The notes beneath the pieces are model-generated. The model had not been told where the DNA came from. It ran no database searches and worked only from the letters and a program-made list of their open reading frames with translations. A DNA stretch of 64,000 nt from Antrihabitans stalagmiti (GTDB lineage: Bacteria > Actinomycetota > Actinomycetes > Mycobacteriales > Mycobacteriaceae). Shown one piece after another: positions 1 to 64,000 of this stretch (positions within the stretch are counted from its first letter, which is position 1; each line of letters opens with the position of its first letter). The stretch is from positions 682,001-746,000 of the forward strand of contig NZ_JAEMNV010000001.1 in NCBI RefSeq assembly GCF_016482825.1. Direction: 5' to 3'. The translations under genes and the position numbers were made by a program.

Positions 1-381
1 AACCTGCACGATCGCGACTTCCTCGCGCAGATGGAAGCCGTCGACGAATTCACTCGGAACATGACGGCGTACCCGGCACGCACGTTCGGGCAGATCTATC
101 AACGTCTGTTCCGGCACAACGATTTGGCGGACGGCACACTCGTACTGTCGGCAGGCAGAATCATCCGACTCGCCGACGTCACCGTGCCGGTCCTCGTCGT
201 GGCAGGAAAGGGAGACACCATCGCACCGCTCGCGTCGGTCAACCGGGTGGTCGACCTGCTCACGGGTTCACCACGTGTGCGCTCGCGGGTTGCCCCCGGT
301 GGGCATCTCGGTGTGCTGACCGGCAGGGCTGCCCAGACATCGACCTGGGCCTACCTGGACGAATTCCTCGATGAGGTCTAG
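1..381 (+). CDS. alpha/beta hydrolase, C-terminal part (5' truncated)
   Basis: The reading frame is open from the first base of the window, so only about the last 126 residues of the protein are present. They contain the pattern of the end of a PhaC/lipase-like alpha/beta hydrolase: a hydrophobic strand (VTVPVLVVAGKGDTIAP, window residues about 60-76) carrying the catalytic-acid Asp in GKGDTIAP, and a downstream GGHLG motif (about residue 101) with the catalytic His. The nucleophile elbow lies outside the window. The closest pattern I recognise is the PHA-synthase-like hydrolase family of actinobacteria, which could act on polyhydroxyalkanoate or another ester, but the substrate cannot be set from this piece. 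It runs tail-to-tail with the enoyl-CoA hydratase gene, 12 bp away. Confidence 0.75.
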   Translation, partial: NLHDRDFLAQMEAVDEFTRNMTAYPARTFGQIYQRLFRHNDLADGTLVLSAGRIIRLADVTVPVLVVAGKGDTIAPLASVNRVVDLLTGSPRVRSRVAPGGHLGVLTGRAAQTSTWAYLDEFLDEV

Positions 382-393
382 GGCGCTGCGGGC

Positions 394-1155
394 CTAGGTT
401 CCGTGGCGCCCTGCGCCTGCCGCGAATCGACTTGCACCTTCGAAGGTCCCGTTTGCGAGAGAGATTGCGCCGTGGCGTAATTCGTTGAGGATGGCCTGGT
501 CCTCGTCGAGTCCGTCTTGCTCGAGCAGCGACAGCCGATCCTGCCGCATACAGACCTGAGGAAGCGCGGCCAACTCGCGCCCGAGTTGTTGGGCCGCCGC
601 CAGCGCGGTGCCCTTCGGAACCTTGCGATTGATGAGTCCGATTCGCAATGCTTCGTCTGCATCGACCGGTCTTCCGGTGAGAATCAGGTCCATCGCGACG
701 CTGGTTCCGATCAACCGCGGCAACCGGACAGTGCCGCCATCGATCAGCGGCACACCCCAGCGCCGGCAGAAGACGCCGAGCACTGCGTCCTCTTCGGCGA
801 CTCGCAGGTCTGCCCAGAGCGCGAATTCGAGACCACCCGCGACGGCGTAGCCATTGATCGCTGCGATCACCGGCTTGCCGAGCCGCATGCGGGTCGGCCC
901 CATCGGCCCGTCGCCGTCGGGGGCGAAGCGGTTGCCGCCACCCGAACTGATCGCCTTCAGATCGGCTCCAGCGCAGAAAGTTCCACCCTCACCGGCAAAG
1001 ACTGCGACGGCGGCGTCCTCGTCCGCATCGAACGCCCGGAAAGCCGCTGCGAGTGCCTCTGCGGTCTCGCGATCGACCGCATTGCGCACCTCCGGTCGAT
1101 TGATCGAGATCGTCGTGACCGGGCCGTCGTGGCTGACCAGCACTGTTGTCGCCAT
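394..1155 (-). CDS. enoyl-CoA hydratase/isomerase (crotonase) family protein
   Basis: A 253-residue crotonase-fold protein, the normal family length. The N-terminus shows the typical crotonase strand with ISINRPEVRNAVD (about residues 15-27). The oxyanion-hole segment GGTFCAGADLKAI lies near residue 60, and AINGYAVAGGLEFAL near residue 98 carries the second oxyanion Gly region. The family hydrates or isomerises enoyl-CoA thioesters in the cytoplasm. The start chosen is the ATG one base after the stop of the preceding crotonase gene, which makes the pair an operon; the frame extends further upstream but only into that gene. It is the third gene of a MarR-crotonase-crotonase operon. The CoA substrate is not known. 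Confidence 0.88.
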   Translation of the reverse strand: MATTVLVSHDGPVTTISINRPEVRNAVDRETAEALAAAFRAFDADEDAAVAVFAGEGGTFCAGADLKAISSGGGNRFAPDGDGPMGPTRMRLGKPVIAAINGYAVAGGLEFALWADLRVAEEDAVLGVFCRRWGVPLIDGGTVRLPRLIGTSVAMDLILTGRPVDADEALRIGLINRKVPKGTALAAAQQLGRELAALPQVCMRQDRLSLLEQDGLDEDQAILNELRHGAISLANGTFEGASRFAAGAGRHGT

Positions 1156-1156
1156 G

Positions 1157-2206
1157 TCAGGACTCGACTTTCGGTTCCGTCGCATCACGTGCTTCGAACT
1201 GCGCACGCTTCCAGTCGCCGTTGGGCTCGTCGCGCTCACGGACGGCTTCGCGGAAACCTACTGTGGCCGAGCGTAGTTGGAAGGCATAACCCTCGCGGGT
1301 GTGCCGCGAGACGCCGTCGAAGACGGTGCTGATCATCGCCGAGTTCGCGACGCCCTGCGCCAGCAGCACGCTGTTGAGTGCCAGCTTCGCCATCACCAAC
1401 TGGTTGATCGGCATTCGCGAAATACGTTCCAGCAGTGCCTCGGTCCGCTCGTCGAGTTGGTCGGCGGGCGGCGCCTCGACCGCGAGACCCCACTCCTCCG
1501 CCTGTTTGCCCGTCAAACAGTCACCGGTGAACAGCAACCGTTTAGCGCGTTGGTCTCCGAGCCGATGTGCCCACATTCCCGCAGCGGGGATGCCCCACAC
1601 CCGAGTCGGTGGGTAGCCGATCTTCGTGTCGTCGGCGCAGATGATCTGGTCGGCGTACAGCGCGATGTCTGTTCCACCCGCGATGGCGAAACCGTGGAGC
1701 TTGGCCACTGTCGGCTTGTTTGCGTGCAGCAGGCTGGCGAACCCCCGATTGAAGCGGCTCATCATGGCGTAGTCGACCATCGGATCCCACGTTCCCCATG
1801 GATTGTGGTTGCGGGCCTGCACCATCGGATCGAGGACAGTCCCCTCGGTGGAGGTCTGACCCGTCTCCGGATCCGCGCTGTTCTCTGCGAAGATCGACAG
1901 GTCGTATCCACCGCAGAAACCCTTGCCGCGTCCCGAGAGCACCATCACGTGGACCCGCGGATCCAGGTCGGCGCGTTCGACGGCAGCAGCGAGTTCGATC
2001 GGGGTATCCGCCGTGATCGCGTTGCCACGCTCGGGACGGTTGAACGTAATTCTTGCGATGCGATCGGTCACCTCGTAGGTGAGCGTGCGGTATTCGGTGC
2101 CGGGATCACGCTGGCTTCTGTCCGTGAACAGCGAATCCTTGCCTTCGGTGATGCCCTCGCGCCATGCCGCTGGACGCGTTCCGGAGTGGTGCTCGTAGTC
2201 GGGCAC
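1157..2206 (-). CDS. crotonase/enoyl-CoA hydratase family protein
   Basis: A second crotonase, about 349 residues, longer than the usual 260 because of an N-terminal extension of about 55 residues and an insert after the first oxyanion segment. Visible motifs are ITFNRPERGNAIT (about residues 55-67), GKGFCGGYDLSIF (about 92-104) and HGFAIAGGTDIAL (about 172-184). Cytoplasmic acyl-CoA chemistry is expected from the family. The frame is open to a GTG at 2263, but the GTG at 2206 has AGGA five bases upstream and gives a more family-like N-terminus, so it is preferred; this choice is uncertain. One base separates its stop from the next crotonase gene, and the MarR gene lies upstream on the same strand. 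Confidence 0.85.
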   Translation of the reverse strand: MPDYEHHSGTRPAAWREGITEGKDSLFTDRSQRDPGTEYRTLTYEVTDRIARITFNRPERGNAITADTPIELAAAVERADLDPRVHVMVLSGRGKGFCGGYDLSIFAENSADPETGQTSTEGTVLDPMVQARNHNPWGTWDPMVDYAMMSRFNRGFASLLHANKPTVAKLHGFAIAGGTDIALYADQIICADDTKIGYPPTRVWGIPAAGMWAHRLGDQRAKRLLFTGDCLTGKQAEEWGLAVEAPPADQLDERTEALLERISRMPINQLVMAKLALNSVLLAQGVANSAMISTVFDGVSRHTREGYAFQLRSATVGFREAVRERDEPNGDWKRAQFEARDATEPKVES

Positions 2207-2338
2207 TGTTGTCCTCACTGCCGCAGTTCTTCGTGGGGCCGCGAGCTCCAGCTCGGCGACCACTAAGAAGTGAACTGCGATTCAGCTCTTGAGTCAAGGG
2301 CCGAGCGCGACATCCTTCGCCAGACGTGTCGCGCCGCG

Positions 2339-2842
2339 TCAGCGACCACGGACGGTGTCGTACCGATCGGCAAGTGGTTGCGCGGCATTCATCGCAGCGA
2401 GAGCATCGGCAAGCGCGACAGACTGATCTGGACTCAGCGCTTCGAACATCTCCGCCTGTACCGAATCGAGCAACGCCCGAATCCGGGGCAGCGTGATCTC
2501 GCCCTTCTCCGTCAGATCGATCAGATATCGCCTGCGATCACTGGGATGGCGGTGTCGTGCTGCTAGCCCCAAATTTTCCAGATCATCCAGTGTCGCAACG
2601 ATTGTCGCGGGATCGACCCGCAAGTGCGCACCCACGTCGGCCTGCGACATTCGGCCATTGTCCTGCAACGCCTGAAGGGCGTTGTAATGGCGAACGCGCA
2701 CACCGAGGCCGAGCAATCGGTCATCGGTCAACCGAGACGCAACCTGCCCGAGCTTGAGTAGTGCACAGATAGCGTGATCGGCCGCCGAGCCGGGCACCAA
2801 CATCGCATCCGTCGCCACTGAACCACTCCCTGTCGTTGACAT
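2339..2842 (-). CDS. MarR family transcriptional regulator
   Basis: A 167-residue winged-helix regulator. The HTH is seen as GRMSQADVGAHLRVDPATIVATLDDLENLGL (split by a turn, about residues 62-92), followed by the wing with the characteristic DRRRYLIDLTEKG. Family members are cytoplasmic dimers that repress nearby genes and release DNA on binding small phenolic or acyl ligands. The ATG at 2842 is preferred over an upstream in-frame ATG because that one would run into the divergent promoter region. It heads an operon with two crotonases and is divergent from the desaturase gene; an inverted repeat lies in the shared intergenic region. The ligand is unknown. Confidence 0.88.
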   Translation of the reverse strand: MSTTGSGSVATDAMLVPGSAADHAICALLKLGQVASRLTDDRLLGLGVRVRHYNALQALQDNGRMSQADVGAHLRVDPATIVATLDDLENLGLAARHRHPSDRRRYLIDLTEKGEITLPRIRALLDSVQAEMFEALSPDQSVALADALAAMNAAQPLADRYDTVRGR

Positions 2843-2865
2843 GATCGGTTTCAATGAACAGAATA

Positions 2866-2890
2866 TTGACAAACAGGCCGATTTGTCCAA
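2866..2890. promoter_or_regulatory. inverted repeat and probable promoter between marR and desaturase genes
   Basis: GACAAA (2868-2873) and TTTGTC (2882-2887) form an exact inverted repeat with an 8-bp spacer, extended by TT..AA on the outside. TTGACA at 2866-2871 overlaps the left arm and fits a -35 element reading toward the desaturase gene. The position between two divergent genes suggests an operator for the MarR protein or for the downstream TetR; which one is inference. Confidence 0.5.
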
Positions 2891-2961
2891 CAGTATGTTT
2901 CACAAACGGTTGACCATGCATATCGAGCACCGGCCCATCGCGGCGACATCGGAGGACCACA

Positions 2962-5187
2962 ATGACCCGTTCGATCATCTATCGCTCGATCGAACCCGGC
3001 CTGTCTGCTGCCGTCACCGAGCTCTACGAAGAGGCCAAAGCGAAGGTCGGCGACGAGGACCTTGCCCATATTCGCAATGTCGCCGCCTACTCACAGGCGA
3101 TCAAAGAACGCAGCCGCGAACTTCTTCGCGACGGCGGTACCCCGGATTCGGTTCGTCGCGGTGCCGTGCAGTACGCGCTTCACATGCTGCTGGAATTCTC
3201 CGAACTCGGGCACAACATCCTGCACGGCAGCTACGACCACCTCGACGACGAACAATTCCATTCGGATCGCTGGCAATGGGACATCAACGCCGATCCGAAC
3301 GAGTGGAAGGTGATGCACCACCAGAACCATCACCCGTTCACCAACATCGTCGACAAAGACCACGACCTCGGTTACATGGTGGCGCGGGTGCAACCGGGTC
3401 AAGACTGGCTCGCCCATCACGTCGCCCAACTTGCCTGGGTGCCGGGCGTTCTCCTGTCTCATATGTACTACTTCGGCTTCTATACGGCGTTCTCCGCTGC
3501 CCGAACCGAGGGCCGCCCCATTCTGCATCCGGCGACGGCGAAGGCGATGTCGACGGTGATTGCCGAACATGCCTGGCGGGACTACATTCGCGAACCGCTG
3601 TTAGCAGGTCCGCGATTTCTGCACACGCTGGTGGGAAATCACGTCGGGACGACACTCGGCACCGGATTCACGCTGCTGCTCGTTGCGCTCGAGCACCACA
3701 CGCCCAACGTCGAGGTGTTTCACGATCCAGGTCCCGACGAAACCCCGGACCAGTACTACGAGCGGCAAATCCGTGCGACGACCAATTTCGACCGGTCTGC
3801 GCGCCTCGATTCGTGGTTGCAGAGCATGCTCGCCGACGTCGACTACCCGACCCCGCCCGACTTCGAAGTCTTCTACGGTGGCCTGGACACCCATCTGGAG
3901 CACCACCTTTTTCCCGACCTGCCGCCGAACCGCCAGCGCGAACTGCAGCAGGACGTTCGTGAGCTCTGCGCTCGATACGATCTGCCCTACAACACCTTTC
4001 CGTTCGCCGACCTGATCCCGTTCGCTTTGCGCCAACTGGCGATACTCGCCTTCCCAGTCGGCGAGCGGGAAGGACGCAACCCACTGCGACTACTGCGGGC
4101 ACCGTTCGACACGGTGAAACGACTTGCCTACGGCGCTCGTTTCAAGCTGAATCCGGAGTCCCCGTACCTCGAAGCGCCGCGCTTCTTCGACGCCAAGGCA
4201 AAAGTACTGTCGTCGAAGGTTCACGCGGACGGCCAAGCGCGGTCGTTCAAGATCGCGCGGCCCCGCGGTTGGGACGACATCACCTGGGATGCAGGTGCAT
4301 TCGTTTCGGTACGGGTCGAAGTCGGCGACGAGACGCTGGTCAGGCAGTACAGCTTGTTGAACGACAGCGCGGGTGCAGAGCATTTCGAAATCTGCGTCAA
4401 GCGGGTCCAAGACGGACGGGTATCGAACCACCTGAACCGCGCGGTTCGCTCCGGGCACCGGATAACGCTCGTCGGCCCGCCGACCAGCGTCGGACCGTTC
4501 GTGCTGAAGGAGCTGCCGAAGCGACCGGTCTTCGTCGCCGGCGGCGTCGGAATAACCCCTGTTCTCAGCATGATTCGCAAAATCGCGCGAGAGGCACCCG
4601 ATACGGACGCGGTGTTGCTGTACTTCAACCGCGACGCCCGCTCGATCATCTTCGATCGAGAACTGCGCGATCTTGCAGCGCGCACCAATCTCCGCGTCCT
4701 CAATTTCTGTGACGAACAGCCACCTGCTCGACGCAAAGATATTCTGCAAGAGCGGATTTCGGCCGATCTGCTGCAGCGCTTCGTACCGGACATCGCCGAG
4801 CGTGACGTTTATGTGTGCGCCCCAGGTGCAGTCATCGATCTCGCACGGACTTTCTGCTCCGAACTAGGGCTGCCCGAGACTCGATTCCATACCGAATCGT
4901 TCGTCCCGCCCGCACTCGAACGGCCAAGCGAAGGAGCTGACGACTCGTACCGAGTCAAGTTCCGCCGCAGCGAGATCGAGCTGGACGTCGACGGTTGCAC
5001 GACTTTGCTGGAGGCGGCACGCTCTGTCGGAATCGACGTGCCGTCCGGTTGCGAGCGTGGGTTGTGCAGAGCATGTGTCACCGGAAAGTTCCGTGGCGTA
5101 ACACAACTCGACGAGTCCGGTGCCCAGCTCGCTCGGATCACAGTGTGCAACAGCCTTCCCCGATCCGACATCGAACTCGACCTCTAG
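2962..5187 (+). CDS. fusion protein: fatty acid desaturase + ferredoxin-NAD(P)H reductase + [2Fe-2S] domain
   Basis: A 741-residue protein with two enzymes in one chain. The N-terminal half (about 1-370) is a membrane fatty acid desaturase with three His boxes: H84xxxH88, H119xxxH123H124 and H311xxH314H315. The C-terminal half (about 400-740) is a flavodoxin/ferredoxin reductase: RQYSLLND near 460 binds FAD, GGVGITPVLSM near 525 binds NAD(P)H, and the end is a plant-type ferredoxin with C697, C702, C705 and C729. It could therefore take electrons from NAD(P)H to the di-iron site without separate carriers. In mycobacteria DesA3 (Rv3229c) and its reductase (Rv3230c) are separate neighbouring genes. 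A strong GGAGGA site six bases before the ATG supports the start. A TetR gene follows. Confidence 0.9.
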   Translation: MTRSIIYRSIEPGLSAAVTELYEEAKAKVGDEDLAHIRNVAAYSQAIKERSRELLRDGGTPDSVRRGAVQYALHMLLEFSELGHNILHGSYDHLDDEQFHSDRWQWDINADPNEWKVMHHQNHHPFTNIVDKDHDLGYMVARVQPGQDWLAHHVAQLAWVPGVLLSHMYYFGFYTAFSAARTEGRPILHPATAKAMSTVIAEHAWRDYIREPLLAGPRFLHTLVGNHVGTTLGTGFTLLLVALEHHTPNVEVFHDPGPDETPDQYYERQIRATTNFDRSARLDSWLQSMLADVDYPTPPDFEVFYGGLDTHLEHHLFPDLPPNRQRELQQDVRELCARYDLPYNTFPFADLIPFALRQLAILAFPVGEREGRNPLRLLRAPFDTVKRLAYGARFKLNPESPYLEAPRFFDAKAKVLSSKVHADGQARSFKIARPRGWDDITWDAGAFVSVRVEVGDETLVRQYSLLNDSAGAEHFEICVKRVQDGRVSNHLNRAVRSGHRITLVGPPTSVGPFVLKELPKRPVFVAGGVGITPVLSMIRKIAREAPDTDAVLLYFNRDARSIIFDRELRDLAARTNLRVLNFCDEQPPARRKDILQERISADLLQRFVPDIAERDVYVCAPGAVIDLARTFCSELGLPETRFHTESFVPPALERPSEGADDSYRVKFRRSEIELDVDGCTTLLEAARSVGIDVPSGCERGLCRACVTGKFRGVTQLDESGAQLARITVCNSLPRSDIELDL

Positions 5188-5218
5188 CACCCGACTGCCC
5201 GACGACGCGAAGGTCATC

Positions 5219-5800
5219 ATGATCGCAAGTCCACTGCCCCGCATCCCCTATGCCAAGGCAGCCAAAACTCTTCTGCGCCAGTCCGTACTCACCGTCGTCG
5301 ACGAGCTCATCAGAAAGGACGGATGGGCGGCGACCAGCGTTGCGACCGTGGCGAATGCGACCGGGGTCAGTCGACAAACCATCTACAACGAGTTCGGCTC
5401 ACGGCAGTCGATCGCCGAGGCGTACATCCTGCATCGACTTGATGTTCTGCTCGATGCCGTCTCGGCGAAAGTGCTCGGCAACCCGGACATCGAACATGGT
5501 TTCCGCGAAGCGTTCGAGCTCTTCTTCGACATGGTCGACGAGCCCGTCATACAAACAGTTCTCGCAGGCGATCGGTCGAATCTGATCGATCTCGTGAAGG
5601 TCGTGAACGAGCGCGCCACCGACCGACTCGCCGCCGTCATTCTGCGGGTTCGCCCACGAACGTCGGAAAGTGACGCAATCATTTTCGCCGACTCGTTGGC
5701 TCGCATCGCGGTCGCGCACGCCATGGCTCCGACACTTCCCCGTCCGGTCGCGATCGAACGCGTGGTGCGGCTTTCGACGGTCGTCCTCGACGCGCCTTAG
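5219..5800 (+). CDS. TetR family transcriptional regulator
   Basis: A 193-residue TetR protein. The HTH is TSVATVANATGVSRQTIYNEF (within about residues 40-62), with GSRQSIAEAY leading into the ligand domain. The start is the ATG at 5219 with AAGG upstream; the frame continues into the desaturase gene, so longer starts are unlikely. It lies 31 bp after the desaturase-reductase stop on the same strand and is probably cotranscribed, so it is likely to regulate membrane-lipid desaturation or alkane/fatty-acid use. This resembles the way AlkX-type TetR genes follow alk genes in Rhodococcus, but orthology cannot be shown here. Its stop is two bases before a dispersed palindromic element. Confidence 0.87.
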   Translation: MIASPLPRIPYAKAAKTLLRQSVLTVVDELIRKDGWAATSVATVANATGVSRQTIYNEFGSRQSIAEAYILHRLDVLLDAVSAKVLGNPDIEHGFREAFELFFDMVDEPVIQTVLAGDRSNLIDLVKVVNERATDRLAAVILRVRPRTSESDAIIFADSLARIAVAHAMAPTLPRPVAIERVVRLSTVVLDAP

Positions 5801-5802
5801 AC

Positions 5803-5875
5803 GGCTCCGCCGCTCGTGCGTCTTTTCGGAGGGCGGACCCACCAAAAAGACTCACGAGGCGCGGAGCGCCCTCGT
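5803..5875. repeat. dispersed palindromic element, copy A
   Basis: Starts two bases after the TetR stop. The core is an imperfect inverted repeat: left arm CTCGTGCGTCTTTTCGG (5814-5830), a G/C-rich centre, and right arm CCAAAAAGACTCACGAG (5842-5858). It is flanked by GGCTCCGCCG on the left and the short hairpin GGCGCGGAGCGCC on the right. Near-identical copies lie at 35451-35524 and 48823-48889. The stem could act as a transcription terminator; no downstream T-run is seen. Confidence 0.8.
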
Positions 5876-5878
5876 CGA

Positions 5879-5905
5879 TAGATCGTTCTACAGTTGATCG
5901 TTCTA
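5879..5905. promoter_or_regulatory. twin TetR operators (TAGA-TCGT-TCTA type)
   Basis: TAGATCGTTCTA at 5879-5890 is an inverted repeat (TAGA/TCTA, 4-bp spacer), and TTGATCGTTCTA at 5894-5905 repeats it 15 bp further on. They lie just upstream of a TetR gene of the YxaF/LmrA type, whose known relatives bind TAGA..TCTA-like sites. Autoregulation is therefore likely. Confidence 0.55.
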
Positions 5906-5946
5906 CAATCGGTGTTCCAGTTCTCGACTCCTTTAAGGACACCAGG

Positions 5947-6540
5947 TTGGCCGCCGATACCCGCACTCGAATCGTTGCCGCGACCTGCGAATTGTTCCGT
6001 CGCCAGGGTATGGCAGGCACCGGTCTCAAGCAGATCGCTCAGACCGCCAACGCACCGTTCGGTTCGATCTACCACTTCTTCCCTGGCGGCAAAGCCGAGC
6101 TGACCGAAGAGGTGATCCGGTCCTGGGGAGTCATGTACCGCAACCTGGTCGTGACCGTCTTTCAATCGTGCCCGGACCTCCCCACCGCAATCGAAGCCTC
6201 GTTCGCCGGAGCAGCCGAAAGCCTTGCGTTGACCGACTACGCAGACGGGTGCCCGGTTGCCACCGTCGCACTCGAAGTCGCGAGCACGGACGAGACCCTG
6301 CGAATCGCAACGGCAGACGTCTTCACAGATTGGGTCGACGTCGGTTCCGACCTCATTGCCTACACAGGCCTTCCGCCCGACGTGCGCCGCCGTCTGATGA
6401 TCGGGTTCATCTCGAGCCTCGAAGGAGCTTTCGTTCTCAGCAGGTCGCTACGCAGCAAGGAGCCGCTCGAGGCGGCCGGGCATATGGTTCTGCAGTCCGC
6501 GCTGGCAACGTTGGCCGAACACGCTGCTCGCGCAGGGTGA
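5947..6540 (+). CDS. TetR family regulator, YxaF/LmrA-like
   Basis: A 197-residue TetR protein starting with TTG at 5947. The recognition region is TGLKQIAQTANAPFGSIYHFF (within about residues 24-46). The sequences APFGSIYHFFPGGKAEL and DYADGCPVATVALE are signatures of the LmrA/YxaF group (TetR C-terminal domain type 33), which in Bacillus control multidrug efflux or quercetinase genes. Two TAGA-N4-TCTA operators lie in the 70 bp upstream. No efflux or dioxygenase gene is adjacent on this strand: the next gene is a TerD family gene 26 bp downstream, so the only visible target is itself and perhaps the Ter gene. Confidence 0.87.
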   Translation: MAADTRTRIVAATCELFRRQGMAGTGLKQIAQTANAPFGSIYHFFPGGKAELTEEVIRSWGVMYRNLVVTVFQSCPDLPTAIEASFAGAAESLALTDYADGCPVATVALEVASTDETLRIATADVFTDWVDVGSDLIAYTGLPPDVRRRLMIGFISSLEGAFVLSRSLRSKEPLEAAGHMVLQSALATLAEHAARAG

Positions 6541-6566
6541 CCTGGAGAGTCGCCTAGGTTGGAGTC

Positions 6567-7772
6567 ATGACGATGCAGAAAGGCTCGAACGTCGCTGTCC
6601 ACGCTCGCGCCGTACGCGTAGAACTCGGTTGGCAATCAGGACAGGGCGTGCCGGATGCGGATGCGTCCGCGCTACTGCTCGCAGGCGGAAAAGTGCGGTC
6701 GGACAACGACTTCGTGTTCTACAACCAGCCGACGCACCCATCCGGTGCAGTCAACTACGACGGCAAGAACCGCGGACAGACCGTAGTGGACGCACTGTCC
6801 ATCGCGCTCGATCGGACCGAACCCGCAATCGACACCATCGTGATCGCAGCATCGGCCGACGGCGGCAACTTCGGACAGTTCACGGGCCTCTACGTTCGAG
6901 TGATCGACGCAGCCAACGGTGCCGAAGTCGCCCGGTTCGACAGCACAGGCGCCACAACGGAGACCGCATTTGTACTCGGCGAGCTCTACCGTCGTCAGGG
7001 CGGCTGGAAATTTCGCGCCGTCGGCCAGGGCTATGCCTCCGGACTCGCCGGTCTGGCAACAGATTTCGGAATCTCCGTCGACGACGAACCACCCCCGCCA
7101 CCCCCGCAGCAGCACTACGCTCCCCCGCCGCCGATGGATATGAACAAGATCTCCCTGACGAAGACCGCACCCGCCGTATCGCTGACGAAACAGGGGGCAA
7201 CCTCCGGCGTGATGCGGATCAATCTGAATTGGAGCGCACGCCCGGGTGCAGCGAAGGGCATGTTCGGAAAGCGCAGGAGCGGAGCCGATCTCGACCTCGA
7301 TCTGTGCTGCCTGTGGGAGTTGATGGACGGCACCAAGGGATGTATTCACGCACTCGGCGACTTCGGAGCGCTCGACCGTGCGCCGTACATCATGCTCGAC
7401 AAGGACGACCGCACCGGTGGCAACGTGAGCGGCGAGAACCTCGACATCAATCTCGACTTCACCGGTCACTTTCGGCGGATCCTCGTGTTCGCCGAATTAT
7501 ACGAAGGCGCAGAGGATTTCCGCGGAGTCGAGGCAACTGCGACCCTGTATCCGGTCAACTCCGCGCCCATCGAAATGAGCATGAACGACTGTCACGATGC
7601 GTCGAGGGACGCCGTCCTCGCCGTAATCGAGAACATCAACGGAGAGCTTGTCGTACGACGTGAAGGTGTGTTCGTCCTGCCACCCGCGGGCCGACCGCGG
7701 TGGGGCAAGCAATCGGTCGACGAGGCGTACCGGTGGGGTCTGAATTGGGTTGCAACGAAGGGCAAGGGCTAG
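6567..7772 (+). CDS. TerD-TerA fusion, tellurium-resistance/stress (Ter) family protein
   Basis: A 401-residue cytoplasmic protein made of two TerD-fold domains. Residues 1-175 form a TerD domain ([25 protein letters not shown], calcium-binding-type acidic residues). A Pro-rich linker, [16 protein letters not shown], spans about 173-190. Residues 195-401 form a TerA-like domain with [14 protein letters not shown] and an acidic DKDDRTGG loop. Ter proteins bind calcium and take part in membrane-linked stress, phage or tellurite responses. GGAG upstream of the ATG supports the start. No other ter gene is near, so this is an orphan member. The 3' end overlaps the convergent DUF1801 gene by four bases. 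Confidence 0.87.
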
Positions 7773-8164
7773 GGCGCCCGCTTCAGCTTTCGCCAGCCAC
7801 CGGCGCGGTTGTTCGCAATGATCTGTGCGAACATTGCGCCGAGGGCACGGGTCTCGACTTCTTGACCCTGCCAATAGGCGACCGTGCGTGCGGTCTTGTT
7901 GTCGTGGCCTGCCGTGATGATGCCGTCTGGATCAGGAACGATGCCGCCGTCGTAGAGAAAAATGTTCACGTGGTCCTTCGTTGCCAGGAGCGCGCAGATA
8001 TTGCCCTGCAGCACGAAGTAGGGCTGGACCGTCCGTTTGATCGTCTCCTCGACCTCGGCATCGGTCGCATGCACCAGGTCGCGCACTGTTCGGCAGATGT
8101 CTTGCTGCCAGTCCGGCAAGCCGTCGATGTAGGTGTCGACTCGTTCGTCACGCTCGTAGGTCAT
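7769..8164 (-). CDS. DUF1801 family protein coupled to sigma factor
   Basis: A 131-residue protein recognisable as DUF1801 by its [27 protein letters not shown] opening (residues 8-30) and the later VNIFLYDGG strand. The family is small, soluble and functionally unknown, related in fold to YdhG-type proteins. The ATG at 8164 overlaps the stop of the upstream ECF sigma gene in an ATGA arrangement, so the two are translationally coupled. That replaces the YCII/DGPF partner often found beside this type of sigma factor, and suggests the DUF1801 protein acts with the sigma factor; the role itself is inference. Confidence 0.82.
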
Positions 8165-9426
8165 GAACTGCCCTTTCCTTGAATCGGCACGGAACCGCAA
8201 TCTTCCTGCACTGCTTGCGCTTTGGTGCGAAGGAACCGCTGTTGCGGAATGCTCGCCGCCAGTTCCGCCGCTGCGAGGTAGGCAGCCCGCGCACCCGCGG
8301 AATCACCGACCTGCTCCAACAAATGCGCTCGAACCGCGTGCAGACGATGGTCGTGTGCGACTCGGTTGTCGTCGGCGAGCTCGTCGATGCGAGCCAGACC
8401 CGCGACAGCGCCATGCACCATCGACATTGCGACCGCGTGATTGAGCGCCAACATCGGATTGTCGGAACCACTCAGCAGCAGCTCGTACAACGCTACGATC
8501 TGCGGCCAGTCGGTCGCGTCGAACGACGGTGCCTCGTCGTGCACCGCCGCGATGGCAGCTTGCAGTTGAAACGGCCCTGTCACACCACGCGGCAGTGCGG
8601 AGGTGATCAGGCCGATTCCCTCGGCTATGTAGTCCGAGTTCCACAACGCCCGGTCCTGGTCCGCCATCGGAATCAGCTCCCCTGTCGGTCCGATGCGAGC
8701 AGGCCTGCGCGCGTCGGTGAGCAACATCAACGCCAGCAGACCGGTCACCTCGCTGTCGTCGGGAAGCAGCGCATGCGCCAACCGCGCCAGCCGAATCGCC
8801 TCGGTCGACAGCTCGACGCGATAAAGACTTGTGCCGGCAGTACTGGCATAACCTTCGTTGAACACGAGATACAGCACCTGCAGCACGGCGCCGAGCCGTT
8901 CCGCTCGCTCGGCCGGCGGCGGCAGGCGAAAGGGCACCCCGCTCGTTTTGACGCTCTGCTTCGCGCGGGTGATGCGGCGCGTCATCGTCGCCTCCGGCAC
9001 CAGAAATGCGCGAGCAATCTCGCCCGCGGTAAGCCCACCGACCGCTTTCAACGTCAAAGCGATCTGCGACGACGGTGACAACGACGGGTGACAGCACATG
9101 AACAGCAGCACGAGGGTGTCGTCGGCGTCGGCATTCGGCCGGTCGGCGGCCGGAGCAAGCCAATCTCCCGGCAACGCCCGCTGCACGACCGTATCTTCGC
9201 GACGACGGCGAGCTTGTTCGCTGCGCAACAGATCGGTGAGCCGCCGCGACGCGACGGTGATCAACCAACCGAGCGGGTTGTCGGGGGTCCCTTCGCTCGG
9301 CCATTGCGTCGCCGCCGCAAGCAACGCCTCCTGCACGGCGTCCTCCGACGTGTCGAAATGACCGAATCGGCGAACGAGGGCACCGAGTACCTGCGGCGCC
9401 AGGCGACGCAGTAGGTCCTCGTCCAT
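8161..9426 (-). CDS. ECF sigma factor, ECF42-like (SigJ-type C-terminal extension)
   Basis: A 421-residue sigma factor, roughly twice the size of a plain ECF. The sigma-2 region covers about 1-70 (TSEDAVQEALLAAATQWP, NPLGWLITVASRRLTDLLR). The sigma-4 region covers about 110-165, with LTAGEIARAFLVPEATMTRRI as recognition HTH. About 240 more residues form the helical DUF6596/TPR-like extension, including LYLVFNEGYASTAG and DQDRALWN. ECF42 sigma factors have no classical anti-sigma gene, and the extension is thought to control them. The start is placed at the ATG that opens the sigma-2 helix; the frame is open much further upstream but without family similarity. It is coupled to the DUF1801 gene and divergent from a secreted GH43-like gene. 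A paralogue lies at 35934-37202. Confidence 0.9.
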   Translation of the reverse strand: MDEDLLRRLAPQVLGALVRRFGHFDTSEDAVQEALLAAATQWPSEGTPDNPLGWLITVASRRLTDLLRSEQARRRREDTVVQRALPGDWLAPAADRPNADADDTLVLLFMCCHPSLSPSSQIALTLKAVGGLTAGEIARAFLVPEATMTRRITRAKQSVKTSGVPFRLPPPAERAERLGAVLQVLYLVFNEGYASTAGTSLYRVELSTEAIRLARLAHALLPDDSEVTGLLALMLLTDARRPARIGPTGELIPMADQDRALWNSDYIAEGIGLITSALPRGVTGPFQLQAAIAAVHDEAPSFDATDWPQIVALYELLLSGSDNPMLALNHAVAMSMVHGAVAGLARIDELADDNRVAHDHRLHAVRAHLLEQVGDSAGARAAYLAAAELAASIPQQRFLRTKAQAVQEDCGSVPIQGKGSS

Positions 9427-9550
9427 GGCTCCTGACACCGCCTGTCGGATCCCCTGTTCGTATTCACCGTCACGGGCAACTTCGGTAACAACTGTTGCAT
9501 CTGCGAACAAAGTTACGCATGGTGCGCCGGAAATCGTGGATACTGCTTCA

Positions 9551-10519
9551 GTGACGCTGACCAAACGTACCTGTTCTTCCGTCATCTCGACGGTGCTGCT
9601 GGCTCTCGCAGGCTTGCTGGTCGCGACCCCGGTGACGAGCAACGCGGCACCCCCCGACTGGCGCTACACGATGGTCGCTTTCAGCAACGTGAGCGACCGG
9701 GACCTGGATGTGTACGAGTCGAGCGACGGTAGCCAATTCCAGCCTGTTCGACTGTCGGCCTATCGGCCCCAGTCCGGAGTTGTGCGTGACCCGAGCATCT
9801 TCCGGCACACGGACAGCGCGTACTACGTCACCTACACAACGGTGGACGGAGCCAATATCGGCTTCGCGCGCAGCACCGACCGCGTCAACTGGACGCCGAT
9901 GGGCTCGTGGCCGGTCCCGTTCTGCTGCTTCCTGATGCCGGGTACGGGCGATGGCAAAGGCCCTGTGAACCCGTTCTTCTCGGGGTCTGCCGGATTCAAG
10001 GACGGACCGTCGCTCTCGCCGTTCACCACCAAGGCCTGGGCGCCCGAATGGTTCGTCGACGGCGACCGCGTCAGTGTCATCCTGTCTATGTCGACCGGTG
10101 GCGGATTCGTGCCGTATCTGATGACGGCGCTCGACCCATCGCTGCGACTGTGGGGTCTGCCGGTTCCGCTTGCCGGGATCGGCGCGGACCACATCGACAC
10201 CACCGTGGTCAAGGTGGGAGCCACCTATCACGCGTTCACCAAGAACGAGACCAAGAAGGTGATCCAACATGCGGTCGCGCCGTCGGTGACGGGACCCTAT
10301 TCGTATGTCCCTGACGGAAATTGGGGCTCGATGCTGGAGGGCCCCGCAGTCGTTCAGTTGCCGAACGGCACGTGGCGGATATATCTCGACGCGTACACCG
10401 AAGGGAAATACCTCTACTCCGACAGCACGGATGGACTGCAAACGTGGTCGCCCGTGCAAGAAGTTGCCGGTCTGTCCGGGACGGTGCGTCATTTCGGCGT
10501 GATGCGGGAACCCGCATAA
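9551..10519 (+). CDS. secreted glycoside hydrolase family 43-like protein
   Basis: A 322-residue exported protein. The N-terminus is a Sec signal peptide (KRT, then a hydrophobic stretch, then NAA/APP; cleavage near residue 35). The mature part has the five-bladed propeller pattern of GH43 and related families: VRDPSIF (about residue 80) supplies the Asp base, WAPEWF (about 160) a second acid, and LEGPAVVQL (about 260) the catalytic Glu. The family cleaves arabinose- or xylose-containing glycans, so an action on plant glycans or cell-wall arabinan is possible. The GTG at 9551 is chosen because the signal peptide follows immediately. The gene is divergent from the ECF42 sigma gene, which might control it. 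Confidence 0.75.
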   Translation: MTLTKRTCSSVISTVLLALAGLLVATPVTSNAAPPDWRYTMVAFSNVSDRDLDVYESSDGSQFQPVRLSAYRPQSGVVRDPSIFRHTDSAYYVTYTTVDGANIGFARSTDRVNWTPMGSWPVPFCCFLMPGTGDGKGPVNPFFSGSAGFKDGPSLSPFTTKAWAPEWFVDGDRVSVILSMSTGGGFVPYLMTALDPSLRLWGLPVPLAGIGADHIDTTVVKVGATYHAFTKNETKKVIQHAVAPSVTGPYSYVPDGNWGSMLEGPAVVQLPNGTWRIYLDAYTEGKYLYSDSTDGLQTWSPVQEVAGLSGTVRHFGVMREPA

Positions 10520-10531
10520 CCGACTGCGAGT

Positions 10532-10999
10532 TCACTGCGCCCCTGGACGTTCGAGCAAATCGACCAGCTTCCGAGGCGCAAGCACGCAGTAGCTTTCGGT
10601 GAGCAGTTCGGCGACCTCGTCCCAATCGGAGTTCTCGTCGAGAATCATGCCGACGATGTTGGGAAACCAGACCGGACGGAAGAACGGATGCCCCGCTCGG
10701 CCGAGCACGTCGAGTTCGATTCCTTGGGAACGGAAGGTGACCAGGCTGATCGGCCCGTCGTTGCCTGCAGCCTTCGCATAGGCCTGCGGCCAGCCGCCGT
10801 CGACAGCGAGCACGTGCGCGAAGGTGTGGCTGCGGACTTTCCACCGAGTCCCGACCCAAGCTCGCTCTTCGATCACGTCGGGTAGCGCCGAACACGCCGC
10901 GCGGATCTTCGCGACGATCTGGTGCGGAGCTTCGCCCGCAGGGGCGTCTCCGCCAGGCCCCGAACCAGCGACTTTCTCGTCCGTCGACCGATTTTTCAC
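10532..10999 (-). CDS. MmcQ/YjbR family protein
   Basis: A 155-residue protein of the MmcQ/YjbR (CyaY-like fold) family. Recognisable parts are EERAWVGTRWKVRSHTFAHV (about 45-64), FRSQGIELDVLGRAGHPFF and the C-terminal DWDEVAELLTESYCVLAPRKL, the typical end of the fold. Some members bind DNA, but most have no proven role. The GTG at 10999 has GGGGAG five bases before it; other GTG starts lie slightly upstream. It is convergent with the GH43-like gene and followed by nothing on its strand, so it seems to be a single-gene unit. Confidence 0.8.
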   Translation of the reverse strand: MKNRSTDEKVAGSGPGGDAPAGEAPHQIVAKIRAACSALPDVIEERAWVGTRWKVRSHTFAHVLAVDGGWPQAYAKAAGNDGPISLVTFRSQGIELDVLGRAGHPFFRPVWFPNIVGMILDENSDWDEVAELLTESYCVLAPRKLVDLLERPGAQ

Positions 11000-11071
11000 C
11001 GACACTCCCCGGTAGCGGTTGTTGTTTCGAGCAACGCTACTCGAGCCCACCGACACGTTCGAATGTTCTGG

Positions 11072-11746
11072 TCAGATGTTCGCGAGCGGGCTTTCGTCCA
11101 AACGATCCAGGAGGTCCGCCACGTCGTCGTACACGGCGGCTGCCCCTGCGTCACGCAATTCTGCCTCCGAGACGCCCCCGGAGCGGACCCCGACGAATCG
11201 AACGCCCGCTTCGACACACGCCTTCGCATCCCAGATCGTGTCGCCGATGAAAACCGCGGCGTCTGCCTCGACGCCGGCCTTCTCCAACGCGACCGCAACG
11301 ATGTCGGGCCGTGGTTTTGCGGTGCCGACGTCTTCGCTCGACGTCACTGCCGAAACGTGCTCGTCGACATCGAGAACCTCGCGCAGCGTCGTCAGCTCGT
11401 CCTCCGGCGCCGACGTTGCCAACACCACTACCGCTTCTCCGGCGGCGACCCGACGAACGAGGTCACGTGCACCGGCGAAGGCAGCCAATTGTCCGGAACT
11501 TTCGCGGTAGTACTTCGAATGCAGGTCCTGCGCGCGCTCCTTGAGGTCGTCGCTCTCACCTTCGAGCAACGAATCGATCAGCAACGACCCGTCCATACCG
11601 ATCGAGCGATGGACCCGCCACGACGCAACGCCTACGCCTACCTCGACGAAGGCACGCGACCAGGCGGCGATGTGCACGTAGTTGGAGTCGACGAGCGTGC
11701 CGTCGATGTCGAACAGCACTGCGCGCGGGGGCGTCGAGGTTGGCAT
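11072..11746 (-). CDS. HAD superfamily hydrolase, phosphoglycolate phosphatase-like
   Basis: A 224-residue HAD hydrolase of the beta-phosphoglucomutase/Gph type. Motif I is LFDIDGTLVDSN (residues 10-21, nucleophile Asp), motif II the Ser/Thr in VVLATSAP (about 112), motif III the Lys in GTAKPRPDI (about 145), and motif IV IGDTIWDAKAC (about 168), all intact. A helical cap lies between motifs I and II. It should dephosphorylate a small phosphometabolite in the cytoplasm. The ATG at 11746 gives the normal compact N-terminus. It is divergent from the CPBP protease gene with about 80 bp between them. Confidence 0.87.
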   Translation of the reverse strand: MPTSTPPRAVLFDIDGTLVDSNYVHIAAWSRAFVEVGVGVASWRVHRSIGMDGSLLIDSLLEGESDDLKERAQDLHSKYYRESSGQLAAFAGARDLVRRVAAGEAVVVLATSAPEDELTTLREVLDVDEHVSAVTSSEDVGTAKPRPDIVAVALEKAGVEADAAVFIGDTIWDAKACVEAGVRFVGVRSGGVSEAELRDAGAAAVYDDVADLLDRLDESPLANI

Positions 11747-11826
11747 AACAGCTGGATACCCGCCGTCACGACCTGCAATCAGGACAGCGGCGAAACGATG
11801 CACAAACGCATCAGTAGCGTTGAGGC

Positions 11827-12525
11827 ATGCGGACCCTGCTCAGCGTCTTTCGATCCGCGTTGGTCGACCCGGTCGAACGCGATCATCACCAGCCCGATCG
11901 CGACTTCCGTCGACGACGCATCGTTGTCGCCATCACCCTCGTCCTCGGTGCGACGTTGCTTGCAGTGTCATTGTCGACCGAACCTGGCGAGTTCGCGTTC
12001 TATCCGCTGACCATCGGACTCGCTGCCGTGTGGATCATCGGTGGCTTCGTCTCCGGGCCACTGCACGCCGGCCGGATCGACGCGTTCGGAACCCTGCGCA
12101 GGCCCATCGTGACCCCCATCGTCATCGGACTCGCCCTCGGCGGCGTTTTCGTCGTCGGCGGTCTTGTCGTTCGCGAGATCCCGGTGCTTCGCGACATCGT
12201 CTCGAGCGTGCTCGCGCACGCCGAACTCGGCTCCCTGCCGTTGATCGTTTTCATCACCCTTCTCAACGGCGTCGCCGAGGAAGTCTTCTTCAGGGGCGCC
12301 CTGTTCGCTGCGGCAGGAAAGGCGCACCCGGTAGCCATTACCACTGTCATCTATACGGTTGCCACACTCGCCACGGGAAACCCGATGCTCGCTTTCGCCG
12401 CCATACTGCTCGGCCTGGTAGTCGGTCTACAGCGACGCGCATCGGGTGGAATCCTGGCGCCGATCCTCACCCATGTTGCCTGGTCGGCCGTCATGGTTCT
12501 GGTACTTCCTCCGCTGTTTCGCTGA
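11827..12525 (+). CDS. CPBP family intramembrane metalloprotease (CAAX/Abi)
   Basis: A 232-residue integral membrane protein with about six predicted hydrophobic segments. The family's metal-binding motif EEVFFRG occurs near residue 150 (NGVAEEVFFRGALF), followed by a helix containing GNPMLAF and the second metal-ligand region HVAWSAV near residue 218. CPBP proteins are glutamic/zinc-type intramembrane proteases related to eukaryotic CAAX prenyl proteases; in bacteria they process peptides or give self-immunity. No bacteriocin gene is adjacent. The DUF427 gene follows 29 bp downstream on the same strand, but no functional link is evident. Confidence 0.88.
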   Translation: MRTLLSVFRSALVDPVERDHHQPDRDFRRRRIVVAITLVLGATLLAVSLSTEPGEFAFYPLTIGLAAVWIIGGFVSGPLHAGRIDAFGTLRRPIVTPIVIGLALGGVFVVGGLVVREIPVLRDIVSSVLAHAELGSLPLIVFITLLNGVAEEVFFRGALFAAAGKAHPVAITTVIYTVATLATGNPMLAFAAILLGLVVGLQRRASGGILAPILTHVAWSAVMVLVLPPLFR

Positions 12526-12554
12526 GCACACCCAGGAGCGAGCTACCCTCGAAC

Positions 12555-13319
12555 ATGGCCGACTATCCGAGCTTGCTTGTACCGGTCGATCACATCGAGC
12601 CGGTGCCACGACGGATCAGAGCGGTCTTCGCCGACCGCGTCGTCGTCGACACCACCGCCGCGAAATACGTGTGGGAGTGGCCGTCGTATCCCCAGTACTA
12701 CCTTCCGCTCGCCGACGTGGATCAGGAAGCGCTGGTCGACGAGCGACACACCCAGCGACTACGCCGCGGTATCGCGCGAGTGCACGGCCTCACAGTCGGC
12801 GAGGTGTCGCGTCCCTCGTGCGCTCGGGTCTTCACGGAGGAATCCTTGGCGGGATTAGCAGGAATGGTCCGTTTCGATTGGGCCGCGATGGACTCCTGGT
12901 TCGAAGAGAACGAAGAGGTTTTCGTCCATCCTCGCTGCCCGTACACCCGCGTCGATGCGCTCCGCTCGTCGCGACTGGTTCGGATCGAGCTAGGCGGCGT
13001 CGTCCTGGCCGAATCGTCCTCTCCCGTACTGGTATTCGAGACCGGACTACCCACTCGCTATTACTTCGATCGCACCGATGTCAACTTCGACCGGTTGCTA
13101 CCGAACGGTTCGGAAACCGGCTGCCCGTACAAGGGCATCACCTCCGGATACTGGTCCGCGCACATCGGCGGCACGATGCACCACAACGTGGCCTGGACGT
13201 ACAACTTTCCGACTCGGCAACTGCAACCCATCGCCGGCCTCGTCGCCTTCTACAACGAACACGTGGACACGTTCGTCGACGGAACCGAAATTCCCCGCCC
13301 GGTAACCCATTTCACCTAG
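12555..13319 (+). CDS. tandem DUF427 domain protein
   Basis: A 254-residue cytoplasmic protein with two copies of the DUF427 fold. The first copy (about 15-95) has VRA-type strands with VVVDTTAAKYVWEWPSYPQYY. The second (about 125-240) has VLAESSSPVLVFETGLPTRYYF and CPYKGITSGYWS, which are strongly typical of DUF427. The family has a beta-structure of unknown function, common in actinobacteria. The ATG at 12555 starts at the usual family N-terminus; the open frame upstream belongs to the preceding gene's shadow. An inverted repeat with a T-run follows 45 bp after the stop. Confidence 0.85.
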   Translation: MADYPSLLVPVDHIEPVPRRIRAVFADRVVVDTTAAKYVWEWPSYPQYYLPLADVDQEALVDERHTQRLRRGIARVHGLTVGEVSRPSCARVFTEESLAGLAGMVRFDWAAMDSWFEENEEVFVHPRCPYTRVDALRSSRLVRIELGGVVLAESSSPVLVFETGLPTRYYFDRTDVNFDRLLPNGSETGCPYKGITSGYWSAHIGGTMHHNVAWTYNFPTRQLQPIAGLVAFYNEHVDTFVDGTEIPRPVTHFT

Positions 13320-13363
13320 CGAAACACCGGGTGCAGTGGTCCGATCCCTACGGGCCAAATTAA

Positions 13364-13386
13364 CAAGCACTCATGCTTGCTTTTTT
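13364..13386 (+). terminator. CAAGCA-N4-TGCTTG palindrome with T-run: terminator and/or TetR operator
   Basis: CAAGCA (13364-13369) and TGCTTG (13374-13379) form a perfect six-base stem with a four-base loop, followed by C and six T (13381-13386). This fits a short intrinsic terminator for the DUF427 gene. The same palindrome lies 53 bp before the first gene of the AtuA operon, which ends with its own TetR gene, so it could equally be that regulator's operator. Confidence 0.55.
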
Positions 13387-13438
13387 CTTCGTCGGCTGTG
13401 AAGCTAGCTACGACCGACGATGGCAAGGAGTTTGCAAC

Positions 13439-14248
13439 GTGGCAGATCTAGATGCGGTCCTGGCAGATCTGGCGGCCGAGGGCGCCGATCTCGACGAACT
13501 GGTAAACGGTGCCGACGCCGGAACCTGGGCCAAGGAAACGCCCGCAGCCGGATGGACGATCGCACACCAGATCGCCCATCTCGCCTGGACCGACGAGGTC
13601 TCGATCATCTCCGTGACAGATCCGGAGAGCTTCAAGGCAGTCGTCAAGAATGCCTGGGAAAAGCCGACGACCTTCGTCGACGACGCGGCCGAAGAACTTG
13701 CGGAGATACCTACCCCCGAGCTGCTCGAACGCTGGCGAGCCAGCCGAAAAGACCTGATCACCGCGCTGTCCGGCGTTGTACCCGGCCGCAAGCTGGACTG
13801 GTTCGGGCCGCCGATGAGCGCGGCGTCGATGGCGACCGCTCGCATCATGGAGACCTGGGCACACGGCCAGGACGTCGCGGACACGGTCGGCGTCAGGCGC
13901 TCCCCCACCGCCAGGTTGAAGCACGTCGCGCACATCGGAATCAGGGCTCGCAACTTCGCCTACAGCCTGCACAACGAGACACCTCCTACCGACGAGTTCA
14001 GGGTCGAACTTCTCGCGCCCGATGGCACAACCTGGACCTGGGGGCCGGAAGACGCCGCACAACGTGTCACCGGACCCGCACTCGACTTCTGCCTGCTCGT
14101 CACCCAGCGCCGCCACCTCGACGACCTCGCCGTCGAAGCAGTCGGACCCGACGCAACTCATTGGCTGAGCATCGCTCAGTCGTTCGCCGGCGCACCGGGA
14201 ACCGGACGCGCCCCAGGACAATTTGCACAGGAGACCGCCCAAGCATGA
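13439..14248 (+). CDS. TIGR03084 family DinB-like metal-binding protein
   Basis: A 269-residue protein related to the mycothiol-dependent maleylpyruvate isomerase (MDMPI) N-terminal/DinB fold. WTIAHQIAHLAWTDE (about residues 40-54) carries His residues expected to bind a divalent metal, and ETWAHGQDVADTVG (about 138-151) gives the second His site. I recognise it as the actinobacterial TIGR03084 family, of unproven function, possibly a mycothiol-dependent enzyme. The GTG start has AGGAG nine bases upstream. It is the first gene of the AtuA operon, and its stop overlaps the AtuA start in ATGA. That linkage suggests a role in the same acyl-CoA pathway. Confidence 0.82.
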   Translation: MADLDAVLADLAAEGADLDELVNGADAGTWAKETPAAGWTIAHQIAHLAWTDEVSIISVTDPESFKAVVKNAWEKPTTFVDDAAEELAEIPTPELLERWRASRKDLITALSGVVPGRKLDWFGPPMSAASMATARIMETWAHGQDVADTVGVRRSPTARLKHVAHIGIRARNFAYSLHNETPPTDEFRVELLAPDGTTWTWGPEDAAQRVTGPALDFCLLVTQRRHLDDLAVEAVGPDATHWLSIAQSFAGAPGTGRAPGQFAQETAQA

Positions 14249-15960
14249 GCTCACTGGCCACCGACCCAGACCTGATCAGAATCGGCAACTGTTCCGGCTT
14301 CTACGGCGACCGCATCAGCGCGATGCGCGACATGCTCGAAGGCGGCGAACTCGACGTCCTGACCGGCGACTATCTCGCCGAACTCACCATGCTGATCCTC
14401 GGCCGCGACCGAATGAAGGATGCAGGCCTCGGTTACGCGAAGACCTTCGTTCGCCAATTCGAAGACTGCCTCGGCCTCGCGCTCGACCGAGGTGTGCAGA
14501 TCGTCGTCAACGCGGGAGGTCTCAACCCGGCAGGTCTCGCCGTCAGATTGCGGGAAGTATCGGACAAGCTGGGACTTCCGGCAACGATCGCGCACGTCGA
14601 AGGCGACGATCTCACCGGTCGAGCAGCCGAACTCGGACTCGGCTCGCCGCTGACTGCGAATGCCTACCTCGGTGCGTGGGGAATCGTGGCGTGCCTCGAT
14701 GCGGGCGCCGACGTCGTCGTCACCGGCCGCGTGACCGACGCGTCCGTCGTCGTCGGACCGGCCGCTGCCCACTTCGGTTGGGGCCGTTCCGATTACGACC
14801 AACTCGCGGGAGCGGTCGTCGCAGGCCACATCATCGAGTGCGGTACGCAGGCCACGGGCGGAAACTATTCGTTCTTCCAAGAAATTGCCGATCTCACCCG
14901 GCCCGGCTTCCCGATCGCCGAGATCCGACGCGATGGCAGCAGCATCATCACCAAGCACGACAACACCGGCGGCGCTGTCACCGTCGACACCGTCGAAGCG
15001 CAGTTGATGTACGAGATCCAAAGCGCCCGTTACGCGGGACCTGACGCCACCGCGCGTATCGACTCGATACAGCTCAGCCAGGACGGACCCGATCGGGTTC
15101 TCGTCACCGGCGTCCGAGGCGAGGCTCCTCCACCGCAGCTCAAGGTCTCGTTGAATACACTCGGGGGGTTCCGCAACGAGATGGAATTCATCCTCACCGG
15201 ACTCGACATCGAGGCCAAAGCCGAACTGGCACAGAAGCAATTGGAATCGTGGCTGACCGTTCGACCGGCCGAACTCGACTGGACGCTTGCACGGCTGGAT
15301 CGTCCGGACGCAGACACCGAAGAACGGGCAAGTGCGCTGCTGCGGTGTGTTGTTCGTGATCCGGATCCGAACAAGGTCGGCAGATCGTTTTCCAGCGTCG
15401 CGGTCGAACTCGCACTCGCGAGCTACCCGGGCTGCAGCTTCACCGCCCTACCTGGAAACGGTTCGCCCTACGGCATTTTCACGCCCGGCTACGTCGACGC
15501 CGCCGAGGTTCCACACGTCGCCGTGCACGCCGACGGGACGCGCGTCGCCATCGAAGCGGCGGCGGAAACCCGCGCCCTTGCCGACGTCCCCGAACCCGAG
15601 TTGCCGGAACCGCTGCCCACAGGCACAACCAAGAATGTGCCACTCGGCACGATCGCCCTTGCTCGTAGTGGTGACAAGGGCGGAAACGCGAACATCGGCG
15701 TCTGGGTCCGGACCGACGCGCAATGGCGCTGGTTGGTGCACACACTGACGACGGACGAGGTGCAGCGACTGTTGCCCGAAACGGCGTCGCTGCGCGTGAC
15801 TCGTCATGTGCTGCCCAACCTTCGTGCCGTCAATTTCGTCGTCGAAGGTCTGCTCGGCAAAGGCGTTGCCTACCAAGCTCGTTTCGATCCCCAAGCAAAG
15901 GGACTCGCAGAATGGCTGCGGTCTCGCAATATCGACATCCCCGAGGAGCTACTGGCGTGA
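14245..15960 (+). CDS. AtuA family protein (acyclic terpene utilisation)
   Basis: A 571-residue protein of the AtuA/DUF1446 family. The N-terminal two thirds (about 1-440) include IRIGNCSGFYGDR (7-19), GDYLAELTMLIL (38-49), VVNAGGLNPAGLA (about 88-100) and VVTGRVTDASVVVGP (about 155-169). The last 115 residues form the separate small AtuA-like domain (ARSGDKGGNANIGV, about 474-487). AtuA is required for citronellol/geraniol growth in Pseudomonas, but its reaction is not established. The start overlaps the upstream stop (ATGA), and the next gene overlaps its own stop (GTGA), giving strict translational coupling across the operon. Confidence 0.9.
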   Translation: MSSLATDPDLIRIGNCSGFYGDRISAMRDMLEGGELDVLTGDYLAELTMLILGRDRMKDAGLGYAKTFVRQFEDCLGLALDRGVQIVVNAGGLNPAGLAVRLREVSDKLGLPATIAHVEGDDLTGRAAELGLGSPLTANAYLGAWGIVACLDAGADVVVTGRVTDASVVVGPAAAHFGWGRSDYDQLAGAVVAGHIIECGTQATGGNYSFFQEIADLTRPGFPIAEIRRDGSSIITKHDNTGGAVTVDTVEAQLMYEIQSARYAGPDATARIDSIQLSQDGPDRVLVTGVRGEAPPPQLKVSLNTLGGFRNEMEFILTGLDIEAKAELAQKQLESWLTVRPAELDWTLARLDRPDADTEERASALLRCVVRDPDPNKVGRSFSSVAVELALASYPGCSFTALPGNGSPYGIFTPGYVDAAEVPHVAVHADGTRVAIEAAAETRALADVPEPELPEPLPTGTTKNVPLGTIALARSGDKGGNANIGVWVRTDAQWRWLVHTLTTDEVQRLLPETASLRVTRHVLPNLRAVNFVVEGLLGKGVAYQARFDPQAKGLAEWLRSRNIDIPEELLA

Positions 15961-17120
15961 GTCTGTGGACAAACACGGTCTGGGAAAGCCCAGAGCGACA
16001 AGAACTTCGCTCGACCGTCCGACGCTTCGTCGAGCGTGACATCCTTCCCGATCTCGACGCGTGGGAACGCGACGGCGAGTTGCCCCGCGAACTGCACAAG
16101 AAGGCAGGCGCGCTCGGACTTCTCGGCATCCAGTTCCCGGAGTCGGTCGGCGGCGCCGGTGGCGACGCCATCGATGCGACGATCGTGTGCGAGGAAATGC
16201 ATCAGGCCGGCGCCTCGGGTGGTCTGTTCGCGTCGCTGTTCACCTGCGGAATCGCTGTGCCGCACATCATCGCATCGGGAAACACCGACCACATCGAACG
16301 CTGGGTGAAGCCGACACTCGCCGGTGAGAAGATCGGATCGCTGGCAATCACCGAGCCGGGCGGCGGCTCCGATGTCGGACATCTGACGACGACGGCCAAG
16401 CTCGACGGCGATCACTACATCGTCAACGGCTCCAAGACCTACATCACCTCCGCGACCCGAGCCGACTACGTCGTCACCGCGGTCCGCACCGGCGGACCCG
16501 GCGCAGGCGGCGTTTCGCTGCTCGTTGTCGAAGCAGGCACGCCCGGCTTCACGGTGGCACGCAAGCTCGACAAGATGGGGTGGCGCTGCTCCGACACCGC
16601 CGAACTGTCCTACGTCGACGTTCGAGTACCGGCGAGCAACCTGGTCGGCCCCGAGAACAGTGGGTTCGCCCAGATCGCAATGGCTTTCGTCAGCGAACGG
16701 GTCGGCCTCGCCGCGCAGGCGTACGCAAGTGCCCAGCGTTGCCTCGACCTCACCCTTGCCTGGACCCGCGATCGCGAAACCTTCGGTCGGCCGCTGATCA
16801 GCAGGCAGGCAGTGCAAAACACCGTCACCGAGATGGCACGCCGAATCGACATCGCGCGGGTCTACACCCGCACGATCGCAGAACGTGCAGCCCTTGGCGA
16901 AACCGACCTGATCGCCGAAGTCTGCTTCGCAAAGAACACCGCCGTCGAATCGGGCGAATGGGTTGCGAACCAGGCAGTACAGCTCTTCGGCGGTCTCGGC
17001 TACATGCGCGAATCCGAGGTCGAACGCCAGTTCCGCGACATGCGGATCATCGGAATCGGTGGCGGCACAACGGAGATTCTCACCGGACTCGCAGCCAAGC
17101 GATTGGGCTACCAATCATGA
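15957..17120 (+). CDS. acyl-CoA dehydrogenase (first of two in the operon)
   Basis: A 387-residue FAD-dependent acyl-CoA dehydrogenase of normal length. SLAITEPGGGSDVGHL (about 120-135) is the flavin-binding signature and GSKTYITSATRADYVV follows. QLFGGLGYMRE near residue 340 and IGGGTTEI near 365 are the C-terminal signature; the region around it would hold the catalytic base. It oxidises an acyl-CoA to an enoyl-CoA, passing electrons to ETF. By position it is equivalent to AtuD or LiuA, with citronellyl-CoA or isovaleryl-CoA as possible substrates. It starts with a GTG that overlaps the AtuA stop by four bases. Confidence 0.9.
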   Translation: MSLWTNTVWESPERQELRSTVRRFVERDILPDLDAWERDGELPRELHKKAGALGLLGIQFPESVGGAGGDAIDATIVCEEMHQAGASGGLFASLFTCGIAVPHIIASGNTDHIERWVKPTLAGEKIGSLAITEPGGGSDVGHLTTTAKLDGDHYIVNGSKTYITSATRADYVVTAVRTGGPGAGGVSLLVVEAGTPGFTVARKLDKMGWRCSDTAELSYVDVRVPASNLVGPENSGFAQIAMAFVSERVGLAAQAYASAQRCLDLTLAWTRDRETFGRPLISRQAVQNTVTEMARRIDIARVYTRTIAERAALGETDLIAEVCFAKNTAVESGEWVANQAVQLFGGLGYMRESEVERQFRDMRIIGIGGGTTEILTGLAAKRLGYQS

Positions 17121-18715
17121 CGACACTGCGGTCCACCCTCGATGCGCGCTCGCCCGAATACTCGGAGGCGGCCGAGGCCATGGTGACCAAGCTCGCCGAG
17201 GTCGAAGGCGAATTCGCCAAAGCGATCGACGGCGGCGGACCGGAGAAGCTGGCGCGGCATCGCAAGCGGGGCAAGCTCACCGCTCGCGAACGTATCGACC
17301 TGCTCGTCGACGAGGACTCGCCGTTCCTGGAACTGTGCCCACTTGCGGCATGGGGCAGCGACTTTCACGTCGGCGCAAGCGTGGTTGCCGGGATCGGCAT
17401 CGTCGAGGGCGTCGAATGCATGATCGTCGCACCGGACCCGACCGTCCGCGGCGGCACCTCCAACCCGTGGACGCTGCGTAAAACGCTGCGGGTCAACGAC
17501 ATCGTTCGGGCCAATCGGCTGCCGGTGATCTCGCTGGTCGAGTCGGGTGGCGCGGATCTGCCGACGCAGAAAGAGGTGTTCGTTCCCGGCGGGCAGATGT
17601 TCCGTGACCTGACCCAGCTGTCGGCAGCCGGAATCCCTACGATCGCACTCGTTTTCGGTAACTCGACAGCGGGTGGTGCCTACATCCCCGGCATGTCCGA
17701 TCACATCGTGATGATCAAGGAACGGTCCAAGGTCTTCCTCGGCGGACCGCCGCTGGTCAAGATGGCGACCGGTGAGGAATCCGACGACGAATCGCTCGGC
17801 GGCGCCGAAATGCACGCTCGCGTATCGGGTCTCGCCGACTACTTCGCCGTCGACGAGGCCGATGCAATCAGGATCGGTCGCTCCATCGTGAAGCGACTCA
17901 ACTGGAAGAAGCAGGGTCCGGCGCCGCGTGCGGAAGTTATCGAACCGCTCTACGACAGCGAAGAATTGGTCGGCATCGTCCCGTCGGACCTGAAGGTTCC
18001 CTTCGATCCACGCGAGGTTATCGCCCGCGTGGTCGACGGTTCCGATTTCGACGAGTTCAAGCCGCTCTACGGTGGCAGCCTCGTCACCGGCTGGGCCGAA
18101 CTGCACGGATATCCGATCGGCATCCTTGCGAACGCGCGGGGTGTGTTGTTCTCGGAAGAAGCACAGAAGGCAACCCAGTTCATCCAGTTGGCCAATCGCT
18201 CCAACACACCACTGTTGTTCCTGCACAACACGACCGGCTACATGGTCGGCAAGGAGTACGAGCAGGGCGGCATCATCAAGCACGGCGCGATGATGATCAA
18301 CGCGGTGTCGAACTCGACGGTCCCACATCTCTCCGTGCTGCTCGGCGCGTCCTACGGCGCCGGCCACTACGGAATGTGTGGTCGCGCCTTCGATCCGCGC
18401 TTCGTATTCGCCTGGCCGAGCGCCAAGTCCGCCGTCATGGGCGGCGCGCAATTGGCGGGCGTGATCTCCATCGTCAGCCGCGCGGCCGCCGAAGCACGCG
18501 GCAAGCCGTTCGACGAGCAGGCCGATGCAGGTATCCGTGCCATGGTCGAAAACCAGATCGAGGCGGAATCCCTACCGATATTCATGTCCGGACGAATCTA
18601 TGACGACGGCGTGATCGACCCCCGCGACACCCGAACCGTGTTGGGAATGTGCCTCTCCGCCATTCACAATGCCCCGATCAAAGGCGCCGAGGGCTTCGGC
18701 GTCTTCCGAATGTGA
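17117..18715 (+). CDS. acyl-CoA carboxylase beta subunit (carboxyltransferase), AtuC/LiuB-like
   Basis: A 532-residue biotin-dependent carboxyltransferase subunit. The N-terminal domain has ARHRKRGKLTARERIDLLVD (47-66), VESGGADLPTQKEVFVPGG and STAGGAYIPGMSD. The C-terminal domain has NTTGYMVGKEYEQGGIIKHGA (within about 374-395) and the oxyanion Gly-Ala pairs GASYGAGHYGM. These features place it with methylcrotonyl-CoA and geranyl-CoA carboxylases rather than acetyl/propionyl-CoA carboxylases. It transfers the carboxyl group from biotin to a 3-methyl-branched enoyl-CoA. The ATGA overlap with the upstream dehydrogenase and the biotin carboxylase 11 bp downstream show it is one half of the complex. 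Confidence 0.9.
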   Translation: MTTLRSTLDARSPEYSEAAEAMVTKLAEVEGEFAKAIDGGGPEKLARHRKRGKLTARERIDLLVDEDSPFLELCPLAAWGSDFHVGASVVAGIGIVEGVECMIVAPDPTVRGGTSNPWTLRKTLRVNDIVRANRLPVISLVESGGADLPTQKEVFVPGGQMFRDLTQLSAAGIPTIALVFGNSTAGGAYIPGMSDHIVMIKERSKVFLGGPPLVKMATGEESDDESLGGAEMHARVSGLADYFAVDEADAIRIGRSIVKRLNWKKQGPAPRAEVIEPLYDSEELVGIVPSDLKVPFDPREVIARVVDGSDFDEFKPLYGGSLVTGWAELHGYPIGILANARGVLFSEEAQKATQFIQLANRSNTPLLFLHNTTGYMVGKEYEQGGIIKHGAMMINAVSNSTVPHLSVLLGASYGAGHYGMCGRAFDPRFVFAWPSAKSAVMGGAQLAGVISIVSRAAAEARGKPFDEQADAGIRAMVENQIEAESLPIFMSGRIYDDGVIDPRDTRTVLGMCLSAIHNAPIKGAEGFGVFRM

Positions 18716-18726
18716 GGGCAGCTGTC

Positions 18727-20772
18727 ATGACCGATCGAACTGCGATCACATCCGTCCTCGTTGCCAATCGCGGCGAAATCGCCCGACGCGTCTTCGCGAC
18801 CTGTCGACGAATGGGACTCGGCACAGTTGCCGTGTTCTCCGACGCCGACGCCGACTCGCCCCACGTTGCCGAGGCCGACGCGGCAATTCGTCTGCCTGGC
18901 AACACACCCGGTGAGACCTACCTGCGCGCCGACGCCATCATCGCCGCAGCGCGTGCAGCCGGCGCCGACGCGATCCATCCCGGTTACGGCTTCCTCTCCG
19001 AAAACGCCGACTTCGCCAAAGCCGTTCTCGACGCGGGTCTCGCCTGGATCGGTCCGCCGGTCAAGTCGATCGAATCCATGGGCTCCAAGGTCGAGTCGAA
19101 GAAGATGATGGACGCCGCGGGTGTTCCCGTCCTCGCCGAACTCGACCCGTCCGAGGTCACCGAGAAGCACCTCCCTGTGCTGATCAAGGCTTCGGCGGGC
19201 GGTGGTGGTCGCGGCATGCGTGTCGTGCGTGACCTCGCCGATCTGCAGGACGAACTGGAAGCCGCACGCAGAGAGGCGGGTTCGGCGTTCGGCGATCCGA
19301 CCGTGTTCTGCGAGCGTTATCTCGAGACCGGGCGGCACATCGAAGTCCAGGTCATGGCAGACACCCATGGCACCGTCTGGGCTGTCGGCGAGCGTGAGTG
19401 CTCGATCCAGCGACGCCACCAGAAGGTCGTCGAAGAGGCGCCGTCGCCACTGGTCGAACGCACCCCGTACATGCGTCAGCGCCTGTTCGAAGCGTCCCGG
19501 CTCGCTGCCGAGGCGATCGGCTACGAAGGTGCGGGCACAGTCGAGTTTCTCGCCGACGAGGAAGGCGAGTTCTTCTTCCTCGAGATGAACACCCGACTGC
19601 AGGTCGAGCATCCGGTCACCGAGGCGACGACCGGTCTCGACCTCGTCCGGTTGCAACTGCAGGTCGCGGCAGGACGCGCACTACCTCCCGAGCAACCGCC
19701 GCTACGTGGGCACTCCATCGAGGTCCGCCTCTATGCCGAGGATCCAGCGCACGACTGGCAACCACAAAGCGGGACGGTTCACAAGATCGATATCCCCTCT
19801 ACCGCCGTCGAATTCGGCGCCCTGACCGAGGCGGCCATCCGGCTCGACTCCGGCGTCGTCGATGGATCCGTGGTCGGGGTGCACTACGACCCGATGTTGG
19901 CGAAGGTCATCTCCTACGCGGAGACGCGGGACGAGGCAGCTCATCTGCTGGCATCGGCGTTGGCGCGTGCCCGGATTCACGGCCTCGTCACCAACCGCGA
20001 TCTACTCGTTCGCGTGCTGCGACACCCGGCGTTCCTCGCGGGCGATACCGACACCGCGTTTTTCACCACCCACGGCCTGGCAGAGTTGGCCCGTCCGCTC
20101 ACGACCCCCGACGACGAGCAATTGTCAGCTGTCGCAGCGGCTCTCGCGGATGCGGCTGCCAACCGAGCAGCGGCCCGCGTCGTCGGTCGGCTACCTGGCG
20201 GCTGGCGCAACCTACCGTCGCAGGCGCAGGTCAAGTCCTACGAGAGCCGCACCGGCGGAGCCATCGACGTTCGGTATCGAACGACACGCACGACCATCGA
20301 GGTCGAGGGTCACGACGGCCTCTCGGTCGTCGAGGCAACCCCGAATCGGGTTGTACTCGACCTGCCGGGTGAACACGGACCGGTGCGCCGCATATTCGAC
20401 ATCGCCAGGTACGGCGACCTCGTGTGCGTCGATTCGGCGCTCGGCCCGGTCGCACTGACTCGAACACCACGATTCGTCGATCCTGCGTCGCAGGTTGCTG
20501 CCGGATCGTTGCTTGCGCCCATGCCGGGCAACGTGATTCGCCTCGGCGCGAAAGCCGGCGACACCGTCGAGGCAGGTCAGCCGATTCTCTGGCTGGAGGC
20601 GATGAAGATGGAACACAAGATCGTCGCGCCGGCAGCCGGCATCGTCACAGAGCTCAATGTGACAGTCGGACAGCAGGTAGAGGTCGGCGCCGTGCTGGCC
20701 GTAGTGGACGACTCACCGCCAGTCACAGACAAAGACACCGCAGGACCCGAAAACACCGAGGAGACAAAATGA
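18727..20772 (+). CDS. acyl-CoA carboxylase alpha subunit (biotin carboxylase + biotin carrier), AtuF/LiuD-like
   Basis: A 681-residue subunit with the usual domain order. The biotin carboxylase part (about 1-450) contains VLVANRGEIARRV (10-22), the ATP-grasp glycine loop KASAGGGGRGMRVV (about 156-169), ERECSIQRRHQKVVEE and FLEMNTRLQVEHPVTE. A linker leads to the biotin carrier domain (about 595-670) whose EAMKMEH motif has the biotinylated Lys. It carboxylates biotin using ATP and bicarbonate and works with the beta subunit encoded just upstream. The last codons overlap the next dehydrogenase gene by four bases. A methylcrotonyl-CoA and a geranyl-CoA role are both possible; sequence by eye cannot separate them. 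Confidence 0.9.
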   Translation: MTDRTAITSVLVANRGEIARRVFATCRRMGLGTVAVFSDADADSPHVAEADAAIRLPGNTPGETYLRADAIIAAARAAGADAIHPGYGFLSENADFAKAVLDAGLAWIGPPVKSIESMGSKVESKKMMDAAGVPVLAELDPSEVTEKHLPVLIKASAGGGGRGMRVVRDLADLQDELEAARREAGSAFGDPTVFCERYLETGRHIEVQVMADTHGTVWAVGERECSIQRRHQKVVEEAPSPLVERTPYMRQRLFEASRLAAEAIGYEGAGTVEFLADEEGEFFFLEMNTRLQVEHPVTEATTGLDLVRLQLQVAAGRALPPEQPPLRGHSIEVRLYAEDPAHDWQPQSGTVHKIDIPSTAVEFGALTEAAIRLDSGVVDGSVVGVHYDPMLAKVISYAETRDEAAHLLASALARARIHGLVTNRDLLVRVLRHPAFLAGDTDTAFFTTHGLAELARPLTTPDDEQLSAVAAALADAAANRAAARVVGRLPGGWRNLPSQAQVKSYESRTGGAIDVRYRTTRTTIEVEGHDGLSVVEATPNRVVLDLPGEHGPVRRIFDIARYGDLVCVDSALGPVALTRTPRFVDPASQVAAGSLLAPMPGNVIRLGAKAGDTVEAGQPILWLEAMKMEHKIVAPAAGIVTELNVTVGQQVEVGAVLAVVDDSPPVTDKDTAGPENTEETK

Positions 20773-21929
20773 GCTTCATCGAAACCGAAGAGCAGAAGGA
20801 ACTGCGGGCAGCCGTAGCCAAGCTCGGTGAGAAGTACAGCTACCGCGACTACGTTCTGCCCAAGGCACGTCGGGGCGAGCCACTCAGCGAGTTGTGGGAC
20901 GAAGCAGGCAAACTCGGCTTCCTGGGCGTGAACCTGCCGGAAGAGTACGGCGGCGGCGGTGCGGGCATCTACGAGTTGGCACTTGTCCAGGAAGAGATGG
21001 CGGCCAACGGCGCCGGTCTGCTGCTCGTCGTGGTGTCTCCAGCAATCTGCGGCACCATCATCGGCAAGTACGGCACGGACGACCAGAAGTCGAAGTGGCT
21101 CCCCCGTCTCGCCGACGGAACGACGAAGATGGCCTTCGGTATCACCGAACCCGACGCAGGCTCCAACTCTCACCAGATCACGACGACGGCACGTCGCGAC
21201 GGCGAAGACTGGATCCTCAACGGTCGCAAGGTATACATCTCCGGTGTCGATCAGGCCGAAGCCGTCCTCATCGTTGCACGCACCGAGGACTCGAAGACGG
21301 GCAAGCTGAAGCCGGCACTGTTCATCGTTCCGACCGATGCCGAGAACTTCATCGCACAGCAGATGGAAATGGACATCATCGAGCCCGACCATCAATTCAC
21401 GCTGTTCCTCGACGACGTTCGCCTGCCCGCCGACGCACTTGTCGGCAAGGAGGACGCGGCACTGATGCAGTTGTTCGCCGGTCTCAATCCGGAACGAATT
21501 CTCGGCGCCGCAATGGCCATCGGCATGGGACGGTACGCACTCGCGCGCGCCGTGGAATACGCCAACGAGCGCACCGTGTGGAAGACGACAATCGGTGCAC
21601 ACCAGGGTATCTCGCATCCACTCGCGCAGATCAAGATCGAGCTCGAGCTCGCCAAGGTGATGATGCAGAAGGCCGCAACGCTGTACGACAGCGGCGACGA
21701 CTTCGGTGCGGCCGAGGCCGCGAACATGGCAAAGTACGCCGCCGCCGAGGCCAGCATCCGAGCTCTCGACCAGGCAATTCAGACCCATGGCGGCGCAGGC
21801 CTCACCAAGGAGTACGGCCTGGCGTCGATGCTCGCGGCCGCGCGAATCGGGCGCCTCGCACCGGTGAGCCGAGAGATGGTGCTGAACTTCGTCGCACAGC
21901 ATTCGCTCGGACTGCAAAGGTCGTACTGA
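20769..21929 (+). CDS. acyl-CoA dehydrogenase (second in the operon)
   Basis: A 386-residue acyl-CoA dehydrogenase. MAFGITEPDAGSNSHQI (about 121-137) is the flavin-binding segment, and LNGRKVYISGVDQAE follows. QTHGGAGLTKEYGL near residue 338 is the C-terminal signature. It differs clearly from the first dehydrogenase of the operon, so the two probably act on different chain lengths or steps. Its start overlaps the biotin carboxylase stop in ATGA, and its stop shares one base with the next ATG (TGATG). Substrate specificity is inferred only from neighbours. Confidence 0.9.
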   Translation: MSFIETEEQKELRAAVAKLGEKYSYRDYVLPKARRGEPLSELWDEAGKLGFLGVNLPEEYGGGGAGIYELALVQEEMAANGAGLLLVVVSPAICGTIIGKYGTDDQKSKWLPRLADGTTKMAFGITEPDAGSNSHQITTTARRDGEDWILNGRKVYISGVDQAEAVLIVARTEDSKTGKLKPALFIVPTDAENFIAQQMEMDIIEPDHQFTLFLDDVRLPADALVGKEDAALMQLFAGLNPERILGAAMAIGMGRYALARAVEYANERTVWKTTIGAHQGISHPLAQIKIELELAKVMMQKAATLYDSGDDFGAAEAANMAKYAAAEASIRALDQAIQTHGGAGLTKEYGLASMLAAARIGRLAPVSREMVLNFVAQHSLGLQRSY

Positions 21930-22717
21930 TGACAGCGACCGAAACGGCACCGTATGTCCGCTACGACGTAGCGGCCGGCATCGCAACGATCACTCTCGAT
22001 TCGCCGCACAATCGAAATGCGATATCGAGCCGTCTCGTCAAGGAACTGCTCGCCGGTCTCGCGGCGGCACGCGACGACGCCGACGTGCGTGCTGTCGAGC
22101 TCACCCACACCGGCAATACCTTCTGTGCAGGTGCGGATCTGAGCGAAGCCAGTACTGCAGCAACTGATCCTGCAACGGCCGCCAGCGAGCGGACGAGTTC
22201 GATGATCGGCCTGCTTCGAGCGATCGTCGAACTTCCGAAACCGGTCGTCGGTCGGATCGACGGGCACGTCCGCGCAGGCGGTATGGGGCTGGTCGGTGCC
22301 TGCGACATCGTCGTCGCAGGACCGGCAAGTACGTTCGCGCTCACCGAGGCGCGCCTTGGGCTCGCCGCATCGATCATCTCCCTGACGGTGCTCCCCCGTT
22401 TGTCGTCGCGAGCGTCGAGCCGCTACTTCCTCACCGGTGAGAAGTTCGGCCCCGAAGAGGCCGAAAAGCTCGGGCTCATCACAATTGCCGCCGACAACGC
22501 AGAGTTCACAGTCGCCACGATTCTCGGTGAATTGCGCAAGAGTTCGCCCCAGGGACTCGCCGAATCGAAAGCGCTGACGACTGCGGCCGTCCTCGCGGAC
22601 TTCGACTCGTCGGCAGATAGGCTGGCGGCCCAATCGGCGAGACTGTTCGGTACAGCGGAAGCGATGGAAGGCATGACCGCCTTTCTGCAGCGACGGCAGC
22701 CGAGCTGGGCCCAGTAG
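21929..22717 (+). CDS. enoyl-CoA hydratase, AtuE/LiuC-like by context
   Basis: A 262-residue crotonase. ITLDSPHNRNAIS (22-34) is the N-terminal signature; GNTFCAGADLSEAS (about 62-75) and DGHVRAGGMGLVGACD (about 110-125) hold the oxyanion-hole glycines. The family hydrates 3-methylglutaconyl-CoA (LiuC) or isohexenylglutaconyl-CoA (AtuE) in the pathways that this operon resembles, which would be the step after carboxylation. The ATG shares a base with the preceding stop. It is followed 20 bp later by the TetR gene. Confidence 0.87.
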   Translation: MTATETAPYVRYDVAAGIATITLDSPHNRNAISSRLVKELLAGLAAARDDADVRAVELTHTGNTFCAGADLSEASTAATDPATAASERTSSMIGLLRAIVELPKPVVGRIDGHVRAGGMGLVGACDIVVAGPASTFALTEARLGLAASIISLTVLPRLSSRASSRYFLTGEKFGPEEAEKLGLITIAADNAEFTVATILGELRKSSPQGLAESKALTTAAVLADFDSSADRLAAQSARLFGTAEAMEGMTAFLQRRQPSWAQ

Positions 22718-22737
22718 CAGAGACGGAGGTGGATGGC

Positions 22738-23358
22738 GTGACGACCGTACGAGAACCCAAACAAGACCGCAGTCGCGCCACCCGCCAACGACTGCTCGAA
22801 TCGACCATCGTGTGTTTGGCCGAAATGGGCTGGGGTGCAACAACAGTTGCCGTCGTAGCTGAGCACTCGGGCGTTTCTCGCGGCGCTGCCCAGCACCACT
22901 TCCCCACGAGGGAAGATCTCATCACCGCTGCGCTCGAGCACATGTTCGACTCTCGCATGCAACAGGCGGTAGCGGCGGCGGCATCGGCACCTGCGGTCCA
23001 GAAGACCGAAGCCGTGCTGACCGGGCTCATGGAGTACTTCACAGGACCCTTGTTCAAAGCCGCAGTCCAGGTGTGGACCGCCGCAGCTGCGGACCCGCTC
23101 CTCAAGGAACGAATCGTCCCGCTCGAGGCGAAGTTCGGCCGGGTCGCCCATCGCACGACGATTCAGGCGCTCGGTGTCGACGACTCCGACCGAGCGACCC
23201 ACCACCTCGTCCAGGCGACGCTCGACCTCGCCCGGGGCCTTGGCCTTGCCGACCTCCTGACCGACGACTCGGCGCGACGCGGGCGAATAGTCACACAGTG
23301 GGCGGCAACGCTCGACGCGGCACTCGATGCGACGCGGTCGGCCAGCGCTCAGCGATAG
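22738..23358 (+). CDS. TetR family regulator of the AtuA operon
   Basis: A 206-residue TetR protein. The HTH is TTVAVVAEHSGVSRGAAQHHF (within about 33-56), with PTREDLITAALEHMF after it, as in actinobacterial TetR genes at acyl-CoA operons. The GTG at 22738 is chosen because GGAGG lies eight bases upstream; an in-frame GTG at 22729 overlaps that site. As the last gene on the strand it probably represses the operon and senses an acyl-CoA intermediate; the palindrome at 13364 is the candidate operator. Its 3' end overlaps the convergent SDR gene by ten bases. Confidence 0.86.
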   Translation: MTTVREPKQDRSRATRQRLLESTIVCLAEMGWGATTVAVVAEHSGVSRGAAQHHFPTREDLITAALEHMFDSRMQQAVAAAASAPAVQKTEAVLTGLMEYFTGPLFKAAVQVWTAAAADPLLKERIVPLEAKFGRVAHRTTIQALGVDDSDRATHHLVQATLDLARGLGLADLLTDDSARRGRIVTQWAATLDAALDATRSASAQR

Positions 23359-24263
23359 CCCGTCACATCTGCGGGTTTACCTGGATCCTGCACTTCGACC
23401 ATATAACGCCACGCGTCCGGTCGACTGCCGTCGATATCGGTGAACCCGTACACCTGTGCAAGCTCTCCGCTCGACACGGAACTGCCGTTCCAGCGCACCT
23501 TTTCGGGATCTGCGGCAAGCGCCGCGACGGCGCGTCCGACATAGGCTGGACTCTCCGAGATCGCGAAATGTGGCGTGACCTTCGTTGCATCGCGCCAGTT
23601 CTCTTCGGTGACTTCATAGGCATCCAACATCGCTTCCGAACGTAACCAGCCCGGAGTCAGCGACAAGGCCGTTGCGCCGGCGTCTTTCAGTTCGTGCGCC
23701 AGTGCGAATGCCATCCGATTGACCGACGCCTTGGCCAGGTCGTAGAAAAACGACACTCGATAGTTCGATGCGTTGTACTCGTCGGTGCCGTCTGTCACCT
23801 CCACGACGAGACCACCTTTTGGTGTCTGCAACAGCAGCGGTATCGCGAAATGACTCGTGATGGCATGTGTTTCGACGTTGAGCCGCCACGTTCGGAGCCC
23901 GACCTCGAGGTCCGATTCCCAGACGGACTTGTCCCACTCGATCGTCGTCGCGCCGAAGATGTCGTTCACGAGGATGTGGAGTGCACCCTGTTCCCGTTCG
24001 ATCTTCGCAACGAGGTCACGGACTTGATCCGCGACCAAATGGTCGACCTGGACCGCGACCCCGTGTCCTCCTGCGGCGTCGACCAATTCGGCTGTCTCTT
24101 CGATCGTTTCGTCCCGATCCATTTCCGATCGCTGCGACCGCGTAGAACGACCCGTGACGTAGACGGTCGCCCCCGCCGCCCCGAGTTCGACCGCGATGCC
24201 ACGTCCTGCTCCCCGCGTCGCCCCTGCAACCAGCGCGACCTTTCCTGCCAGTGGTGCGTCCAT
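23349..24263 (-). CDS. short-chain dehydrogenase/reductase (SDR)
   Basis: A 304-residue SDR. GATRGAGRGIA (14-24) is the NAD(P)-binding TGxxxGxG variant, VYVTGRSTRS suggests NADPH use, and ILVNDIFG replaces the classical NNAG. The active site is altered from the canonical form: YRVSFFYDLAKASVNRM gives YxxxK (Y in FFYDLAK), so Tyr and Lys are kept. The family oxidises alcohols or reduces ketones. It is convergent with the AtuA-operon TetR and divergent from the antiporter gene; a link with the operon is not shown. The ATG at 24263 starts at the normal distance from the Rossmann glycines. Confidence 0.85.
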   Translation of the reverse strand: MDAPLAGKVALVAGATRGAGRGIAVELGAAGATVYVTGRSTRSQRSEMDRDETIEETAELVDAAGGHGVAVQVDHLVADQVRDLVAKIEREQGALHILVNDIFGATTIEWDKSVWESDLEVGLRTWRLNVETHAITSHFAIPLLLQTPKGGLVVEVTDGTDEYNASNYRVSFFYDLAKASVNRMAFALAHELKDAGATALSLTPGWLRSEAMLDAYEVTEENWRDATKVTPHFAISESPAYVGRAVAALAADPEKVRWNGSSVSSGELAQVYGFTDIDGSRPDAWRYMVEVQDPGKPADVTGYR

Positions 24264-24320
24264 GGTCGCGGACGCTAACAGTCCCCACCGACACATCGTG
24301 AGAACTACTGGCACGATGCG

Positions 24321-26195
24321 ATGGTGAACATTGCTCTCGGTCTCGTTCTGCTTGTCGGTGCGAGTGTGTCTCTTGCCGCTGCGGCACGGCGCTTCGGTGT
24401 GTCGGAACCGCTCGTCCTGACCGTGGCAGGCGTCATCGGGTCGTACCTGTGGTTCATCCCTGACATCGACGTCGAACCGGAATGGATCCTGCTCGGGCTA
24501 CTGCCGCCGCTGCTCTACACCGCAGCGATCAAGACCTCGCTCGTGGACTTCAAAGCGAATCGTCGAGCGATCGCGTTGCTCTCCGTGGGGCTTGTCCTCT
24601 TCAGTACGTTCGTGGTCGCCATCGTCGTCTGGCTGATCCTCCCGATCCCCTTTGCCGTCGCGGTCGCACTCGGTGCCGTCGTCGCCCCGCCCGACGCCGT
24701 CGCGGCAACAGCGGTCGCACGGCGTATCGGAATGCCGCGTCGCATCGTCACGATCCTCGAGGGCGAGTCGCTGTTCAACGACGCGACCGCACTCGTCGCG
24801 CTCCGAACCGCCATCGGCGCGATCGGCGGTTCCGTCAGCATCTTCGAAGCGGGTGGCGACTTCGTCATCGCCGCAGGTGGCGGCGCCGCGATCGGCATCG
24901 TCATCGCGATCGCACTCTCGATGCTGCGGCGCCGTATCACCGATCCCGTGCTCGACACCTCGCTGTCGTTCATCGCTCCGTTTGCGGCGTACCTGCCCGC
25001 CGAGAAAGTGCACGCGTCCGGCGTGATCGCGGTCGTGACCTGCGGTTTGATACTCGGTCACGGCGCGCCCGTCTGGCAGAGCGCAGCGTCGAGAATCGCG
25101 GAGCGGACCAACTGGCAGACGATCCAGTTCATTCTCGAGAGCACAGTCTTTCTCATCATCGGTCTGCAGGTCCGTGTGATCGTCGACGACGCCTGGCACA
25201 GCGGCGTCGACCACGGCCGCATCGTCGCAGCCTGTATCGGTGTACTTCTTGCCGTCGTCCTGGCACGGCCGTTGTGGATCTTCCCCGCGACCTATCTGCC
25301 ACGACTGTTGGTACCGAGCATTCGCGCCGCCGAAACCGCACCCGCCTGGCAGGCGATCGTCGTGACATCGTGGGCGGGAATGCGTGGCGTCGTAACGCTG
25401 GCTGCGGTGCTCCTGCTGCCCGATACGACACCCGAGTTGGATGTTCTCAAGCTCATCGCCCTTGTCGTCGTCGGCGGCACCCTATTGGTGCAGGGCACGT
25501 CGTTGCCGTGGCTGGTCGGCCTGCTGAAACTGCGCGGACCGTCACGTGCCGAAGACGCGTTGCAGCAAGCAGGTCTGTTGCAACTTGCCGCCGACGCCGG
25601 CCTCGCCGCGTTGGATGCGCATACGACCCCCGACACCTCGCCGCAGATCATCGACAGCCTGCGCAGTCGACTCGCCCAGCGGACCAACGCGTCGTGGGAG
25701 CGACTCGGTCCGACCGAGTCCGACAAGATGACGCCGAGCGAGGAGTACCGCAGGCTACGCCTGAAGATGTTGCAGGCCGAGCGCGAAGCGGTGCTCGGGG
25801 TACGCGATGCCGGGACCCTCGACCACGAGGTGCTGCAGGTTGTGATGGGCGTTCTCGACCTGGAGGAGTCGATGATCGATCGTCTGGACGAAGCCGAAGA
25901 CGACCTGCAGCAGGAACGCCTCACGGCCGCCGTCAAGGGTGGCTGCGAGCACTTGGACGAGGCTCCGGCTGTGTGCGTGCCGGATCGTCCCGGTATCTGT
26001 CAGGAATGCGTCGACGAGGGACTTACCTGGGTCCATCTGCGAATGTGTCTGTCGTGCGGGCATATTGCATGCTGCGAGTCGTCGGTCGGCAACCATGCGA
26101 CCGGCCATTTTCGGTCCTCTCGCCATCCGGTGATGCGCAGCGTCGAGCCAGGCGAAGCGTGGCGCTGGTGCTACATCGACAACATCCTGGGGTAG
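24321..26195 (+). CDS. Na+/H+ antiporter (CPA1) with C-terminal UBP-type zinc finger
   Basis: A 624-residue membrane protein. About residues 1-400 form 10-12 transmembrane helices of a CPA1 antiporter, with the motifs PPDAVAATAVARRIGMP and EGESLFNDATALV (about 130-165), whose Asp residues bind the cation. A cytoplasmic helical part (410-540) leads to a UBP-type zinc finger (about 541-620): C and H in GCEHLD, C..C in GICQECV, three Cys in MCLSCGHIACC, and His residues in NHATGHF and SRHPVM. In eukaryotes this finger binds the free C-terminus of ubiquitin. In this bacterial antiporter it is probably a regulatory or ligand-binding module. No operon partner is visible. Confidence 0.87.
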   Translation: MVNIALGLVLLVGASVSLAAAARRFGVSEPLVLTVAGVIGSYLWFIPDIDVEPEWILLGLLPPLLYTAAIKTSLVDFKANRRAIALLSVGLVLFSTFVVAIVVWLILPIPFAVAVALGAVVAPPDAVAATAVARRIGMPRRIVTILEGESLFNDATALVALRTAIGAIGGSVSIFEAGGDFVIAAGGGAAIGIVIAIALSMLRRRITDPVLDTSLSFIAPFAAYLPAEKVHASGVIAVVTCGLILGHGAPVWQSAASRIAERTNWQTIQFILESTVFLIIGLQVRVIVDDAWHSGVDHGRIVAACIGVLLAVVLARPLWIFPATYLPRLLVPSIRAAETAPAWQAIVVTSWAGMRGVVTLAAVLLLPDTTPELDVLKLIALVVVGGTLLVQGTSLPWLVGLLKLRGPSRAEDALQQAGLLQLAADAGLAALDAHTTPDTSPQIIDSLRSRLAQRTNASWERLGPTESDKMTPSEEYRRLRLKMLQAEREAVLGVRDAGTLDHEVLQVVMGVLDLEESMIDRLDEAEDDLQQERLTAAVKGGCEHLDEAPAVCVPDRPGICQECVDEGLTWVHLRMCLSCGHIACCESSVGNHATGHFRSSRHPVMRSVEPGEAWRWCYIDNILG

Positions 26196-26196
26196 G

Positions 26197-26994
26197 TCAG
26201 CTGCGGTCGGTCAGTGTGCCTGCCACGATCGTTGCAGCCAACGTTTCGGATCGCACGACTCGAGCAACAAATCCGCAGCGGACGAACACCGCCGCCAATT
26301 CCTGCGCCTGACGCTCGCTCGTTTCGATGAAGAGGCGACCGCCGGGAACGAGCCAGCGTGGTGCCTCGTTCACGACTCGGCGACCGATGTCGAGTCCGTC
26401 GGAGCCACCGTCGAGTGCGATCAGCGGTTCGTGCATTCGAGCCTCGGGCGGCATGGTGTCGATCGCACCGGTCGGCACGTAGGGCGCATTGGCCAGCAGC
26501 ACATCGACGCGGCCGCGCAGTGTCGACGGCAGCGGTGCGAACAGGTCGCCCTCGTAGACGTGTGCGTCCTCGATGTTCAGGCGTGCACACGACACAGCGG
26601 CAGCGTCGATGTCGGTGGCGTAGAGGTCGATACCGGCCGACTCGGCCCGCAATGCTGCGCCGACGGCCCCCGATCCGCAGCAGAGATCCACGACGACGGA
26701 GTGCTGCCGGGTAACCGCGACGGCTTCGGTCACGAGTAGTTCGGTTCGTCGACGTGGTACGAACACACCCCGTGTCACCCCGATCCTGCGACCGCAGAAC
26801 TCCGCCCAACCGAGAATATGTTCGAGGGGTTCGCCGGATACTCGTCGCTGGGTCGTCGCCGCGAGAGCGGCTGAGTCGCGCGCTGCGGCGCGTAGCAATC
26901 GGGCTTCGTCCTCGGCGAACACGCAGCCTGCGGCACGTAGCGCGGCAACGGTGGCGTCCAACGAACTGTGCAGTGCGGGAACAAGATCTGACAT
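26197..26994 (-). CDS. PrmC-related protein N5-glutamine methyltransferase (TIGR03704-like)
   Basis: A 265-residue SAM-dependent methyltransferase of the HemK/PrmC group. The SAM site is VVDLCCGSGAVGAAL (about 118-132). The substrate-binding motif reads NAPY (LLANAPYVP) instead of the NPPY of true PrmC. HILGWAEFCGRRIGV (about 62-76) is the N-terminal PrmC-like segment. Proteins with NAPY are the PrmC-related actinobacterial family; their protein substrate is not known. The ATG at 26994 avoids two extra residues upstream. It is convergent with the antiporter gene, with one base between stops. Confidence 0.82.
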   Translation of the reverse strand: MSDLVPALHSSLDATVAALRAAGCVFAEDEARLLRAAARDSAALAATTQRRVSGEPLEHILGWAEFCGRRIGVTRGVFVPRRRTELLVTEAVAVTRQHSVVVDLCCGSGAVGAALRAESAGIDLYATDIDAAAVSCARLNIEDAHVYEGDLFAPLPSTLRGRVDVLLANAPYVPTGAIDTMPPEARMHEPLIALDGGSDGLDIGRRVVNEAPRWLVPGGRLFIETSERQAQELAAVFVRCGFVARVVRSETLAATIVAGTLTDRS

Positions 26995-27019
26995 GAACAC
27001 CTTTCGGAATATGCCGTTG

Positions 27020-27069
27020 GGTGCTCGCCGGTCAGCTATCGGCGATAATCGTCGAGGCCGGTGAGCACC
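27020..27069. promoter_or_regulatory. stem-loop upstream of the PrmC-like gene
   Basis: GGTGCTCGCCGG (27020-27031) pairs with CCGGTGAGCACC (27058-27069), 11 of 12 positions, around a 26-base loop. It lies in the divergent 254-bp gap between the PrmC-like gene and the DUF6230 operon. It could be an mRNA leader structure or a protein site; no known riboswitch was recognised. The rest of the gap to 27248 contains no gene that I can support. Confidence 0.45.
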
Positions 27070-27248
27070 ACGGGTGAACTTGCGTTTATGGGTCTCACCT
27101 CCTTGTTCTCTCGGGACAGGGCCACGATACAGCCGTAGGCCTCAGCAGCGAGAGATTGCTGGTACCTCACGTTTCGGTCATTCGCGTCGACCCGAACGGA
27201 CGATGCGGTACGTTAACCAAAATCTCGGCGACTTCTTGAGGGCAACCA

Positions 27249-27926
27249 ATGCAAAAGGCTGATCGTGGTCATACACGATGGCGGCAGAGCCTTATGCTCT
27301 TCATCCCCGCCCTACTCGGCGTTGGTGCGCTGACGGTTATGACAATTCAGGGTGTGCTGCCATTGAATCTGGCGTTGTCAGGTCAGGATTTCAAATTGGC
27401 ATCCAATGGTGCAGCCGTTGCGACACAGGGCCTTTCGGCGTATCCGTCCACGATCGAGATGAAGGACGGGTCACATGCACCCGTTTTGATGGCTGCCATC
27501 CCCGAAGCCGAGTTGGCCGACGGAATCTGCATTTCGTTGGTACTGACATTTCCGCTGATCGGGACGAACACGTTGCAAATCAACACCGATGGCGAAGCAA
27601 CGGTGAAGGATTTACAGGCTGCTGCCGAATTGATGGCAATCAAAGGTGTCGCGCTCAATGCCGCGACGTCGGACGGCAACGCACCGGCTAAAGACGGCAG
27701 CAACGTCAAGGATCCGGTCGCCATCAACAAGGACGCGTCCGATCTCGACGGAATTTCGGGCGGTACCCCTGGTTCCATCGGAATCGATGCGCCCGGCGTC
27801 GTCCGAATGGCGCAACTACAGGCGACAGCGAAGGGTGCAACGATCTCCGGTACAGCAAAGCTCAACGGCATCGGCATTCCCAAGATCGGTCGCGGTCGCG
27901 GCACCGAGCATGGCGAATGTTACTAG
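27249..27926 (+). CDS. DUF6230-like exported protein, gene 1 of the operon
   Basis: A 225-residue protein with one N-terminal hydrophobic anchor (about residues 13-42, after HTRWRQS) and a long extracytoplasmic part. It carries a Cys in ELADGICISLVLTFP (about 93-107) and another three residues before the end (GECY); the same pair recurs in the other two DUF6230-type proteins here, suggesting a disulfide outside the membrane. I assign it to DUF6230 on this pattern and on pairing with DUF6114-like genes. The function is unknown; some Streptomyces relatives bear old database names that I would not trust. First gene of a six-gene operon ending at 31250. Confidence 0.72.
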   Translation: MQKADRGHTRWRQSLMLFIPALLGVGALTVMTIQGVLPLNLALSGQDFKLASNGAAVATQGLSAYPSTIEMKDGSHAPVLMAAIPEAELADGICISLVLTFPLIGTNTLQINTDGEATVKDLQAAAELMAIKGVALNAATSDGNAPAKDGSNVKDPVAINKDASDLDGISGGTPGSIGIDAPGVVRMAQLQATAKGATISGTAKLNGIGIPKIGRGRGTEHGECY

Positions 27927-27933
27927 CGGTGTG

Positions 27934-28365
27934 ATGATGAAACTTATCGAGCGTTTCAGACAATTCCGGTGGTCGAGACCTTTCTGGGGCGGACTTTTCA
28001 TCATTTTCGCCGGAGCTGTGATCGGTTGGTTCCCGCTCGGACCGGTCACCGAGATCATCCATCTCGGAATCGGCGGAATCGGAGGTTATGTCTGCGCCGT
28101 GCTGCTGATCGCGATGGGGTTGACCATCTGGTTCAAGCAGAGCCATCGCCGGGCTGCGGCACTCATCGCTGTGATCGTCTCGCTCGTCTCGTTTCCGGTA
28201 TCGAATCTCGGCGGGTTCATCGTCGGCATGATGGCAGGCATCATCGGCGGTTGCCTGGCCTTCGGATGGGCGCCGGGAGATGCCGCCGATGCGGATGCAT
28301 CCGTATCGGGTGACGGCTCCGAATCAGGCGCGAGCGCCGAACCGACAGTGGAGAAGGTCCGATGA
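27934..28365 (+). CDS. DUF6114-like integral membrane protein, gene 2 of the operon
   Basis: A 143-residue membrane protein with about four hydrophobic segments between residues 15 and 110. SRPFWGGLFIIFAGAVIG (about 12-29) is the DUF6114 signature and is repeated in the second copy of this gene at 29201. The tail (about 115-143) is acidic and polar. The start is uncertain: ATG at 27934 or 27937, GTG at 27931 or ATG at 27910 are all in frame, and no clear ribosome site decides. The stop overlaps the next ATG (ATGA). It probably forms a complex with the DUF6230-type neighbours at the membrane; this is inferred from pairing only. Confidence 0.72.
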   Translation: MMKLIERFRQFRWSRPFWGGLFIIFAGAVIGWFPLGPVTEIIHLGIGGIGGYVCAVLLIAMGLTIWFKQSHRRAAALIAVIVSLVSFPVSNLGGFIVGMMAGIIGGCLAFGWAPGDAADADASVSGDGSESGASAEPTVEKVR

Positions 28366-29207
28366 CATCGAGAACCGAACCCGACCACGAACCTCACGGC
28401 AAGCCACTCGAAGATCGACTGCTCGAACCGCAGACGTCGGAAGGATCCAACAGCATGAAATCGACGATTCACAATCTCGCAAGAGATATCGGCGAATCGG
28501 CGTCGAAGCTGGCGCTGCGAGCGCGCGGGCGCGCAACCGACACCGTTTCATCCTGGAACAGCCAGATCATTGCCGAAGCGGATGGTGACGCGACCAAGGG
28601 AACTCGCTGGGGTCGCGGCGCGCTCGTCATGGTTCCGTCGCTCGCCATCGTCGCGGGCCTCGGCAGTGCAATCAGTCAAGGAGCGCTCGCGGCGAACTTC
28701 AACGTCGCGAACCAGCCGGTCACCCTTGCCATCGGCAGTGTGGACGCGCAGGGACTCGGCATCGTCATGGCGCAGGCGAACGTCAAGAACCCGGACGGCT
28801 CGACCGAGCCGACGGCGATCCTGCACGCAGTGCTCGGGTCCGGCAGCATCGACGGTGTGTGCCTGATCGCACGGCAGTCGATGCTCGGCGTCACCTACTC
28901 GGTCGTCATCAGCGCGCCGAAGAACGAGCAGAAGGCGTCCGGCGCCAACGTGCAGTTCGATGTCACAGGCTTGCAGGCGAAGGGTGTCAAGCTCACCAAC
29001 GCCCTCATCGGCAAGTCCGCCGACGACATCTCGGTCAACGGTCAGTCCCTCGGCGGTCAGCCGGGCGGGTTCGGCCTCGACGCGAGCGAAGGTACTGCCG
29101 TTCTGAACGACGTCACGGGTACCGCCTACGGCGCGAGCATCCTCGGGTCGCTGGAAGCCCCTGTCTTCGAAGCGTCGATCAAACCCGGTGAGGTGACAAC
29201 TTGCTGA
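28362..29207 (+). CDS. DUF6230-like exported protein, gene 3 of the operon
   Basis: A 281-residue relative of gene 1. It has a long cytoplasmic N-terminus (about 1-80, with KPLEDRLLEPQ and an Arg-rich helix), then TRWGRGALVMVPSLAIVAG as the anchor start (about 80-98), and an extracytoplasmic domain. The conserved Cys lies in IDGVCLIARQSMLG (about 165-178) and the second Cys is the last residue (EVTTC). FGLDASEGTAVLNDVTGTA matches the FGLEAQSVVLQNATATV of gene 6. Start and stop both overlap neighbours (ATGA at the start, 7 bp at the end), so it is translationally coupled. The function is unknown. Confidence 0.75.
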   Translation: MTSRTEPDHEPHGKPLEDRLLEPQTSEGSNSMKSTIHNLARDIGESASKLALRARGRATDTVSSWNSQIIAEADGDATKGTRWGRGALVMVPSLAIVAGLGSAISQGALAANFNVANQPVTLAIGSVDAQGLGIVMAQANVKNPDGSTEPTAILHAVLGSGSIDGVCLIARQSMLGVTYSVVISAPKNEQKASGANVQFDVTGLQAKGVKLTNALIGKSADDISVNGQSLGGQPGGFGLDASEGTAVLNDVTGTAYGASILGSLEAPVFEASIKPGEVTTC

Positions 29208-29818
29208 GCGTCGACGAGCACGCGGCCGCGGATTCGGGCGCGCGCGAAGAAGCAGCCCGTGAAGAATCCGCCAAGCCGGGACGAGTAGCTGCGCTGGTGG
29301 CATCCGCACGACCACACGTGCACAGTGCACGACTGTGGTTCCGCGGCTTCCGCCGCAGTCGCCCGTTCTGGGGTGGGCTGTGGATGCTGATCGGCGGTTG
29401 GTTGATCCTGCGGCTGTCGATGGTGGAATTTCACATCATGTTCTCGGCAGGCCTGACCGGTTTCGGCGGTTGGCTTGCCGGTGGCGGACTGATCGTGTGC
29501 GGCGTCGCGGCATGGATTTCACCGAGCCAGCGATTCTTCGCGGGACTCATCGGGCTGCTACTTGCCATCGTGTCCTTCGTCATCTCGAACCTCGGTGGCC
29601 TGTTCATCGGAATGGTGTTCGGAATCATCGGCAGCGCGATGACGCTGAGCTGGGGACCGACGAAGCCACGGCGGTCGAAGACTGCGCCGAAGACCGAAGC
29701 CGATGCAGCCCCCGCTGTCACCGACGAGCCGAAAGCTGTTGTCGATCTGACGAAGCCGATGGCCGCAACGGACGCCACTGCCGTGTCCGAACCCAAGACG
29801 ACCGAGCCGACCGGATGA
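29201..29818 (+). CDS. DUF6114-like integral membrane protein, gene 4 of the operon
   Basis: A 205-residue membrane protein starting with TTG at 29201, which has GAGG upstream inside the preceding gene. FRRSRPFWGGLWMLIGGWLI (about 49-68) matches the signature of gene 2, and about four hydrophobic segments follow to residue 150. The C-terminal 55 residues are Ala/Lys/Pro/Thr-rich and probably disordered (KPRRSKTAPKTEADAAPAV). It is a duplicate of gene 2 with longer tails at both ends. The stop overlaps the next start (ATGA). Same proposed role as a membrane partner of the DUF6230-type proteins. Confidence 0.75.
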   Translation: MLSVDEHAAADSGAREEAAREESAKPGRVAALVASARPHVHSARLWFRGFRRSRPFWGGLWMLIGGWLILRLSMVEFHIMFSAGLTGFGGWLAGGGLIVCGVAAWISPSQRFFAGLIGLLLAIVSFVISNLGGLFIGMVFGIIGSAMTLSWGPTKPRRSKTAPKTEADAAPAVTDEPKAVVDLTKPMAATDATAVSEPKTTEPTG

Positions 29819-30591
29819 TGGGCGCCAAGTCATCGGCGCAAACCCGCGTGCGACGCTTGGTGACGTTGATCGGTATTTCGCTCCTGATCGCGATGTCGGC
29901 GTACGGTCCTGGAAACGTCGCGTCGGCCTTGGGCTTCCGCAACGCTCCCCCGCCGCCCCCCGAGTCGGTCGGGTTTGTCCCGTCCACCGTGCCCGCTCGA
30001 ATCATTGCCCCGACCGCTCGCGTCGTCGGACTGCAGAAAGCCGTTGTCAACCAAGTACTTCGGTTGGCGGACGGGTCGTTCTCGGTGCCTACGACGTATC
30101 TTCGGGTCGATCGGATCGAGTTGGACGATGTCGAGATCAGCCATGACCGCGGCGATCACAAGTTCGTGATCAAGAATCCGAACGGCAGCGATCTGACTAC
30201 AGCGGCTGTCGCAGGCAACGATCAAGGTTCGATCGTCGATCTGTGGCTCGACGTGAAATCCCTCGAGCTGTGTGTGACGCCCGAGACGTTGTACTCGGTC
30301 GTGATCGGTTACGCAGGCGTGTTCGGCGGTCGCCTCGACTCGCTGCTCGCAGCGATTGCGGACGTCTTTGCTCAATTCAGGGATCGCCCGCTCGGAAAGT
30401 TCGGGCCGTGCCTGCCACTGACCTCGCTGCTGCCTGTGCTCGGCGTGCTGATCGATTACGGCGTCCCACTGCCGCGAACCCTCCCTGTAGCGAATCTGGA
30501 TGTCTATGCCGTTGCCCTGAAGGTGACGACAGACCCTGGTAAACCGTCCATCACCGCACCCCTCGCAGATGTGGCGGTGGTGACCGGATGA
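29815..30591 (+). CDS. secreted protein of unknown function, gene 5 of the operon
   Basis: A 258-residue protein with an N-terminal signal peptide or anchor (VRRLVTLIGISLLIAMSAYG, about 12-31) and then a Pro-rich stretch (NAPPPPPESV). The body has repeated beta-like segments: VVNQVLRLADGSFSVPT, LRVDRIELDDVEIS and VANLDVYAVALKVTT. Two Cys are seen (LELCVTP and FGPCLPLTS), which could form a disulfide. The layout is reminiscent of the DUF6230-type proteins but the C-terminal Cys is missing and I cannot assign it to a family. It is coupled on both sides by ATGA overlaps, so it belongs to the same system. Confidence 0.65.
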   Translation: MMGAKSSAQTRVRRLVTLIGISLLIAMSAYGPGNVASALGFRNAPPPPPESVGFVPSTVPARIIAPTARVVGLQKAVVNQVLRLADGSFSVPTTYLRVDRIELDDVEISHDRGDHKFVIKNPNGSDLTTAAVAGNDQGSIVDLWLDVKSLELCVTPETLYSVVIGYAGVFGGRLDSLLAAIADVFAQFRDRPLGKFGPCLPLTSLLPVLGVLIDYGVPLPRTLPVANLDVYAVALKVTTDPGKPSITAPLADVAVVTG

Positions 30592-31250
30592 GTACTCCTA
30601 CCAACCCGGACGACACCGCCTACCGAACCCGTTGGGGCCGAGCAAGTATCGCGATGGTCGCCGGATTCGCGGCTGTGACCGGGATGGCCGTCAGCGCGTT
30701 CAACGGCGCGCTCGGAGCGTCGTACGTGGCGACCTCGAGTCGTGGCGACCTCGCTGTCGACGGTCTGCGGACCGATCAGGTCGCTGCGATCGTCCGAAAC
30801 GTTCCGACCAAGGACTTCAACGGTGCGCCCTCCAGCGAGTGGGTCGCAACGTTCCTCATCGGGCACGGTTTCGCGAACGGCGTTTGCCTCACGGAAAAGG
30901 CGACGTTGTTCGGACAGACGGTGACGTTGCTGCTGTTCGCCGGCGACCAGGATCCGGCGACCTCGGAGATCGAAGTCAACGGATTGACGCTCGACGTTTT
31001 CGATGCGAAAGCCTTCCTGCAGGCGCAGGGAACGACCTTCGTGAACAAAAATCCCGCGGACATCGTCATTCCGGGTGTTCCCCCTGCCGCAGGTGCATCG
31101 ACGAGCGAGTTCGGGCTCGAAGCACAGAGTGTCGTACTGCAGAACGCGACCGCGACCGTGTTGTCCGGCGGCCTGCTCGAGCTACCTGCCGACATCAGCC
31201 TCGACGCCAGAATGGTTATGGGCGACGCCAATTGCCCGGCGCCGGGCTGA
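30588..31250 (+). CDS. DUF6230-like exported protein, gene 6 of the operon
   Basis: A 220-residue protein with YRTRWGRASIAMVAGFAAVT (about 12-31) as cytoplasmic Arg/Trp cap plus anchor, closely matching the cap of gene 3 (TRWGRG). The extracytoplasmic part has the conserved Cys in ANGVCLTEKATLFG (about 101-114) and a C-terminal Cys in GDANCPAPG. These shared positions in three paralogues are the best evidence that they are one family. The ATGA overlap with gene 5 makes it the last coupled gene; the ArsR-SRPBCC gene follows in convergent orientation. Function unknown. Confidence 0.75.
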   Translation: MSTPTNPDDTAYRTRWGRASIAMVAGFAAVTGMAVSAFNGALGASYVATSSRGDLAVDGLRTDQVAAIVRNVPTKDFNGAPSSEWVATFLIGHGFANGVCLTEKATLFGQTVTLLLFAGDQDPATSEIEVNGLTLDVFDAKAFLQAQGTTFVNKNPADIVIPGVPPAAGASTSEFGLEAQSVVLQNATATVLSGGLLELPADISLDARMVMGDANCPAPG

Positions 31251-31274
31251 CGTTCGGCGAGATCTTCGGGCTGT

Positions 31275-32033
31275 TCAGGACACCTTCCACGGTTCTCGCG
31301 GCAGTGGGTGTCCGGTCTCCAGCAACGACTTCAGATTGGACAGAACTGCCGCCCAACCGCTGGCGGCACGGGCGCGATCGGCGGCGTCCGCGAGGTCCTC
31401 GTGCGTCACGGTGAGCCGCACGATTGCATCGTGGCCCACGATGTCGAACGTGACCCGCGAGGTGTTGTCGGGGGTTGGGTTGTCGGGGTCGGCCCACGTG
31501 AAGACAAGCCGATTCGGCGGTGAGCTTTCCACGATGGATCCGATTACGTCGACCGTTCCCGACCCGTCCGTTCGGCTGTGTTCCCAACTCGAGCCGGCCT
31601 GCCAGTCCGAGACGTTGCTGTGCCCCCAGTACTGGGCGGTGATGTCGGCGTCTGTCAGCGCACGCCACACCACCTCGGGTGTGCTTTCGATGTAGATCAC
31701 GTACACATGTGACGGTTTGTCTGCCATGTCTTGCTCCGCTCGTTGTTTGAGACCGGCGAGCAGGCGCAGTCGCGGCCGCTCGAACTTGTCGATCCATCGT
31801 TCCTGAATCTCTTGCAGCGGAACGGGATTGAGGTAGTGCAGCTTTTCCCGCCCACGCCTGACCGTGCTGATCAGATTGGCCTGGATCAGCACGCCGAGAT
31901 GTTGCGTCGCCGACTGCCTTGCCATTCCGAGCCCGTCGCACAGCTCCCCGAGGGTTTGACCGTTGCGTTCGCGCAAGCGATCGAGCAGCCCACGGCGGGT
32001 GCGGTCGGCGAGCGCTTTGAAGACCTCGTCCAT
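31275..32033 (-). CDS. fused ArsR-type HTH + SRPBCC (AHSA1-like) protein
   Basis: A 252-residue fusion. Residues 1-95 form an ArsR winged helix (DEVFKALADRTRRGLLDRL, GMARQSATQHLGVLIQANL, RRGREKLHYLN). Residues about 105-250 form an SRPBCC/AHSA1 ligand-binding domain (VYVIYIESTPEVVWRALT, FDIVGHDAIVRLTVTHEDL and the C-terminal helix GWAAVLSNLKSLLE). A hydrophobic ligand bound by the SRPBCC part could directly switch DNA binding. The ATG at 32033 has GGGA nearby; a GTG at 32045 is also in frame. The gene pair at 38870-39870 encodes the same two domains separately. A CAGGCA-N6-TGCCTG inverted repeat lies 27 bp upstream. Confidence 0.87.
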   Translation of the reverse strand: MDEVFKALADRTRRGLLDRLRERNGQTLGELCDGLGMARQSATQHLGVLIQANLISTVRRGREKLHYLNPVPLQEIQERWIDKFERPRLRLLAGLKQRAEQDMADKPSHVYVIYIESTPEVVWRALTDADITAQYWGHSNVSDWQAGSSWEHSRTDGSGTVDVIGSIVESSPPNRLVFTWADPDNPTPDNTSRVTFDIVGHDAIVRLTVTHEDLADAADRARAASGWAAVLSNLKSLLETGHPLPREPWKVS

Positions 32034-32059
32034 ATCTGATCCCACTACCGCACTTTATG

Positions 32060-32077
32060 CAGGCATTTACCTGCCTG
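32060..32077. promoter_or_regulatory. CAGGCA-N6-TGCCTG inverted repeat upstream of the ArsR-SRPBCC gene
   Basis: The arms are exact (32060-32065 and 32072-32077). The site lies 27 bp upstream of the ATG of the ArsR-SRPBCC fusion, in the place of a promoter, and an ArsR-type protein commonly represses its own gene from such a position. Assignment to this regulator is inference. Confidence 0.5.
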
Positions 32078-32099
32078 TCAATCGGCACAAGCTGCAAAA

Positions 32100-32135
32100 A
32101 AGTAAGCGCCCGGCCAGCTGGCCGGGCGCTTACTT
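32100..32135 (-). terminator. strong intrinsic terminator of the SDR gene
   Basis: A perfect inverted repeat with two 18-base arms: AAGTAAGCGCCCGGCCAG (32100-32117) and CTGGCCGGGCGCTTACTT (32118-32135). Reading on the minus strand it lies 18 bp after the SDR stop and is followed by a run of T (complement of the A-run ending at 32100). This is a textbook rho-independent terminator and also insulates the ArsR-SRPBCC promoter. Confidence 0.9.
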
Positions 32136-32152
32136 TCGAATGTCGAGCTGGG

Positions 32153-32980
32153 CTACTTCTTGTCGTGCCCCTTGAAGTCTTCCATCGAGCTGTACACACC
32201 GACGCCGCTGAGGAACATGTCGCGAAGCTTCACCGGCAGCACGCCGCCGAGGAACTTGTTGAGGCGTGAGGTCCACGGGAGGATCAGGAACGGTCCACCC
32301 TTGATCATCTCGGACCAGGTGTCGTTGACCACGGCTTCCTGCTCCAACACCGGCGTCAGGAAGATCTTCTTCGTACCGTCGAACATCCCGGTGTTGATGT
32401 AGGTCGGGCAGACCGTCGTGATTCTGATGTGGTCGTGGCCCGCCTGCTCGAGCTCGAGGCGCACCGAGTCCGACCAACCGACAGCTGCCCACTTCGATGC
32501 CGCGTACACGGCCATACGTGGGTTGGCGACCAACCCGGCCGAGGACGCGATGTTCACGACGCGCGACTCAGCGCCCGACGCGATCATGCCGGGCAGGAAC
32601 TCGAGCGCAACGTACATGGGCCCGAGCGAGTTGATCGCAACGGTCTGCTCGATGTCCTTGCGGTTCTCGGTCTCCCAGAAGTATTTGTTGCCACGGACGA
32701 TGCCCGCGTTGTTGAACAACACGTCGACGGTGCCGACGTTTTCACGTACCGACTTCGCCGCCTCGGCGATCGAATCGGCCGACGACACGTCGACCTTGTA
32801 GGTGTGGATCGTGCCGCCCGCAGCTTCGAGTTCGGCGGCGGTTGCCTTCAAGGCCTCTTCGTTGATGTCCCACAGCACGACGGCCGCGGCCTTTTCTTCG
32901 ACCGCTCGCGTGGCGAACAGTTTGCCGAGTCCCATGGCACCGCCGGTGACGAGCACGGTCTTGTTTTCGACAGTCTTCAT
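32153..32980 (-). CDS. SDR family oxidoreductase
   Basis: A 275-residue classical SDR. VLVTGGAMGLGKLFA (9-23) is the TGxxxGxG cofactor site, VVLWDIN (34-40) with Asp suggests NAD(H), NNAGIV near residue 90 is conserved, and the catalytic residues are Ser in VNIASSAG (about 142) and YAASK (about 159). The C-terminal 60 residues (about 215-275) are longer than usual and partly hydrophobic, as in retinol/steroid-type (RDH10-like) SDRs. It follows the aldehyde dehydrogenase gene on the same strand after 48 bp, so the two probably oxidise an alcohol to an aldehyde and then to an acid. A strong terminator follows. Confidence 0.88.
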   Translation of the reverse strand: MKTVENKTVLVTGGAMGLGKLFATRAVEEKAAAVVLWDINEEALKATAAELEAAGGTIHTYKVDVSSADSIAEAAKSVRENVGTVDVLFNNAGIVRGNKYFWETENRKDIEQTVAINSLGPMYVALEFLPGMIASGAESRVVNIASSAGLVANPRMAVYAASKWAAVGWSDSVRLELEQAGHDHIRITTVCPTYINTGMFDGTKKIFLTPVLEQEAVVNDTWSEMIKGGPFLILPWTSRLNKFLGGVLPVKLRDMFLSGVGVYSSMEDFKGHDKK

Positions 32981-33028
32981 GTAGCTGGATCCGATCGTTT
33001 GCGAGGAGTAGGTGGTCTGCTGAGTCGG

Positions 33029-34624
33029 CTATTTCACGCCGAGGAAACGCATGGCGCGCAACGCGAATGTCATCGTCTGTGCCCAGGTTTCGTCCGACAT
33101 ACCGGGCAGCGGAGCAACCGGAAGGAGGTGCTGGGCTGCGATCGTCTGCGAGTCGACGTACTTGAGGATGCCTTCGGACCCGTGCCTGCGACCCGTACCC
33201 GAATCGCCGAGGCCGCCGGACGGTGCATCGACGCTTCCCCACGCTGCGATGAAGCCTTCGTTGATGTTCACCGCGCCCGAGTTGAGTTGCGCGGCGATCG
33301 TACGGCCACGCGATGTGTCGCGGGTGAAGATGCAGGCGTTGAGACCGTAGGACGTGTCGTTGGCCTGCTCGATTGCTTCGTCGTCGCTGTCGACGCGGTA
33401 GATCGAAACAACCGGACCGAACGTCTCGTCACGGTAGACAGACATCTCGGGCGTGACATCGGCGAGAACGGTCGGCTCGTAGAAGTACGGGCCGAGATCG
33501 GGACGTGCCTTGCCGCCCGCAAGTACCGTCGCACCCTTCGCCCTTGCGTCCTCGACGTGCGCGCTGACCGCTGTGAGCTGACGATCGAACGTCAGCGAGC
33601 CCATGTCGCTGTTGTAGGCGAGGTCGGCACCGAGTTCCATCTTGGCAACCTCGGCAAGGAACGCCTTGACGAATGCGTCGTAAGCCTCGGTGTGGACGTA
33701 GATACGTTCCATCGACTCGCAGAGCTGACCGGCGGAGCTGAAGCATGCCCGGATCGCGCCTTCGGCCGACTTCTTGATGTCCGCGTCGGCGAGAACGAGC
33801 ATCGGGTTCTTGCCGCCGAGCTCGAGCGAGTATCCGATAAGTCGGCTTGCTGCCTGTGCGGCGATGTGGCGTCCGGTCGCCGTCGAGCCTGTGTAGTCGA
33901 CATAGTCCGCGCGCGAGATCAGCTCGCCACCGATGTTGGAACCGCGTCCGAGGACAACCTGCCAGACGCCGGCGGGTAGACCAGCGCGCTCGGCGAGCTC
34001 GTTGGCCCACAGCGCGGTCAGTGCGGTCTGGTTGTCGGGCCGCGAAATGACGGCGTTGCCTGCGATGAGCGCGGGAATCGCATCCGACGCCGAGAGCGCG
34101 AGCGGGTAGTTCCACGGGGAGATGATCGTGACGACGCCCTTGGGACGCTTGATCTCGTTCACCTGTGTGAGGAACAGCAGGAGACCGTTGCGTCCACGCG
34201 ATTCGAGCAGCGACTTCGACGCGTTCGCGTAGTACCGCGCGTTGATCGCAACATCGCCGACCTCGTCGAACGCGTGCGTGCGTGCCTTGCCCGTCTCGAT
34301 CTGGAGGATGTCGAGGATCTCGGACTGCTCGCTGAGGATCAGATCGTGGAAACGCTTGAAGATCGCCGTGCGCTCGCTGATCGGGCGTGCGGCCCATTCC
34401 CGCTGCGCGATGCGTGCGGTTGCGAATGCCTTGTCGATGTCCTCGATCGACGACTGCGGAAGATCGACGATCTTGCTACCGGTGGCCGGTGCGGCAACCT
34501 CGACCGAAGGCGCACCCCCAGCGACGGCCCGTGCCGCCAATCGCTTCACCAGTTCTGCGGGAAGCGCCCGCTCCGAGCTGGTCGAACTGTCGGTGCCGGT
34601 GGGCTGTGGGATCACGGTGGTCAA
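33029..34624 (-). CDS. aldehyde dehydrogenase, succinic-semialdehyde dehydrogenase (GabD2)-like
   Basis: A 531-residue NAD(P)-dependent aldehyde dehydrogenase. Visible are TIISPWNYPL (about 165-174), the Rossmann-like YTGSTATGRHIA, the general-base ELGGKNPMLVL (Glu near 268) and the nucleophile region CFSSAGQLCESMERIY (Cys near 303). ETFGPVVSIYRV near residue 405 is also typical. The length and sequence fit the GabD2 group of mycobacteria (Rv1731-like), which oxidises succinic semialdehyde or related aldehydes. The first codon used is TTG at 34624; a GTG at 34615 is an alternative. It is divergent from a TetR gene with an operator between, and is followed by the SDR gene. Confidence 0.87.
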   Translation of the reverse strand: MTTVIPQPTGTDSSTSSERALPAELVKRLAARAVAGGAPSVEVAAPATGSKIVDLPQSSIEDIDKAFATARIAQREWAARPISERTAIFKRFHDLILSEQSEILDILQIETGKARTHAFDEVGDVAINARYYANASKSLLESRGRNGLLLFLTQVNEIKRPKGVVTIISPWNYPLALSASDAIPALIAGNAVISRPDNQTALTALWANELAERAGLPAGVWQVVLGRGSNIGGELISRADYVDYTGSTATGRHIAAQAASRLIGYSLELGGKNPMLVLADADIKKSAEGAIRACFSSAGQLCESMERIYVHTEAYDAFVKAFLAEVAKMELGADLAYNSDMGSLTFDRQLTAVSAHVEDARAKGATVLAGGKARPDLGPYFYEPTVLADVTPEMSVYRDETFGPVVSIYRVDSDDEAIEQANDTSYGLNACIFTRDTSRGRTIAAQLNSGAVNINEGFIAAWGSVDAPSGGLGDSGTGRRHGSEGILKYVDSQTIAAQHLLPVAPLPGMSDETWAQTMTFALRAMRFLGVK

Positions 34625-34741
34625 TTCGAGGCCCTTCGTTGGACTGCACTGCGGGTGGACATGTGGTGCGGTGGAGCTGCACCCGTCGCTGGGATGTGTT
34701 CAGTTCGTTTCCGAACGTATTTCTCGAACATTGCTGTTCAG

Positions 34742-34757
34742 CTAACAGTGATGTTAG
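34742..34757. promoter_or_regulatory. CTAACA-N4-TGTTAG operator between aldehyde dehydrogenase and tetR
   Basis: A perfect inverted repeat (arms 34742-34747 and 34752-34757) lies 18 bp before the TetR start and between two divergent genes. Position and size fit a TetR operator controlling both directions. Confidence 0.65.
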
Positions 34758-34775
34758 TTTAATCACGGAGGTGCC

Positions 34776-35447
34776 ATGGATGTCAAGGTTTCGGGTGCTC
34801 GTCGCGGGCGCCCGCCGCAGACCGCCGAAGAAGCCGAGCGCGTGCGAGCTCATATCGTCGCTGCCACCGGCGAGGTGTTCACGCGGGTCGGGTCGCACGG
34901 TTCGAGCGTCGCGCTGATCATCGAACAGGCGCAGATCGCTCGTCCGACGTTCTACCGCTATTTCGCGAACGCCGAGGAGCCGCTGCACGTGCTGCTGTCG
35001 GAATCCGACGACGCGTTGATCGACCGCGCTACCTTTGCAATCGAGTCGGCCGAGAACGAAGTGGCCATGGCGATCTCGGTCATCGACGCGTACCTCGATT
35101 GGGCGCGCGCGCACGGACCGATGCTGCGCCCGCTGTTCGGTGAGCTATACGACGCCGCCTCCCCCGTCTCACAACACCGCGAAGTGGCTATCGACACCAT
35201 CAGCCGATTGGTCACCAAGAAGATCGTCGAACTCGGTCGGCCGCTGCCCGACCCGCTCGACTTGGACGCGCTGCTCAATTCGTGTGCCTACCTGGTCTAC
35301 CGCGTGTCCTCCACCGACAATTCCGATCCCGCAACGGTCGAACGTGCGCGGTCGACGATGATTCGCATCGCGATTGCCACCCTCGGCCAACCCGACGATC
35401 TGCTGCGAGCCCTGTCGGTTCCGGGGGTGTTCCGTACCGAAAACTGA
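34776..35447 (+). CDS. TetR family regulator of the aldehyde dehydrogenase/SDR operon
   Basis: A 223-residue TetR protein with a positively charged N-terminus (GARRGRPPQTAEE). The HTH is SSVALIIEQAQIARPTFYRYF (within about 42-64). GGAGG stands upstream of the ATG and the operator CTAACA-N4-TGTTAG lies 18 bp before it. Divergence from the aldehyde dehydrogenase gene makes that operon the likely target, with autoregulation. The C-terminal domain gives no clue to the ligand. Its stop is followed after three bases by the second copy of the dispersed palindromic element, the same arrangement as at the TetR gene ending at 5800. Confidence 0.88.
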   Translation: MDVKVSGARRGRPPQTAEEAERVRAHIVAATGEVFTRVGSHGSSVALIIEQAQIARPTFYRYFANAEEPLHVLLSESDDALIDRATFAIESAENEVAMAISVIDAYLDWARAHGPMLRPLFGELYDAASPVSQHREVAIDTISRLVTKKIVELGRPLPDPLDLDALLNSCAYLVYRVSSTDNSDPATVERARSTMIRIAIATLGQPDDLLRALSVPGVFRTEN

Positions 35448-35450
35448 GGC

Positions 35451-35524
35451 GGCTCCGCCGCTCGTGCGTCTTTTCGGCGCGCCCGCCCTCCAAAAAGACT
35501 CACGAGGCGCGCAGCGCCCTCGTG
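35451..35524. repeat. dispersed palindromic element, copy B
   Basis: Starts three bases after a TetR stop. It has the same order as copy A: GGCTCCGCCG, arm CTCGTGCGTCTTTTCGG (35461-35477), a changed centre, arm CCAAAAAGACTCACGAG (35490-35506) and GGCGCGCAGCGCC at the right. The centre differs from copy A in several bases while arms are kept, and the right-hand hairpin has one change. Conservation of the arms over the centre suggests selection for the fold. Confidence 0.8.
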
Positions 35525-35599
35525 TCGATTTTGCCGATTCTCGTTCGTATAGAAGATGAACCCGGCACAGGGCCGGGCATACGGAGGAGGATCGCGATC

Positions 35600-35947
35600 A
35601 TGGTTCAGTACCTACTCAGCGTCTATCAACCCGACGGACCGACACCCGACCCAGCAGTGCTCGACGAGATCTCACGCAAGCTGGACGTCCTCAACGACGA
35701 GATGCGCGCTGCGGGATCGTGGGTGTTCGCCGGCGGATTGCATCCGGCGGCGTCGGCAACGGTGGTGCGCCACAAGGAGTCGGGGCCACTGATCACCGAC
35801 GGACCCTATGTCGAGGGGAAAGAACACCTCGGCGGTTTCACTATCGTCGATGCCCCCGATCTCGATGCAGCCTTGAGCTGGGCCACCAAATTGGCCGCCG
35901 CGACAACGCTTCCCATCGAAGTCCGGCCATTTCATGGCGAACGCTGA
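35600..35947 (+). CDS. YCII-related (DGPF) domain protein
   Basis: A 115-residue YCII/DGPF family protein. YLLSVYQPDGP (4-14) opens the fold and ITDGPYVEGKEHLGGFTIVD (about 63-82) contains the family's DGP(F/Y) signature. Proteins of this kind are soluble ferredoxin-like folds and are typically encoded next to ECF42 sigma factors, where they are thought to be part of the regulon or of its signalling. GGAGGAGG upstream supports the ATG at 35600. It overlaps the sigma gene by 14 bp, so the two are coupled. The third dispersed-repeat neighbour lies upstream. Confidence 0.87.
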   Translation: MVQYLLSVYQPDGPTPDPAVLDEISRKLDVLNDEMRAAGSWVFAGGLHPAASATVVRHKESGPLITDGPYVEGKEHLGGFTIVDAPDLDAALSWATKLAAATTLPIEVRPFHGER

Positions 35948-37202
35948 CGCAGCCGAGACGCCCGCGCCGGTGGCGTCACACCGCGACATCGAGGCGGTGT
36001 TTCGTGCCGAGCACGGGCGAGCGGTCTCGGTTCTGGTCGGCACGTTCGGAGACATCGATATCGCCGAGGAAGCCGTGCAGGAGGCGTTCGTCGCGGCGGT
36101 TCGACGTTGGCCGTCCACAGGTCTGCCGCCGAGTCCCGCAGGATGGATCATCACCACCGCCCGCAACAGCGCAATAGACCGCTTGCGTCGCGAATCGTCA
36201 CGACTGGATCGATACGAGAAGGCGGCGTTGCTTCACGCCGATGACGAACCCGCTGAGGAGGGTGCCGTGGGTGACGACAGGCTTCGACTGATCTTCACCT
36301 GCTGCCACCCTGCGCTCGGTCCCGATGTTCGCGTCGCACTGACCCTGCGGTTGCTCTGCGGCCTCGGCACAGCCGAGATCGCACGAGCATTTCTTGTTCC
36401 CGAATCGACGATGGCGCAACGAATCGTGCGAGCCAAGAACAAGATTCGAGATGCCAGGATCCCTTTTCGGATCCCCGACGAGGCCGACATCGACGACCGG
36501 CTGCGATCGGTACTGGCCGTCGTCTACCTCGTCTTCAACGAGGGGTTCAAGGCGAGTTCGGGAGATTCACTCGTCAGGGCGGACCTGTGCGGCGAGGCGA
36601 TCCGCCTCGGTAGAGTTCTCGTGGCTCTGCTGCCAGACGAGCCGGAGGTCGTTGGACTCCTTGCGATGATGTTGCTGATCGATGCCCGCCGGGAAGCCAG
36701 GACGACGAGCGACGGCGCCATCGTCCTGCTCGCCGACCAAGACCGCACCCGCTGGAACACGCGGTCGATCGAGGAGGGGCAGGCGCTTGTTCGCGCATGT
36801 TTGCAGCGAAATAGTCCGGGGCCGTATCAGATTCAGGCTGCGATCAACGCCGTACACACGGACGCACCATCCTCCGCTGCAACAGACTGGTGGCAGATCC
36901 TCGCGCTGTACGACCAACTGCTTGCCATCGCACCCAACGATGTCGTGGCGTTGAATCGTGCGGTCGCCGTCGCCGAGGTGGACGGTCCGCAGGTCGCGCT
37001 CGAGTCGATCGACGCCCTCGACCTGGACGATTTCTATCTGTTCCATTCGATTCGTGCAGCGTTGCTCGTGCGCCTCGGCCGCACGAACGACGCTGCTGCC
37101 GAATACGATTCGGCGCTGGCGCGGGTGTCCAATTCGTCCGAGAGACAATTTCTGATCGAGCGGCGCAGCGCGCTCGTGCTCGAAGCTGGCGGCTCACGAT
37201 GA
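35934..37202 (+). CDS. ECF sigma factor, ECF42-like, with YCII partner
   Basis: A 422-residue sigma factor with the same architecture as the one at 8161-9426. Sigma-2 includes DIAEEAVQEAFVAAVRRWP (about 42-60) and PAGWIITTARNSAIDRLRR; sigma-4 includes GLGTAEIARAFLVPESTMAQR (within about 143-165). The long extension has VVYLVFNEGFKASSGDSLVR, LLADQDRTRWN and NRAVAVAEVDGPQVAL. The CCHPALG segment between the two regions is conserved in both sigma factors. It overlaps the YCII gene. No anti-sigma gene is present, in line with the group, where the extension is the proposed control element. Confidence 0.9.
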   Translation: MANADAAETPAPVASHRDIEAVFRAEHGRAVSVLVGTFGDIDIAEEAVQEAFVAAVRRWPSTGLPPSPAGWIITTARNSAIDRLRRESSRLDRYEKAALLHADDEPAEEGAVGDDRLRLIFTCCHPALGPDVRVALTLRLLCGLGTAEIARAFLVPESTMAQRIVRAKNKIRDARIPFRIPDEADIDDRLRSVLAVVYLVFNEGFKASSGDSLVRADLCGEAIRLGRVLVALLPDEPEVVGLLAMMLLIDARREARTTSDGAIVLLADQDRTRWNTRSIEEGQALVRACLQRNSPGPYQIQAAINAVHTDAPSSAATDWWQILALYDQLLAIAPNDVVALNRAVAVAEVDGPQVALESIDALDLDDFYLFHSIRAALLVRLGRTNDAAAEYDSALARVSNSSERQFLIERRSALVLEAGGSR

Positions 37203-37240
37203 GACGTCGTGTTCCGAGTCGGTCGAAACGACTGCATCGG

Positions 37241-37801
37241 TCAGACATGCTCCGAGATCATCACGGCGACGGTGTCGGATTCCAGCGCCTTGAACACGTG
37301 GGCCAAGTCGCCGGGGTAGGCGATGTAGTCACCCGGACCGAGTTCGATCGGGTCGGTAGCAGGACCGACAACGGCGCGTCCGCTGCTGATGACGACGTGC
37401 TCGACCACGCCGGGCATGTGCGGATCAGACTCACGGGGTGTACCAGGCTGCGCGGTGATCAGATACAGGTCTCGGCGGGCGTTGGGCGGGCACGAGGCTA
37501 GGAGCGTCGCGATGTAGTCGGACTGTTCCGATGCGACAGCGGGTCCCTCCCCCGCGCGAATCACCTGAACTCTCGGAGTCGGCGGTTCGACCAACCGCGC
37601 GAATGGGACGTCCAACGTCACGCTCAACGCCCACAGGGTTTCGACACTGGGATTGCCCGTACCCGACTCCAGTTGCGACAGCGTCGATTTCGCGATTCCA
37701 GCCCGACGCGCAACTTCGGCGAGCGAGAGCCCGGCGCGTTTGCGTTCCCGCTGCAGCGACGCTGCAATGACAGCGAGGGGCGCACCAGTGTTGCGATCCA
37801 T
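37241..37801 (-). CDS. XRE-cupin transcriptional regulator
   Basis: A 186-residue regulator with an N-terminal XRE HTH (about 10-65: LSLAEVARRAGIAKSTLSQLE) and a C-terminal cupin domain (about 110-186: PGVVEHVVISSGRAVV, GPGDYIAYPGDLAHVFKAL). The His/Glu pattern of a metal cupin is partly present. Such proteins sense small ligands such as amino acids or metals. The ATG at 37801 is used; the frame extends a further 14 codons into the promoter. It is divergent from azlCD, which matches the known habit of XRE-cupin regulators beside AzlCD exporters, so azlCD is the probable target. Confidence 0.88.
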   Translation of the reverse strand: MDRNTGAPLAVIAASLQRERKRAGLSLAEVARRAGIAKSTLSQLESGTGNPSVETLWALSVTLDVPFARLVEPPTPRVQVIRAGEGPAVASEQSDYIATLLASCPPNARRDLYLITAQPGTPRESDPHMPGVVEHVVISSGRAVVGPATDPIELGPGDYIAYPGDLAHVFKALESDTVAVMISEHV

Positions 37802-37854
37802 GACAGTCCTTTGCGGGTTGACGAACACCTTCTCCGTGTTCAATATATACAGCT

Positions 37855-38538
37855 ATGCGTTCGATATGGCGAACATTGGATAGAAGCCAAGCCCGCGACG
37901 TCGGTCTGGTGTGCCTCGCCGACGGCATCGTCGGCATCTCGTTCGGGGCGATCGCAGTGGGCGCCGGCTTCCCGATCTGGTTGCCGATGCTGTTGTCGGT
38001 CATCGTGTTCGCCGGCGCAGCGCAGTTCATGTTCATCGGAATCGTTGCCGCAGGGGGCAATCCGATCGCTGCCGTCGCGGCAGGCATCCTTGTCAACGCC
38101 CGCCACCTACCGTTCGGTTTCGCCATCGGCGACGTCATCGGGGATCGATGGAGCGAGAAGGTGATCGGCGCACACCTGATGATCGACGAGTCGGTGGCGT
38201 TCACTCTTGCCCAACGAGACCGCGCCAAGCGCAGAGCAACCTACTGGCTGACCGGTATCGGGCTCTTCATCTGCTGGAACCTCGGAGTCGTTGTCGGTGC
38301 AATCGGCGGATCCGCGGTCGGAGACACCGACGCGTTCGGTCTCGACGCCGCCTTCCCCGCCGTGCTGCTTGCGCTGATCCTGCCGTCGTTGCGCGATCCT
38401 GCTACGCGACGTGCCGGGCTTGCGGGCGGCGTGATCGCCCTCGCGACAACACCTTTCCTACCTGCCGGCGTTCCGGTTCTGCTGGCGCTCGCAGGTGTAC
38501 TCGTCGGATACTCGACCCAACGAAAGACTGTGTCATGA
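37855..38538 (+). CDS. azlC: AzlC family branched-chain amino acid permease
   Basis: A 227-residue integral membrane protein with about seven hydrophobic segments. The AzlC signature FAGAAQFMFIGIVAAG (about 52-67) and NARHLPFGFAIGDVIG (about 81-96) are clear. With AzlD it forms the two-component exporter of branched-chain amino acids (BrnFE in Corynebacterium). The ATG at 37855 lies 53 bp from the divergent XRE-cupin gene, so the promoter region is short. The stop overlaps the azlD start (ATGA), so the two subunits are made together. Confidence 0.88.
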   Translation: MRSIWRTLDRSQARDVGLVCLADGIVGISFGAIAVGAGFPIWLPMLLSVIVFAGAAQFMFIGIVAAGGNPIAAVAAGILVNARHLPFGFAIGDVIGDRWSEKVIGAHLMIDESVAFTLAQRDRAKRRATYWLTGIGLFICWNLGVVVGAIGGSAVGDTDAFGLDAAFPAVLLALILPSLRDPATRRAGLAGGVIALATTPFLPAGVPVLLALAGVLVGYSTQRKTVS

Positions 38539-38858
38539 CCAGCTCGACTTCCCTGATCGCCGCGACGTTCGTCTTGGGCGCAGGGACTTTCGGCTTTCGA
38601 TTCGCCGGGCCGGCGCTGCGGTCGCGTGTGCGCATTTCACCGAGTAGCGAAAAGTTGATGGCGACCGCGGCCGTGGTACTGCTCACCGCACTCGTCGCAA
38701 CAGCCGCCCTCGTCGACGGTCACGACTTCGTCGGTATCGCGCGGCCGGCCGGAGTCGCCGTGGGCGGCGTACTTGCTTGGCGCAAAGCACCTTTCGTGCT
38801 AGTCGTGATTGCTGCCGCCGCGACGGCCGCGGGGTTGCGACTAGTCGGCATACCCTGA
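38535..38858 (+). CDS. azlD: AzlD family transporter subunit
   Basis: A 107-residue membrane protein with about four hydrophobic segments. GTFGFRFAGPAL (16-27) and the end pattern LAWRKAPFVLVVIAAAATAA (about 80-99) are typical of AzlD. The size is normal for the family. It is the small subunit of the branched-chain amino acid exporter with AzlC, whose gene overlaps by four bases. The gene ends 11 bp before the convergent SRPBCC gene. Confidence 0.86.
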   Translation: MTSSTSLIAATFVLGAGTFGFRFAGPALRSRVRISPSSEKLMATAAVVLLTALVATAALVDGHDFVGIARPAGVAVGGVLAWRKAPFVLVVIAAAATAAGLRLVGIP

Positions 38859-38869
38859 CATCACGGACG

Positions 38870-39511
38870 TCACGCTGGATCCTCGCCCGCGGTATACGCC
38901 GCGAGCGCCCGCTCGGCTGCGAGCGCCGCGACGTCTTCCGGAGTACCAGCCGCGACGTTCGCCTGATACCAATCCTGATTGCTGAGTGTCATGAATCGCA
39001 GCCCCTCTGCCGTCGCGAGCCACTCCGCGCTCTCGCTCGGCAAGACTGCGGCCCCCGGATGCAGATGGCCTGCCAACCCAAGCAGGCTGAGGTCCCAACC
39101 GATTCCGACCGCCGACGGGCCGAACTGCGCCCAGATGTCGTCGCCGACGTGAGCGATGTGCTCGAGCTCGAACCGGGTCCGTTCGCTGCTTTCGGGGCTC
39201 AGTCGCACTTCGATCCAGCTGACGTCGCCACCGTATTCCCAGGTTGCGCTGAATCCGGTGGGCGGCGTACAGGTTTGGATCGTTCCGCTCGCATTGCCCT
39301 CGAGTTGGTACCTACCTCCCTGCACCAGGTCTCCCGTGATCGGCAGGAACCATCGCGGTATCCGCTCCACGTTGGTACATGCGTCCCATACGTCGTCGAC
39401 GGTCGCGTCGTAGACCTGACTGATCACCGTTACTCGCGCCTCCCCCGCCTCGAGTGTTCGAGCGCCTACGCGACGTTGTACGGCGCTGATCTGGTGGGTC
39501 ACGTCGATCAT
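38870..39511 (-). CDS. SRPBCC (AHSA1-like) domain protein
   Basis: A 213-residue protein with one SRPBCC domain. VTVISQVYDATVDDVWDACTN (within about 27-48), VERIPRWFLPITGDLVQGGRY, and the ELEHIAHVGDDIW/VGIGWDLSLLGLAGHL helices are recognisable. The protein should bind a hydrophobic ligand in the START-like cavity. The start overlaps the ArsR gene stop by four bases, so this is a coupled pair of the same domains that are fused in the protein at 31275-32033. Such pairs often act as ligand-sensing partners of the ArsR regulator. Confidence 0.85.
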   Translation of the reverse strand: MIDVTHQISAVQRRVGARTLEAGEARVTVISQVYDATVDDVWDACTNVERIPRWFLPITGDLVQGGRYQLEGNASGTIQTCTPPTGFSATWEYGGDVSWIEVRLSPESSERTRFELEHIAHVGDDIWAQFGPSAVGIGWDLSLLGLAGHLHPGAAVLPSESAEWLATAEGLRFMTLSNQDWYQANVAAGTPEDVAALAAERALAAYTAGEDPA

Positions 39512-39870
39512 GAGATGTCCTCTCCTCGAGAATCACGAAGTCGTCGTTCACGTTTACCGCGCGCGAGTTCGGTACCCAACGCGTCGAGCCGGGGTGTCCA
39601 GAAGCCGCGAAAGCGGTCGAGCCAGGCATCGACGTCGCGCATCGGACCGGCATCGACGGCGTAGATCCGCCGTGTGCCCACTGCACGTACGGTCGCGAAT
39701 CCGGCCTCGCGCAACACCTTCAGGTGTTGAGATACTGCAGGCTGACTGATACCGAACTCGGCACGCACAGCATCGGAAATCGCACCCGATGTCGCCTCGC
39801 CGTCGGCAAGCAGTTCGAGAATCCTGCGCCGAACGGGATCGCCGAGGATGTCGAATGCGTGCACAACCAT
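39508..39870 (-). CDS. ArsR family transcriptional regulator
   Basis: A 120-residue winged-helix protein. The HTH is GEATSGAISDAVRAEFGISQPAVSQHLKVLREAGF (about 24-58), and the wing VRAVGTRRIYAVD follows. No Cys metal site of the CxC type is present, so it is likely to be a non-metal ArsR of the kind coupled to SRPBCC proteins. The ATG at 39870 begins at VVHAFDILGDPVRRRILELL, the normal family start. It heads the two-gene operon with the SRPBCC gene and is divergent from the DUF1761 gene. Confidence 0.88.
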   Translation of the reverse strand: MVVHAFDILGDPVRRRILELLADGEATSGAISDAVRAEFGISQPAVSQHLKVLREAGFATVRAVGTRRIYAVDAGPMRDVDAWLDRFRGFWTPRLDALGTELARGKRERRLRDSRGEDIS

Positions 39871-39990
39871 GTTGTATCAGTATCTTCTTATATAAGTCAA
39901 GAATGATAATCAAAGGATGTCGAGCTACGTCGCATCGTCTCGACGTCCCCTCCGAACAAGCAAGGCGCCGACCACGAAGGAGATCTCGAC

Positions 39991-40380
39991 ATGACCGACG
40001 TCAACTATTGGGCTGTACTCGTATCCGCTGCAGTCGTATTCGTCTTGGCATCGGTGTACTACGCCGTGTTGGCGAAGGTATGGCAGCAGGCAAGTCCCGC
40101 GGCCGCCGATGTTGCACCGGCAGCATGGAAGCCGCCTGTCGAATTCGTCCGCAGTCTCGTGCTGGCCTACGTGATCGCCTACCTCGCTCACGAGATGGGG
40201 ATCGATACCTGGAACCGCGGCGCGGTGTTCGGGCTGGTGCTGTGGGTCGGCTTCCCCGCCATGCTGTGGAGCGGCGCGATGTTGTGGGAGAACACATCCT
40301 GGCGACTCGCCGCACTTCACGCCGGTGACTGGCTGATCAAATTGCTGGTCATCGGCGTGATAGTCGGCGTGTGGACCTGA
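39991..40380 (+). CDS. DUF1761 family membrane protein
   Basis: A 129-residue protein with about four transmembrane segments, recognised as DUF1761 by NYWAVLVSAAVVFVLASVYYAVL (about 5-27) and WVGFPAMLWSGAMLWE (about 86-101), with HAGDWLIKLLVIGVI at the end. Its function is unknown. It is divergent from the ArsR-SRPBCC pair, which could control it, as SRPBCC and DUF1761 genes commonly cluster; this is inferred from position only. It is convergent with the ABC exporter gene. Confidence 0.83.
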   Translation: MTDVNYWAVLVSAAVVFVLASVYYAVLAKVWQQASPAAADVAPAAWKPPVEFVRSLVLAYVIAYLAHEMGIDTWNRGAVFGLVLWVGFPAMLWSGAMLWENTSWRLAALHAGDWLIKLLVIGVIVGVWT

Positions 40381-40391
40381 AGGCCGTCGAA

Positions 40392-42191
40392 CTACGCGGC
40401 GAAGGCCGCGTAACGGCCGTTCGCACCGATCAACGTGTCGTGATCACCGGTTTCGACGATGCGGCCGTGATCGAGAACGACAATACGATCTGCGTCGCGA
40501 ACGGTCGAAAGCCGGTGCGCGATGGTGATCGTCGTCCGACCGCGGGACAACCGGTCGAAAGCCTGCTGTACGGCGCGTTCGGTCTCGGTGTCGAGCGCGC
40601 TCGTCGCCTCGTCGAGGACGAGCACCCGAGGATTTCGCAGCAGCGTCCGCGCGATAGCGATGCGCTGCTGCTCGCCGCCGGAGAACCTGTGACCCCGGGA
40701 TCCGACCATCGTGTCGTAGCCGTCCGGAAGATCGACGATGAAGTCGTGCAGTTGCGCAGCACGGGCGGCTGCCTCGATCTGCTCGTCGGTTGCATCGGGT
40801 TTCGCGTAGCGCAGGTTCTCGCGAACCGTTGTGTGCAGGAGATAAGTTTCCTGGCTCACCACGCCGACGATGGCGGACAGATCGGTCAGCTTCATGTCGC
40901 GAACGTCGACGCCGTCGATCGTCACGCGTCCACTCGCAGGGTCGTACAGGCGTGCAACCAAGGCGGCGAGGGTACTTTTACCCGATCCGGTCTCCCCGAC
41001 GATGGCGAGTGTGGTGCCTGCTGGAACGTCGATGTCGACGTCGACCAGTGCGGCCGTGTCGCTACCCGGATAGGCGAACGTCACCGCATCGATGCGAACG
41101 TGACCCGACATTCGAGCCGGGTCGACCACAACAGGATCGGCCGGATCGTCCACGTCGATGGGCAGGTCGAGGTACTCGAAGATCCGTGCGAACAAAGCGA
41201 GTGAGCTGGTCAGTGCCACACCGACATTCAACAGACCCATCAGTGGTCGGAAGAGTCCTGCCTGCAGTGCCGTGAAGGCGACCAAGGTACCGATCGTCAT
41301 CGTGCCTGCGGTCATCGGCAGCCCGGCGCCGAGGTAGATGATCGCGGGAATGGCCGCGAAGATGATGCTCATCGACGCCATTCGCCATCGTCCGGCCAGT
41401 TCCGAGCGCAGTTCGAGATCGATCAGGCGAGTCGACGATGCCGTGAAGCGATCGATGAGTGTGCCTGCAGTTCCCATCGTCTTGCTCAGCTGCACCCCGC
41501 TGATCGACAGTCCCTCCTCGATCGTCACGTTGAGGTCGGACAGTTCACGCTGGCGCGCGGCCGTGATGGCGCGACGCATCTGTGCGACCTTGCGCGTCAA
41601 GTAGATCGCCGGCGGCATGACGACCAGAGAGATGAGCGACATCCGCCAGGACAGTGCGGCCATCGCGACGGCGGTGGCAATGGCCGTCGTCAGATTGGAC
41701 GCGACCGAACTTGCCGTCGACGTCACCACCGATTGCATGCCGCCGATGTCGTTGGTGATTCGTGATTGGACCTCACCGGTCCGGGTGCGGGTGAAGAAGG
41801 CGATCGACTGGCGCTGCAGGTGCGCGAATACATCTGTCCGTAGGGCGTGCATCACCTGTTGACCGATCTTCGTGCTGATCCAGGTCTGCACGACACCGAG
41901 GACCGACGTCACTGCAGCAACGGCCACCATTCCGGCCACCAGCCAGGTCAACAGCGGAACGTTCTGTTTCGGCAGCGCTTGATCGATGACGGCGCGCAAC
42001 AGGAACGGTGAGGCCATCGCGACGATCGACGACGCGACGATGATGCCGACGACGACGCCGAGCGACCATCGGTAGGGAACGAAAAGTCTCCAGATTCGGC
42101 GCAGCGATACGTCGCGCGCCTGCTGCTTTTCGTCGGCGCTGACAGTTCTGCGCCGACCGGGGCCACCGGATTGCATTATGTCCGTGTCCAA
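40392..42191 (-). CDS. ABC transporter, exporter type, fused permease and ATPase
   Basis: A protein of about 599 residues with a six-helix exporter domain (about 35-330) and one nucleotide-binding domain (about 360-599). GETGSGKST (Walker A, about 397-405), the ABC signature FSGGEQQRIAIAR (about 499-511), and Walker B VLVLDEATSALDT are intact. It works as a homodimer and exports a drug or lipid. The frame is open to 42251, but TTG at 42191 has an AAAGGGG site six bases before it and is preferred over the ATG at 42176. It is divergent from a MarR gene with a perfect palindrome between, so the MarR likely represses this pump. Confidence 0.9.
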   Translation of the reverse strand: MDTDIMQSGGPGRRRTVSADEKQQARDVSLRRIWRLFVPYRWSLGVVVGIIVASSIVAMASPFLLRAVIDQALPKQNVPLLTWLVAGMVAVAAVTSVLGVVQTWISTKIGQQVMHALRTDVFAHLQRQSIAFFTRTRTGEVQSRITNDIGGMQSVVTSTASSVASNLTTAIATAVAMAALSWRMSLISLVVMPPAIYLTRKVAQMRRAITAARQRELSDLNVTIEEGLSISGVQLSKTMGTAGTLIDRFTASSTRLIDLELRSELAGRWRMASMSIIFAAIPAIIYLGAGLPMTAGTMTIGTLVAFTALQAGLFRPLMGLLNVGVALTSSLALFARIFEYLDLPIDVDDPADPVVVDPARMSGHVRIDAVTFAYPGSDTAALVDVDIDVPAGTTLAIVGETGSGKSTLAALVARLYDPASGRVTIDGVDVRDMKLTDLSAIVGVVSQETYLLHTTVRENLRYAKPDATDEQIEAAARAAQLHDFIVDLPDGYDTMVGSRGHRFSGGEQQRIAIARTLLRNPRVLVLDEATSALDTETERAVQQAFDRLSRGRTTITIAHRLSTVRDADRIVVLDHGRIVETGDHDTLIGANGRYAAFAA

Positions 42192-42218
42192 GTTCCACCC
42201 CTTTCGAAGAAGATATGC

Positions 42219-42231
42219 TGAGGTTACCTCA
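42219..42231. promoter_or_regulatory. TGAGGTTACCTCA operator between ABC exporter and marR
   Basis: TGAGGT-T-ACCTCA is a perfect palindrome with an odd centre (42219-42231) and extends with ATG..CAT to 42216-42234. It lies between two divergent genes 41 bp before the MarR start and 28 bp before the ABC start, as expected for a MarR operator controlling an efflux pump. Confidence 0.7.
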
Positions 42232-42271
42232 ACATGAGGGAACAACAGCAAATTTTGTTACGCTATTCCCC

Positions 42272-42691
42272 ATGGCCGAAGACCGTGGCAAACCCGCACT
42301 GTCGGAATTGTTCTGGGGTGTCACCCGCCGGCTGCGGCATGCCTGGCGTGAAACGTTGACACCGTGGGACATCGCGCCGTCGCAGGCCCGCGCGCTCGGC
42401 GTGTTGGCGCGGCACGGGACGATGCGACTGCGCGACCTCACCGATCACCTACATATCGCAGCACGCTCGACGACCGAGGTCGTCGACGCATTGGAAGACC
42501 GCGGCCTCGTCGAACGGGTGCAGGACCCCGCGGACCGACGGGCCACACTGGTAGCGCTGACCGCCGCAGGAACCAGCACGGCAGCGGCAATTCAGGACGC
42601 ACGAGACGCCGAGGCAGAGGCGTTCTTCGGCGCTCTCGACGAGTCGGATCGCGAGCACCTGACCCGCATCCTCGGAAAGCTGCTGCACTAG
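42272..42691 (+). CDS. MarR family regulator of the ABC exporter
   Basis: A 139-residue MarR protein of normal length. The HTH is TMRLRDLTDHLHIAARSTTEVVDALEDRGLV (about 50-80) and the wing is RVQDPADRRATLVALT. It probably forms a dimer, represses the divergent ABC exporter and itself through the palindrome at 42219-42231, and is released by a drug-like ligand. The ATG at 42272 is the first that leaves the operator outside the coding region. The kinase gene follows after 110 bp. Confidence 0.9.
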   Translation: MAEDRGKPALSELFWGVTRRLRHAWRETLTPWDIAPSQARALGVLARHGTMRLRDLTDHLHIAARSTTEVVDALEDRGLVERVQDPADRRATLVALTAAGTSTAAAIQDARDAEAEAFFGALDESDREHLTRILGKLLH

Positions 42692-42801
42692 CCCGTGTCT
42701 GCCGGTCGGTGCGGCGCGGGTGCCGACGATACGGTTGACCGACAGATCATCCCGTCGACGAGACGGCGATGCTTGTGACGTTTCGGAGGAGGCTTGGGAG
42801 A

Positions 42802-44466
42802 ATGGGCTCACGGGAGTCACGCGTCGGCTCACGGTTCGGTCCGTACGAACTGCGGACACTGCTCGGCAAGGGCGGGATGGGCGAGGTCTACGAGGCGTAC
42901 GACACGGTGAAAGATCGCACCGTCGCAGTGAAGATCCTGTTCGAAGACCTTGGCAAAGATCCGACCTACCAGGAGCGGTTCCGCCGCGAATCGCATTCCG
43001 CGGCGCGGTTGCAGGAACCACACGTCATCCCGATTCACGACTGGGGCGAAATCGACGGTGTCCTCTACATCGACATGCGGTTGGTCCGCGGTCAGGATCT
43101 ACGCTCGCTCCTGCGGCAGACCGGACCCCTTTCGCCTGCTCGTGCCGTCGCGATCGTCGGCCAGATCGCCGCAGCATTGGATGCTGCCCACGCGGACAAC
43201 CTGATTCATCGTGACGTGAAGCCCGAGAACATCCTGATCACCGGCGACGACTTCGCCTATCTCGTCGACTTCGGAATCGTCCGCTCCGACAACGATTCCA
43301 AGCTCACGTCTCTCGGCGAGACCATCGGCTCGTATGCCTACATGGCGCCCGAGCGTTTCGACGACCTGCCGACCACCTCCAGCGCCGATGTGTACTCGCT
43401 GGCATGTGTGCTCTACGAATGCCTCACCGGATCAAAGGCTTTCGGCGGAACGAGTGTCAATCAGCTGATCAGAGCGCACGTCGTCGGCCGACCTCCCGTG
43501 CCGAGCCGAGCGCGGCACGGAATCCCGATCGCCTTCGACGAAGTGATCGCGCGCGGAATGGCGAAGGAACCGATCGACCGGTATCGCAGCGCAGGCGAAC
43601 TGTCACGTGCCGCCTACGACGCCTTGAGCAACCCCGATCGGTACACCGCCAGCGAAATCGTCGATCGATCCGGCGACGCAACCACCGTCAACTTCACCGA
43701 CGACCGCACGCGGACCTCTCGGCCTGCGCCGCGACCTGCCCCTCGACCTGACCCGACACCGCCGACCCGGGTGAACACTCCCGCGCCGCAACAGTTCTGG
43801 CCTACGCCCGCGCCGCAGAGCTATGGGCCCGCGCCAGGTCCGATGACGCCGAATCCCATCACGTCGTACCCGCCGCCACCGGTGCCACCGTCGCGCAACT
43901 CCAACATCCGGCCGGTTCTGCTCACACTTCTCGCGGTCGCGGTCGTTGCCCTGCTCGGCGCAGGAGCCTGGTTCGCGGTGACGCAGACGTCGAAGGACGA
44001 CAACGCGACGACAGCTACCAGTGCGGCCACTCCCCCGCCGGAGACGACCGAGCCTGCGACGCAACCGGATTCGACAGATCGGCCGACCACCACCGCCCCG
44101 CGGACCCCGACGACACAAGCGTTGCCGCCGCTGTCGGGCTCGGTCTCGGGAGCGGACGACCAAGGCTTCGTCGACGTGTCCGGCGCCCGCTGCAACGACA
44201 CGAATCAAGCCTTGGCAATAGGCCGGACCCCCAGTTCGACCGTCGTGGTGTGCAGAACCGGTGTCGGCCGGATGTACTACAAGGGCGTTCGATCCAGCGA
44301 TGGAGCCAGCATTGCCCTCGACGATCCGCAGCAGGTAGGCGCGGGGTTCGTCGTCGTCAACAAAACCGACGGCACGCAGTACCGCATCGACTCCTCGTCG
44401 CTGACGATCGTTCAGAACGGCACGATCGTGGCATCGGAGCCGATGGTCGAGTACGCGTCACGCTGA
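42802..44466 (+). CDS. Ser/Thr protein kinase, PknB family, membrane-anchored
   Basis: A 554-residue receptor kinase. The kinase domain (about 16-275) has the Gly loop GKGGMGEVYEA (23-33), the Lys in AVKIL (about 46), HRDVKPENI (about 137-145), DFGIV (about 157) and APE (about 184), so it should be active. A Pro-rich juxtamembrane part (about 300-370) precedes one transmembrane helix (VLLTLLAVAVVALLGAGAWF, about 374-393). The outside part has a Thr/Pro linker and a small domain with two Cys (GARCNDTN, VVVCRTG). No PASTA repeats are seen. It overlaps the convergent LeuA-like gene by nine bases. The signal it senses is unknown. Confidence 0.9.
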   Translation: MGSRESRVGSRFGPYELRTLLGKGGMGEVYEAYDTVKDRTVAVKILFEDLGKDPTYQERFRRESHSAARLQEPHVIPIHDWGEIDGVLYIDMRLVRGQDLRSLLRQTGPLSPARAVAIVGQIAAALDAAHADNLIHRDVKPENILITGDDFAYLVDFGIVRSDNDSKLTSLGETIGSYAYMAPERFDDLPTTSSADVYSLACVLYECLTGSKAFGGTSVNQLIRAHVVGRPPVPSRARHGIPIAFDEVIARGMAKEPIDRYRSAGELSRAAYDALSNPDRYTASEIVDRSGDATTVNFTDDRTRTSRPAPRPAPRPDPTPPTRVNTPAPQQFWPTPAPQSYGPAPGPMTPNPITSYPPPPVPPSRNSNIRPVLLTLLAVAVVALLGAGAWFAVTQTSKDDNATTATSAATPPPETTEPATQPDSTDRPTTTAPRTPTTQALPPLSGSVSGADDQGFVDVSGARCNDTNQALAIGRTPSSTVVVCRTGVGRMYYKGVRSSDGASIALDDPQQVGAGFVVVNKTDGTQYRIDSSSLTIVQNGTIVASEPMVEYASR

Positions 44467-44949
44467 CCGCCTGCAGCCCTGATTCGCGACGAGGATATTC
44501 ACACCTGCGATGATCGCGCGCAACGCCGACTCGACACCGTCCGCGGCAATTGCCATCGCCCAGTGCCGTCGACCGTTGTGTTCGCAATAGACGAAGGTCG
44601 CCGTACCCTCCGCGACGCTCTGCTGGTGAAACGACAGCACCTCGACGCCACAACCGGCGTCGTAGAGGATCGAACTCAACGCCGCAATCGGGCCCGGAGC
44701 ACTGACTCGCGTGCAGCGGCTGCGGCCGTCGATGTCCAGCGTCGCCTCGTAGTCGCGCAGTCCGGTCGATCGGGGGTCGACGGTCCATCCGGCAAGACGA
44801 AGCCGACCGGCGATCGGGCTGTAGCGCTCGAGAAAGTCGTTCCAGGTCAGTCCCGCCGATTCGGCGCGCAGCGCACGCGGTAGCGGGGTGGAAAAACGAT
44901 CGGTGAACGGATCCGAGGATGCGGTGGAAAAGCGTGTGATGGTGTTCAT
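44458..44949 (-). CDS. orphan LeuA allosteric (dimerisation) domain protein
   Basis: A 163-residue protein that resembles only the C-terminal regulatory domain of 2-isopropylmalate synthase. The core is DYEATLDIDGRSRCTRVSAPG-like strand pairing (about 70-95), GPIAALSSILYDAGCGVEVLSF (within about 93-116) and HWAMAIAADGVESALRAIIAG (within about 136-158), which matches the LeuA pattern that binds leucine. No catalytic TIM barrel is present. It could bind a branched-chain amino acid or modulate LeuA by forming mixed dimers; this is inference. The ATG at 44949 is preferred because an upstream extension has no similarity. A hairpin lies in its leader. Confidence 0.78.
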   Translation of the reverse strand: MNTITRFSTASSDPFTDRFSTPLPRALRAESAGLTWNDFLERYSPIAGRLRLAGWTVDPRSTGLRDYEATLDIDGRSRCTRVSAPGPIAALSSILYDAGCGVEVLSFHQQSVAEGTATFVYCEHNGRRHWAMAIAADGVESALRAIIAGVNILVANQGCRRSA

Positions 44950-45002
44950 CGTGGTGGTCTTCCGAGATGAAGGAAGGACCGGTAGGTAGCACAACGACCC
45001 GC

Positions 45003-45032
45003 AGCGGGGGTCGGTCCGAATCAGACCCCGCT
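45003..45032 (-). promoter_or_regulatory. GC-rich hairpin in the leader of the LeuA-like gene
   Basis: AGCGGGGGTC (45003-45012) pairs with GACCCCGCT (45024-45032) with one bulge, in the 5' region of the LeuA-like gene on the minus strand. No T-run follows. It might be part of an attenuator or simply a terminator-like stem between divergent genes; the rest of the gap to 45154 shows nothing I can name. Confidence 0.35.
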
Positions 45033-45154
45033 ACGGCGGTGTACTACGAGCACGCGCTTCATAACCGAAGACAGTAGAGAAGCCACGGCCGACACGCAAC
45101 CGCACCGTCGCGGTACGCCGCGTGTGCCGCGTGTGCCGCTGGCAAACTAGAACC

Positions 45155-46144
45155 ATGTCGACGCCTCGATGGCTGCTCTGTGCAGTTGCGCTCCTCACTG
45201 CGATAGGCGTCGGCGGCTGCACGATCCCGACCCGCGAGGATGCGGCTACGACATCTCTACCTGCAACGTCTCTTCCTTCGACTGCTCTCTCCACTGCGGC
45301 GACGACACCCACCACGTCGCACCCGGCACCAACGCCGACCGAGGTAGCTGCACCGCCCCCACCCGGCGGTCCGGTGGCCGCGCCCGCGCCCTGCCTCGCG
45401 TCGGCGATGAAGCTCGATTGCGATATGCAGCAACGAATTTCAGCTGCCAACGCCTACATCGCGACCCGTCCGGGCACGGTCGGCTACGTCGTCGGAGATC
45501 GGGTGACCGGAGCGTCCTACCGTAACGACGGCGCCGATACGCCTGTGTGGACCGCATCCACGATCAAGCTGGCCATGGTCGTCGACCTGCTCACCCGTAA
45601 TCGCGCAGGCTCCATCACGCTGACCGACGAAGATCGCGACGAGATGCAACGAATGCTGCATTCATCGGACGACGAGGCCGCCGACGGCCTGTGGTTTCGC
45701 TACGCAGGCGATGATCACCTCACGTTCAACAACAACTTTCCGACGTACGGAATGCTCGATCTGGTCCCATACGACGGCTTCATCGAATATTTCCCTTATT
45801 GGGGCTTCCAACAGTGCACTCCGGAAGACCTGGATCGCCTCATCAACTACGTCCTCACCCGCATGGACCCGGCCGACACCGCGTACATCGTCGGCGAAAT
45901 GCAACGGGTCGACCCCAATCAGCAGTGGGGCGTCTGGGGTGCTGGTCGCGCAGCGGCGCCGGGCAACAAGGACGGGTGGTCGGAGGAATCGACAGGTTGG
46001 GTCATCAACTCCGTCGGATTCGCGGGACCCGGGCAGCGGTACACCCTGGCAATCATGAACTCGCTCAACGGCGAAGGCAGCTTCGACGACGGAACCGAGA
46101 CGGATTCGCGTGTCGCCCAGTTGTTGTTCGAAGGCAGATCCTGA
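45155..46144 (+). CDS. exported lipoprotein, class A beta-lactamase-like (LppW-like)
   Basis: A 329-residue lipoprotein. LLCAVALLTAIGVGGC (7-22) is a lipobox with Cys22 as lipidation site, and a Thr/Pro/Ala-rich linker (30-80) follows. The body is a serine-hydrolase fold with S135xxK138 (TASTIKLAM), the Ser/Lys pair of penicillin-binding proteins and beta-lactamases. The third motif KTG is not evident, but SSDDEAADGLW could supply the SDN-like position. I recognise similarity to the mycobacterial LppW type, of unproven function. ATG 45155 is the first that gives a normal lipoprotein signal. A beta-lactam-related or carbohydrate-esterase role are both possible. Confidence 0.75.
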   Translation: MSTPRWLLCAVALLTAIGVGGCTIPTREDAATTSLPATSLPSTALSTAATTPTTSHPAPTPTEVAAPPPPGGPVAAPAPCLASAMKLDCDMQQRISAANAYIATRPGTVGYVVGDRVTGASYRNDGADTPVWTASTIKLAMVVDLLTRNRAGSITLTDEDRDEMQRMLHSSDDEAADGLWFRYAGDDHLTFNNNFPTYGMLDLVPYDGFIEYFPYWGFQQCTPEDLDRLINYVLTRMDPADTAYIVGEMQRVDPNQQWGVWGAGRAAAPGNKDGWSEESTGWVINSVGFAGPGQRYTLAIMNSLNGEGSFDDGTETDSRVAQLLFEGRS

Positions 46145-46160
46145 CCGCGGGCGGTTTCGG

Positions 46161-46859
46161 TCAGCCCCGTGGTCGCAGCATCGCCGGATGCAGAGTCCGC
46201 GCGTCGCCGCGGACGTAGAGCCGCGCAGGCCGACCGCCGTCGCGTGTCGTCGTCGAACCGCTCGGTTCGACGAAGCCCGGTGTCGTCGTGACTTTGCGGT
46301 GAAAGTTGCGCGGGTCGAGCGTTGTCCCCCATACCGTTTCGTACACCCGTCGCAGCTCGGCGATAGTGAACTCCGCAGCGCAGAAGGCCGCGGCCAGCGG
46401 GGTGTACTCCAGCTTGTTGCGGGCTCGCTCGACGCCGTCGGTGAGGATGCGATGGTGATCGAACGCCAACGCGTCAGGCTGGGCGAGCACATCGGAAACG
46501 GTCAGCAATTCGACTGCGGCAGCGTCACTTCCGGCAACCGGATCAGTCAGCGTCGGCGTCAGCGCTAGGTATGCGGTCGTCACGACCCGCCCCCGCGGGT
46601 CACGGTCGGGTGCGCCGTAAGTCGCCAACTGCTCGAGGTGGACGTCGGACGAGCGCACACCGGTCTCTTCCTGAAGCTCGCGCGCTGCGGCCTGCAGCAG
46701 ATCTTCGTCGTCGAGCACGAAGCCGCCAGGCAACGCTCGCCGACCCCGAAACGGCTCTACTCCCCTACGAACCGCGAGCACAACGAGACGGTTCTGCTCG
46801 ATCGTCAGGACAACGAGGTCGACGGCAACAGCGGCGGTCGGACGCAATCGATTGGACAC
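46161..46859 (-). CDS. nrtR: NrtR-type transcriptional regulator (Nudix + winged helix)
   Basis: About 232 residues. The N-terminal Nudix domain (about 5-135) has an intact Nudix box: G, then E after five residues, then REL QEE TG (within GGFVLDDEDLLQAAARELQ and EETGV). The C-terminal winged helix (about 150-215) has FTIAELRRVYETVWG and the RNFHRKV motif found in NrtR. NrtR proteins sense ADP-ribose or NAD intermediates and repress NAD synthesis genes; many have lost the Nudix box, so this one may also hydrolyse. The frame starts at 46913, but that would put two operators inside the gene; the GTG at 46859 lies seven bases after a TATGAT box, which fits a leaderless transcript. It is divergent from the SPFH/NAD-kinase-like genes. 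Confidence 0.85.
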   Translation of the reverse strand: MSNRLRPTAAVAVDLVVLTIEQNRLVVLAVRRGVEPFRGRRALPGGFVLDDEDLLQAAARELQEETGVRSSDVHLEQLATYGAPDRDPRGRVVTTAYLALTPTLTDPVAGSDAAAVELLTVSDVLAQPDALAFDHHRILTDGVERARNKLEYTPLAAAFCAAEFTIAELRRVYETVWGTTLDPRNFHRKVTTTPGFVEPSGSTTTRDGGRPARLYVRGDARTLHPAMLRPRG

Positions 46860-46871
46860 AGCCACATCATA

Positions 46872-46888
46872 ATCGTCGACTTGACGAT
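46872..46888. promoter_or_regulatory. putative NrtR operator A
   Basis: ATCGTCGACTTGACGAT is an inverted repeat (ATCGTC-N5-GACGAT) upstream of nrtR and overlapping its promoter. It matches site B, 34 bp away, in 12 of 17 positions including both GTC..GAC arms. Confidence 0.65.
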
Positions 46889-46905
46889 AAGTCACGAAGC
46901 CAGTT

Positions 46906-46922
46906 ATCGTCATGTTGACGAA
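46906..46922. promoter_or_regulatory. putative NrtR operator B
   Basis: ATCGTCATGTTGACGAA contains CGTCA-TGT-TGACG, an exact five-base inverted repeat, and shares the ATCGTC..TTGACGA frame with site A. It ends three bases before the GGAG ribosome site of the SPFH gene, so binding there would block transcription or initiation of that operon. Confidence 0.65.
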
Positions 46923-46933
46923 AAGGAGTGGTT

Positions 46934-47935
46934 ATGGCCGACATCACGAAGTTCTGGTTCCTGCGACACCTGCGGGCCAACCCGACCGCACACATCCGCC
47001 ATCTGAACAGGGCGCGACTCGCGCACGACGGCACCGGGCAGGCCTTCTGGTTCCGGCCGCTCAACGCGGCCGTGAGCGAGATTCCCGTCGACGACCGCGA
47101 ACAACCGCTGCTCTTCCACGCGCGCACCGTCGACTTCCAGGACGTCACCGTGCAAGCCACCATCACCTACCGGGTGGCAGATCCCGCAATCGCCGCTGCC
47201 AGAATCGATTTCAGCATCGACCCCGACACCGGCGCATGGCGTGCACGCCCGCTCGAACAGGTCGGCGGACTGCTGACCGAACTGGCGCAGCAGCACGCCC
47301 TCGATCTCGTCGCGCGAATGACGTTGCCACAGGCCCTAGCGGAAGGAATGGCGTCGGTCAGGGAACGAATTGCCCGCGGACTCGGCAACGATCAGCGCAT
47401 CGTCGATACGGGTCTGGCAATAATCGACATTCGCGTCGTCGCAGTGCGCGCCGAACCCGATGTCGAACGCGCGCTGCAGACCCCGATGCGCGAGCAGGTG
47501 CAGCAGGACTCCGACAAGGCCACCTTCGAACGGCGTGCCCTTGCAGTCGAACGTGAACGTGCCATCGCGGAGAACGAATTGCAGAACCAGATCGAACTCG
47601 CCAGACGTGAAGAGCAATTGGTTGCGCAGAAGGGACAGAACGAGCGGCGACGCGCAACGGAAGCGGTTGCTGCGAACCAGGTTCACACCGAAGCGAAGGC
47701 CGCGCAGCAACGACTGCTCGCCGACGCCGAGGCAGACTCGACCCGAGTTGTCGGACTTGCGGCAGCAGACATCGAAACGGCACGGTTGGCCGCCTATCGC
47801 GATGTCGACACACACATCCTCCTGGCTCTGGCAATGGAGAAGCTGGCAGGCAATCTGCCGGAAATCGGCACTGTCAACGTCACGCCAGATCTCGTCACTG
47901 CGCTACTGAGTCGTCTCGCCACAGCGGGGACCTGA
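46934..47935 (+). CDS. SPFH/band 7 domain protein
   Basis: A 333-residue protein. About residues 10-170 form an SPFH (stomatin/flotillin) domain: PLLFHARTVDFQDVTVQATITYRVADP (split across about 58-84) is typical. Residues about 185-290 are a charged Glu/Arg/Ala helix, likely a coiled coil (ERRALAVERERAIAENELQN), followed by a C-terminal helix. No N-terminal transmembrane segment is visible, which is unusual for SPFH proteins, so it may be peripheral or form a cytoplasmic ring. GGAG lies six bases before the ATG. Its stop is one base from the next gene, and the NrtR operator B precedes it, so it is probably under NAD-dependent control. Confidence 0.86.
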   Translation: MADITKFWFLRHLRANPTAHIRHLNRARLAHDGTGQAFWFRPLNAAVSEIPVDDREQPLLFHARTVDFQDVTVQATITYRVADPAIAAARIDFSIDPDTGAWRARPLEQVGGLLTELAQQHALDLVARMTLPQALAEGMASVRERIARGLGNDQRIVDTGLAIIDIRVVAVRAEPDVERALQTPMREQVQQDSDKATFERRALAVERERAIAENELQNQIELARREEQLVAQKGQNERRRATEAVAANQVHTEAKAAQQRLLADAEADSTRVVGLAAADIETARLAAYRDVDTHILLALAMEKLAGNLPEIGTVNVTPDLVTALLSRLATAGT

Positions 47936-47936
47936 C

Positions 47937-48839
47937 ATGGCACTGCCTCCGCGCGCGGTGATCGTCTACCGCACAACCGAATTCGACGAACTGCTCAGCA
48001 GCCACGGCACGAGGGCACAGGCAGCGTTCTTCCTCGAGACGCGTGGCAGAACGCTCGACGAGGTCGAAGCCCGGCACAACGCGACCCACTCGGCGCTCGC
48101 ACGCGTGTCGTCCGCGGTGCCGATCGATTGGCGACGCGGGCAGGTCGAGCGTAAAGATCTGAGCCGCTTCGTATTCGGACCCGAGGATGTCGTTGTCGCC
48201 GTCGGACAGGACGGGTTGGTCGCGAACGTCGCCAAGTATCTCGACGCCCAACCCGTCGTCGGCGTCAACCCGGATCGCGAGCGCAATCCCGGCGTTCTCG
48301 TCGCTCACCAGCCCGGCGATGTTCGAAAAGCCCTTGCAGCAGCTGCAGATCCGGCGAAGTCGACAGGGCGGACCATGGTTCAGGCACGGCTCGACGACGG
48401 GCAATCGTTGCGCGCACTCAACGAGATCTACGTCGGGCATCCGTCGCATCAATCGGCGCGCTACCGCATTCGCACGCCGGACGGTCGCGAGGAACGTCAT
48501 TCGTCGTCGGGCGTCCTTGTCGGGTCGGGCACCGGCGCGACGGGCTGGTGCCGATCCGTGTGGTTGGAGCGGGCCAGCTCGTTGCACTTGCCCGCACCCG
48601 AGGCAGAAACGCTGTGCTGGTTTGCGCGGGAGGCGTGGCCCTCCCCCGCAACCGGAGCCGATCTGACCGAAGGCCTGATCGGCGCGGGCGAGGAGTTGAC
48701 GATAGTGGCCGAGTCCGATCTGGTGTTGTTCGGCGACGGCATCGAATCGGACACCCTCACCGTGTCGTGGGGTCAACACGTCGTTGTGTCCACCGCAGCG
48801 AATCGGCTGAAAATCGTTGGGCGGCTACGCCGCTCGTGA
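47937..48839 (+). CDS. NAD kinase-like protein with altered GGDG motif
   Basis: A 300-residue protein of the ATP-NAD kinase fold. EDVVVAVGQDGLVANVAKYL (within about 81-102) corresponds to the GGDGT motif but reads GQDG; NEIYVGHPSHQSARYRI (about 161-177) holds the NE pair, and SSGVLVGSGTGATGW (about 189-203) the conserved nucleotide-binding turn. NAD kinases make NADP, so a link to the NrtR regulator and SPFH partner is natural; the altered motif may mean another nucleotide, lower activity or a sensor role. The stop codon TGA is inside the third dispersed palindromic element, so the last residues (LRRS) are encoded by repeat sequence. Confidence 0.82.
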   Translation: MALPPRAVIVYRTTEFDELLSSHGTRAQAAFFLETRGRTLDEVEARHNATHSALARVSSAVPIDWRRGQVERKDLSRFVFGPEDVVVAVGQDGLVANVAKYLDAQPVVGVNPDRERNPGVLVAHQPGDVRKALAAAADPAKSTGRTMVQARLDDGQSLRALNEIYVGHPSHQSARYRIRTPDGREERHSSSGVLVGSGTGATGWCRSVWLERASSLHLPAPEAETLCWFAREAWPSPATGADLTEGLIGAGEELTIVAESDLVLFGDGIESDTLTVSWGQHVVVSTAANRLKIVGRLRRS

Positions 48840-48889
48840 GTCTTTTCGGAGGGCGGGCCCTCCGAAAGGACTCACGAGCCCGAAGGGCC
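48823..48889. repeat. dispersed palindromic element, copy C
   Basis: GGCTACGCCG, then arm CTCGTGAGTCTTTTCGGAGG (48833-48852), GCGGGC centre, then CCTCCGAAAGGACTCACGAG (48859-48878). The arms pair in 18 or more positions, the best of the three copies. It lies between convergent genes and contains the stop codons of both: TGA of the NAD-kinase-like gene at 48837-48839 and the complement of TGA of the TetR gene at 48872-48874. A role as a bidirectional terminator is likely. Confidence 0.85.
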
Positions 48890-49558
48890 GAGGTCGGCAA
48901 TCAGATCGAGCAGCTGGTGCAGATTGGACCGCAGGACCGGGAGCCGAGACAACGAGATGATCCGCTCGAGCAAGGGGGCTACGCGCCGGACGAGGAGCCT
49001 GGTTCGGGCTTGGCCAGGGCTGGAGTCGTGTACCCAGAACAGCACGACACCCATGTGCGCGAGCCACAGCAACTCGGGTAGCTCGGCAAGCAACCTTTTG
49101 TCCGCTTTGATGACACTGCCCTCGACGACACTGCGCATGATCGCGGTCGAGGCTTCGCGGGCCTCTCGGCTCTCCTCACTGAACGGACTCAGTGGGCTGG
49201 TCGGTTCGGCGGCGATGGCGAAGAACTTGCCTGCGAACTGGTGATACGGCTCGGCGACGTCGAGAAACAGGTTCTCGGTGAGTAGCCATCGCTGAGCCAG
49301 TGAGGTCGTCGGCCCGAGCCGACCGCGCACGGCCTCTTCGTGCAGATTCTGCATCCGTACATAGAAGCCCTGGACCAGTTGATCCTTGGACGAGAAGTAG
49401 TAATAGGCGTTGCCGAGGCTGACGCCCGCTTCCGACGCGACCGCTCGCATCGTCGTCTTGGCGTAGCCCTTCTCCTCGAACAGGCGAAGGGCTACGTCGA
49501 CGATCCGCTGTCGGGTTTCTTCACCACGAGCGGTGGACGGTTCGGCCGGGTTGGTCAC
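48872..49558 (-). CDS. TetR family transcriptional regulator
   Basis: A 228-residue TetR protein. The HTH is TTMRAVASEAGVSLGNAYYYF (within about 33-55), with SSKDQLVQGFYVRM leading into the ligand domain. The GTG at 49558 starts at a family-like length; the frame continues upstream without similarity. It follows the small membrane-protein gene on the same strand after 49 bp and is probably cotranscribed with it. The two TTGAACATGTTCAA palindromes upstream of that gene are the likely operators. Its stop is supplied by dispersed-repeat copy C. Confidence 0.87.
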   Translation of the reverse strand: MTNPAEPSTARGEETRQRIVDVALRLFEEKGYAKTTMRAVASEAGVSLGNAYYYFSSKDQLVQGFYVRMQNLHEEAVRGRLGPTTSLAQRWLLTENLFLDVAEPYHQFAGKFFAIAAEPTSPLSPFSEESREAREASTAIMRSVVEGSVIKADKRLLAELPELLWLAHMGVVLFWVHDSSPGQARTRLLVRRVAPLLERIISLSRLPVLRSNLHQLLDLIADLGPSGS

Positions 49559-49607
49559 ACCCACATCTTGCCCCGACCTCACCGCGTCACCGTGGCACCG
49601 CGCTGGT

Positions 49608-50030
49608 TCAGTGCGCGGGCGCGGGGGGTACGGGCCCATACGGCACCGGGACCATCGGCCGCTGCAGGTATTGCGGTTCCTGAGGCAGCTTGCGACCGCG
49701 ACGCAGCCGTGCCAGCACGACGAGATTGCCGAAATGCAGCACACCGAGGCCGAGAGTAACTGCGCCGAGCTTGCCTGCCAGTGCTTCGAACGCCGCTCGC
49801 GCGGTGGTGACGTCACCGTCGATGCGAAGCACAAGGGCTATGTAGCCGACGTTGATCAACCAGAACCCGACGACAAGCAGATGGTTGACGGCGGCTGCCG
49901 TTTCTTGGTCACCGTCGAATGCCTTGACGAGGAAGGATCCCCCGTTGCGGTAGAGCAGGCGTGCGACGAAGAACGTCAGCGCAGCACTGACAGCGACGTA
50001 GACGGCATAGGTGATGGTGATGGTGTCCAT
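49608..50030 (-). CDS. small integral membrane protein
   Basis: A 140-residue protein with about four hydrophobic segments: ITITYAVYVAVSAALTFFVA (about 4-23), HLLVVGFWLINVGYIALVLR, a Gly/Leu-rich helix (LGAVTLGLGVLHFGNLVVLA) and others. The end is Pro-rich (about 118-140) and polar. I do not recognise the family with confidence. GGAG sits five bases before the ATG. It stands behind two identical TetR-type palindromes and ahead of a TetR gene, so it may be the regulated target: membrane stress or lipid metabolism is a guess only. Confidence 0.7.
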   Translation of the reverse strand: MDTITITYAVYVAVSAALTFFVARLLYRNGGSFLVKAFDGDQETAAAVNHLLVVGFWLINVGYIALVLRIDGDVTTARAAFEALAGKLGAVTLGLGVLHFGNLVVLARLRRGRKLPQEPQYLQRPMVPVPYGPVPPAPAH

Positions 50031-50051
50031 CGGATCTCCTTCGAACGCAAC

Positions 50052-50095
50052 TTGAACATGTTCAATTAGCGTAGCAGCTATTTGAACATGTTCAA
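50052..50095. promoter_or_regulatory. two perfect TTGAACATGTTCAA palindromes
   Basis: The identical 14-base palindrome occurs at 50052-50065 and 50082-50095, 30 bp apart (about three helix turns). They lie 22 bp upstream of the membrane-protein start and between it and the BlaI gene. Together with the downstream TetR gene this looks like an autoregulated operator pair. Confidence 0.7.
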
Positions 50096-50108
50096 GTATG
50101 GAGGTTTC

Positions 50109-50477
50109 CTAGGACGTCGGCTGGTCGCCTCGCTGCTCCCAGCCGCGTTGCACCGCGTCGTACTCGGCTTTCGACAACGTGGCAGCGAAAGCTTCCAACG
50201 CCCCGAGGGCGTCGGGACTCTGCATCAGGAGTTCGCGGATCGAAGCAGCAACGGCATCACGCCGACTGCGAGACGGTTGGTAGTAGTACGCGCGTTGCCG
50301 CTTCTCACGCTCGACCCAACCCTTTTCGTGCAGGTGGGTGACGACTGTGAGGACGGTTGTATAGGCAAGGCGCTTGGACTCACCGAGACGGTCGACGAGA
50401 TCGCGGACGGAGAGATACTCCGTTGCCGCCCACAATCTGTCCATCACCTCGGCTTCGAGTTCACCGAGATCTTTCAC
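50109..50477 (-). CDS. BlaI/MecI/CopY family transcriptional regulator
   Basis: A 122-residue winged-helix repressor. The opening LGELEAEVMDRLWAATEYLSVRDLVDRLGE (about 4-33), AYTTVLTVVTHLHEKGWVERE (within about 37-58) and YYYQPSRSRRDAV are highly typical of the family. These repressors normally are cleaved or released after a BlaR1/MecR1 signal. Here no BlaR gene is adjacent. GTG at 50477 leaves seven bases after the stop of the M23 peptidase gene; a longer GTG start at 50519 would overlap that gene. The gene is probably cotranscribed with the peptidase. Confidence 0.85.
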   Translation of the reverse strand: MKDLGELEAEVMDRLWAATEYLSVRDLVDRLGESKRLAYTTVLTVVTHLHEKGWVEREKRQRAYYYQPSRSRRDAVAASIRELLMQSPDALGALEAFAATLSKAEYDAVQRGWEQRGDQPTS

Positions 50478-50484
50478 TGCTCGA

Positions 50485-51159
50485 CTACTGCGCGATCGGT
50501 CCGGCGAGCTGGATGCCACGCGAGACAAGCCAGCCGAGCGGATCGAGCTTGGCGCCACCGGGTGCCCAGACCTCGAAGTGCAGGTGGGGTCCAGTCGACT
50601 GACCACGGTTGCCGACAGTTGCGATCAGCTCTCCGGCGCGGACGTGCTGACCGGCGACAACCCTTGCCTCGTTCACGTGACCGTAGACAGCGATGGTGCC
50701 GTCGTCCTGCTGGACGCGGACCCACATACCGAAGCCCGAAGCAGGGCCTGCCTCGATGACCACGCCGTCGGTGACGGAGACGATCGGAGTACCGATGGCG
50801 TTGGCGATGTCGATGCCGCCGTGCAACGTGCCCCAGCGCGGCCCGAAGAGCGACGTGAGTAGGCCGACCACAGGCACGGCCGACCTCGGTCGGTGCGCTT
50901 CAGCTTCGCGGGCCGCATGGAGAGCCTCGTCGATGCGTTGGGTCTGCGCGGCCATCCAGTCGGCATGATCTGCGCGAATGGCCTGCTCGTCGACCGCGGC
51001 GTTCTGGTCGTCCTGCTCTGTTCCCGACGGCATGGCGGCCGCGGACGAGGCGCCGAGCAGCGTGCCTGCTGCGACGGTTGCGGCGATCAAGCGGCCGGCC
51101 TTCGAGTTGCGGCGAGCTGCACGGTTGGGGCGATTGGGTAACGAAACGGTTTCGAACAT
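50485..51159 (-). CDS. M23 family metallopeptidase, exported
   Basis: A 224-residue exported peptidase. The N-terminus has ARRNSKAGRLIAATVAAGTL and the signal peptide ends near SSAAA (about residue 42). A short helical linker (about 48-90) is followed by the LytM/M23 domain: GTLHGGIDIANAIGTPI (His and Asp zinc ligands near 113 and 117), YGHVNEARVVAGQHVRAG and the catalytic HLHFEVW (about 196-202). All key residues are present, so it should cleave peptidoglycan cross-links. The ATG at 51159 is the first with a normal signal peptide. It is the first gene of a unit with a BlaI repressor, linking cell-wall hydrolysis to beta-lactam-type sensing. Confidence 0.88.
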   Translation of the reverse strand: MFETVSLPNRPNRAARRNSKAGRLIAATVAAGTLLGASSAAAMPSGTEQDDQNAAVDEQAIRADHADWMAAQTQRIDEALHAAREAEAHRPRSAVPVVGLLTSLFGPRWGTLHGGIDIANAIGTPIVSVTDGVVIEAGPASGFGMWVRVQQDDGTIAVYGHVNEARVVAGQHVRAGELIATVGNRGQSTGPHLHFEVWAPGGAKLDPLGWLVSRGIQLAGPIAQ

Positions 51160-51731
51160 GGGATCGACCGTACTACTAAGCAGCATAGTTTCTGTGATCT
51201 GCCCGTGATATTCAGCTAGTTGATCTTAAAATAATCAACAATTTGTCCGAATTCAGCACATCGAATTGACCAGTAAATCCCAAGGCTGACCTGCAATGAT
51301 TCATGATCGAAATCGAGAGTGTGCCCGATTACTCTGTTAGGCCGGTCACATAACGGCCCTGTGATGTTTGAAAAGCGCATTTTCCGGGTTGGAAAGCTGC
51401 CCAGGAGCAAGCTCGCGAGCAGCAACAACACGTCGCCGGACACCGATATCTGGTTGCGCAAATGCAGGTTTGCGAATGCGGAAACGGCCTGAAAAAAGTA
51501 TCCGTTCAGACCAGATCCGGACCGCGATTCAGCTCGAAATTCGATCCCCGGTCGAAAGCACCGGATTGAAATGCAAGAGTTCGTGCCATCGCCGTCCGGC
51601 AGCGGGGTGAGGGGCGACAGCTACTGCATACAACGCCCCTCGCACGTATACCGATCGAACGATTGCCCCACGCGGCCCGCTGGCAGAGAATCGAGCGGAG
51701 CGATATCGATGACGGGGGACGATCTGTGTTC
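51160..51731. other. 572-bp non-coding, A/T-richer region
   Basis: No gene can be supported here. The stretch is visibly richer in A/T than its surroundings. It holds GTTGAT..ATCAAC (51219-51239), TCACA..TGTGA (51346-51350 and 51360-51364) and the divergent promoters of the M23 and response-regulator genes. A short open frame at 51368-51610 has no recognisable protein features and an atypical composition, so it is not called. Confidence 0.5.
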
Positions 51732-52466
51732 ATGCGAACTCGTAGGGACCGTGCCGACAATTCGTCACCGCCGCCTACAGCGACCGAGCACACCGTCGCC
51801 GTCGACCGGCCGATCGGACGTCGAAGGATCGGCGTGGTCGAAGACCACGAGTCGGTTGTCATGGGTCTGACGCTGATGTTGGCCGACCAAGACGACCTCG
51901 AGCTCGCGGTCACCGCACAGACGGTCCCCGAGTTGCTCGCCACCGGCCTGACACTCGATCTTGCGATCCTCGACCTGCGGCTCGGTGACGGGTCCTCCCC
52001 CACCGGCAACGTCGAACTGCTCCGAGCTGCAGGTATCGACACACTTGTCTTCACCGGCGCCGAGAATCCGTACATGGTTCGCCTCGCGGCGCGAGCCGGC
52101 GTTCTCGGCGTTGTTCGAAAATCCGAAGCGCGGGCGGTTGTCGTCGAAGCGATTCGCGCAGCCGCATACGGCGAGCAGGTCGTGACGACGGACTGGGCCG
52201 CGGCCATCGACGGCGACCCCAAACTGCTGGACGTCGGGCTGAGCCCACGACAGCGCGAAGTTCTCGCGCTCTACGCCTCCGGCGAGAAGACTGCCCGCGT
52301 CGCACATCTGACCGGATTGGCACCGCAGACCGTCACGGACTACCTCGGTCGCATTCGGGCGAAATACGCCGAAGCCGGACGACCTTCACCAACCAAGACC
52401 GATCTCTACAAACGTGCGGTCGAAGACGGGCTACTGCCGATGCCGCAGATCCCATGGGATCAGTAG
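51732..52466 (+). CDS. response regulator, NarL/FixJ type with LuxR HTH
   Basis: A 244-residue regulator. The receiver domain (about 30-145) has the acidic pocket VVEDHESVV (about 34-42), the phosphorylated Asp in AILDLRLGDG (about 79), Thr in VFTGAE and Lys in VRKSEAR. The HTH (about 175-235) is LSPRQREVLALYASGEKTARVAHLTGLAP (split by a turn) ending with GRPSPTKTDLYKRAVEDGLL. The start is ATG 51732; GTG at 51726 is in frame. Overlap of 13 bp with the histidine kinase gene shows a two-component operon. The target genes are unknown; the divergent M23 peptidase is close. Confidence 0.86.
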   Translation: MRTRRDRADNSSPPPTATEHTVAVDRPIGRRRIGVVEDHESVVMGLTLMLADQDDLELAVTAQTVPELLATGLTLDLAILDLRLGDGSSPTGNVELLRAAGIDTLVFTGAENPYMVRLAARAGVLGVVRKSEARAVVVEAIRAAAYGEQVVTTDWAAAIDGDPKLLDVGLSPRQREVLALYASGEKTARVAHLTGLAPQTVTDYLGRIRAKYAEAGRPSPTKTDLYKRAVEDGLLPMPQIPWDQ

Positions 52467-53659
52467 CGGGCGACAACGTATCGGACGAGCCGGCAGCGGA
52501 CCGCCTGCTGCGGATGTTCGCACGGTTCGTCGGCCTTGGATACGCCATCTACCTGACCCTGCTGATCACCGACGCCATCTCGTTCAGCCGGTTTCTTGCG
52601 CCGTGGTGGACGCCTGTCATCGCGGTGTCGGTGTTCGGGTCGGGAATCGCGCTTGCCCTCGTCGGCTTCCGGCACAGCAGGAGACTGATTCACCGCGTCG
52701 CGACCACCGCTGCCCTGACCTACCTCTTTGCCGTATTCACGTTTCCGATCGCATGGTCTGGGCGTGGCGCAACCGCGGACAACGTGATCGACCAGACCAA
52801 CTTCTGGCTGACTCTGTTTCCTGGACTGTCCAGCCTCGCAGCGGCGTTGGTCTGGCGACCGATCTGGGTGTACGCGCATCTCGTCGTCGCCTGTGTCGGC
52901 GCCCAGCTGATCAATTCCGTCGTCCGCGGTTCCGATCGGAGCATGCTGTTGGCGGATATCAGTTTCGCGACGATGTTCTGCACGCTGTTCGTATCGGCCG
53001 CGGTCGTAGCGATGCGGACCGGTCGCGTCCTCGACGAGACGAGATTGCGCACGCACGCCGCCGCAGCCACTGCCGCCGCACAGCAAGCGCGCACGGTCGA
53101 GCGCGAACGGTTCGACGCGCTGATTCACGATCAGGTGATGTCGACTCTGCTCTCGATCACCCAGCAGGGCGCAAACTCGACCGTCCTCGACCAGGTCGAG
53201 CACACGTTGAGCCAGCTGAGCGACTTGCGGAACAGTTCAGCGGCCGACGGTGATTTCGACACCGCAGCGGTGCTCGCACATCTTCGGTTGGCGGCAACCG
53301 ATGCCGACTCCGCGGTCGCTATTCGCACGGCCGTCGAACCGACCGCCGCGTTGGTGGTTCCCGCCGACGCAGCACGAGCGGTCGGAGCAGCCCTCGGCGA
53401 AGCAGTCCGCAACAGCGTCCGCCATGCCGGCTCGACCGCCGACCGCGCTGTCGACGTGTCGATTCGACCCGACGAACTGCGCGTCCAAGTTGTGGACAAC
53501 GGCAAGGGGTTCGACGTCGCGGCAGTGCCGTCGCACCGGCTCGGTCTCGCGGTCAGCATTCGTACCCGCATGAATCAGTTGCCCGGCGGCCGCGCACTTG
53601 TGGAATCCCGCCCTGGACACGGCACCCGCGTGCTCCTGACGTGGAACGCACCCCGATGA
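52454..53659 (+). CDS. sensor histidine kinase, NarL-partner type
   Basis: A 401-residue membrane kinase with about six hydrophobic segments between residues 20 and 190. The dimerisation helix has the phospho-acceptor His in ERFDALIHDQVMSTLL (about 213-228). The HATPase domain (about 290-400) contains LGEAVRNSVRHAG (N box), VVDNGKGFD (G1 box) and GHGTRVLLTW (G2). The domain order fits HPK7-type kinases. It overlaps the response-regulator stop and the next gene start (ATGA). The sensing part is the membrane region itself, with no large outside domain. Confidence 0.86.
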   Translation: MGSVAGDNVSDEPAADRLLRMFARFVGLGYAIYLTLLITDAISFSRFLAPWWTPVIAVSVFGSGIALALVGFRHSRRLIHRVATTAALTYLFAVFTFPIAWSGRGATADNVIDQTNFWLTLFPGLSSLAAALVWRPIWVYAHLVVACVGAQLINSVVRGSDRSMLLADISFATMFCTLFVSAAVVAMRTGRVLDETRLRTHAAAATAAAQQARTVERERFDALIHDQVMSTLLSITQQGANSTVLDQVEHTLSQLSDLRNSSAADGDFDTAAVLAHLRLAATDADSAVAIRTAVEPTAALVVPADAARAVGAALGEAVRNSVRHAGSTADRAVDVSIRPDELRVQVVDNGKGFDVAAVPSHRLGLAVSIRTRMNQLPGGRALVESRPGHGTRVLLTWNAPR

Positions 53660-54699
53660 CCCATCGACCCGACCGACGCGTCTCGGACCTGCGTGGATTA
53701 CTCGGAATGCAAACGTCCGCCGCGCGGTGGATCGTTGCGTTCTACTCGTTTTCCTTCGTTCTACTGGCATTTTCGTCACGGGAAGGGATAACCCCGCTGT
53801 GGCCGGTCTGCATCGCCCTTGTCATTGCCACGGCGAGTGCGATCACCTTGATCACGGTCGGCGGCGATCCACTTCCACTGCGCTACACCATTCCGCTCAC
53901 CGCGTCGGGCCCGGTGAATCTCGCAATCATGACGGCTGTCGTGCCCGTGCCGATCACCTCGGGTGGGCAGATGTGGCCGGGCGCTGCCGCGACCGCGCTG
54001 TACACGTTTATGTGTGTGCGAGGCCGGACGCTGGCGGCGTGGACCGGGTTGCTCGGGATGTTCGTCGTAAGCGTTGTCTGGTCGTCGTCGACCGGTCAAG
54101 GGTTCGGCACGGGGATCACCCTGCAGGTCGTGAATGCCGCCCCACTTGCGATGGCGACCTTCTTCGCAATGACCCTGAGACCGGCTGCGCGCGAGATCTT
54201 CGAGCTTCGTGAGCGATCCACCAGAAAGGCAGCAGCGGAAGCTGCGGCCGACGCGATTCTCTCCGAACGCGATCTTCAGCTCGATCGTCTCGACGAGTTG
54301 GCCCGCCCGATCCTCGAACGGGTCGCAATCGGCGGTGCGCTTGCGGCGTCCGACGTTCTCGCTTGCGCGTTGTTGGAGGCGCATCTACGCGACACACTCC
54401 GAGCGCCCGCCCTTGCAGCGTCGGGGGTGGCCGCAGCCGCGCGGTTTGCGCGCAGTCGCGGGGTCGACGTCGTCCTGCTCGACGACCGTGGCGCCGACGA
54501 CGCCGACCAGGCCGACCGCGAACGCCTGCTCGACGCGATCGCGGCGGACCTGATAGCTGTCACGTCCGGATCGGTAACGGTCAGGATCCTGCCGCCCGGA
54601 CGATCCAGCCTTGCGACCGTTCTTGTGACGAGCGCACAGTCGACAACTCGAATCGAGTACGGGTCGGACGGTCGACCAGTTAATCGTGCGTCCGGCTAA
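53656..54699 (+). CDS. histidine-kinase-like membrane protein lacking the ATPase domain
   Basis: A 347-residue protein with about six hydrophobic segments (about 20-180) and a cytoplasmic part that begins like a kinase dimerisation helix (RSTRKAAAEAAADAILSERD, about 190-209). The next 140 residues (LACALLEAHLRDTLRAPALA, VVLLDDRGADDADQ) show neither an obvious His acceptor of the HDxxM type nor the N and G boxes. It could be a decoy, a sensor that forms mixed dimers with the true kinase, or a degenerate paralogue. The ATGA overlap with the kinase gene shows it is part of the same unit. Confidence 0.65.
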   Translation: MTHRPDRRVSDLRGLLGMQTSAARWIVAFYSFSFVLLAFSSREGITPLWPVCIALVIATASAITLITVGGDPLPLRYTIPLTASGPVNLAIMTAVVPVPITSGGQMWPGAAATALYTFMCVRGRTLAAWTGLLGMFVVSVVWSSSTGQGFGTGITLQVVNAAPLAMATFFAMTLRPAAREIFELRERSTRKAAAEAAADAILSERDLQLDRLDELARPILERVAIGGALAASDVLACALLEAHLRDTLRAPALAASGVAAAARFARSRGVDVVLLDDRGADDADQADRERLLDAIAADLIAVTSGSVTVRILPPGRSSLATVLVTSAQSTTRIEYGSDGRPVNRASG

Positions 54700-54844
54700 C
54701 GAAGACCCCCATCCGTTGGGCAATGAAGTCGCGTCTGTCCCAAGGAGTTACGCGCGGATAGTTTTTGGTCACAGAACGCGAATGCGAGTCGGTCGGGGAC
54801 TTTCTTCGCTGCCGATGATGCGCCGCACACTGGAGACAATCACC

Positions 54845-55129
54845 GTGACAATGACTTTCGACGATATCGCCCGCTTCGAAGCGCCGCGCCAGCCCGCAAC
54901 TGCACAGCCGAATCTCTCGCCACGGGAGTTGGAGGTTCTTCTCGTCTGGCTGCGCAGTGACTCGAAAACTGCTGTTGCAGCTGCGATGTACCTTTCGGTT
55001 GGCACCGTGAACACCCACCTGTCCCGCATTCGTTCCAAGTACACCCTCGTGGGGCGGCCTGCTCCGACGAAGGCGTCCCTTGTGGCCCGAGCGCTACAGG
55101 ACGGACTGATCGAAATCGACGACCTGTGA
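54845..55129 (+). CDS. stand-alone LuxR-type HTH protein
   Basis: A 94-residue protein that consists of little more than a LuxR HTH: LSPRELEVLLVWLRSDSKTA (within about 30-50), VGTVNTHLSRIRSKYTLVGR and PAPTKASLVARALQDGLIEI. It closely resembles the C-terminal domain of the response regulator at 51732-52466 (GRPxPTKxxLxxRAxxDGLI in both), but has no receiver domain. GGAG nine bases before the GTG at 54845 supports the start; an ATG at 54851 is close. It could compete with the response regulator for DNA or act when the kinase path is off. Confidence 0.8.
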   Translation: MTMTFDDIARFEAPRQPATAQPNLSPRELEVLLVWLRSDSKTAVAAAMYLSVGTVNTHLSRIRSKYTLVGRPAPTKASLVARALQDGLIEIDDL

Positions 55130-55150
55130 CGGCTCGAGCGCGGCATGCCG

Positions 55151-56523
55151 TCAGCAGGCCTGCGCCCCGTTGACGACGCCGTTGCGGTAGGCCTGAACTC
55201 GCTTGTAGCCGGAACCCTGTCGTTCTGCATCGTCGTCGCCGCGGAACAGCAACAGTGCACCGATGGCTTCGTCGAGATCTCCAGGAGAAATAAGGTACGA
55301 ACTCGAATCGCCGCGATTGCCGAGCAGGACACTCGCCGTCCAGCCGCCTGCGAAGCAGTCCGCGCGCAGCGAAGCGTCCTCGCCATCCGTTTCCTCGCCT
55401 GCCTTCGACTCACCGGCGATTCCGTACTGGGTCGCCAGTAGCGCGGCGACCGCGAAATCGCCACCCCGCTCGTAGAACGACGGCATCGCGCCGACGGTGT
55501 CGAATCCGATGTAGTCATCAGCAGGGCAATAGAACAGCGCGTACCCCTCGGTGGACTGATCGCCGCAGGCAGGCGGATTCTTCGGGTCGAACGGTTTGAT
55601 CTCCTTCAAGGGGGTCCAGGTCTTCTGGAAAAGTTCCGGAAACAGCTTCGACCAGTAGTCCTCCAGTCGTAGGGAACGCCGTTGATGATCTGGTCGTACG
55701 GCGCGTTGCCGCCACTCGCAGCATCGGCGGCGTTGTTGAACGGCAGTTCGACGACCGCAGGTGTGCCGTCCTTGTACGCCTTGCACTCCGTCGCGCCGTC
55801 GTCGAAGCCGTTCTGAAAAGCGTTGACGCGGTCGAAGCCGCTGCCGTGTGCGTTTTCCGATTCCGAGTCGGTACCCGGTTCGTCGCGAAGCACGAGGAAA
55901 CCGGCGAGCGCGCTGTCGAGTTCTGCGGCGTTCACGTCGTACCCACCGTCGTCGATCGCATGTGCCGCCCAGACGCCTGCGAAGCAGTCGGCCTGGATCT
56001 CGGAGGTGACGGTCAGACCTTCGAAATTCGACCGCGCCTGAATGGCGTGGCCCCACTCGTGGGCGAGGACGATCGGAACGACGAAATCACCGAAGCGTTC
56101 GCGAAGATTCGGCAGCAGTCCTTCTGCGTCCCATGCGATGACGTCTTTGGACGGGCAGTAGTAGGCGTTGCCAGCGATGTCGTCGGCCGAGCCTGCACAC
56201 GGTGGCAACTTGCCCGACGACGGGATCACTCCGTAGAAGCCACCTTCGACGGGCCTGTAGGCCTCGCCGTACAGGTCCGGGTATTCGGCGGCCCAGTAGT
56301 TCTGCAGGTCCGAGATCGCCTTGGCGGCAAGCTCGTTCACCGGATTATCAAGATCACCGTCGATCGTGACGTCTTTCACCTCGGGCGCTTCCGACCCGGC
56401 GGATGTCGACGAACTCGCAGATCCGGACGACGTGTCGGCGTCCTTGCCGCCGCACGCACCGACCGTGAGAACGAGTGTTGCGCACACAACCAGTACACGC
56501 GAAAAAGTGGAGTTGATACGCAT
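55151..56523 (-). pseudogene. neutral zinc metallopeptidase, interrupted by a one-base frameshift
   Basis: A putative lipoprotein (VCATLVLTVGACGG, lipobox Cys near residue 25) with a long catalytic domain containing HEWGHAIQ (about residue 160) and ADCFAG as third zinc-ligand region. The frame that starts at 56523 holds through INGVPYD and then turns into unrelated sequence. The expected continuation (LEDYWSKLF...) lies in another frame, open to 55151. Reading TACGACTGGAGG as TAC GAC plus a missing C restores both parts, so one base is lost at 55666/55667. The second half (about residue 290 on) repeats the ADCFAGGW pattern without HExxH, so this family has a catalytic and a degenerate domain. 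It may be a true mutation or a sequencing error. Confidence 0.8.
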
Positions 56524-56713
56524 CGGATCGCCCTCGCTACAGACTGTGTCCTCGTTCGGAATGTCGAAGTACAAAAGTTACCGATCTGCGGTTGGAAATC
56601 GGTTGGATCGAAACAAATCGGCAATCCAATCCGAATCCAATCTGCCGTAGCTAGGCTCCAACCGGAATTTTCTGCAGTACGGATCTGCAGGCATCGACAG
56701 GAGAATGATCGAT

Positions 56714-57448
56714 TTGAAGCACTCGAAAGCAGGAACCGCGATTCTCGCGGCGGCCGCCGTGGCAGTGAGCCTGTCCCTCGTTGGTTGCAGTGAGGACTCG
56801 AAGTCCGCGTCGTCTTCGTCGACGAGTTCCAGCGCTGCGGCGACCACGGCCGAGAGTTCCGCAAAGACCACCGAGAAGAAGAGCAAGCTCACACCGCGCA
56901 CATCGGAAGCTCCCGGATCGGGCGCGAACAAGACCATCGCGGACTACATCGTCGACAACGACATCACCGAAACCGTCGTGCACAGCGGTGACGCCGGAAG
57001 TCCCACAGTCGGTCTCCCGATTCCCGACGGCTGGGAAGACGCAAACGACAAGGCACCCGACGTCGCATACGGCGCAATTCTCTACAGCGGACCCGAAGCG
57101 GGCGAGTACCCGGTGACCGTGATCGCGATCATGTCGAAGCTCGACGGAAACGTCGATCCCGACGAACTTCTCTCCTTCGCACGGGGTGAACTGCAGAACC
57201 TGCCCGGTTTCGAGCCGTTGGCCGAGGGAACGAAGACGACTTTCAACGACTTCCCCGCATTCGAATACGGCGGAACCTACAAGGGCGACAACGGCGAAAC
57301 CCTGATTTCTGCACAGAAGACGGTTGTCGTCGAGGGTTCCGACGGCACCTACGTGATGCAGTTCAACGTCGACGGCGCCGAGGCGCAGATCGATGTCATC
57401 AAGGACGTCACCACGTTCATCGACGAAAACGTCACGATCACACCCTGA
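56714..57448 (+). CDS. LpqN/LpqT-like lipoprotein (first of a tandem pair)
   Basis: A 244-residue lipoprotein. ILAAAAVAVSLSLVGC gives a lipobox with Cys near residue 24, and a Ser/Ala/Thr-rich linker (about 28-70) follows. The LpqN domain (about 75-244) includes IPDGWEDA (about 105) and LDGNVDPDELLSFARGELQN. The TTG at 56714 is chosen because it aligns with the start of the paralogue (LKHSKAGT against MKNSRTAT) and has GGAG ten bases upstream, while the ATG at 56705 is too close to that site. In mycobacteria LpqN/T proteins sit on the outer face of the plasma membrane. The function is not settled. Confidence 0.8.
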   Translation: MKHSKAGTAILAAAAVAVSLSLVGCSEDSKSASSSSTSSSAAATTAESSAKTTEKKSKLTPRTSEAPGSGANKTIADYIVDNDITETVVHSGDAGSPTVGLPIPDGWEDANDKAPDVAYGAILYSGPEAGEYPVTVIAIMSKLDGNVDPDELLSFARGELQNLPGFEPLAEGTKTTFNDFPAFEYGGTYKGDNGETLISAQKTVVVEGSDGTYVMQFNVDGAEAQIDVIKDVTTFIDENVTITP

Positions 57449-57490
57449 TTCGATCGACTTCGGCTACACCCATACCAAGGAGTTCACCAC

Positions 57491-58234
57491 GTGAAGAATT
57501 CGAGAACTGCGACCGCCGCCATCGCGGCAGGCGCACTTGCGGTGAGTATTGCGCTCGTCGGCTGCAGCAGCGACGACAAGTCGGATTCGTCGGCTTCGAC
57601 GTCCACTACGAGCGCGGCGACGTCCTCGGCGAGCAAGTCGAGCAGCGCCGAGGCCTCCGGCAAGGCACCGAAGAGCAAGCTCACACCGAAGTCCGGCGAC
57701 ACAGCCGCTGCCAACGAGACGATCGCGACGTACATCGCCGACGAGAAGATCATCGAAACACCCGTCAAGCCTGGCGATCCGGGCGCACCGACCATCGACC
57801 TGCCGATCCCGGAGGGCTGGGAAGTCGTCGATCAGGGCGACGACTCCTACGCTGCGATCGTCTACACGGGTCCGGAAGCCGCGAACACCGACTTCCCGCC
57901 CAACTTCATCGCCATCCTCTCCAAGCTCGAAGGCAACGTCGATGCGAAGAAGCTGATCGAATACGCCGGCGGCGAGGTCAAGAACCTGCCGAACTATGCA
58001 CCGCTGCTGGAAGGTGAGGAAGGCACTCTGAGTGGCTTCCCGGCCTATCAGATCGCCGCGACCTTCGAAGACAGCGGGACGACGTACGTCATCGCTCAGA
58101 AGACCGCAGTCATCACCGGCGCCGACGGCGCCATCTACGTGCTCCAGCTCAACGGCACCAGCGACGAAACGCTGCAGGACATCCTCGGTTCTGCGACGTC
58201 GGCGGTCGACGACGGCACCACGATCACGCCGTAG
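57491..58234 (+). CDS. LpqN/LpqT-like lipoprotein (second of a tandem pair)
   Basis: A 247-residue paralogue of the upstream gene. IAAGALAVSIALVGCSSDD gives the lipobox (Cys near residue 25), a Ser/Thr/Ala linker spans about 30-70, and the LpqN domain has IPEGWEVVDQGDDSYAAIVY (within about 110-130) and LEGNVDAKKLIEYAGGEVKN. The two proteins align over the whole length, so they come from a tandem duplication. The GTG start at 57491 lies 42 bp after the first gene, so both are probably in one transcript. The gene ends 3 bp before the convergent AfsR-type regulator gene. Confidence 0.82.
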   Translation: MKNSRTATAAIAAGALAVSIALVGCSSDDKSDSSASTSTTSAATSSASKSSSAEASGKAPKSKLTPKSGDTAAANETIATYIADEKIIETPVKPGDPGAPTIDLPIPEGWEVVDQGDDSYAAIVYTGPEAANTDFPPNFIAILSKLEGNVDAKKLIEYAGGEVKNLPNYAPLLEGEEGTLSGFPAYQIAATFEDSGTTYVIAQKTAVITGADGAIYVLQLNGTSDETLQDILGSATSAVDDGTTITP

Positions 58235-58237
58235 ATC

Positions 58238-61200
58238 TCACCCTGCAGTATCGGAACGAGCACGATTGTCGGCCGCACGCAGACTACGTTTGCGTGCGGC
58301 CAATTGGCTGTCCCAGACCCTTTCGCCCGTTGCGGTCGCGATCAATTCGGCACGATGCAACGTCGTTCGCGCCACATCGCCCGCTCCGTGCGTCGCCTCG
58401 ACGTCGGAAAGCAACGCCAGATACAACGGCGTCATGATGCGGGACCCACCCGCTGAATGTTTCTCCAGTGCAGTTCTGATGAGATCCGACGTATCGTCGC
58501 CGCCGGGTTCGAGCGCCCGTGCCCACGCCCCGATGATGTGCGCGGATGCAGCGATCTGATCCATACCTGCGTTGGCGAGATCATCGAAGATCTGCTCCGC
58601 CAGTAATGCTGTGTCCGTGACCTTTCCGATCATCGCATCCAACTGAATCAGACCGACTTTTGCCACGGCCGCGCCGAAGCCGTCGCCGCGCGTCGTAGCG
58701 ATATCGATGGCCGCATACGCGTACGCCCGGCCCCTTGCGGTGTCGCCGCGCAACGCGTGAATCCAGGCGGAGATCACGTGACCACGGGAATCGAAGGCGA
58801 GCATCGGCCCGACGACGTCGATATCGACCGGAGGAACCGTGTGCTCCAACGAGTCGAGTGCAACAAGGCTCGAATCGAGGTCGCCCTGCATAAACGCGAC
58901 CATCGCACGAATGTAGTACCCGGCCACACCGGCGACCGGATCGCCGGTTGCCTGGAACTGCGCGATCAGTCCGTCGGCGAGCGCGCCGCCTTCGCGGTAG
59001 CGACCCGCGCCGCAGACCATCAGGGCGCGCAATGCCACACCGGCATTGAACTGGCCGGTCGAGCGTTGCGTCGTGCCCGCGTCGAACGCGTTGTGCAGCG
59101 CTTCGACGACGCTCGGTGCGTTCTGACCCTCGACGATCGCCGAGGCCGACGCAAGCTGCAACCACAGCGCAGCTTCTCGCTCTGCTCGCTGTGGCCCGTC
59201 CGGTAGTCGTCTGCAGAGTTCGACTCCTCGCCGGTCGAGTCCGACGATTTCCGCGTACGCCGATCTCGCAGCGGAGAAGGCAAGTGCCCGATCGATATGT
59301 GCGAGTGCCGATTCCGGGTCGATCCGGTCGCCGGCTCGCCAGGCGTGATCCGCCGCTGCGATGGCCGTCTCGTAGTCGATGTCGGCCGACCGACGCGTCC
59401 AGACCCTTGCGATGTCGGCGTGTGCCGCAGCCAATGTCGTGCTCGACAGCTGACCGACTATTGCATTGCGAACGAGGCCGTGGCTGAACCGAAACTGCCC
59501 TGACCGAACGTCGAGATCGGAGATCAAGCCAGCTCGAACCGCGGGCGCAAGCCGATCGACAACCGAGGTCAGGTCGAGGCCGAGCACTTCGGCGAGAATC
59601 CCTGCGTCACAGACAGCGCCGACAACGGCGCCGATCCCGAGCGCCGTTCTGGTGTGGCGTGGCAGTTCCGCTGTTCGTCGTCGAATCACGCCGGCGACCG
59701 CATCGGGAACTTCGTCGATGACGATCGTCCGTGTCGTCGCATCGAGCTCACCGTGGCTGCGTAGCAGCCTCACGAGTTCGCGGATGTAGAACGGATTTCC
59801 GCCGGTGCGCGCACGGACCTGCGTTACGAGTTCGGCGGTCGGCGTCACCGACGTCTCGGCGCGAATCAACTCGGCGACCGAGTCGTCGTCGATACCTCGC
59901 AACTTGATCAACGTCGTCTCGGTGCAGCTGAGCACCCGGTCGAATGCTTTGTGCCGCAACGGCACATCGGTGCCACCGTCCTGCCAGGTCGCGATGATCA
60001 CAAGCGGAATTCGGTGCAGTGATCCCGACAGCAACTCCAGTACGTCGTAGGTGGCCTTGTCGGCGCGGTGGACATCGTCGAGTACGACGACGGTCGGGCG
60101 ATCGGTTGTCAGCTCGCAGATCAGGCGCGCGGTTCCCTCGATCAGCTCGAATCCGGTCGCTGCCTCGCCGACGGTGCCGGGCTGTTGCCGTTCGGGTGCG
60201 AGCGCTGCGATCACGCCGGGTGCGATGTCGTGCGCGCGCCGCAGTCGCAGTGGATCGGCCGAGGAACAGAGTGAACGGACCACCTGCGTCCAGGTCCACA
60301 GTGCCGGCCTGCTGATGCCGGCGGGGTGCGCAGACCACGCGGTGACCATCGACTGCTCTGCCGCTTCGTCGAGCACCGCCGACGCGAGCATGGTCTTGCC
60401 GACCCCACTTTCGCCCGAAAGGACGACAACGTGCCCGTGCCTGCCTGCTCCGAGCAGGCGTCGAAGCCGGTCACTTTCGTCGTCGCGTCCGAACACGGTC
60501 TTCGGTGCTTGCGGCGGTTTCGGGGCCGCCCGCAGCGTCGTCCGAATCGGCGTCCAGTCCAATTCGGGTGATTGCCGCCGCACGTCGTCGGCCAACGACT
60601 GTAGCGCGGCGCCCGGAGCGACGGCGAGCTCGCTTTCGAGAATGTCGCACGCGCGGCGGTAGGCGTGCAGCGCGTCGGCGCGACGGCCGGACCGGTACAT
60701 CGCCAGCATCAGCTGGCCCCACATACGTTCGTGTAACGGCGAGGTCGCCAATTGCGCTTCGATGTCGGCGATCAGTTCGGTGTCGCGGCCGAGCAGCAGA
60801 CCGGCGTCGAATCGTGCTTCGGCGACGTCGTATCGAAGTGCGTCGAGTCGGCATACCTCTGCGTCCGCGAAGCTGTGGTCGCGGAAATCCGCGAGCGGCG
60901 TGCCGCGCCACAACGCGATTGCCCGCGCGAACGTGGCGTCTGCCAGCGCGGGGTTGCCCGCGAGCAACGCGGCGCGTCCTTTCGCGGCGAGCTCGTCGAA
61001 CTGCCGGATGTCGAGATAGTCGTCGGCGAGATTCAGACGGTAGCCATAGGAGTGCGTCTCGAGTCGCCCGATTCCGCCGGGCTGGTCGGCGTCGATTACG
61101 CGACGCAGGTTGGCGACATAGGCTCGAAGGGAGGCAACCGCTTTCGCCGGTGGAGTGTCGTTCCAGACCGAGTCGATCAAGCGGTCGTATTCGACGATCG

Positions 61201-61312
61201 CATCGGCATTGAGCAACAGAATCGCAAGAACAGCTCGCTGCTTCACGCCGCCGAGCGCGAGCAGCGTGCCGCTGTGCCACACCTCCATCGACCCGAGGAG
61301 CTGATATTCCAA
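58238..61312 (-). CDS. AfsR/SARP-type regulator with AAA+ ATPase and TPR-like C-terminus
   Basis: A 1024-residue regulator. The N-terminal SARP/OmpR-type DNA-binding domain (about 1-95: KQRAVLAILLLNADAIV, AVASLRAYVANLRRVI) is followed by the BTAD domain (about 96-245: YLDIRQFDELAAKG, LHERMWGQLMLAMYRSGR). An AAA/NACHT-like ATPase comes next, with Walker A GESGVGKT (about 300-307) and Walker B VVVLDDVHRAD. The last half (about 620-1024) is helical, probably TPR-like. Such proteins activate secondary-metabolism or stress genes. The TTG at 61312 is preferred over TTG at 61324 because GGGG lies six bases before it. It is divergent from the membrane-protein/hypF genes, which are possible targets. 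Confidence 0.88.
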   Translation of the reverse strand: MEYQLLGSMEVWHSGTLLALGGVKQRAVLAILLLNADAIVEYDRLIDSVWNDTPPAKAVASLRAYVANLRRVIDADQPGGIGRLETHSYGYRLNLADDYLDIRQFDELAAKGRAALLAGNPALADATFARAIALWRGTPLADFRDHSFADAEVCRLDALRYDVAEARFDAGLLLGRDTELIADIEAQLATSPLHERMWGQLMLAMYRSGRRADALHAYRRACDILESELAVAPGAALQSLADDVRRQSPELDWTPIRTTLRAAPKPPQAPKTVFGRDDESDRLRRLLGAGRHGHVVVLSGESGVGKTMLASAVLDEAAEQSMVTAWSAHPAGISRPALWTWTQVVRSLCSSADPLRLRRAHDIAPGVIAALAPERQQPGTVGEAATGFELIEGTARLICELTTDRPTVVVLDDVHRADKATYDVLELLSGSLHRIPLVIIATWQDGGTDVPLRHKAFDRVLSCTETTLIKLRGIDDDSVAELIRAETSVTPTAELVTQVRARTGGNPFYIRELVRLLRSHGELDATTRTIVIDEVPDAVAGVIRRRTAELPRHTRTALGIGAVVGAVCDAGILAEVLGLDLTSVVDRLAPAVRAGLISDLDVRSGQFRFSHGLVRNAIVGQLSSTTLAAAHADIARVWTRRSADIDYETAIAAADHAWRAGDRIDPESALAHIDRALAFSAARSAYAEIVGLDRRGVELCRRLPDGPQRAEREAALWLQLASASAIVEGQNAPSVVEALHNAFDAGTTQRSTGQFNAGVALRALMVCGAGRYREGGALADGLIAQFQATGDPVAGVAGYYIRAMVAFMQGDLDSSLVALDSLEHTVPPVDIDVVGPMLAFDSRGHVISAWIHALRGDTARGRAYAYAAIDIATTRGDGFGAAVAKVGLIQLDAMIGKVTDTALLAEQIFDDLANAGMDQIAASAHIIGAWARALEPGGDDTSDLIRTALEKHSAGGSRIMTPLYLALLSDVEATHGAGDVARTTLHRAELIATATGERVWDSQLAARKRSLRAADNRARSDTAG

Positions 61313-61444
61313 CTGGTGCCCCAATCGTGAGGTGGCGCGTCGAAAGCGCCGTAGACCAGTCGCCGACGGTCCGTATCGGTCGAAATTGTAGTTCGAGAGG
61401 CGTAGGTCTTCTCCCTGACCACACGTACGTTGTGTTCAGCGCAC

Positions 61445-61485
61445 TACTACAGGAACCGTTGCCTATTTATCTGTGACTTGTAGTA
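61445..61485. promoter_or_regulatory. spaced inverted half-sites TACTACA..TGTAGTA
   Basis: TACTACA (61445-61451) and TGTAGTA (61479-61485) are exact inverted copies separated by 27 bp, in the 218-bp divergent gap between the AfsR-type gene and the membrane-protein gene. It could be a regulator site; the long spacer makes this weak. The gap contains no gene I can support. Confidence 0.35.
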
Positions 61486-61530
61486 ACGTCATAAATCCGA
61501 CGTCAGAGTTGTCGTTCCGGAGGACATGTC

Positions 61531-63579
61531 ATGTTGTACGCGCAAACCGAAGTCCCAGCACCACCAGCAGGCGGCGCCGCAATCGGTGAAGTGATCATCG
61601 CCTTCGCCATCACCCTCGCAGCCACCCTGCCGACCATCTGGTTGATGTGGCGCGAAACAGCGGGAAAGCCGACGGCCATCGGTCGACTCGCCGACTGGGT
61701 CGCCACCAAGGACCGTTTGCCTCGCTGGGTCGGGCTTCCGTCGTACGCCCTTGTCGTATCCCTGCTGACCGCGGGGTTCGGCGTGTGGTGGGACGTTGCG
61801 CTGCACATGCAGAACGGTCGCGACGAGGGCCCGCTCGCGAACCCGTCGCACTACCCGATCTTCCTTGCCCTTCTCGCGATCTTCAACATCGGCATCATCA
61901 GCGCGGTGCTCGCCAAGGGCGAATTGCCCCGTCGCACAATCGCAATCGGTCCGGCAATCCGGGCGCCACTCGGTTCGATCGTGATCATCGGGGCCGGCGT
62001 CATCGCGTTGGCAGGCTTCCCTTCCGACGACCTCTGGCACCGCCTCTTCGGTCAGGACGTCACCGAATGGGGACCGACGCACGTCATGATGATCGGCGGC
62101 GCGGTGACCTGCGTGATCGGGCTGGCGCTGCTACAGGCCGAAGCACGTCAGGTCGGTGCAGCCGGCGCGATGGGTTTCGGTGGCCGACTGCGCGGCGCGA
62201 TCATGCTTTCGCTGTGCATCGTGCCCTTCGCGTTCCTGATGGAGTTCGATCTCGGGGTGCCGCAGTTCCCGATGGCAACGCAATTCATCATCGTCGGTTT
62301 TCTCGCGGGCTGGATCTTCACCGGTGTGCGCGCCTACTTCGGACCCGGCGGCGCGCTGCTTGCCTGGGTCGTCTATCTGATCGCTCACCTGATTCTGCTC
62401 GGCTCCACCGCATTGGTCGACGATGTACTGCTCGCCCGGTTCCTATTGCTATTGCCCGCCGCGATCCTGGTAGAGATCGTCGCACTCGTGGTGTCACCGC
62501 GTCGCGGACTTACCTTCTGGATCACCTCCGGCGTGCTGATCGGAACCCTCGGCCTCGCGGCGGAATGGGTCTGGTCGCAGTTCTTCATGCCACTCCCCCA
62601 ACCGATTCCCGGCTCTGCGCTACCGCTGATGCTCGCGGTCGGCACAGCGGCGGCGGTCGGTGGCGGATTGCTCGGCTCCTGGCACGTCCGGCAACTACAG
62701 GACACTGCGAGTCGCCCCGACACCGACGACGAGTTGACCTTCGACGCCATTGCCGACCTACTGCGCAGGTTCAAGTTGACGTTCCTCGTAGGACCGGGTG
62801 AATCGATCTTCGGGTATTGGAAACGCGGCCAGACCGGCACGTTGAACAGCAACGAGATCCCCTGGCGACGACACGGTGCAGGCTTGCTCGGAATGGGGCT
62901 GTTCATAGGTCTGATGGCCGCCTATACACCGCAGGACCCCATCGACTTCGAGGCGCGTGTCGCACTGGACTATGTGGACGGCGCTGCGGAAACCTGCGGC
63001 ACGACAACGTCCAAATGCACCGCCTTCGTGACCGTCGATGTGGAACCGGTGAACATCGCCGAAGACGGCAAGATCTGGTTCTACGCTCTGGCGTGGCAAG
63101 GTCGGCATCGGTCTGCGGACGTCACGACGCTGCCACGCGACCCGATCGCGGACGTGCCGGGCATCATGCGCGTCGAGATGGTGCCGACCGGCGTAACGGG
63201 CCAGTACCGCAGCGCCGAACCGTTGCCGCTCTACGGCAGCTGGAAAACCCTCGTCCGCCTGCACACCGCGCCGACCAACATGTCCGCGCTTCCGCTGTAC
63301 GCACCCGACGACCCCGCCATCACTGCCGACAAAGGTCGCCGAATCCTCGTCACCGACGGCCAGCGAGTCGACGCCATGACCGAACCCGGCTTCCTGCAGC
63401 GTGAAATCAAGGACGACGTTCCAGCGTGGTTGTGGACCGCGGCCTACATCGTCGTCGGCCTGTTCTGGCTGGGCTTGATCGCGCTGTACGGCTGGTGTCT
63501 TGCCGCAGCTGCCAAGGGCGGAGCAACACCGGTCCGTACCGACACCGACAAGCCGGTGGCTCCGCCGTCCAAGGTCTGA
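61531..63579 (+). CDS. large multi-pass membrane protein upstream of hypF
   Basis: A 682-residue protein with about 13 hydrophobic segments between residues 20 and 470. A soluble domain of about 150 residues follows (about 475-630, with two Cys in AETCGTTTSKCTAF), and a last transmembrane helix (WLWTAAYIVVGLFWLGLIAL, about 632-651). The soluble part has the alternating pattern of a beta domain and would face the outside. I do not recognise the family. GGAGG stands seven bases before the ATG. hypF begins 129 bp downstream on the same strand, so a hydrogenase-related role is possible, but nothing in the protein proves it. Confidence 0.75.
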   Translation: MLYAQTEVPAPPAGGAAIGEVIIAFAITLAATLPTIWLMWRETAGKPTAIGRLADWVATKDRLPRWVGLPSYALVVSLLTAGFGVWWDVALHMQNGRDEGPLANPSHYPIFLALLAIFNIGIISAVLAKGELPRRTIAIGPAIRAPLGSIVIIGAGVIALAGFPSDDLWHRLFGQDVTEWGPTHVMMIGGAVTCVIGLALLQAEARQVGAAGAMGFGGRLRGAIMLSLCIVPFAFLMEFDLGVPQFPMATQFIIVGFLAGWIFTGVRAYFGPGGALLAWVVYLIAHLILLGSTALVDDVLLARFLLLLPAAILVEIVALVVSPRRGLTFWITSGVLIGTLGLAAEWVWSQFFMPLPQPIPGSALPLMLAVGTAAAVGGGLLGSWHVRQLQDTASRPDTDDELTFDAIADLLRRFKLTFLVGPGESIFGYWKRGQTGTLNSNEIPWRRHGAGLLGMGLFIGLMAAYTPQDPIDFEARVALDYVDGAAETCGTTTSKCTAFVTVDVEPVNIAEDGKIWFYALAWQGRHRSADVTTLPRDPIADVPGIMRVEMVPTGVTGQYRSAEPLPLYGSWKTLVRLHTAPTNMSALPLYAPDDPAITADKGRRILVTDGQRVDAMTEPGFLQREIKDDVPAWLWTAAYIVVGLFWLGLIALYGWCLAAAAKGGATPVRTDTDKPVAPPSKV

Positions 63580-63708
63580 TACTGGCCTCTCGCTGCCCTT
63601 GCCCCGCGCTCGCGCCAGGAGCAAGATCGAAGTTGCGCCCATAGTCGAGTCAGCCCATTCGACGCAGGCGCCGACATCGATGTGGACTCGAGCAATGTGG
63701 ACTCGGTT

Positions 63709-64000
63709 GTGAGCACGCAGCTAGAACGAGAATCCATCGTCGGCAACACGATCGAACGCCGACGGACGATCGTGCGTGGCATTGTCCAGGGCGTCGGCTT
63801 CCGGCCCTTCGTCGCGCGGCTCGCCGGCGAACTGCACTTGAGTGGCTACTGCGGCAACGACGACTCGAGCGTGTTCATCGAAGTCGAGGGTCCGACGTGG
63901 GCGCTGGACGAGTTCGATCGACGGTTGCACGCCGAGTCGCCACCCCTCGCCGTCGTCGTCGACGTGGTCCGGGAAGCTCGTCCACCCGAAGGCGATCGGG
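63709..64000 (+). CDS. hypF: carbamoyltransferase HypF, N-terminal part (3' truncated)
   Basis: A GTG-started frame open to the window end, 97 residues. RRRTIVRGIVQGVGFRPFVA (18-37) is the acylphosphatase motif that opens every HypF, with VQGVGFRP holding the phosphate-binding Arg, and LSGYCGNDDSSVFIEVEG (about 45-62) is the rest of the acylphosphatase domain. HypF makes the carbamoyl adenylate that becomes the CN ligands of [NiFe] hydrogenase. The zinc-finger, YrdC and Kae1-like domains lie outside the window. This indicates that a hyp/hydrogenase cluster continues to the right. Confidence 0.88.
   Translation, partial: MSTQLERESIVGNTIERRRTIVRGIVQGVGFRPFVARLAGELHLSGYCGNDDSSVFIEVEGPTWALDEFDRRLHAESPPLAVVVDVVREARPPEGDR

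Follow-up and report, generated by a model that had tools for sequence, protein, structure and literature searches.

A NrtR-type transcription regulator, an SPFH protein and a protein of NAD-kinase fold are encoded together at a recurrent bacterial locus. The regulator gene (nrtR) is divergent from the tightly coupled SPFH and kinase-fold genes, and two matching palindromes lie in the gap. The locus was analysed in Antrihabitans stalagmiti, within a window (the whole stretch of DNA analysed) of 64,000 nucleotides; all three genes and both sites noted in a preliminary description are present there:

46161..46865, minus strand: nrtR, Nudix plus NrtR-type winged helix (Pfam; alignment of 31 proteins)
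46870..46890, no strand assigned: operator 1, TAATCGTCGACTTGACGATAA (0-mismatch match; kept in related gaps)
46904..46924, no strand assigned: operator 2, TTATCGTCATGTTGACGAAAA (0-mismatch match; kept in related gaps)
46881..46910, plus strand: predicted promoter of the SPFH-kinase operon (inferred from hexamers and their spacing across gaps)
46934..47935, plus strand: SPFH/Band 7 protein, 333 residues (Pfam Band_7, AlphaFold2, Foldseek, hydropathy)
47937..48839, plus strand: NAD-kinase-fold protein resembling mitochondrial NADK2, 300 residues (motifs, profile, AlphaFold2, Foldseek)

Searches of the available literature found no description joining SPFH with NrtR and NUDIX, and none joining SPFH with NAD kinase, whether in an Actinobacteria operon or at large; an earlier mention in Rodionov 2008 or Huang 2009 is possible. 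The locus would add a new target class for NrtR regulators, give SPFH proteins a new fixed partner, and supply bacterial relatives of the mitochondrial NAD kinase, an enzyme of disputed origin.

Conservation of the three genes as neighbours was set beforehand as a first test on which the preliminary description could fail, and it held. Among the 80 loci kept out of 138, the SPFH gene lies upstream of the kinase-like gene in every case (a contig end truncates one locus), and a divergent nrtR adjoins the pair in 61. The divergent trio also occurs in six of nine plasmid loci examined, out of 57 plasmid records: Rhizobium (two), Providencia, Cupriavidus, Methylomonas, and Acinetobacter. The SPFH stop and kinase start overlap by 4 bases in 48 of 83 loci, and no fusion of the two was found among the ORFs of the loci examined.

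The spread of the locus is patchy, reaching 7 of 61 relatives with A. stalagmiti itself counted. Among 396 Actinomycetota genomes (again including this one), the kinase is present in 13 and SPFH in 14. All 13 kinase-bearing genomes encode the two proteins no more than 300 bp apart on one strand; the fourteenth SPFH match stops at a contig end. Distance correlations of 0.89-0.94 (58 loci) reflect co-inheritance, a signal that interaction and shared descent produce alike.

The trio of A. stalactiti lies between homologous flanking genes. Neither of the two same-genus genomes without the kinase contains a close match to the downstream TetR gene, so no empty insertion site could be read there. (Extra operator-like sites are carried by A. 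stalactiti loci L108, L109, and L111.) A fourth fixed gene was rejected after ORFs from 84 loci were clustered, with genus labels assigned by hand and each MAG treated as its own genus. Clusters spanning at least four genera proved to be the trio itself; shadow frames, including one over nrtR in 11 genera; and scattered families, the best of which held 14 ORFs from seven genera on both strands.

Operators and regulator

The nrtR product matches Pfam NUDIX (2.7e-18) and NrtR_WHD (6.4e-14), both over cut-off, and AraR_C just above its own cut-off. It retains a canonical, intact Nudix box (GX5EX7REUXEEXGU). Against the NCBIfam equivalog NF050029, an ADP-ribose-responsive repressor, it scores 129.5 bits with a cut-off of 400; by sequence, then, the protein is a relative of those repressors and not that equivalog. 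The nrtR reading frame, if extended to 46913, would cross both operators. Conservation among 31 aligned proteins begins near 46865, so translation probably starts near the GTG at that position.

The palindromes had been described as two 17-bp sites, one overlapping each promoter. Both sites stand, although 21-mers (46870-46890 and 46904-46924) describe them better, and their relation to the promoters must be redrawn: both hold hexamers of a single predicted SPFH promoter. The right half of operator 1 holds TTGACG, the predicted −35 (46881-46886); the left half of operator 2 holds TATCGT, the predicted −10 (46905-46910), across an 18-bp spacer. These exact hexamers, 17 or 18 bp apart, occur in 33 of 39 two-site gaps.

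Within the window, both gap sites match with 0 mismatches on the plus strand, and there are 10 strand matches when up to 2 mismatches are allowed; shuffled sequence averages 3.55, and a count of 10 was reached in 3 of 100 shuffles. Across the whole genome, up to 3 mismatches gave 64 strand matches and the reversed-pattern control 24; at 0-2 mismatches the only four strand matches are the two gap sites, each on both strands. In all 62 related gaps the best site reaches a score of 14-16 out of 16, on a consensus drawn from these same gaps, and only 1 of 3100 shuffled gaps reached at least 14. On the other side, Lentzea has a single operator in all 19 of its gaps, and at two loci (L031 and L033) the pair is present while both nrtR and the operator are missing. 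As sequence evidence, the matching operators are conserved across related gaps and specific genome-wide, and regulation of the SPFH-kinase operon by NrtR is supported at that level.

Among the NrtR regulators of NAD metabolism, a close described parallel is MsNrtR of Mycobacterium smegmatis, according to the available part of its report (PMC6800001). It too combines Nudix and winged-helix domains, adjoins its target, and has a palindromic site in the gap with apparent autoregulation. However, its operator is GTTTTCGA-N7-TCGAAAAC, whereas the locus here has a different operator in two copies; its targets are nadABC rather than SPFH and kinase genes; and its Nudix box is degenerate, with no activity detected, whereas the box here is intact. 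ADP-ribose at 50 mM frees MsNrtR from DNA (PMC6800001), and the NrtR family senses NAD metabolites (PMC6800001 and PMC9503650, available parts).

The SPFH and kinase-fold proteins

The SPFH protein matches Pfam Band_7 at 1.3e-10 (42 bits; cut-off 23.6). Its single-chain AlphaFold2 model (pLDDT 87.4, pTM 0.54) predicts SPFH domains, a 114-residue helix (175-288), and small C-terminal helices; the best Foldseek matches are HflK/C, stomatin, erlin, and prohibitin. An N-terminal membrane anchor is usual, though not universal, in the SPFH superfamily. Hydropathy revealed no anchor or transmembrane segment in this protein or in the N termini of 31 proteins, in agreement with the preliminary description. 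The highest 19-residue Kyte-Doolittle mean in the protein itself is 1.23 (residue 156), and the first 45 residues of the 31 proteins reach 0.63. (Over whole proteins the value rises to 1.68, in mid-chain.) Known prokaryotic SPFH operons likewise encode the protein with one fixed partner, as with NfeD or through FtsH interaction (PMC2636767, available part); here, in contrast, the partner is a NAD-kinase-fold protein and there is no membrane anchor. The main text of that survey yielded no instance of the word "kinase".

The ATP-NAD-kinase fold assigned earlier to the third protein is clear in the predicted model, although the Pfam NAD_kinase match is weak (E 0.06, below cut-off). The AlphaFold2 model has pLDDT 91.4, and the top Foldseek match is human NADK2 (7r4l, 2.5e-18), with bacterial NadK also matched. 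Profile comparison gave 72.7 bits for NADK2 against 33.6 for the next chain; the ordinary NAD kinase (NadK) encoded separately in this genome scored 19.3 bits. In sequence and predicted structure, therefore, the protein resembles mitochondrial NADK2 more closely than bacterial NadK.

The kinase-like signature reads GQDGLVAN, NE, SSG..GTGATGW, and DG. At the position of the GGDG motif, stated to be conserved across all NAD kinases (PMC8553519, available part), 83 of 84 loci have GQDG and one has GPDG. Because the motif is altered in all 84, NAD kinase activity is uncertain. The short NE/D motif is NE in 80 loci and ND in three (the remaining locus, L062, was missed by the pattern and has NE in the alignment). 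Region II, which is DG...TPTGSTAY in NAD kinases, has Asp replaced by Ser and Tyr by Trp, as in NADK2; SSG and GxG..GW occur in 84 of 84 loci, with Thr mostly kept. Three elements are invariant in 34 aligned proteins from Actinomycetota, Rhizobium, Roseomonas, and Treponema: Asp92 of GxDG; Asn162; and the C-terminal Asp-Gly. This invariance suggests that the protein performs chemistry.

The eukaryotic mitochondrial clade (NADK2; PDB 7r4j, 7n29) provides the best sequence, profile, and fold match; both have SSG and TGTG..W where bacterial NAD kinases have DG and PTGSTAY. In contrast to that clade, the protein here has GQDGLVAN rather than GGDGT, is shorter, belongs to an SPFH operon, and is bacterial. 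The available texts describe the mitochondrial clade as ancient and of unknown provenance (PMC6675116) and as believed to be alphaproteobacterial in origin (PMC8553519).

Proposed mechanism and alternatives

The preferred reading, to which we give about an even chance, is an operon that NrtR represses and a NAD-derived ligand releases, encoding a kinase for NAD or a NAD-derived nucleotide and an SPFH oligomer to hold it; we infer the ligand, the substrate, and the complex. NrtR would act as a repressor on both sites, covering the SPFH promoter, until a NAD-derived ligand (most likely ADP-ribose) frees it; its intact Nudix site possibly also hydrolyses ADP-ribose. The operon would then yield a soluble or peripheral SPFH oligomer holding the kinase. 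The kinase would phosphorylate NAD or a NAD-derived nucleotide at a ribose hydroxyl, and so buffer or mark the pool as NAD breakdown rises. Family membership makes NAD-related chemistry likely, and the separate ordinary NAD kinase indicates an accessory system. Three genes make a compact set that could be transferred to a laboratory strain, which makes ligand, substrate, and assembly directly testable.

A bolder version is improbable in our estimation: an ancient mobile module in which a soluble, prohibitin- or HflK-like cage encloses or anchors an NADK2-type kinase acting on NAD or ADP-ribose, with the mitochondrial NAD kinase as a descendant or sister. A more serious, if still doubtful, competitor has the kinase-fold protein acting on a sugar, lipid, or other nucleotide rather than NAD, with SPFH as a membrane-microdomain organiser presenting the substrate. 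The GQDG replacement would fit a different substrate, the annotation "sugar kinase" appears on several plasmid copies, and relatives of the SPFH fold do organise membranes. Against this, the nearest solved relatives are NAD kinases, NADK2 foremost; the regulator family senses NAD metabolites, in the published sections noted above; and this SPFH protein lacks a hydrophobic anchor. The altered phosphate-binding loop and region II might instead mark an inactive protein, a nucleotide-binding sensor subunit by which the SPFH assembly is opened or closed; the invariant GxDG Asp, Asn162, and C-terminal DG argue otherwise, and this reading seems unlikely.

Phage defence through NAD or ADP-ribose sensing, raised in the preliminary description, now appears very remote. 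The patchy spread (7/61 relatives; 13/396 genomes) and plasmid carriage are compatible with it, proposed anti-viral ADP-ribose systems include Nudix transcription factors (PMC9503650, section 3.8 of the available text), and the Nudix domain of NrtR weakly matches PADLOC PDC-S07 (E 0.0006). However, PADLOC returned nothing for the kinase, and its best match for SPFH was Aga_Helical-REase (0.013). A defence island was rejected for the part tested, namely ten window neighbours and the genes recurrent elsewhere; window-neighbour matches to PD-T4-6, mad3, and CARF-type entries are read as homology of the ordinary kinase, ABC, and regulator kinds. A tblastn search of 50,697 phage records gave no match at 1e-5, and of six viral-contig stretches that matched a pattern none was confirmed. 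The ADP-ribosylglycohydrolase systems of PMC9503650 similarly place a Nudix regulator over a NAD/ADP-ribose gene set, but no ADP-ribosylglycohydrolase, phosphatase, or chaperone is among the recurrent genes here, and SPFH was not found in that paper.

NrtR apart from the pair in Streptomyces

Three Streptomyces genomes have nrtR unlinked to the pair, and operators still lie at both genes: one copy upstream of each nrtR, and the full pair of sites at the SPFH gene; the reversed-pattern control gave 0. The operator copy upstream of these unlinked genes suggests that nrtR is autoregulated.

Among 199 Streptomyces genomes, nrtR is present in 190 and the pair in 93, so that the earlier term "self-contained" is not supported as a general rule. 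Nearly all of these genomes have the regulator, and its occurrence is unrelated to that of the pair (89 of 93 genomes with the pair, 101 of 106 without), which implies that nrtR has other work in Streptomyces. In one genome (G083), unrelated genes also carry operator-like sites. Separately, a second Streptomyces NrtR paralogue adjoins a gene that, by eye, resembles an ADP-ribosylglycohydrolase.

Conservation of the NrtR–SPFH–kinase-like neighborhood

The 6.39-Mb actinobacterial genome of Antrihabitans stalagmiti encodes a Nudix/winged-helix regulator, NrtR, divergent from two tightly spaced genes:

46161-46865, minus strand: nrtR, divergent from the SPFH gene
46870-46890: operator site 1
46904-46924: operator site 2
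46934-47935, plus strand: SPFH gene, directly before the kinase-like gene
47937-48839, plus strand: NAD-kinase-fold gene, directly after the SPFH gene

The two intergenic palindromes, TAATCGTCGACTTGACGATAA and TTATCGTCATGTTGACGAAAA, are 34 bp apart, and a single base separates the SPFH and kinase-like genes. Elsewhere the coupling is often closer: the SPFH stop and kinase start overlap by 4 bases in 48 of 83 loci, and a further 23 could not be scored because the called kinase ORF starts too far 5'.

A scan of genome contigs identified 138 relatives of the kinase-like protein. Among the best 80 of these 138 loci, the SPFH gene lies immediately 5' of the kinase-like gene in all 80 (L019 is cut at a contig end), and a divergent nrtR lies within 500 bp in 61. 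Of the 19 loci without adjacent nrtR, one is the truncated L019 and 16 retain at least one operator upstream of the SPFH gene, with best scores of 13–15 of 16 (L067 shows one site). In the remaining two of the 19, L031 and L033, the pair is present and neither adjacent nrtR nor operator was found. Across 396 evenly sampled Actinomycetota genomes, this one included, the kinase-like protein occurs in 13 and the SPFH subfamily in 14 at 1e-20. The two genes share a strand and lie less than 300 bp apart in all 13 kinase-bearing genomes; the fourteenth SPFH match is cut off where its 3,780-base contig ends. Within this genome and its relatives the kinase-like protein is found in 7 of 61 genomes, one match being weak (6.4e-4). 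Together, these counts and the constant adjacency indicate that the pair is patchy but near-inseparable.

Plasmids also carry these genes: 57 records match, 42 of them from Rhizobium. The full divergent trio is present on six of nine plasmid loci read (Rhizobium, twice; Providencia; Cupriavidus; Methylomonas; and Acinetobacter). The Streptomyces and Roseomonas loci contain the pair with no nrtR match, and in the Treponema locus a Nudix gene sits roughly 4 kb from the pair. The preliminary description would have been refuted had the trio not been conserved as neighbors in other genomes; that outcome was not seen. Clustering of ORFs revealed no recurrent neighbor beyond the trio.

Two plasmid loci have individual features. 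On the Acinetobacter lwoffii plasmid pALWED1.1, typed as mobilizable, the tetracycline-resistance genes tetR(H)-tet(H) adjoin the trio, whose SPFH gene is missing from the gene table and was detected by tblastn. The trio on the Methylomonas plasmid pUP202 is followed closely by a second NUDIX hydrolase gene.

Operators and the predicted SPFH promoter

The best operator score is 14–16 of 16 in all 62 gaps (61 loci plus the window), and at least 14 in one of 3100 shuffled gaps; because the consensus derives from the same gaps and the shuffle preserves base content alone, these scores show conservation rather than provide an independent test. Independent tests come from pattern searches of this genome and of three Streptomyces genomes. 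Allowing up to three mismatches, this genome yields 64 strand matches versus 24 with a reversed-pattern control; at zero to two mismatches, solely the two gap sites are recovered, each read on both strands.

Two sites are present in 39 of the 62 gaps, one in 21 (19 from Lentzea, L062, and L073), and three in 2; L062 shows a further site at the border of the extracted sequence. In 35 of the 39 two-site gaps the sites are spaced by 33 or 34 bp, and 33 of the 39 have exact TTGACG in site 1 and exact TATCGT in site 2, 17 or 18 bp apart. The two operators thus contain the predicted −35 and −10 elements of the SPFH promoter. This accounts for the invariant operator halves and their spacing, and a bound repressor would cover both elements. 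Hexamers in the nrtR direction are weaker and more variable. Of the earlier proposal, the two matching sites 34 bp apart stand, with 21-mers a better reading than 17-bp sites; the assignment of one site to each promoter gives way to a single predicted SPFH promoter.

Five proteobacterial gaps have different letters, yet again contain a pair of similar 21-mers (15–17 of 21 alike). Of 40 shuffles, the number reaching the observed likeness was 0 for Rhizobium K102, 1 for R. etli, and 0 for both Providencia and Acinetobacter; for Methylomonas it was 6, so that pair is not beyond chance.

In the three Streptomyces genomes nrtR is unlinked to the pair, lying about 148 kb from it in G083, 88 kb from it in G186, and on another contig in G303. 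With up to two mismatches (reversed control, 0 in each), both SPFH sites were recovered in all three, along with a site just upstream of nrtR: 6428917 before 6428972 (G083); 2472784 above 2472749 (G186); and 87518 before 87573 (G303). The motif therefore tracks regulator and target even when they are separated. G083 also contains one-mismatch palindromes at 439069 and 445508, and two-mismatch sites at 3550354 and 8471267. The one-mismatch palindromes, 6.4 kb apart beside unrelated genes (L176 and L179), are possible additional NrtR targets.

The main contrary result is that nrtR is independent of the pair in Streptomyces. Among 199 genomes, the kinase-like gene occurs in 93 (1e-60) and nrtR in 190 (1e-74); nrtR accompanies the pair in 89 of 93 genomes and is found in 101 of the 106 that lack the pair. 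These near-equal frequencies indicate that in this genus the regulator is core and not dedicated to the pair, and argue against the initially envisaged self-contained system as a general rule.

Two Streptomyces loci (L165 and L171) encode a second NrtR paralogue, about 56–58% identical to the window NrtR, followed by what appears by eye to be an ADP-ribosylglycohydrolase gene. The paralogue in G303, the L171 genome, is preceded by a TTATAGTC...GACTATAA site.

Protein features and proposed function

The Nudix box is complete in 55 of 59 recovered NrtR ORFs, whereas that of Mycobacterium smegmatis NrtR is degenerate, with hydrolase activity not detected (PMC6800001).

The kinase-like protein most resembles human mitochondrial NADK2: phmmer against the PDB gives 3e-9 (every other chain, >0.1), and the family profile scores NADK2 at 72.7 bits, bacterial NadK at no more than 33.6, and this genome's NadK at 19.3. 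With the AlphaFold2 model (pLDDT 91.4), Foldseek ranks NADK2 (7r4l) closest by E-value (2.5e-18, TM 0.74), narrowly followed by bacterial NadK (9.1e-18, TM 0.62). PMC8553519 lists three motifs for all NAD kinases: GGDG, NE/D, and region II. The family retains NE/D and part of region II, sharing Ser and Trp there with NADK2. The GGDG position is altered in all 84 loci (GQDG in 83, GPDG in one). The ATP-NAD-kinase fold proposed earlier is borne out in the predicted model; given the altered GGDG and partial region II, we do not call the protein an NAD kinase.

The AlphaFold2 model of the SPFH protein (pLDDT 87.4, pTM 0.54) includes a 114-residue helix. By fold it comes nearest to HflK/C, stomatin, erlin, and prohibitin, followed by flotillin and vault; rmsd is large along the long helix. 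As first described, no membrane segment was found: 19-residue Kyte-Doolittle means peak at 1.23 over the whole window protein, and in 31 relatives the amino-terminal 45 residues never exceed 0.63, revealing no anchor there.

Co-occurrence, gene order, the frequent 4-base overlap, operator-promoter overlap, and the site at nrtR itself are evident at the sequence level. In the inferred working model, NrtR would repress the SPFH-kinase pair; an ADP-ribose-type ligand would be the inducer; an SPFH oligomer may form a scaffold; and the kinase-like protein may phosphorylate NAD or a nucleotide derived from it. Because a separate, ordinary NAD kinase is encoded elsewhere in the genome, this system is accessory. 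The suggested phage-defense role is not supported: PADLOC gives no more than weak matches, the neighbors tested include no defense island, and neither phage nor confirmed viral copies were found. Each of the three kinds of component (NrtR regulator, SPFH protein, NAD kinase) is known on its own; we found no description of their combination in the literature searched, which did not extend to the main 2008 and 2009 papers on NrtR.

Elsewhere in the window, a Ser/Thr protein kinase gene (42769-44466), with an apparent membrane segment (by eye) after the kinase domain, has PD-T4-6 as its strongest PADLOC match, probably reflecting ordinary kinase homology. A tandem plus-strand gene pair (56705-58234) encodes two 247-residue proteins with similar lipoprotein-like starts (by eye).
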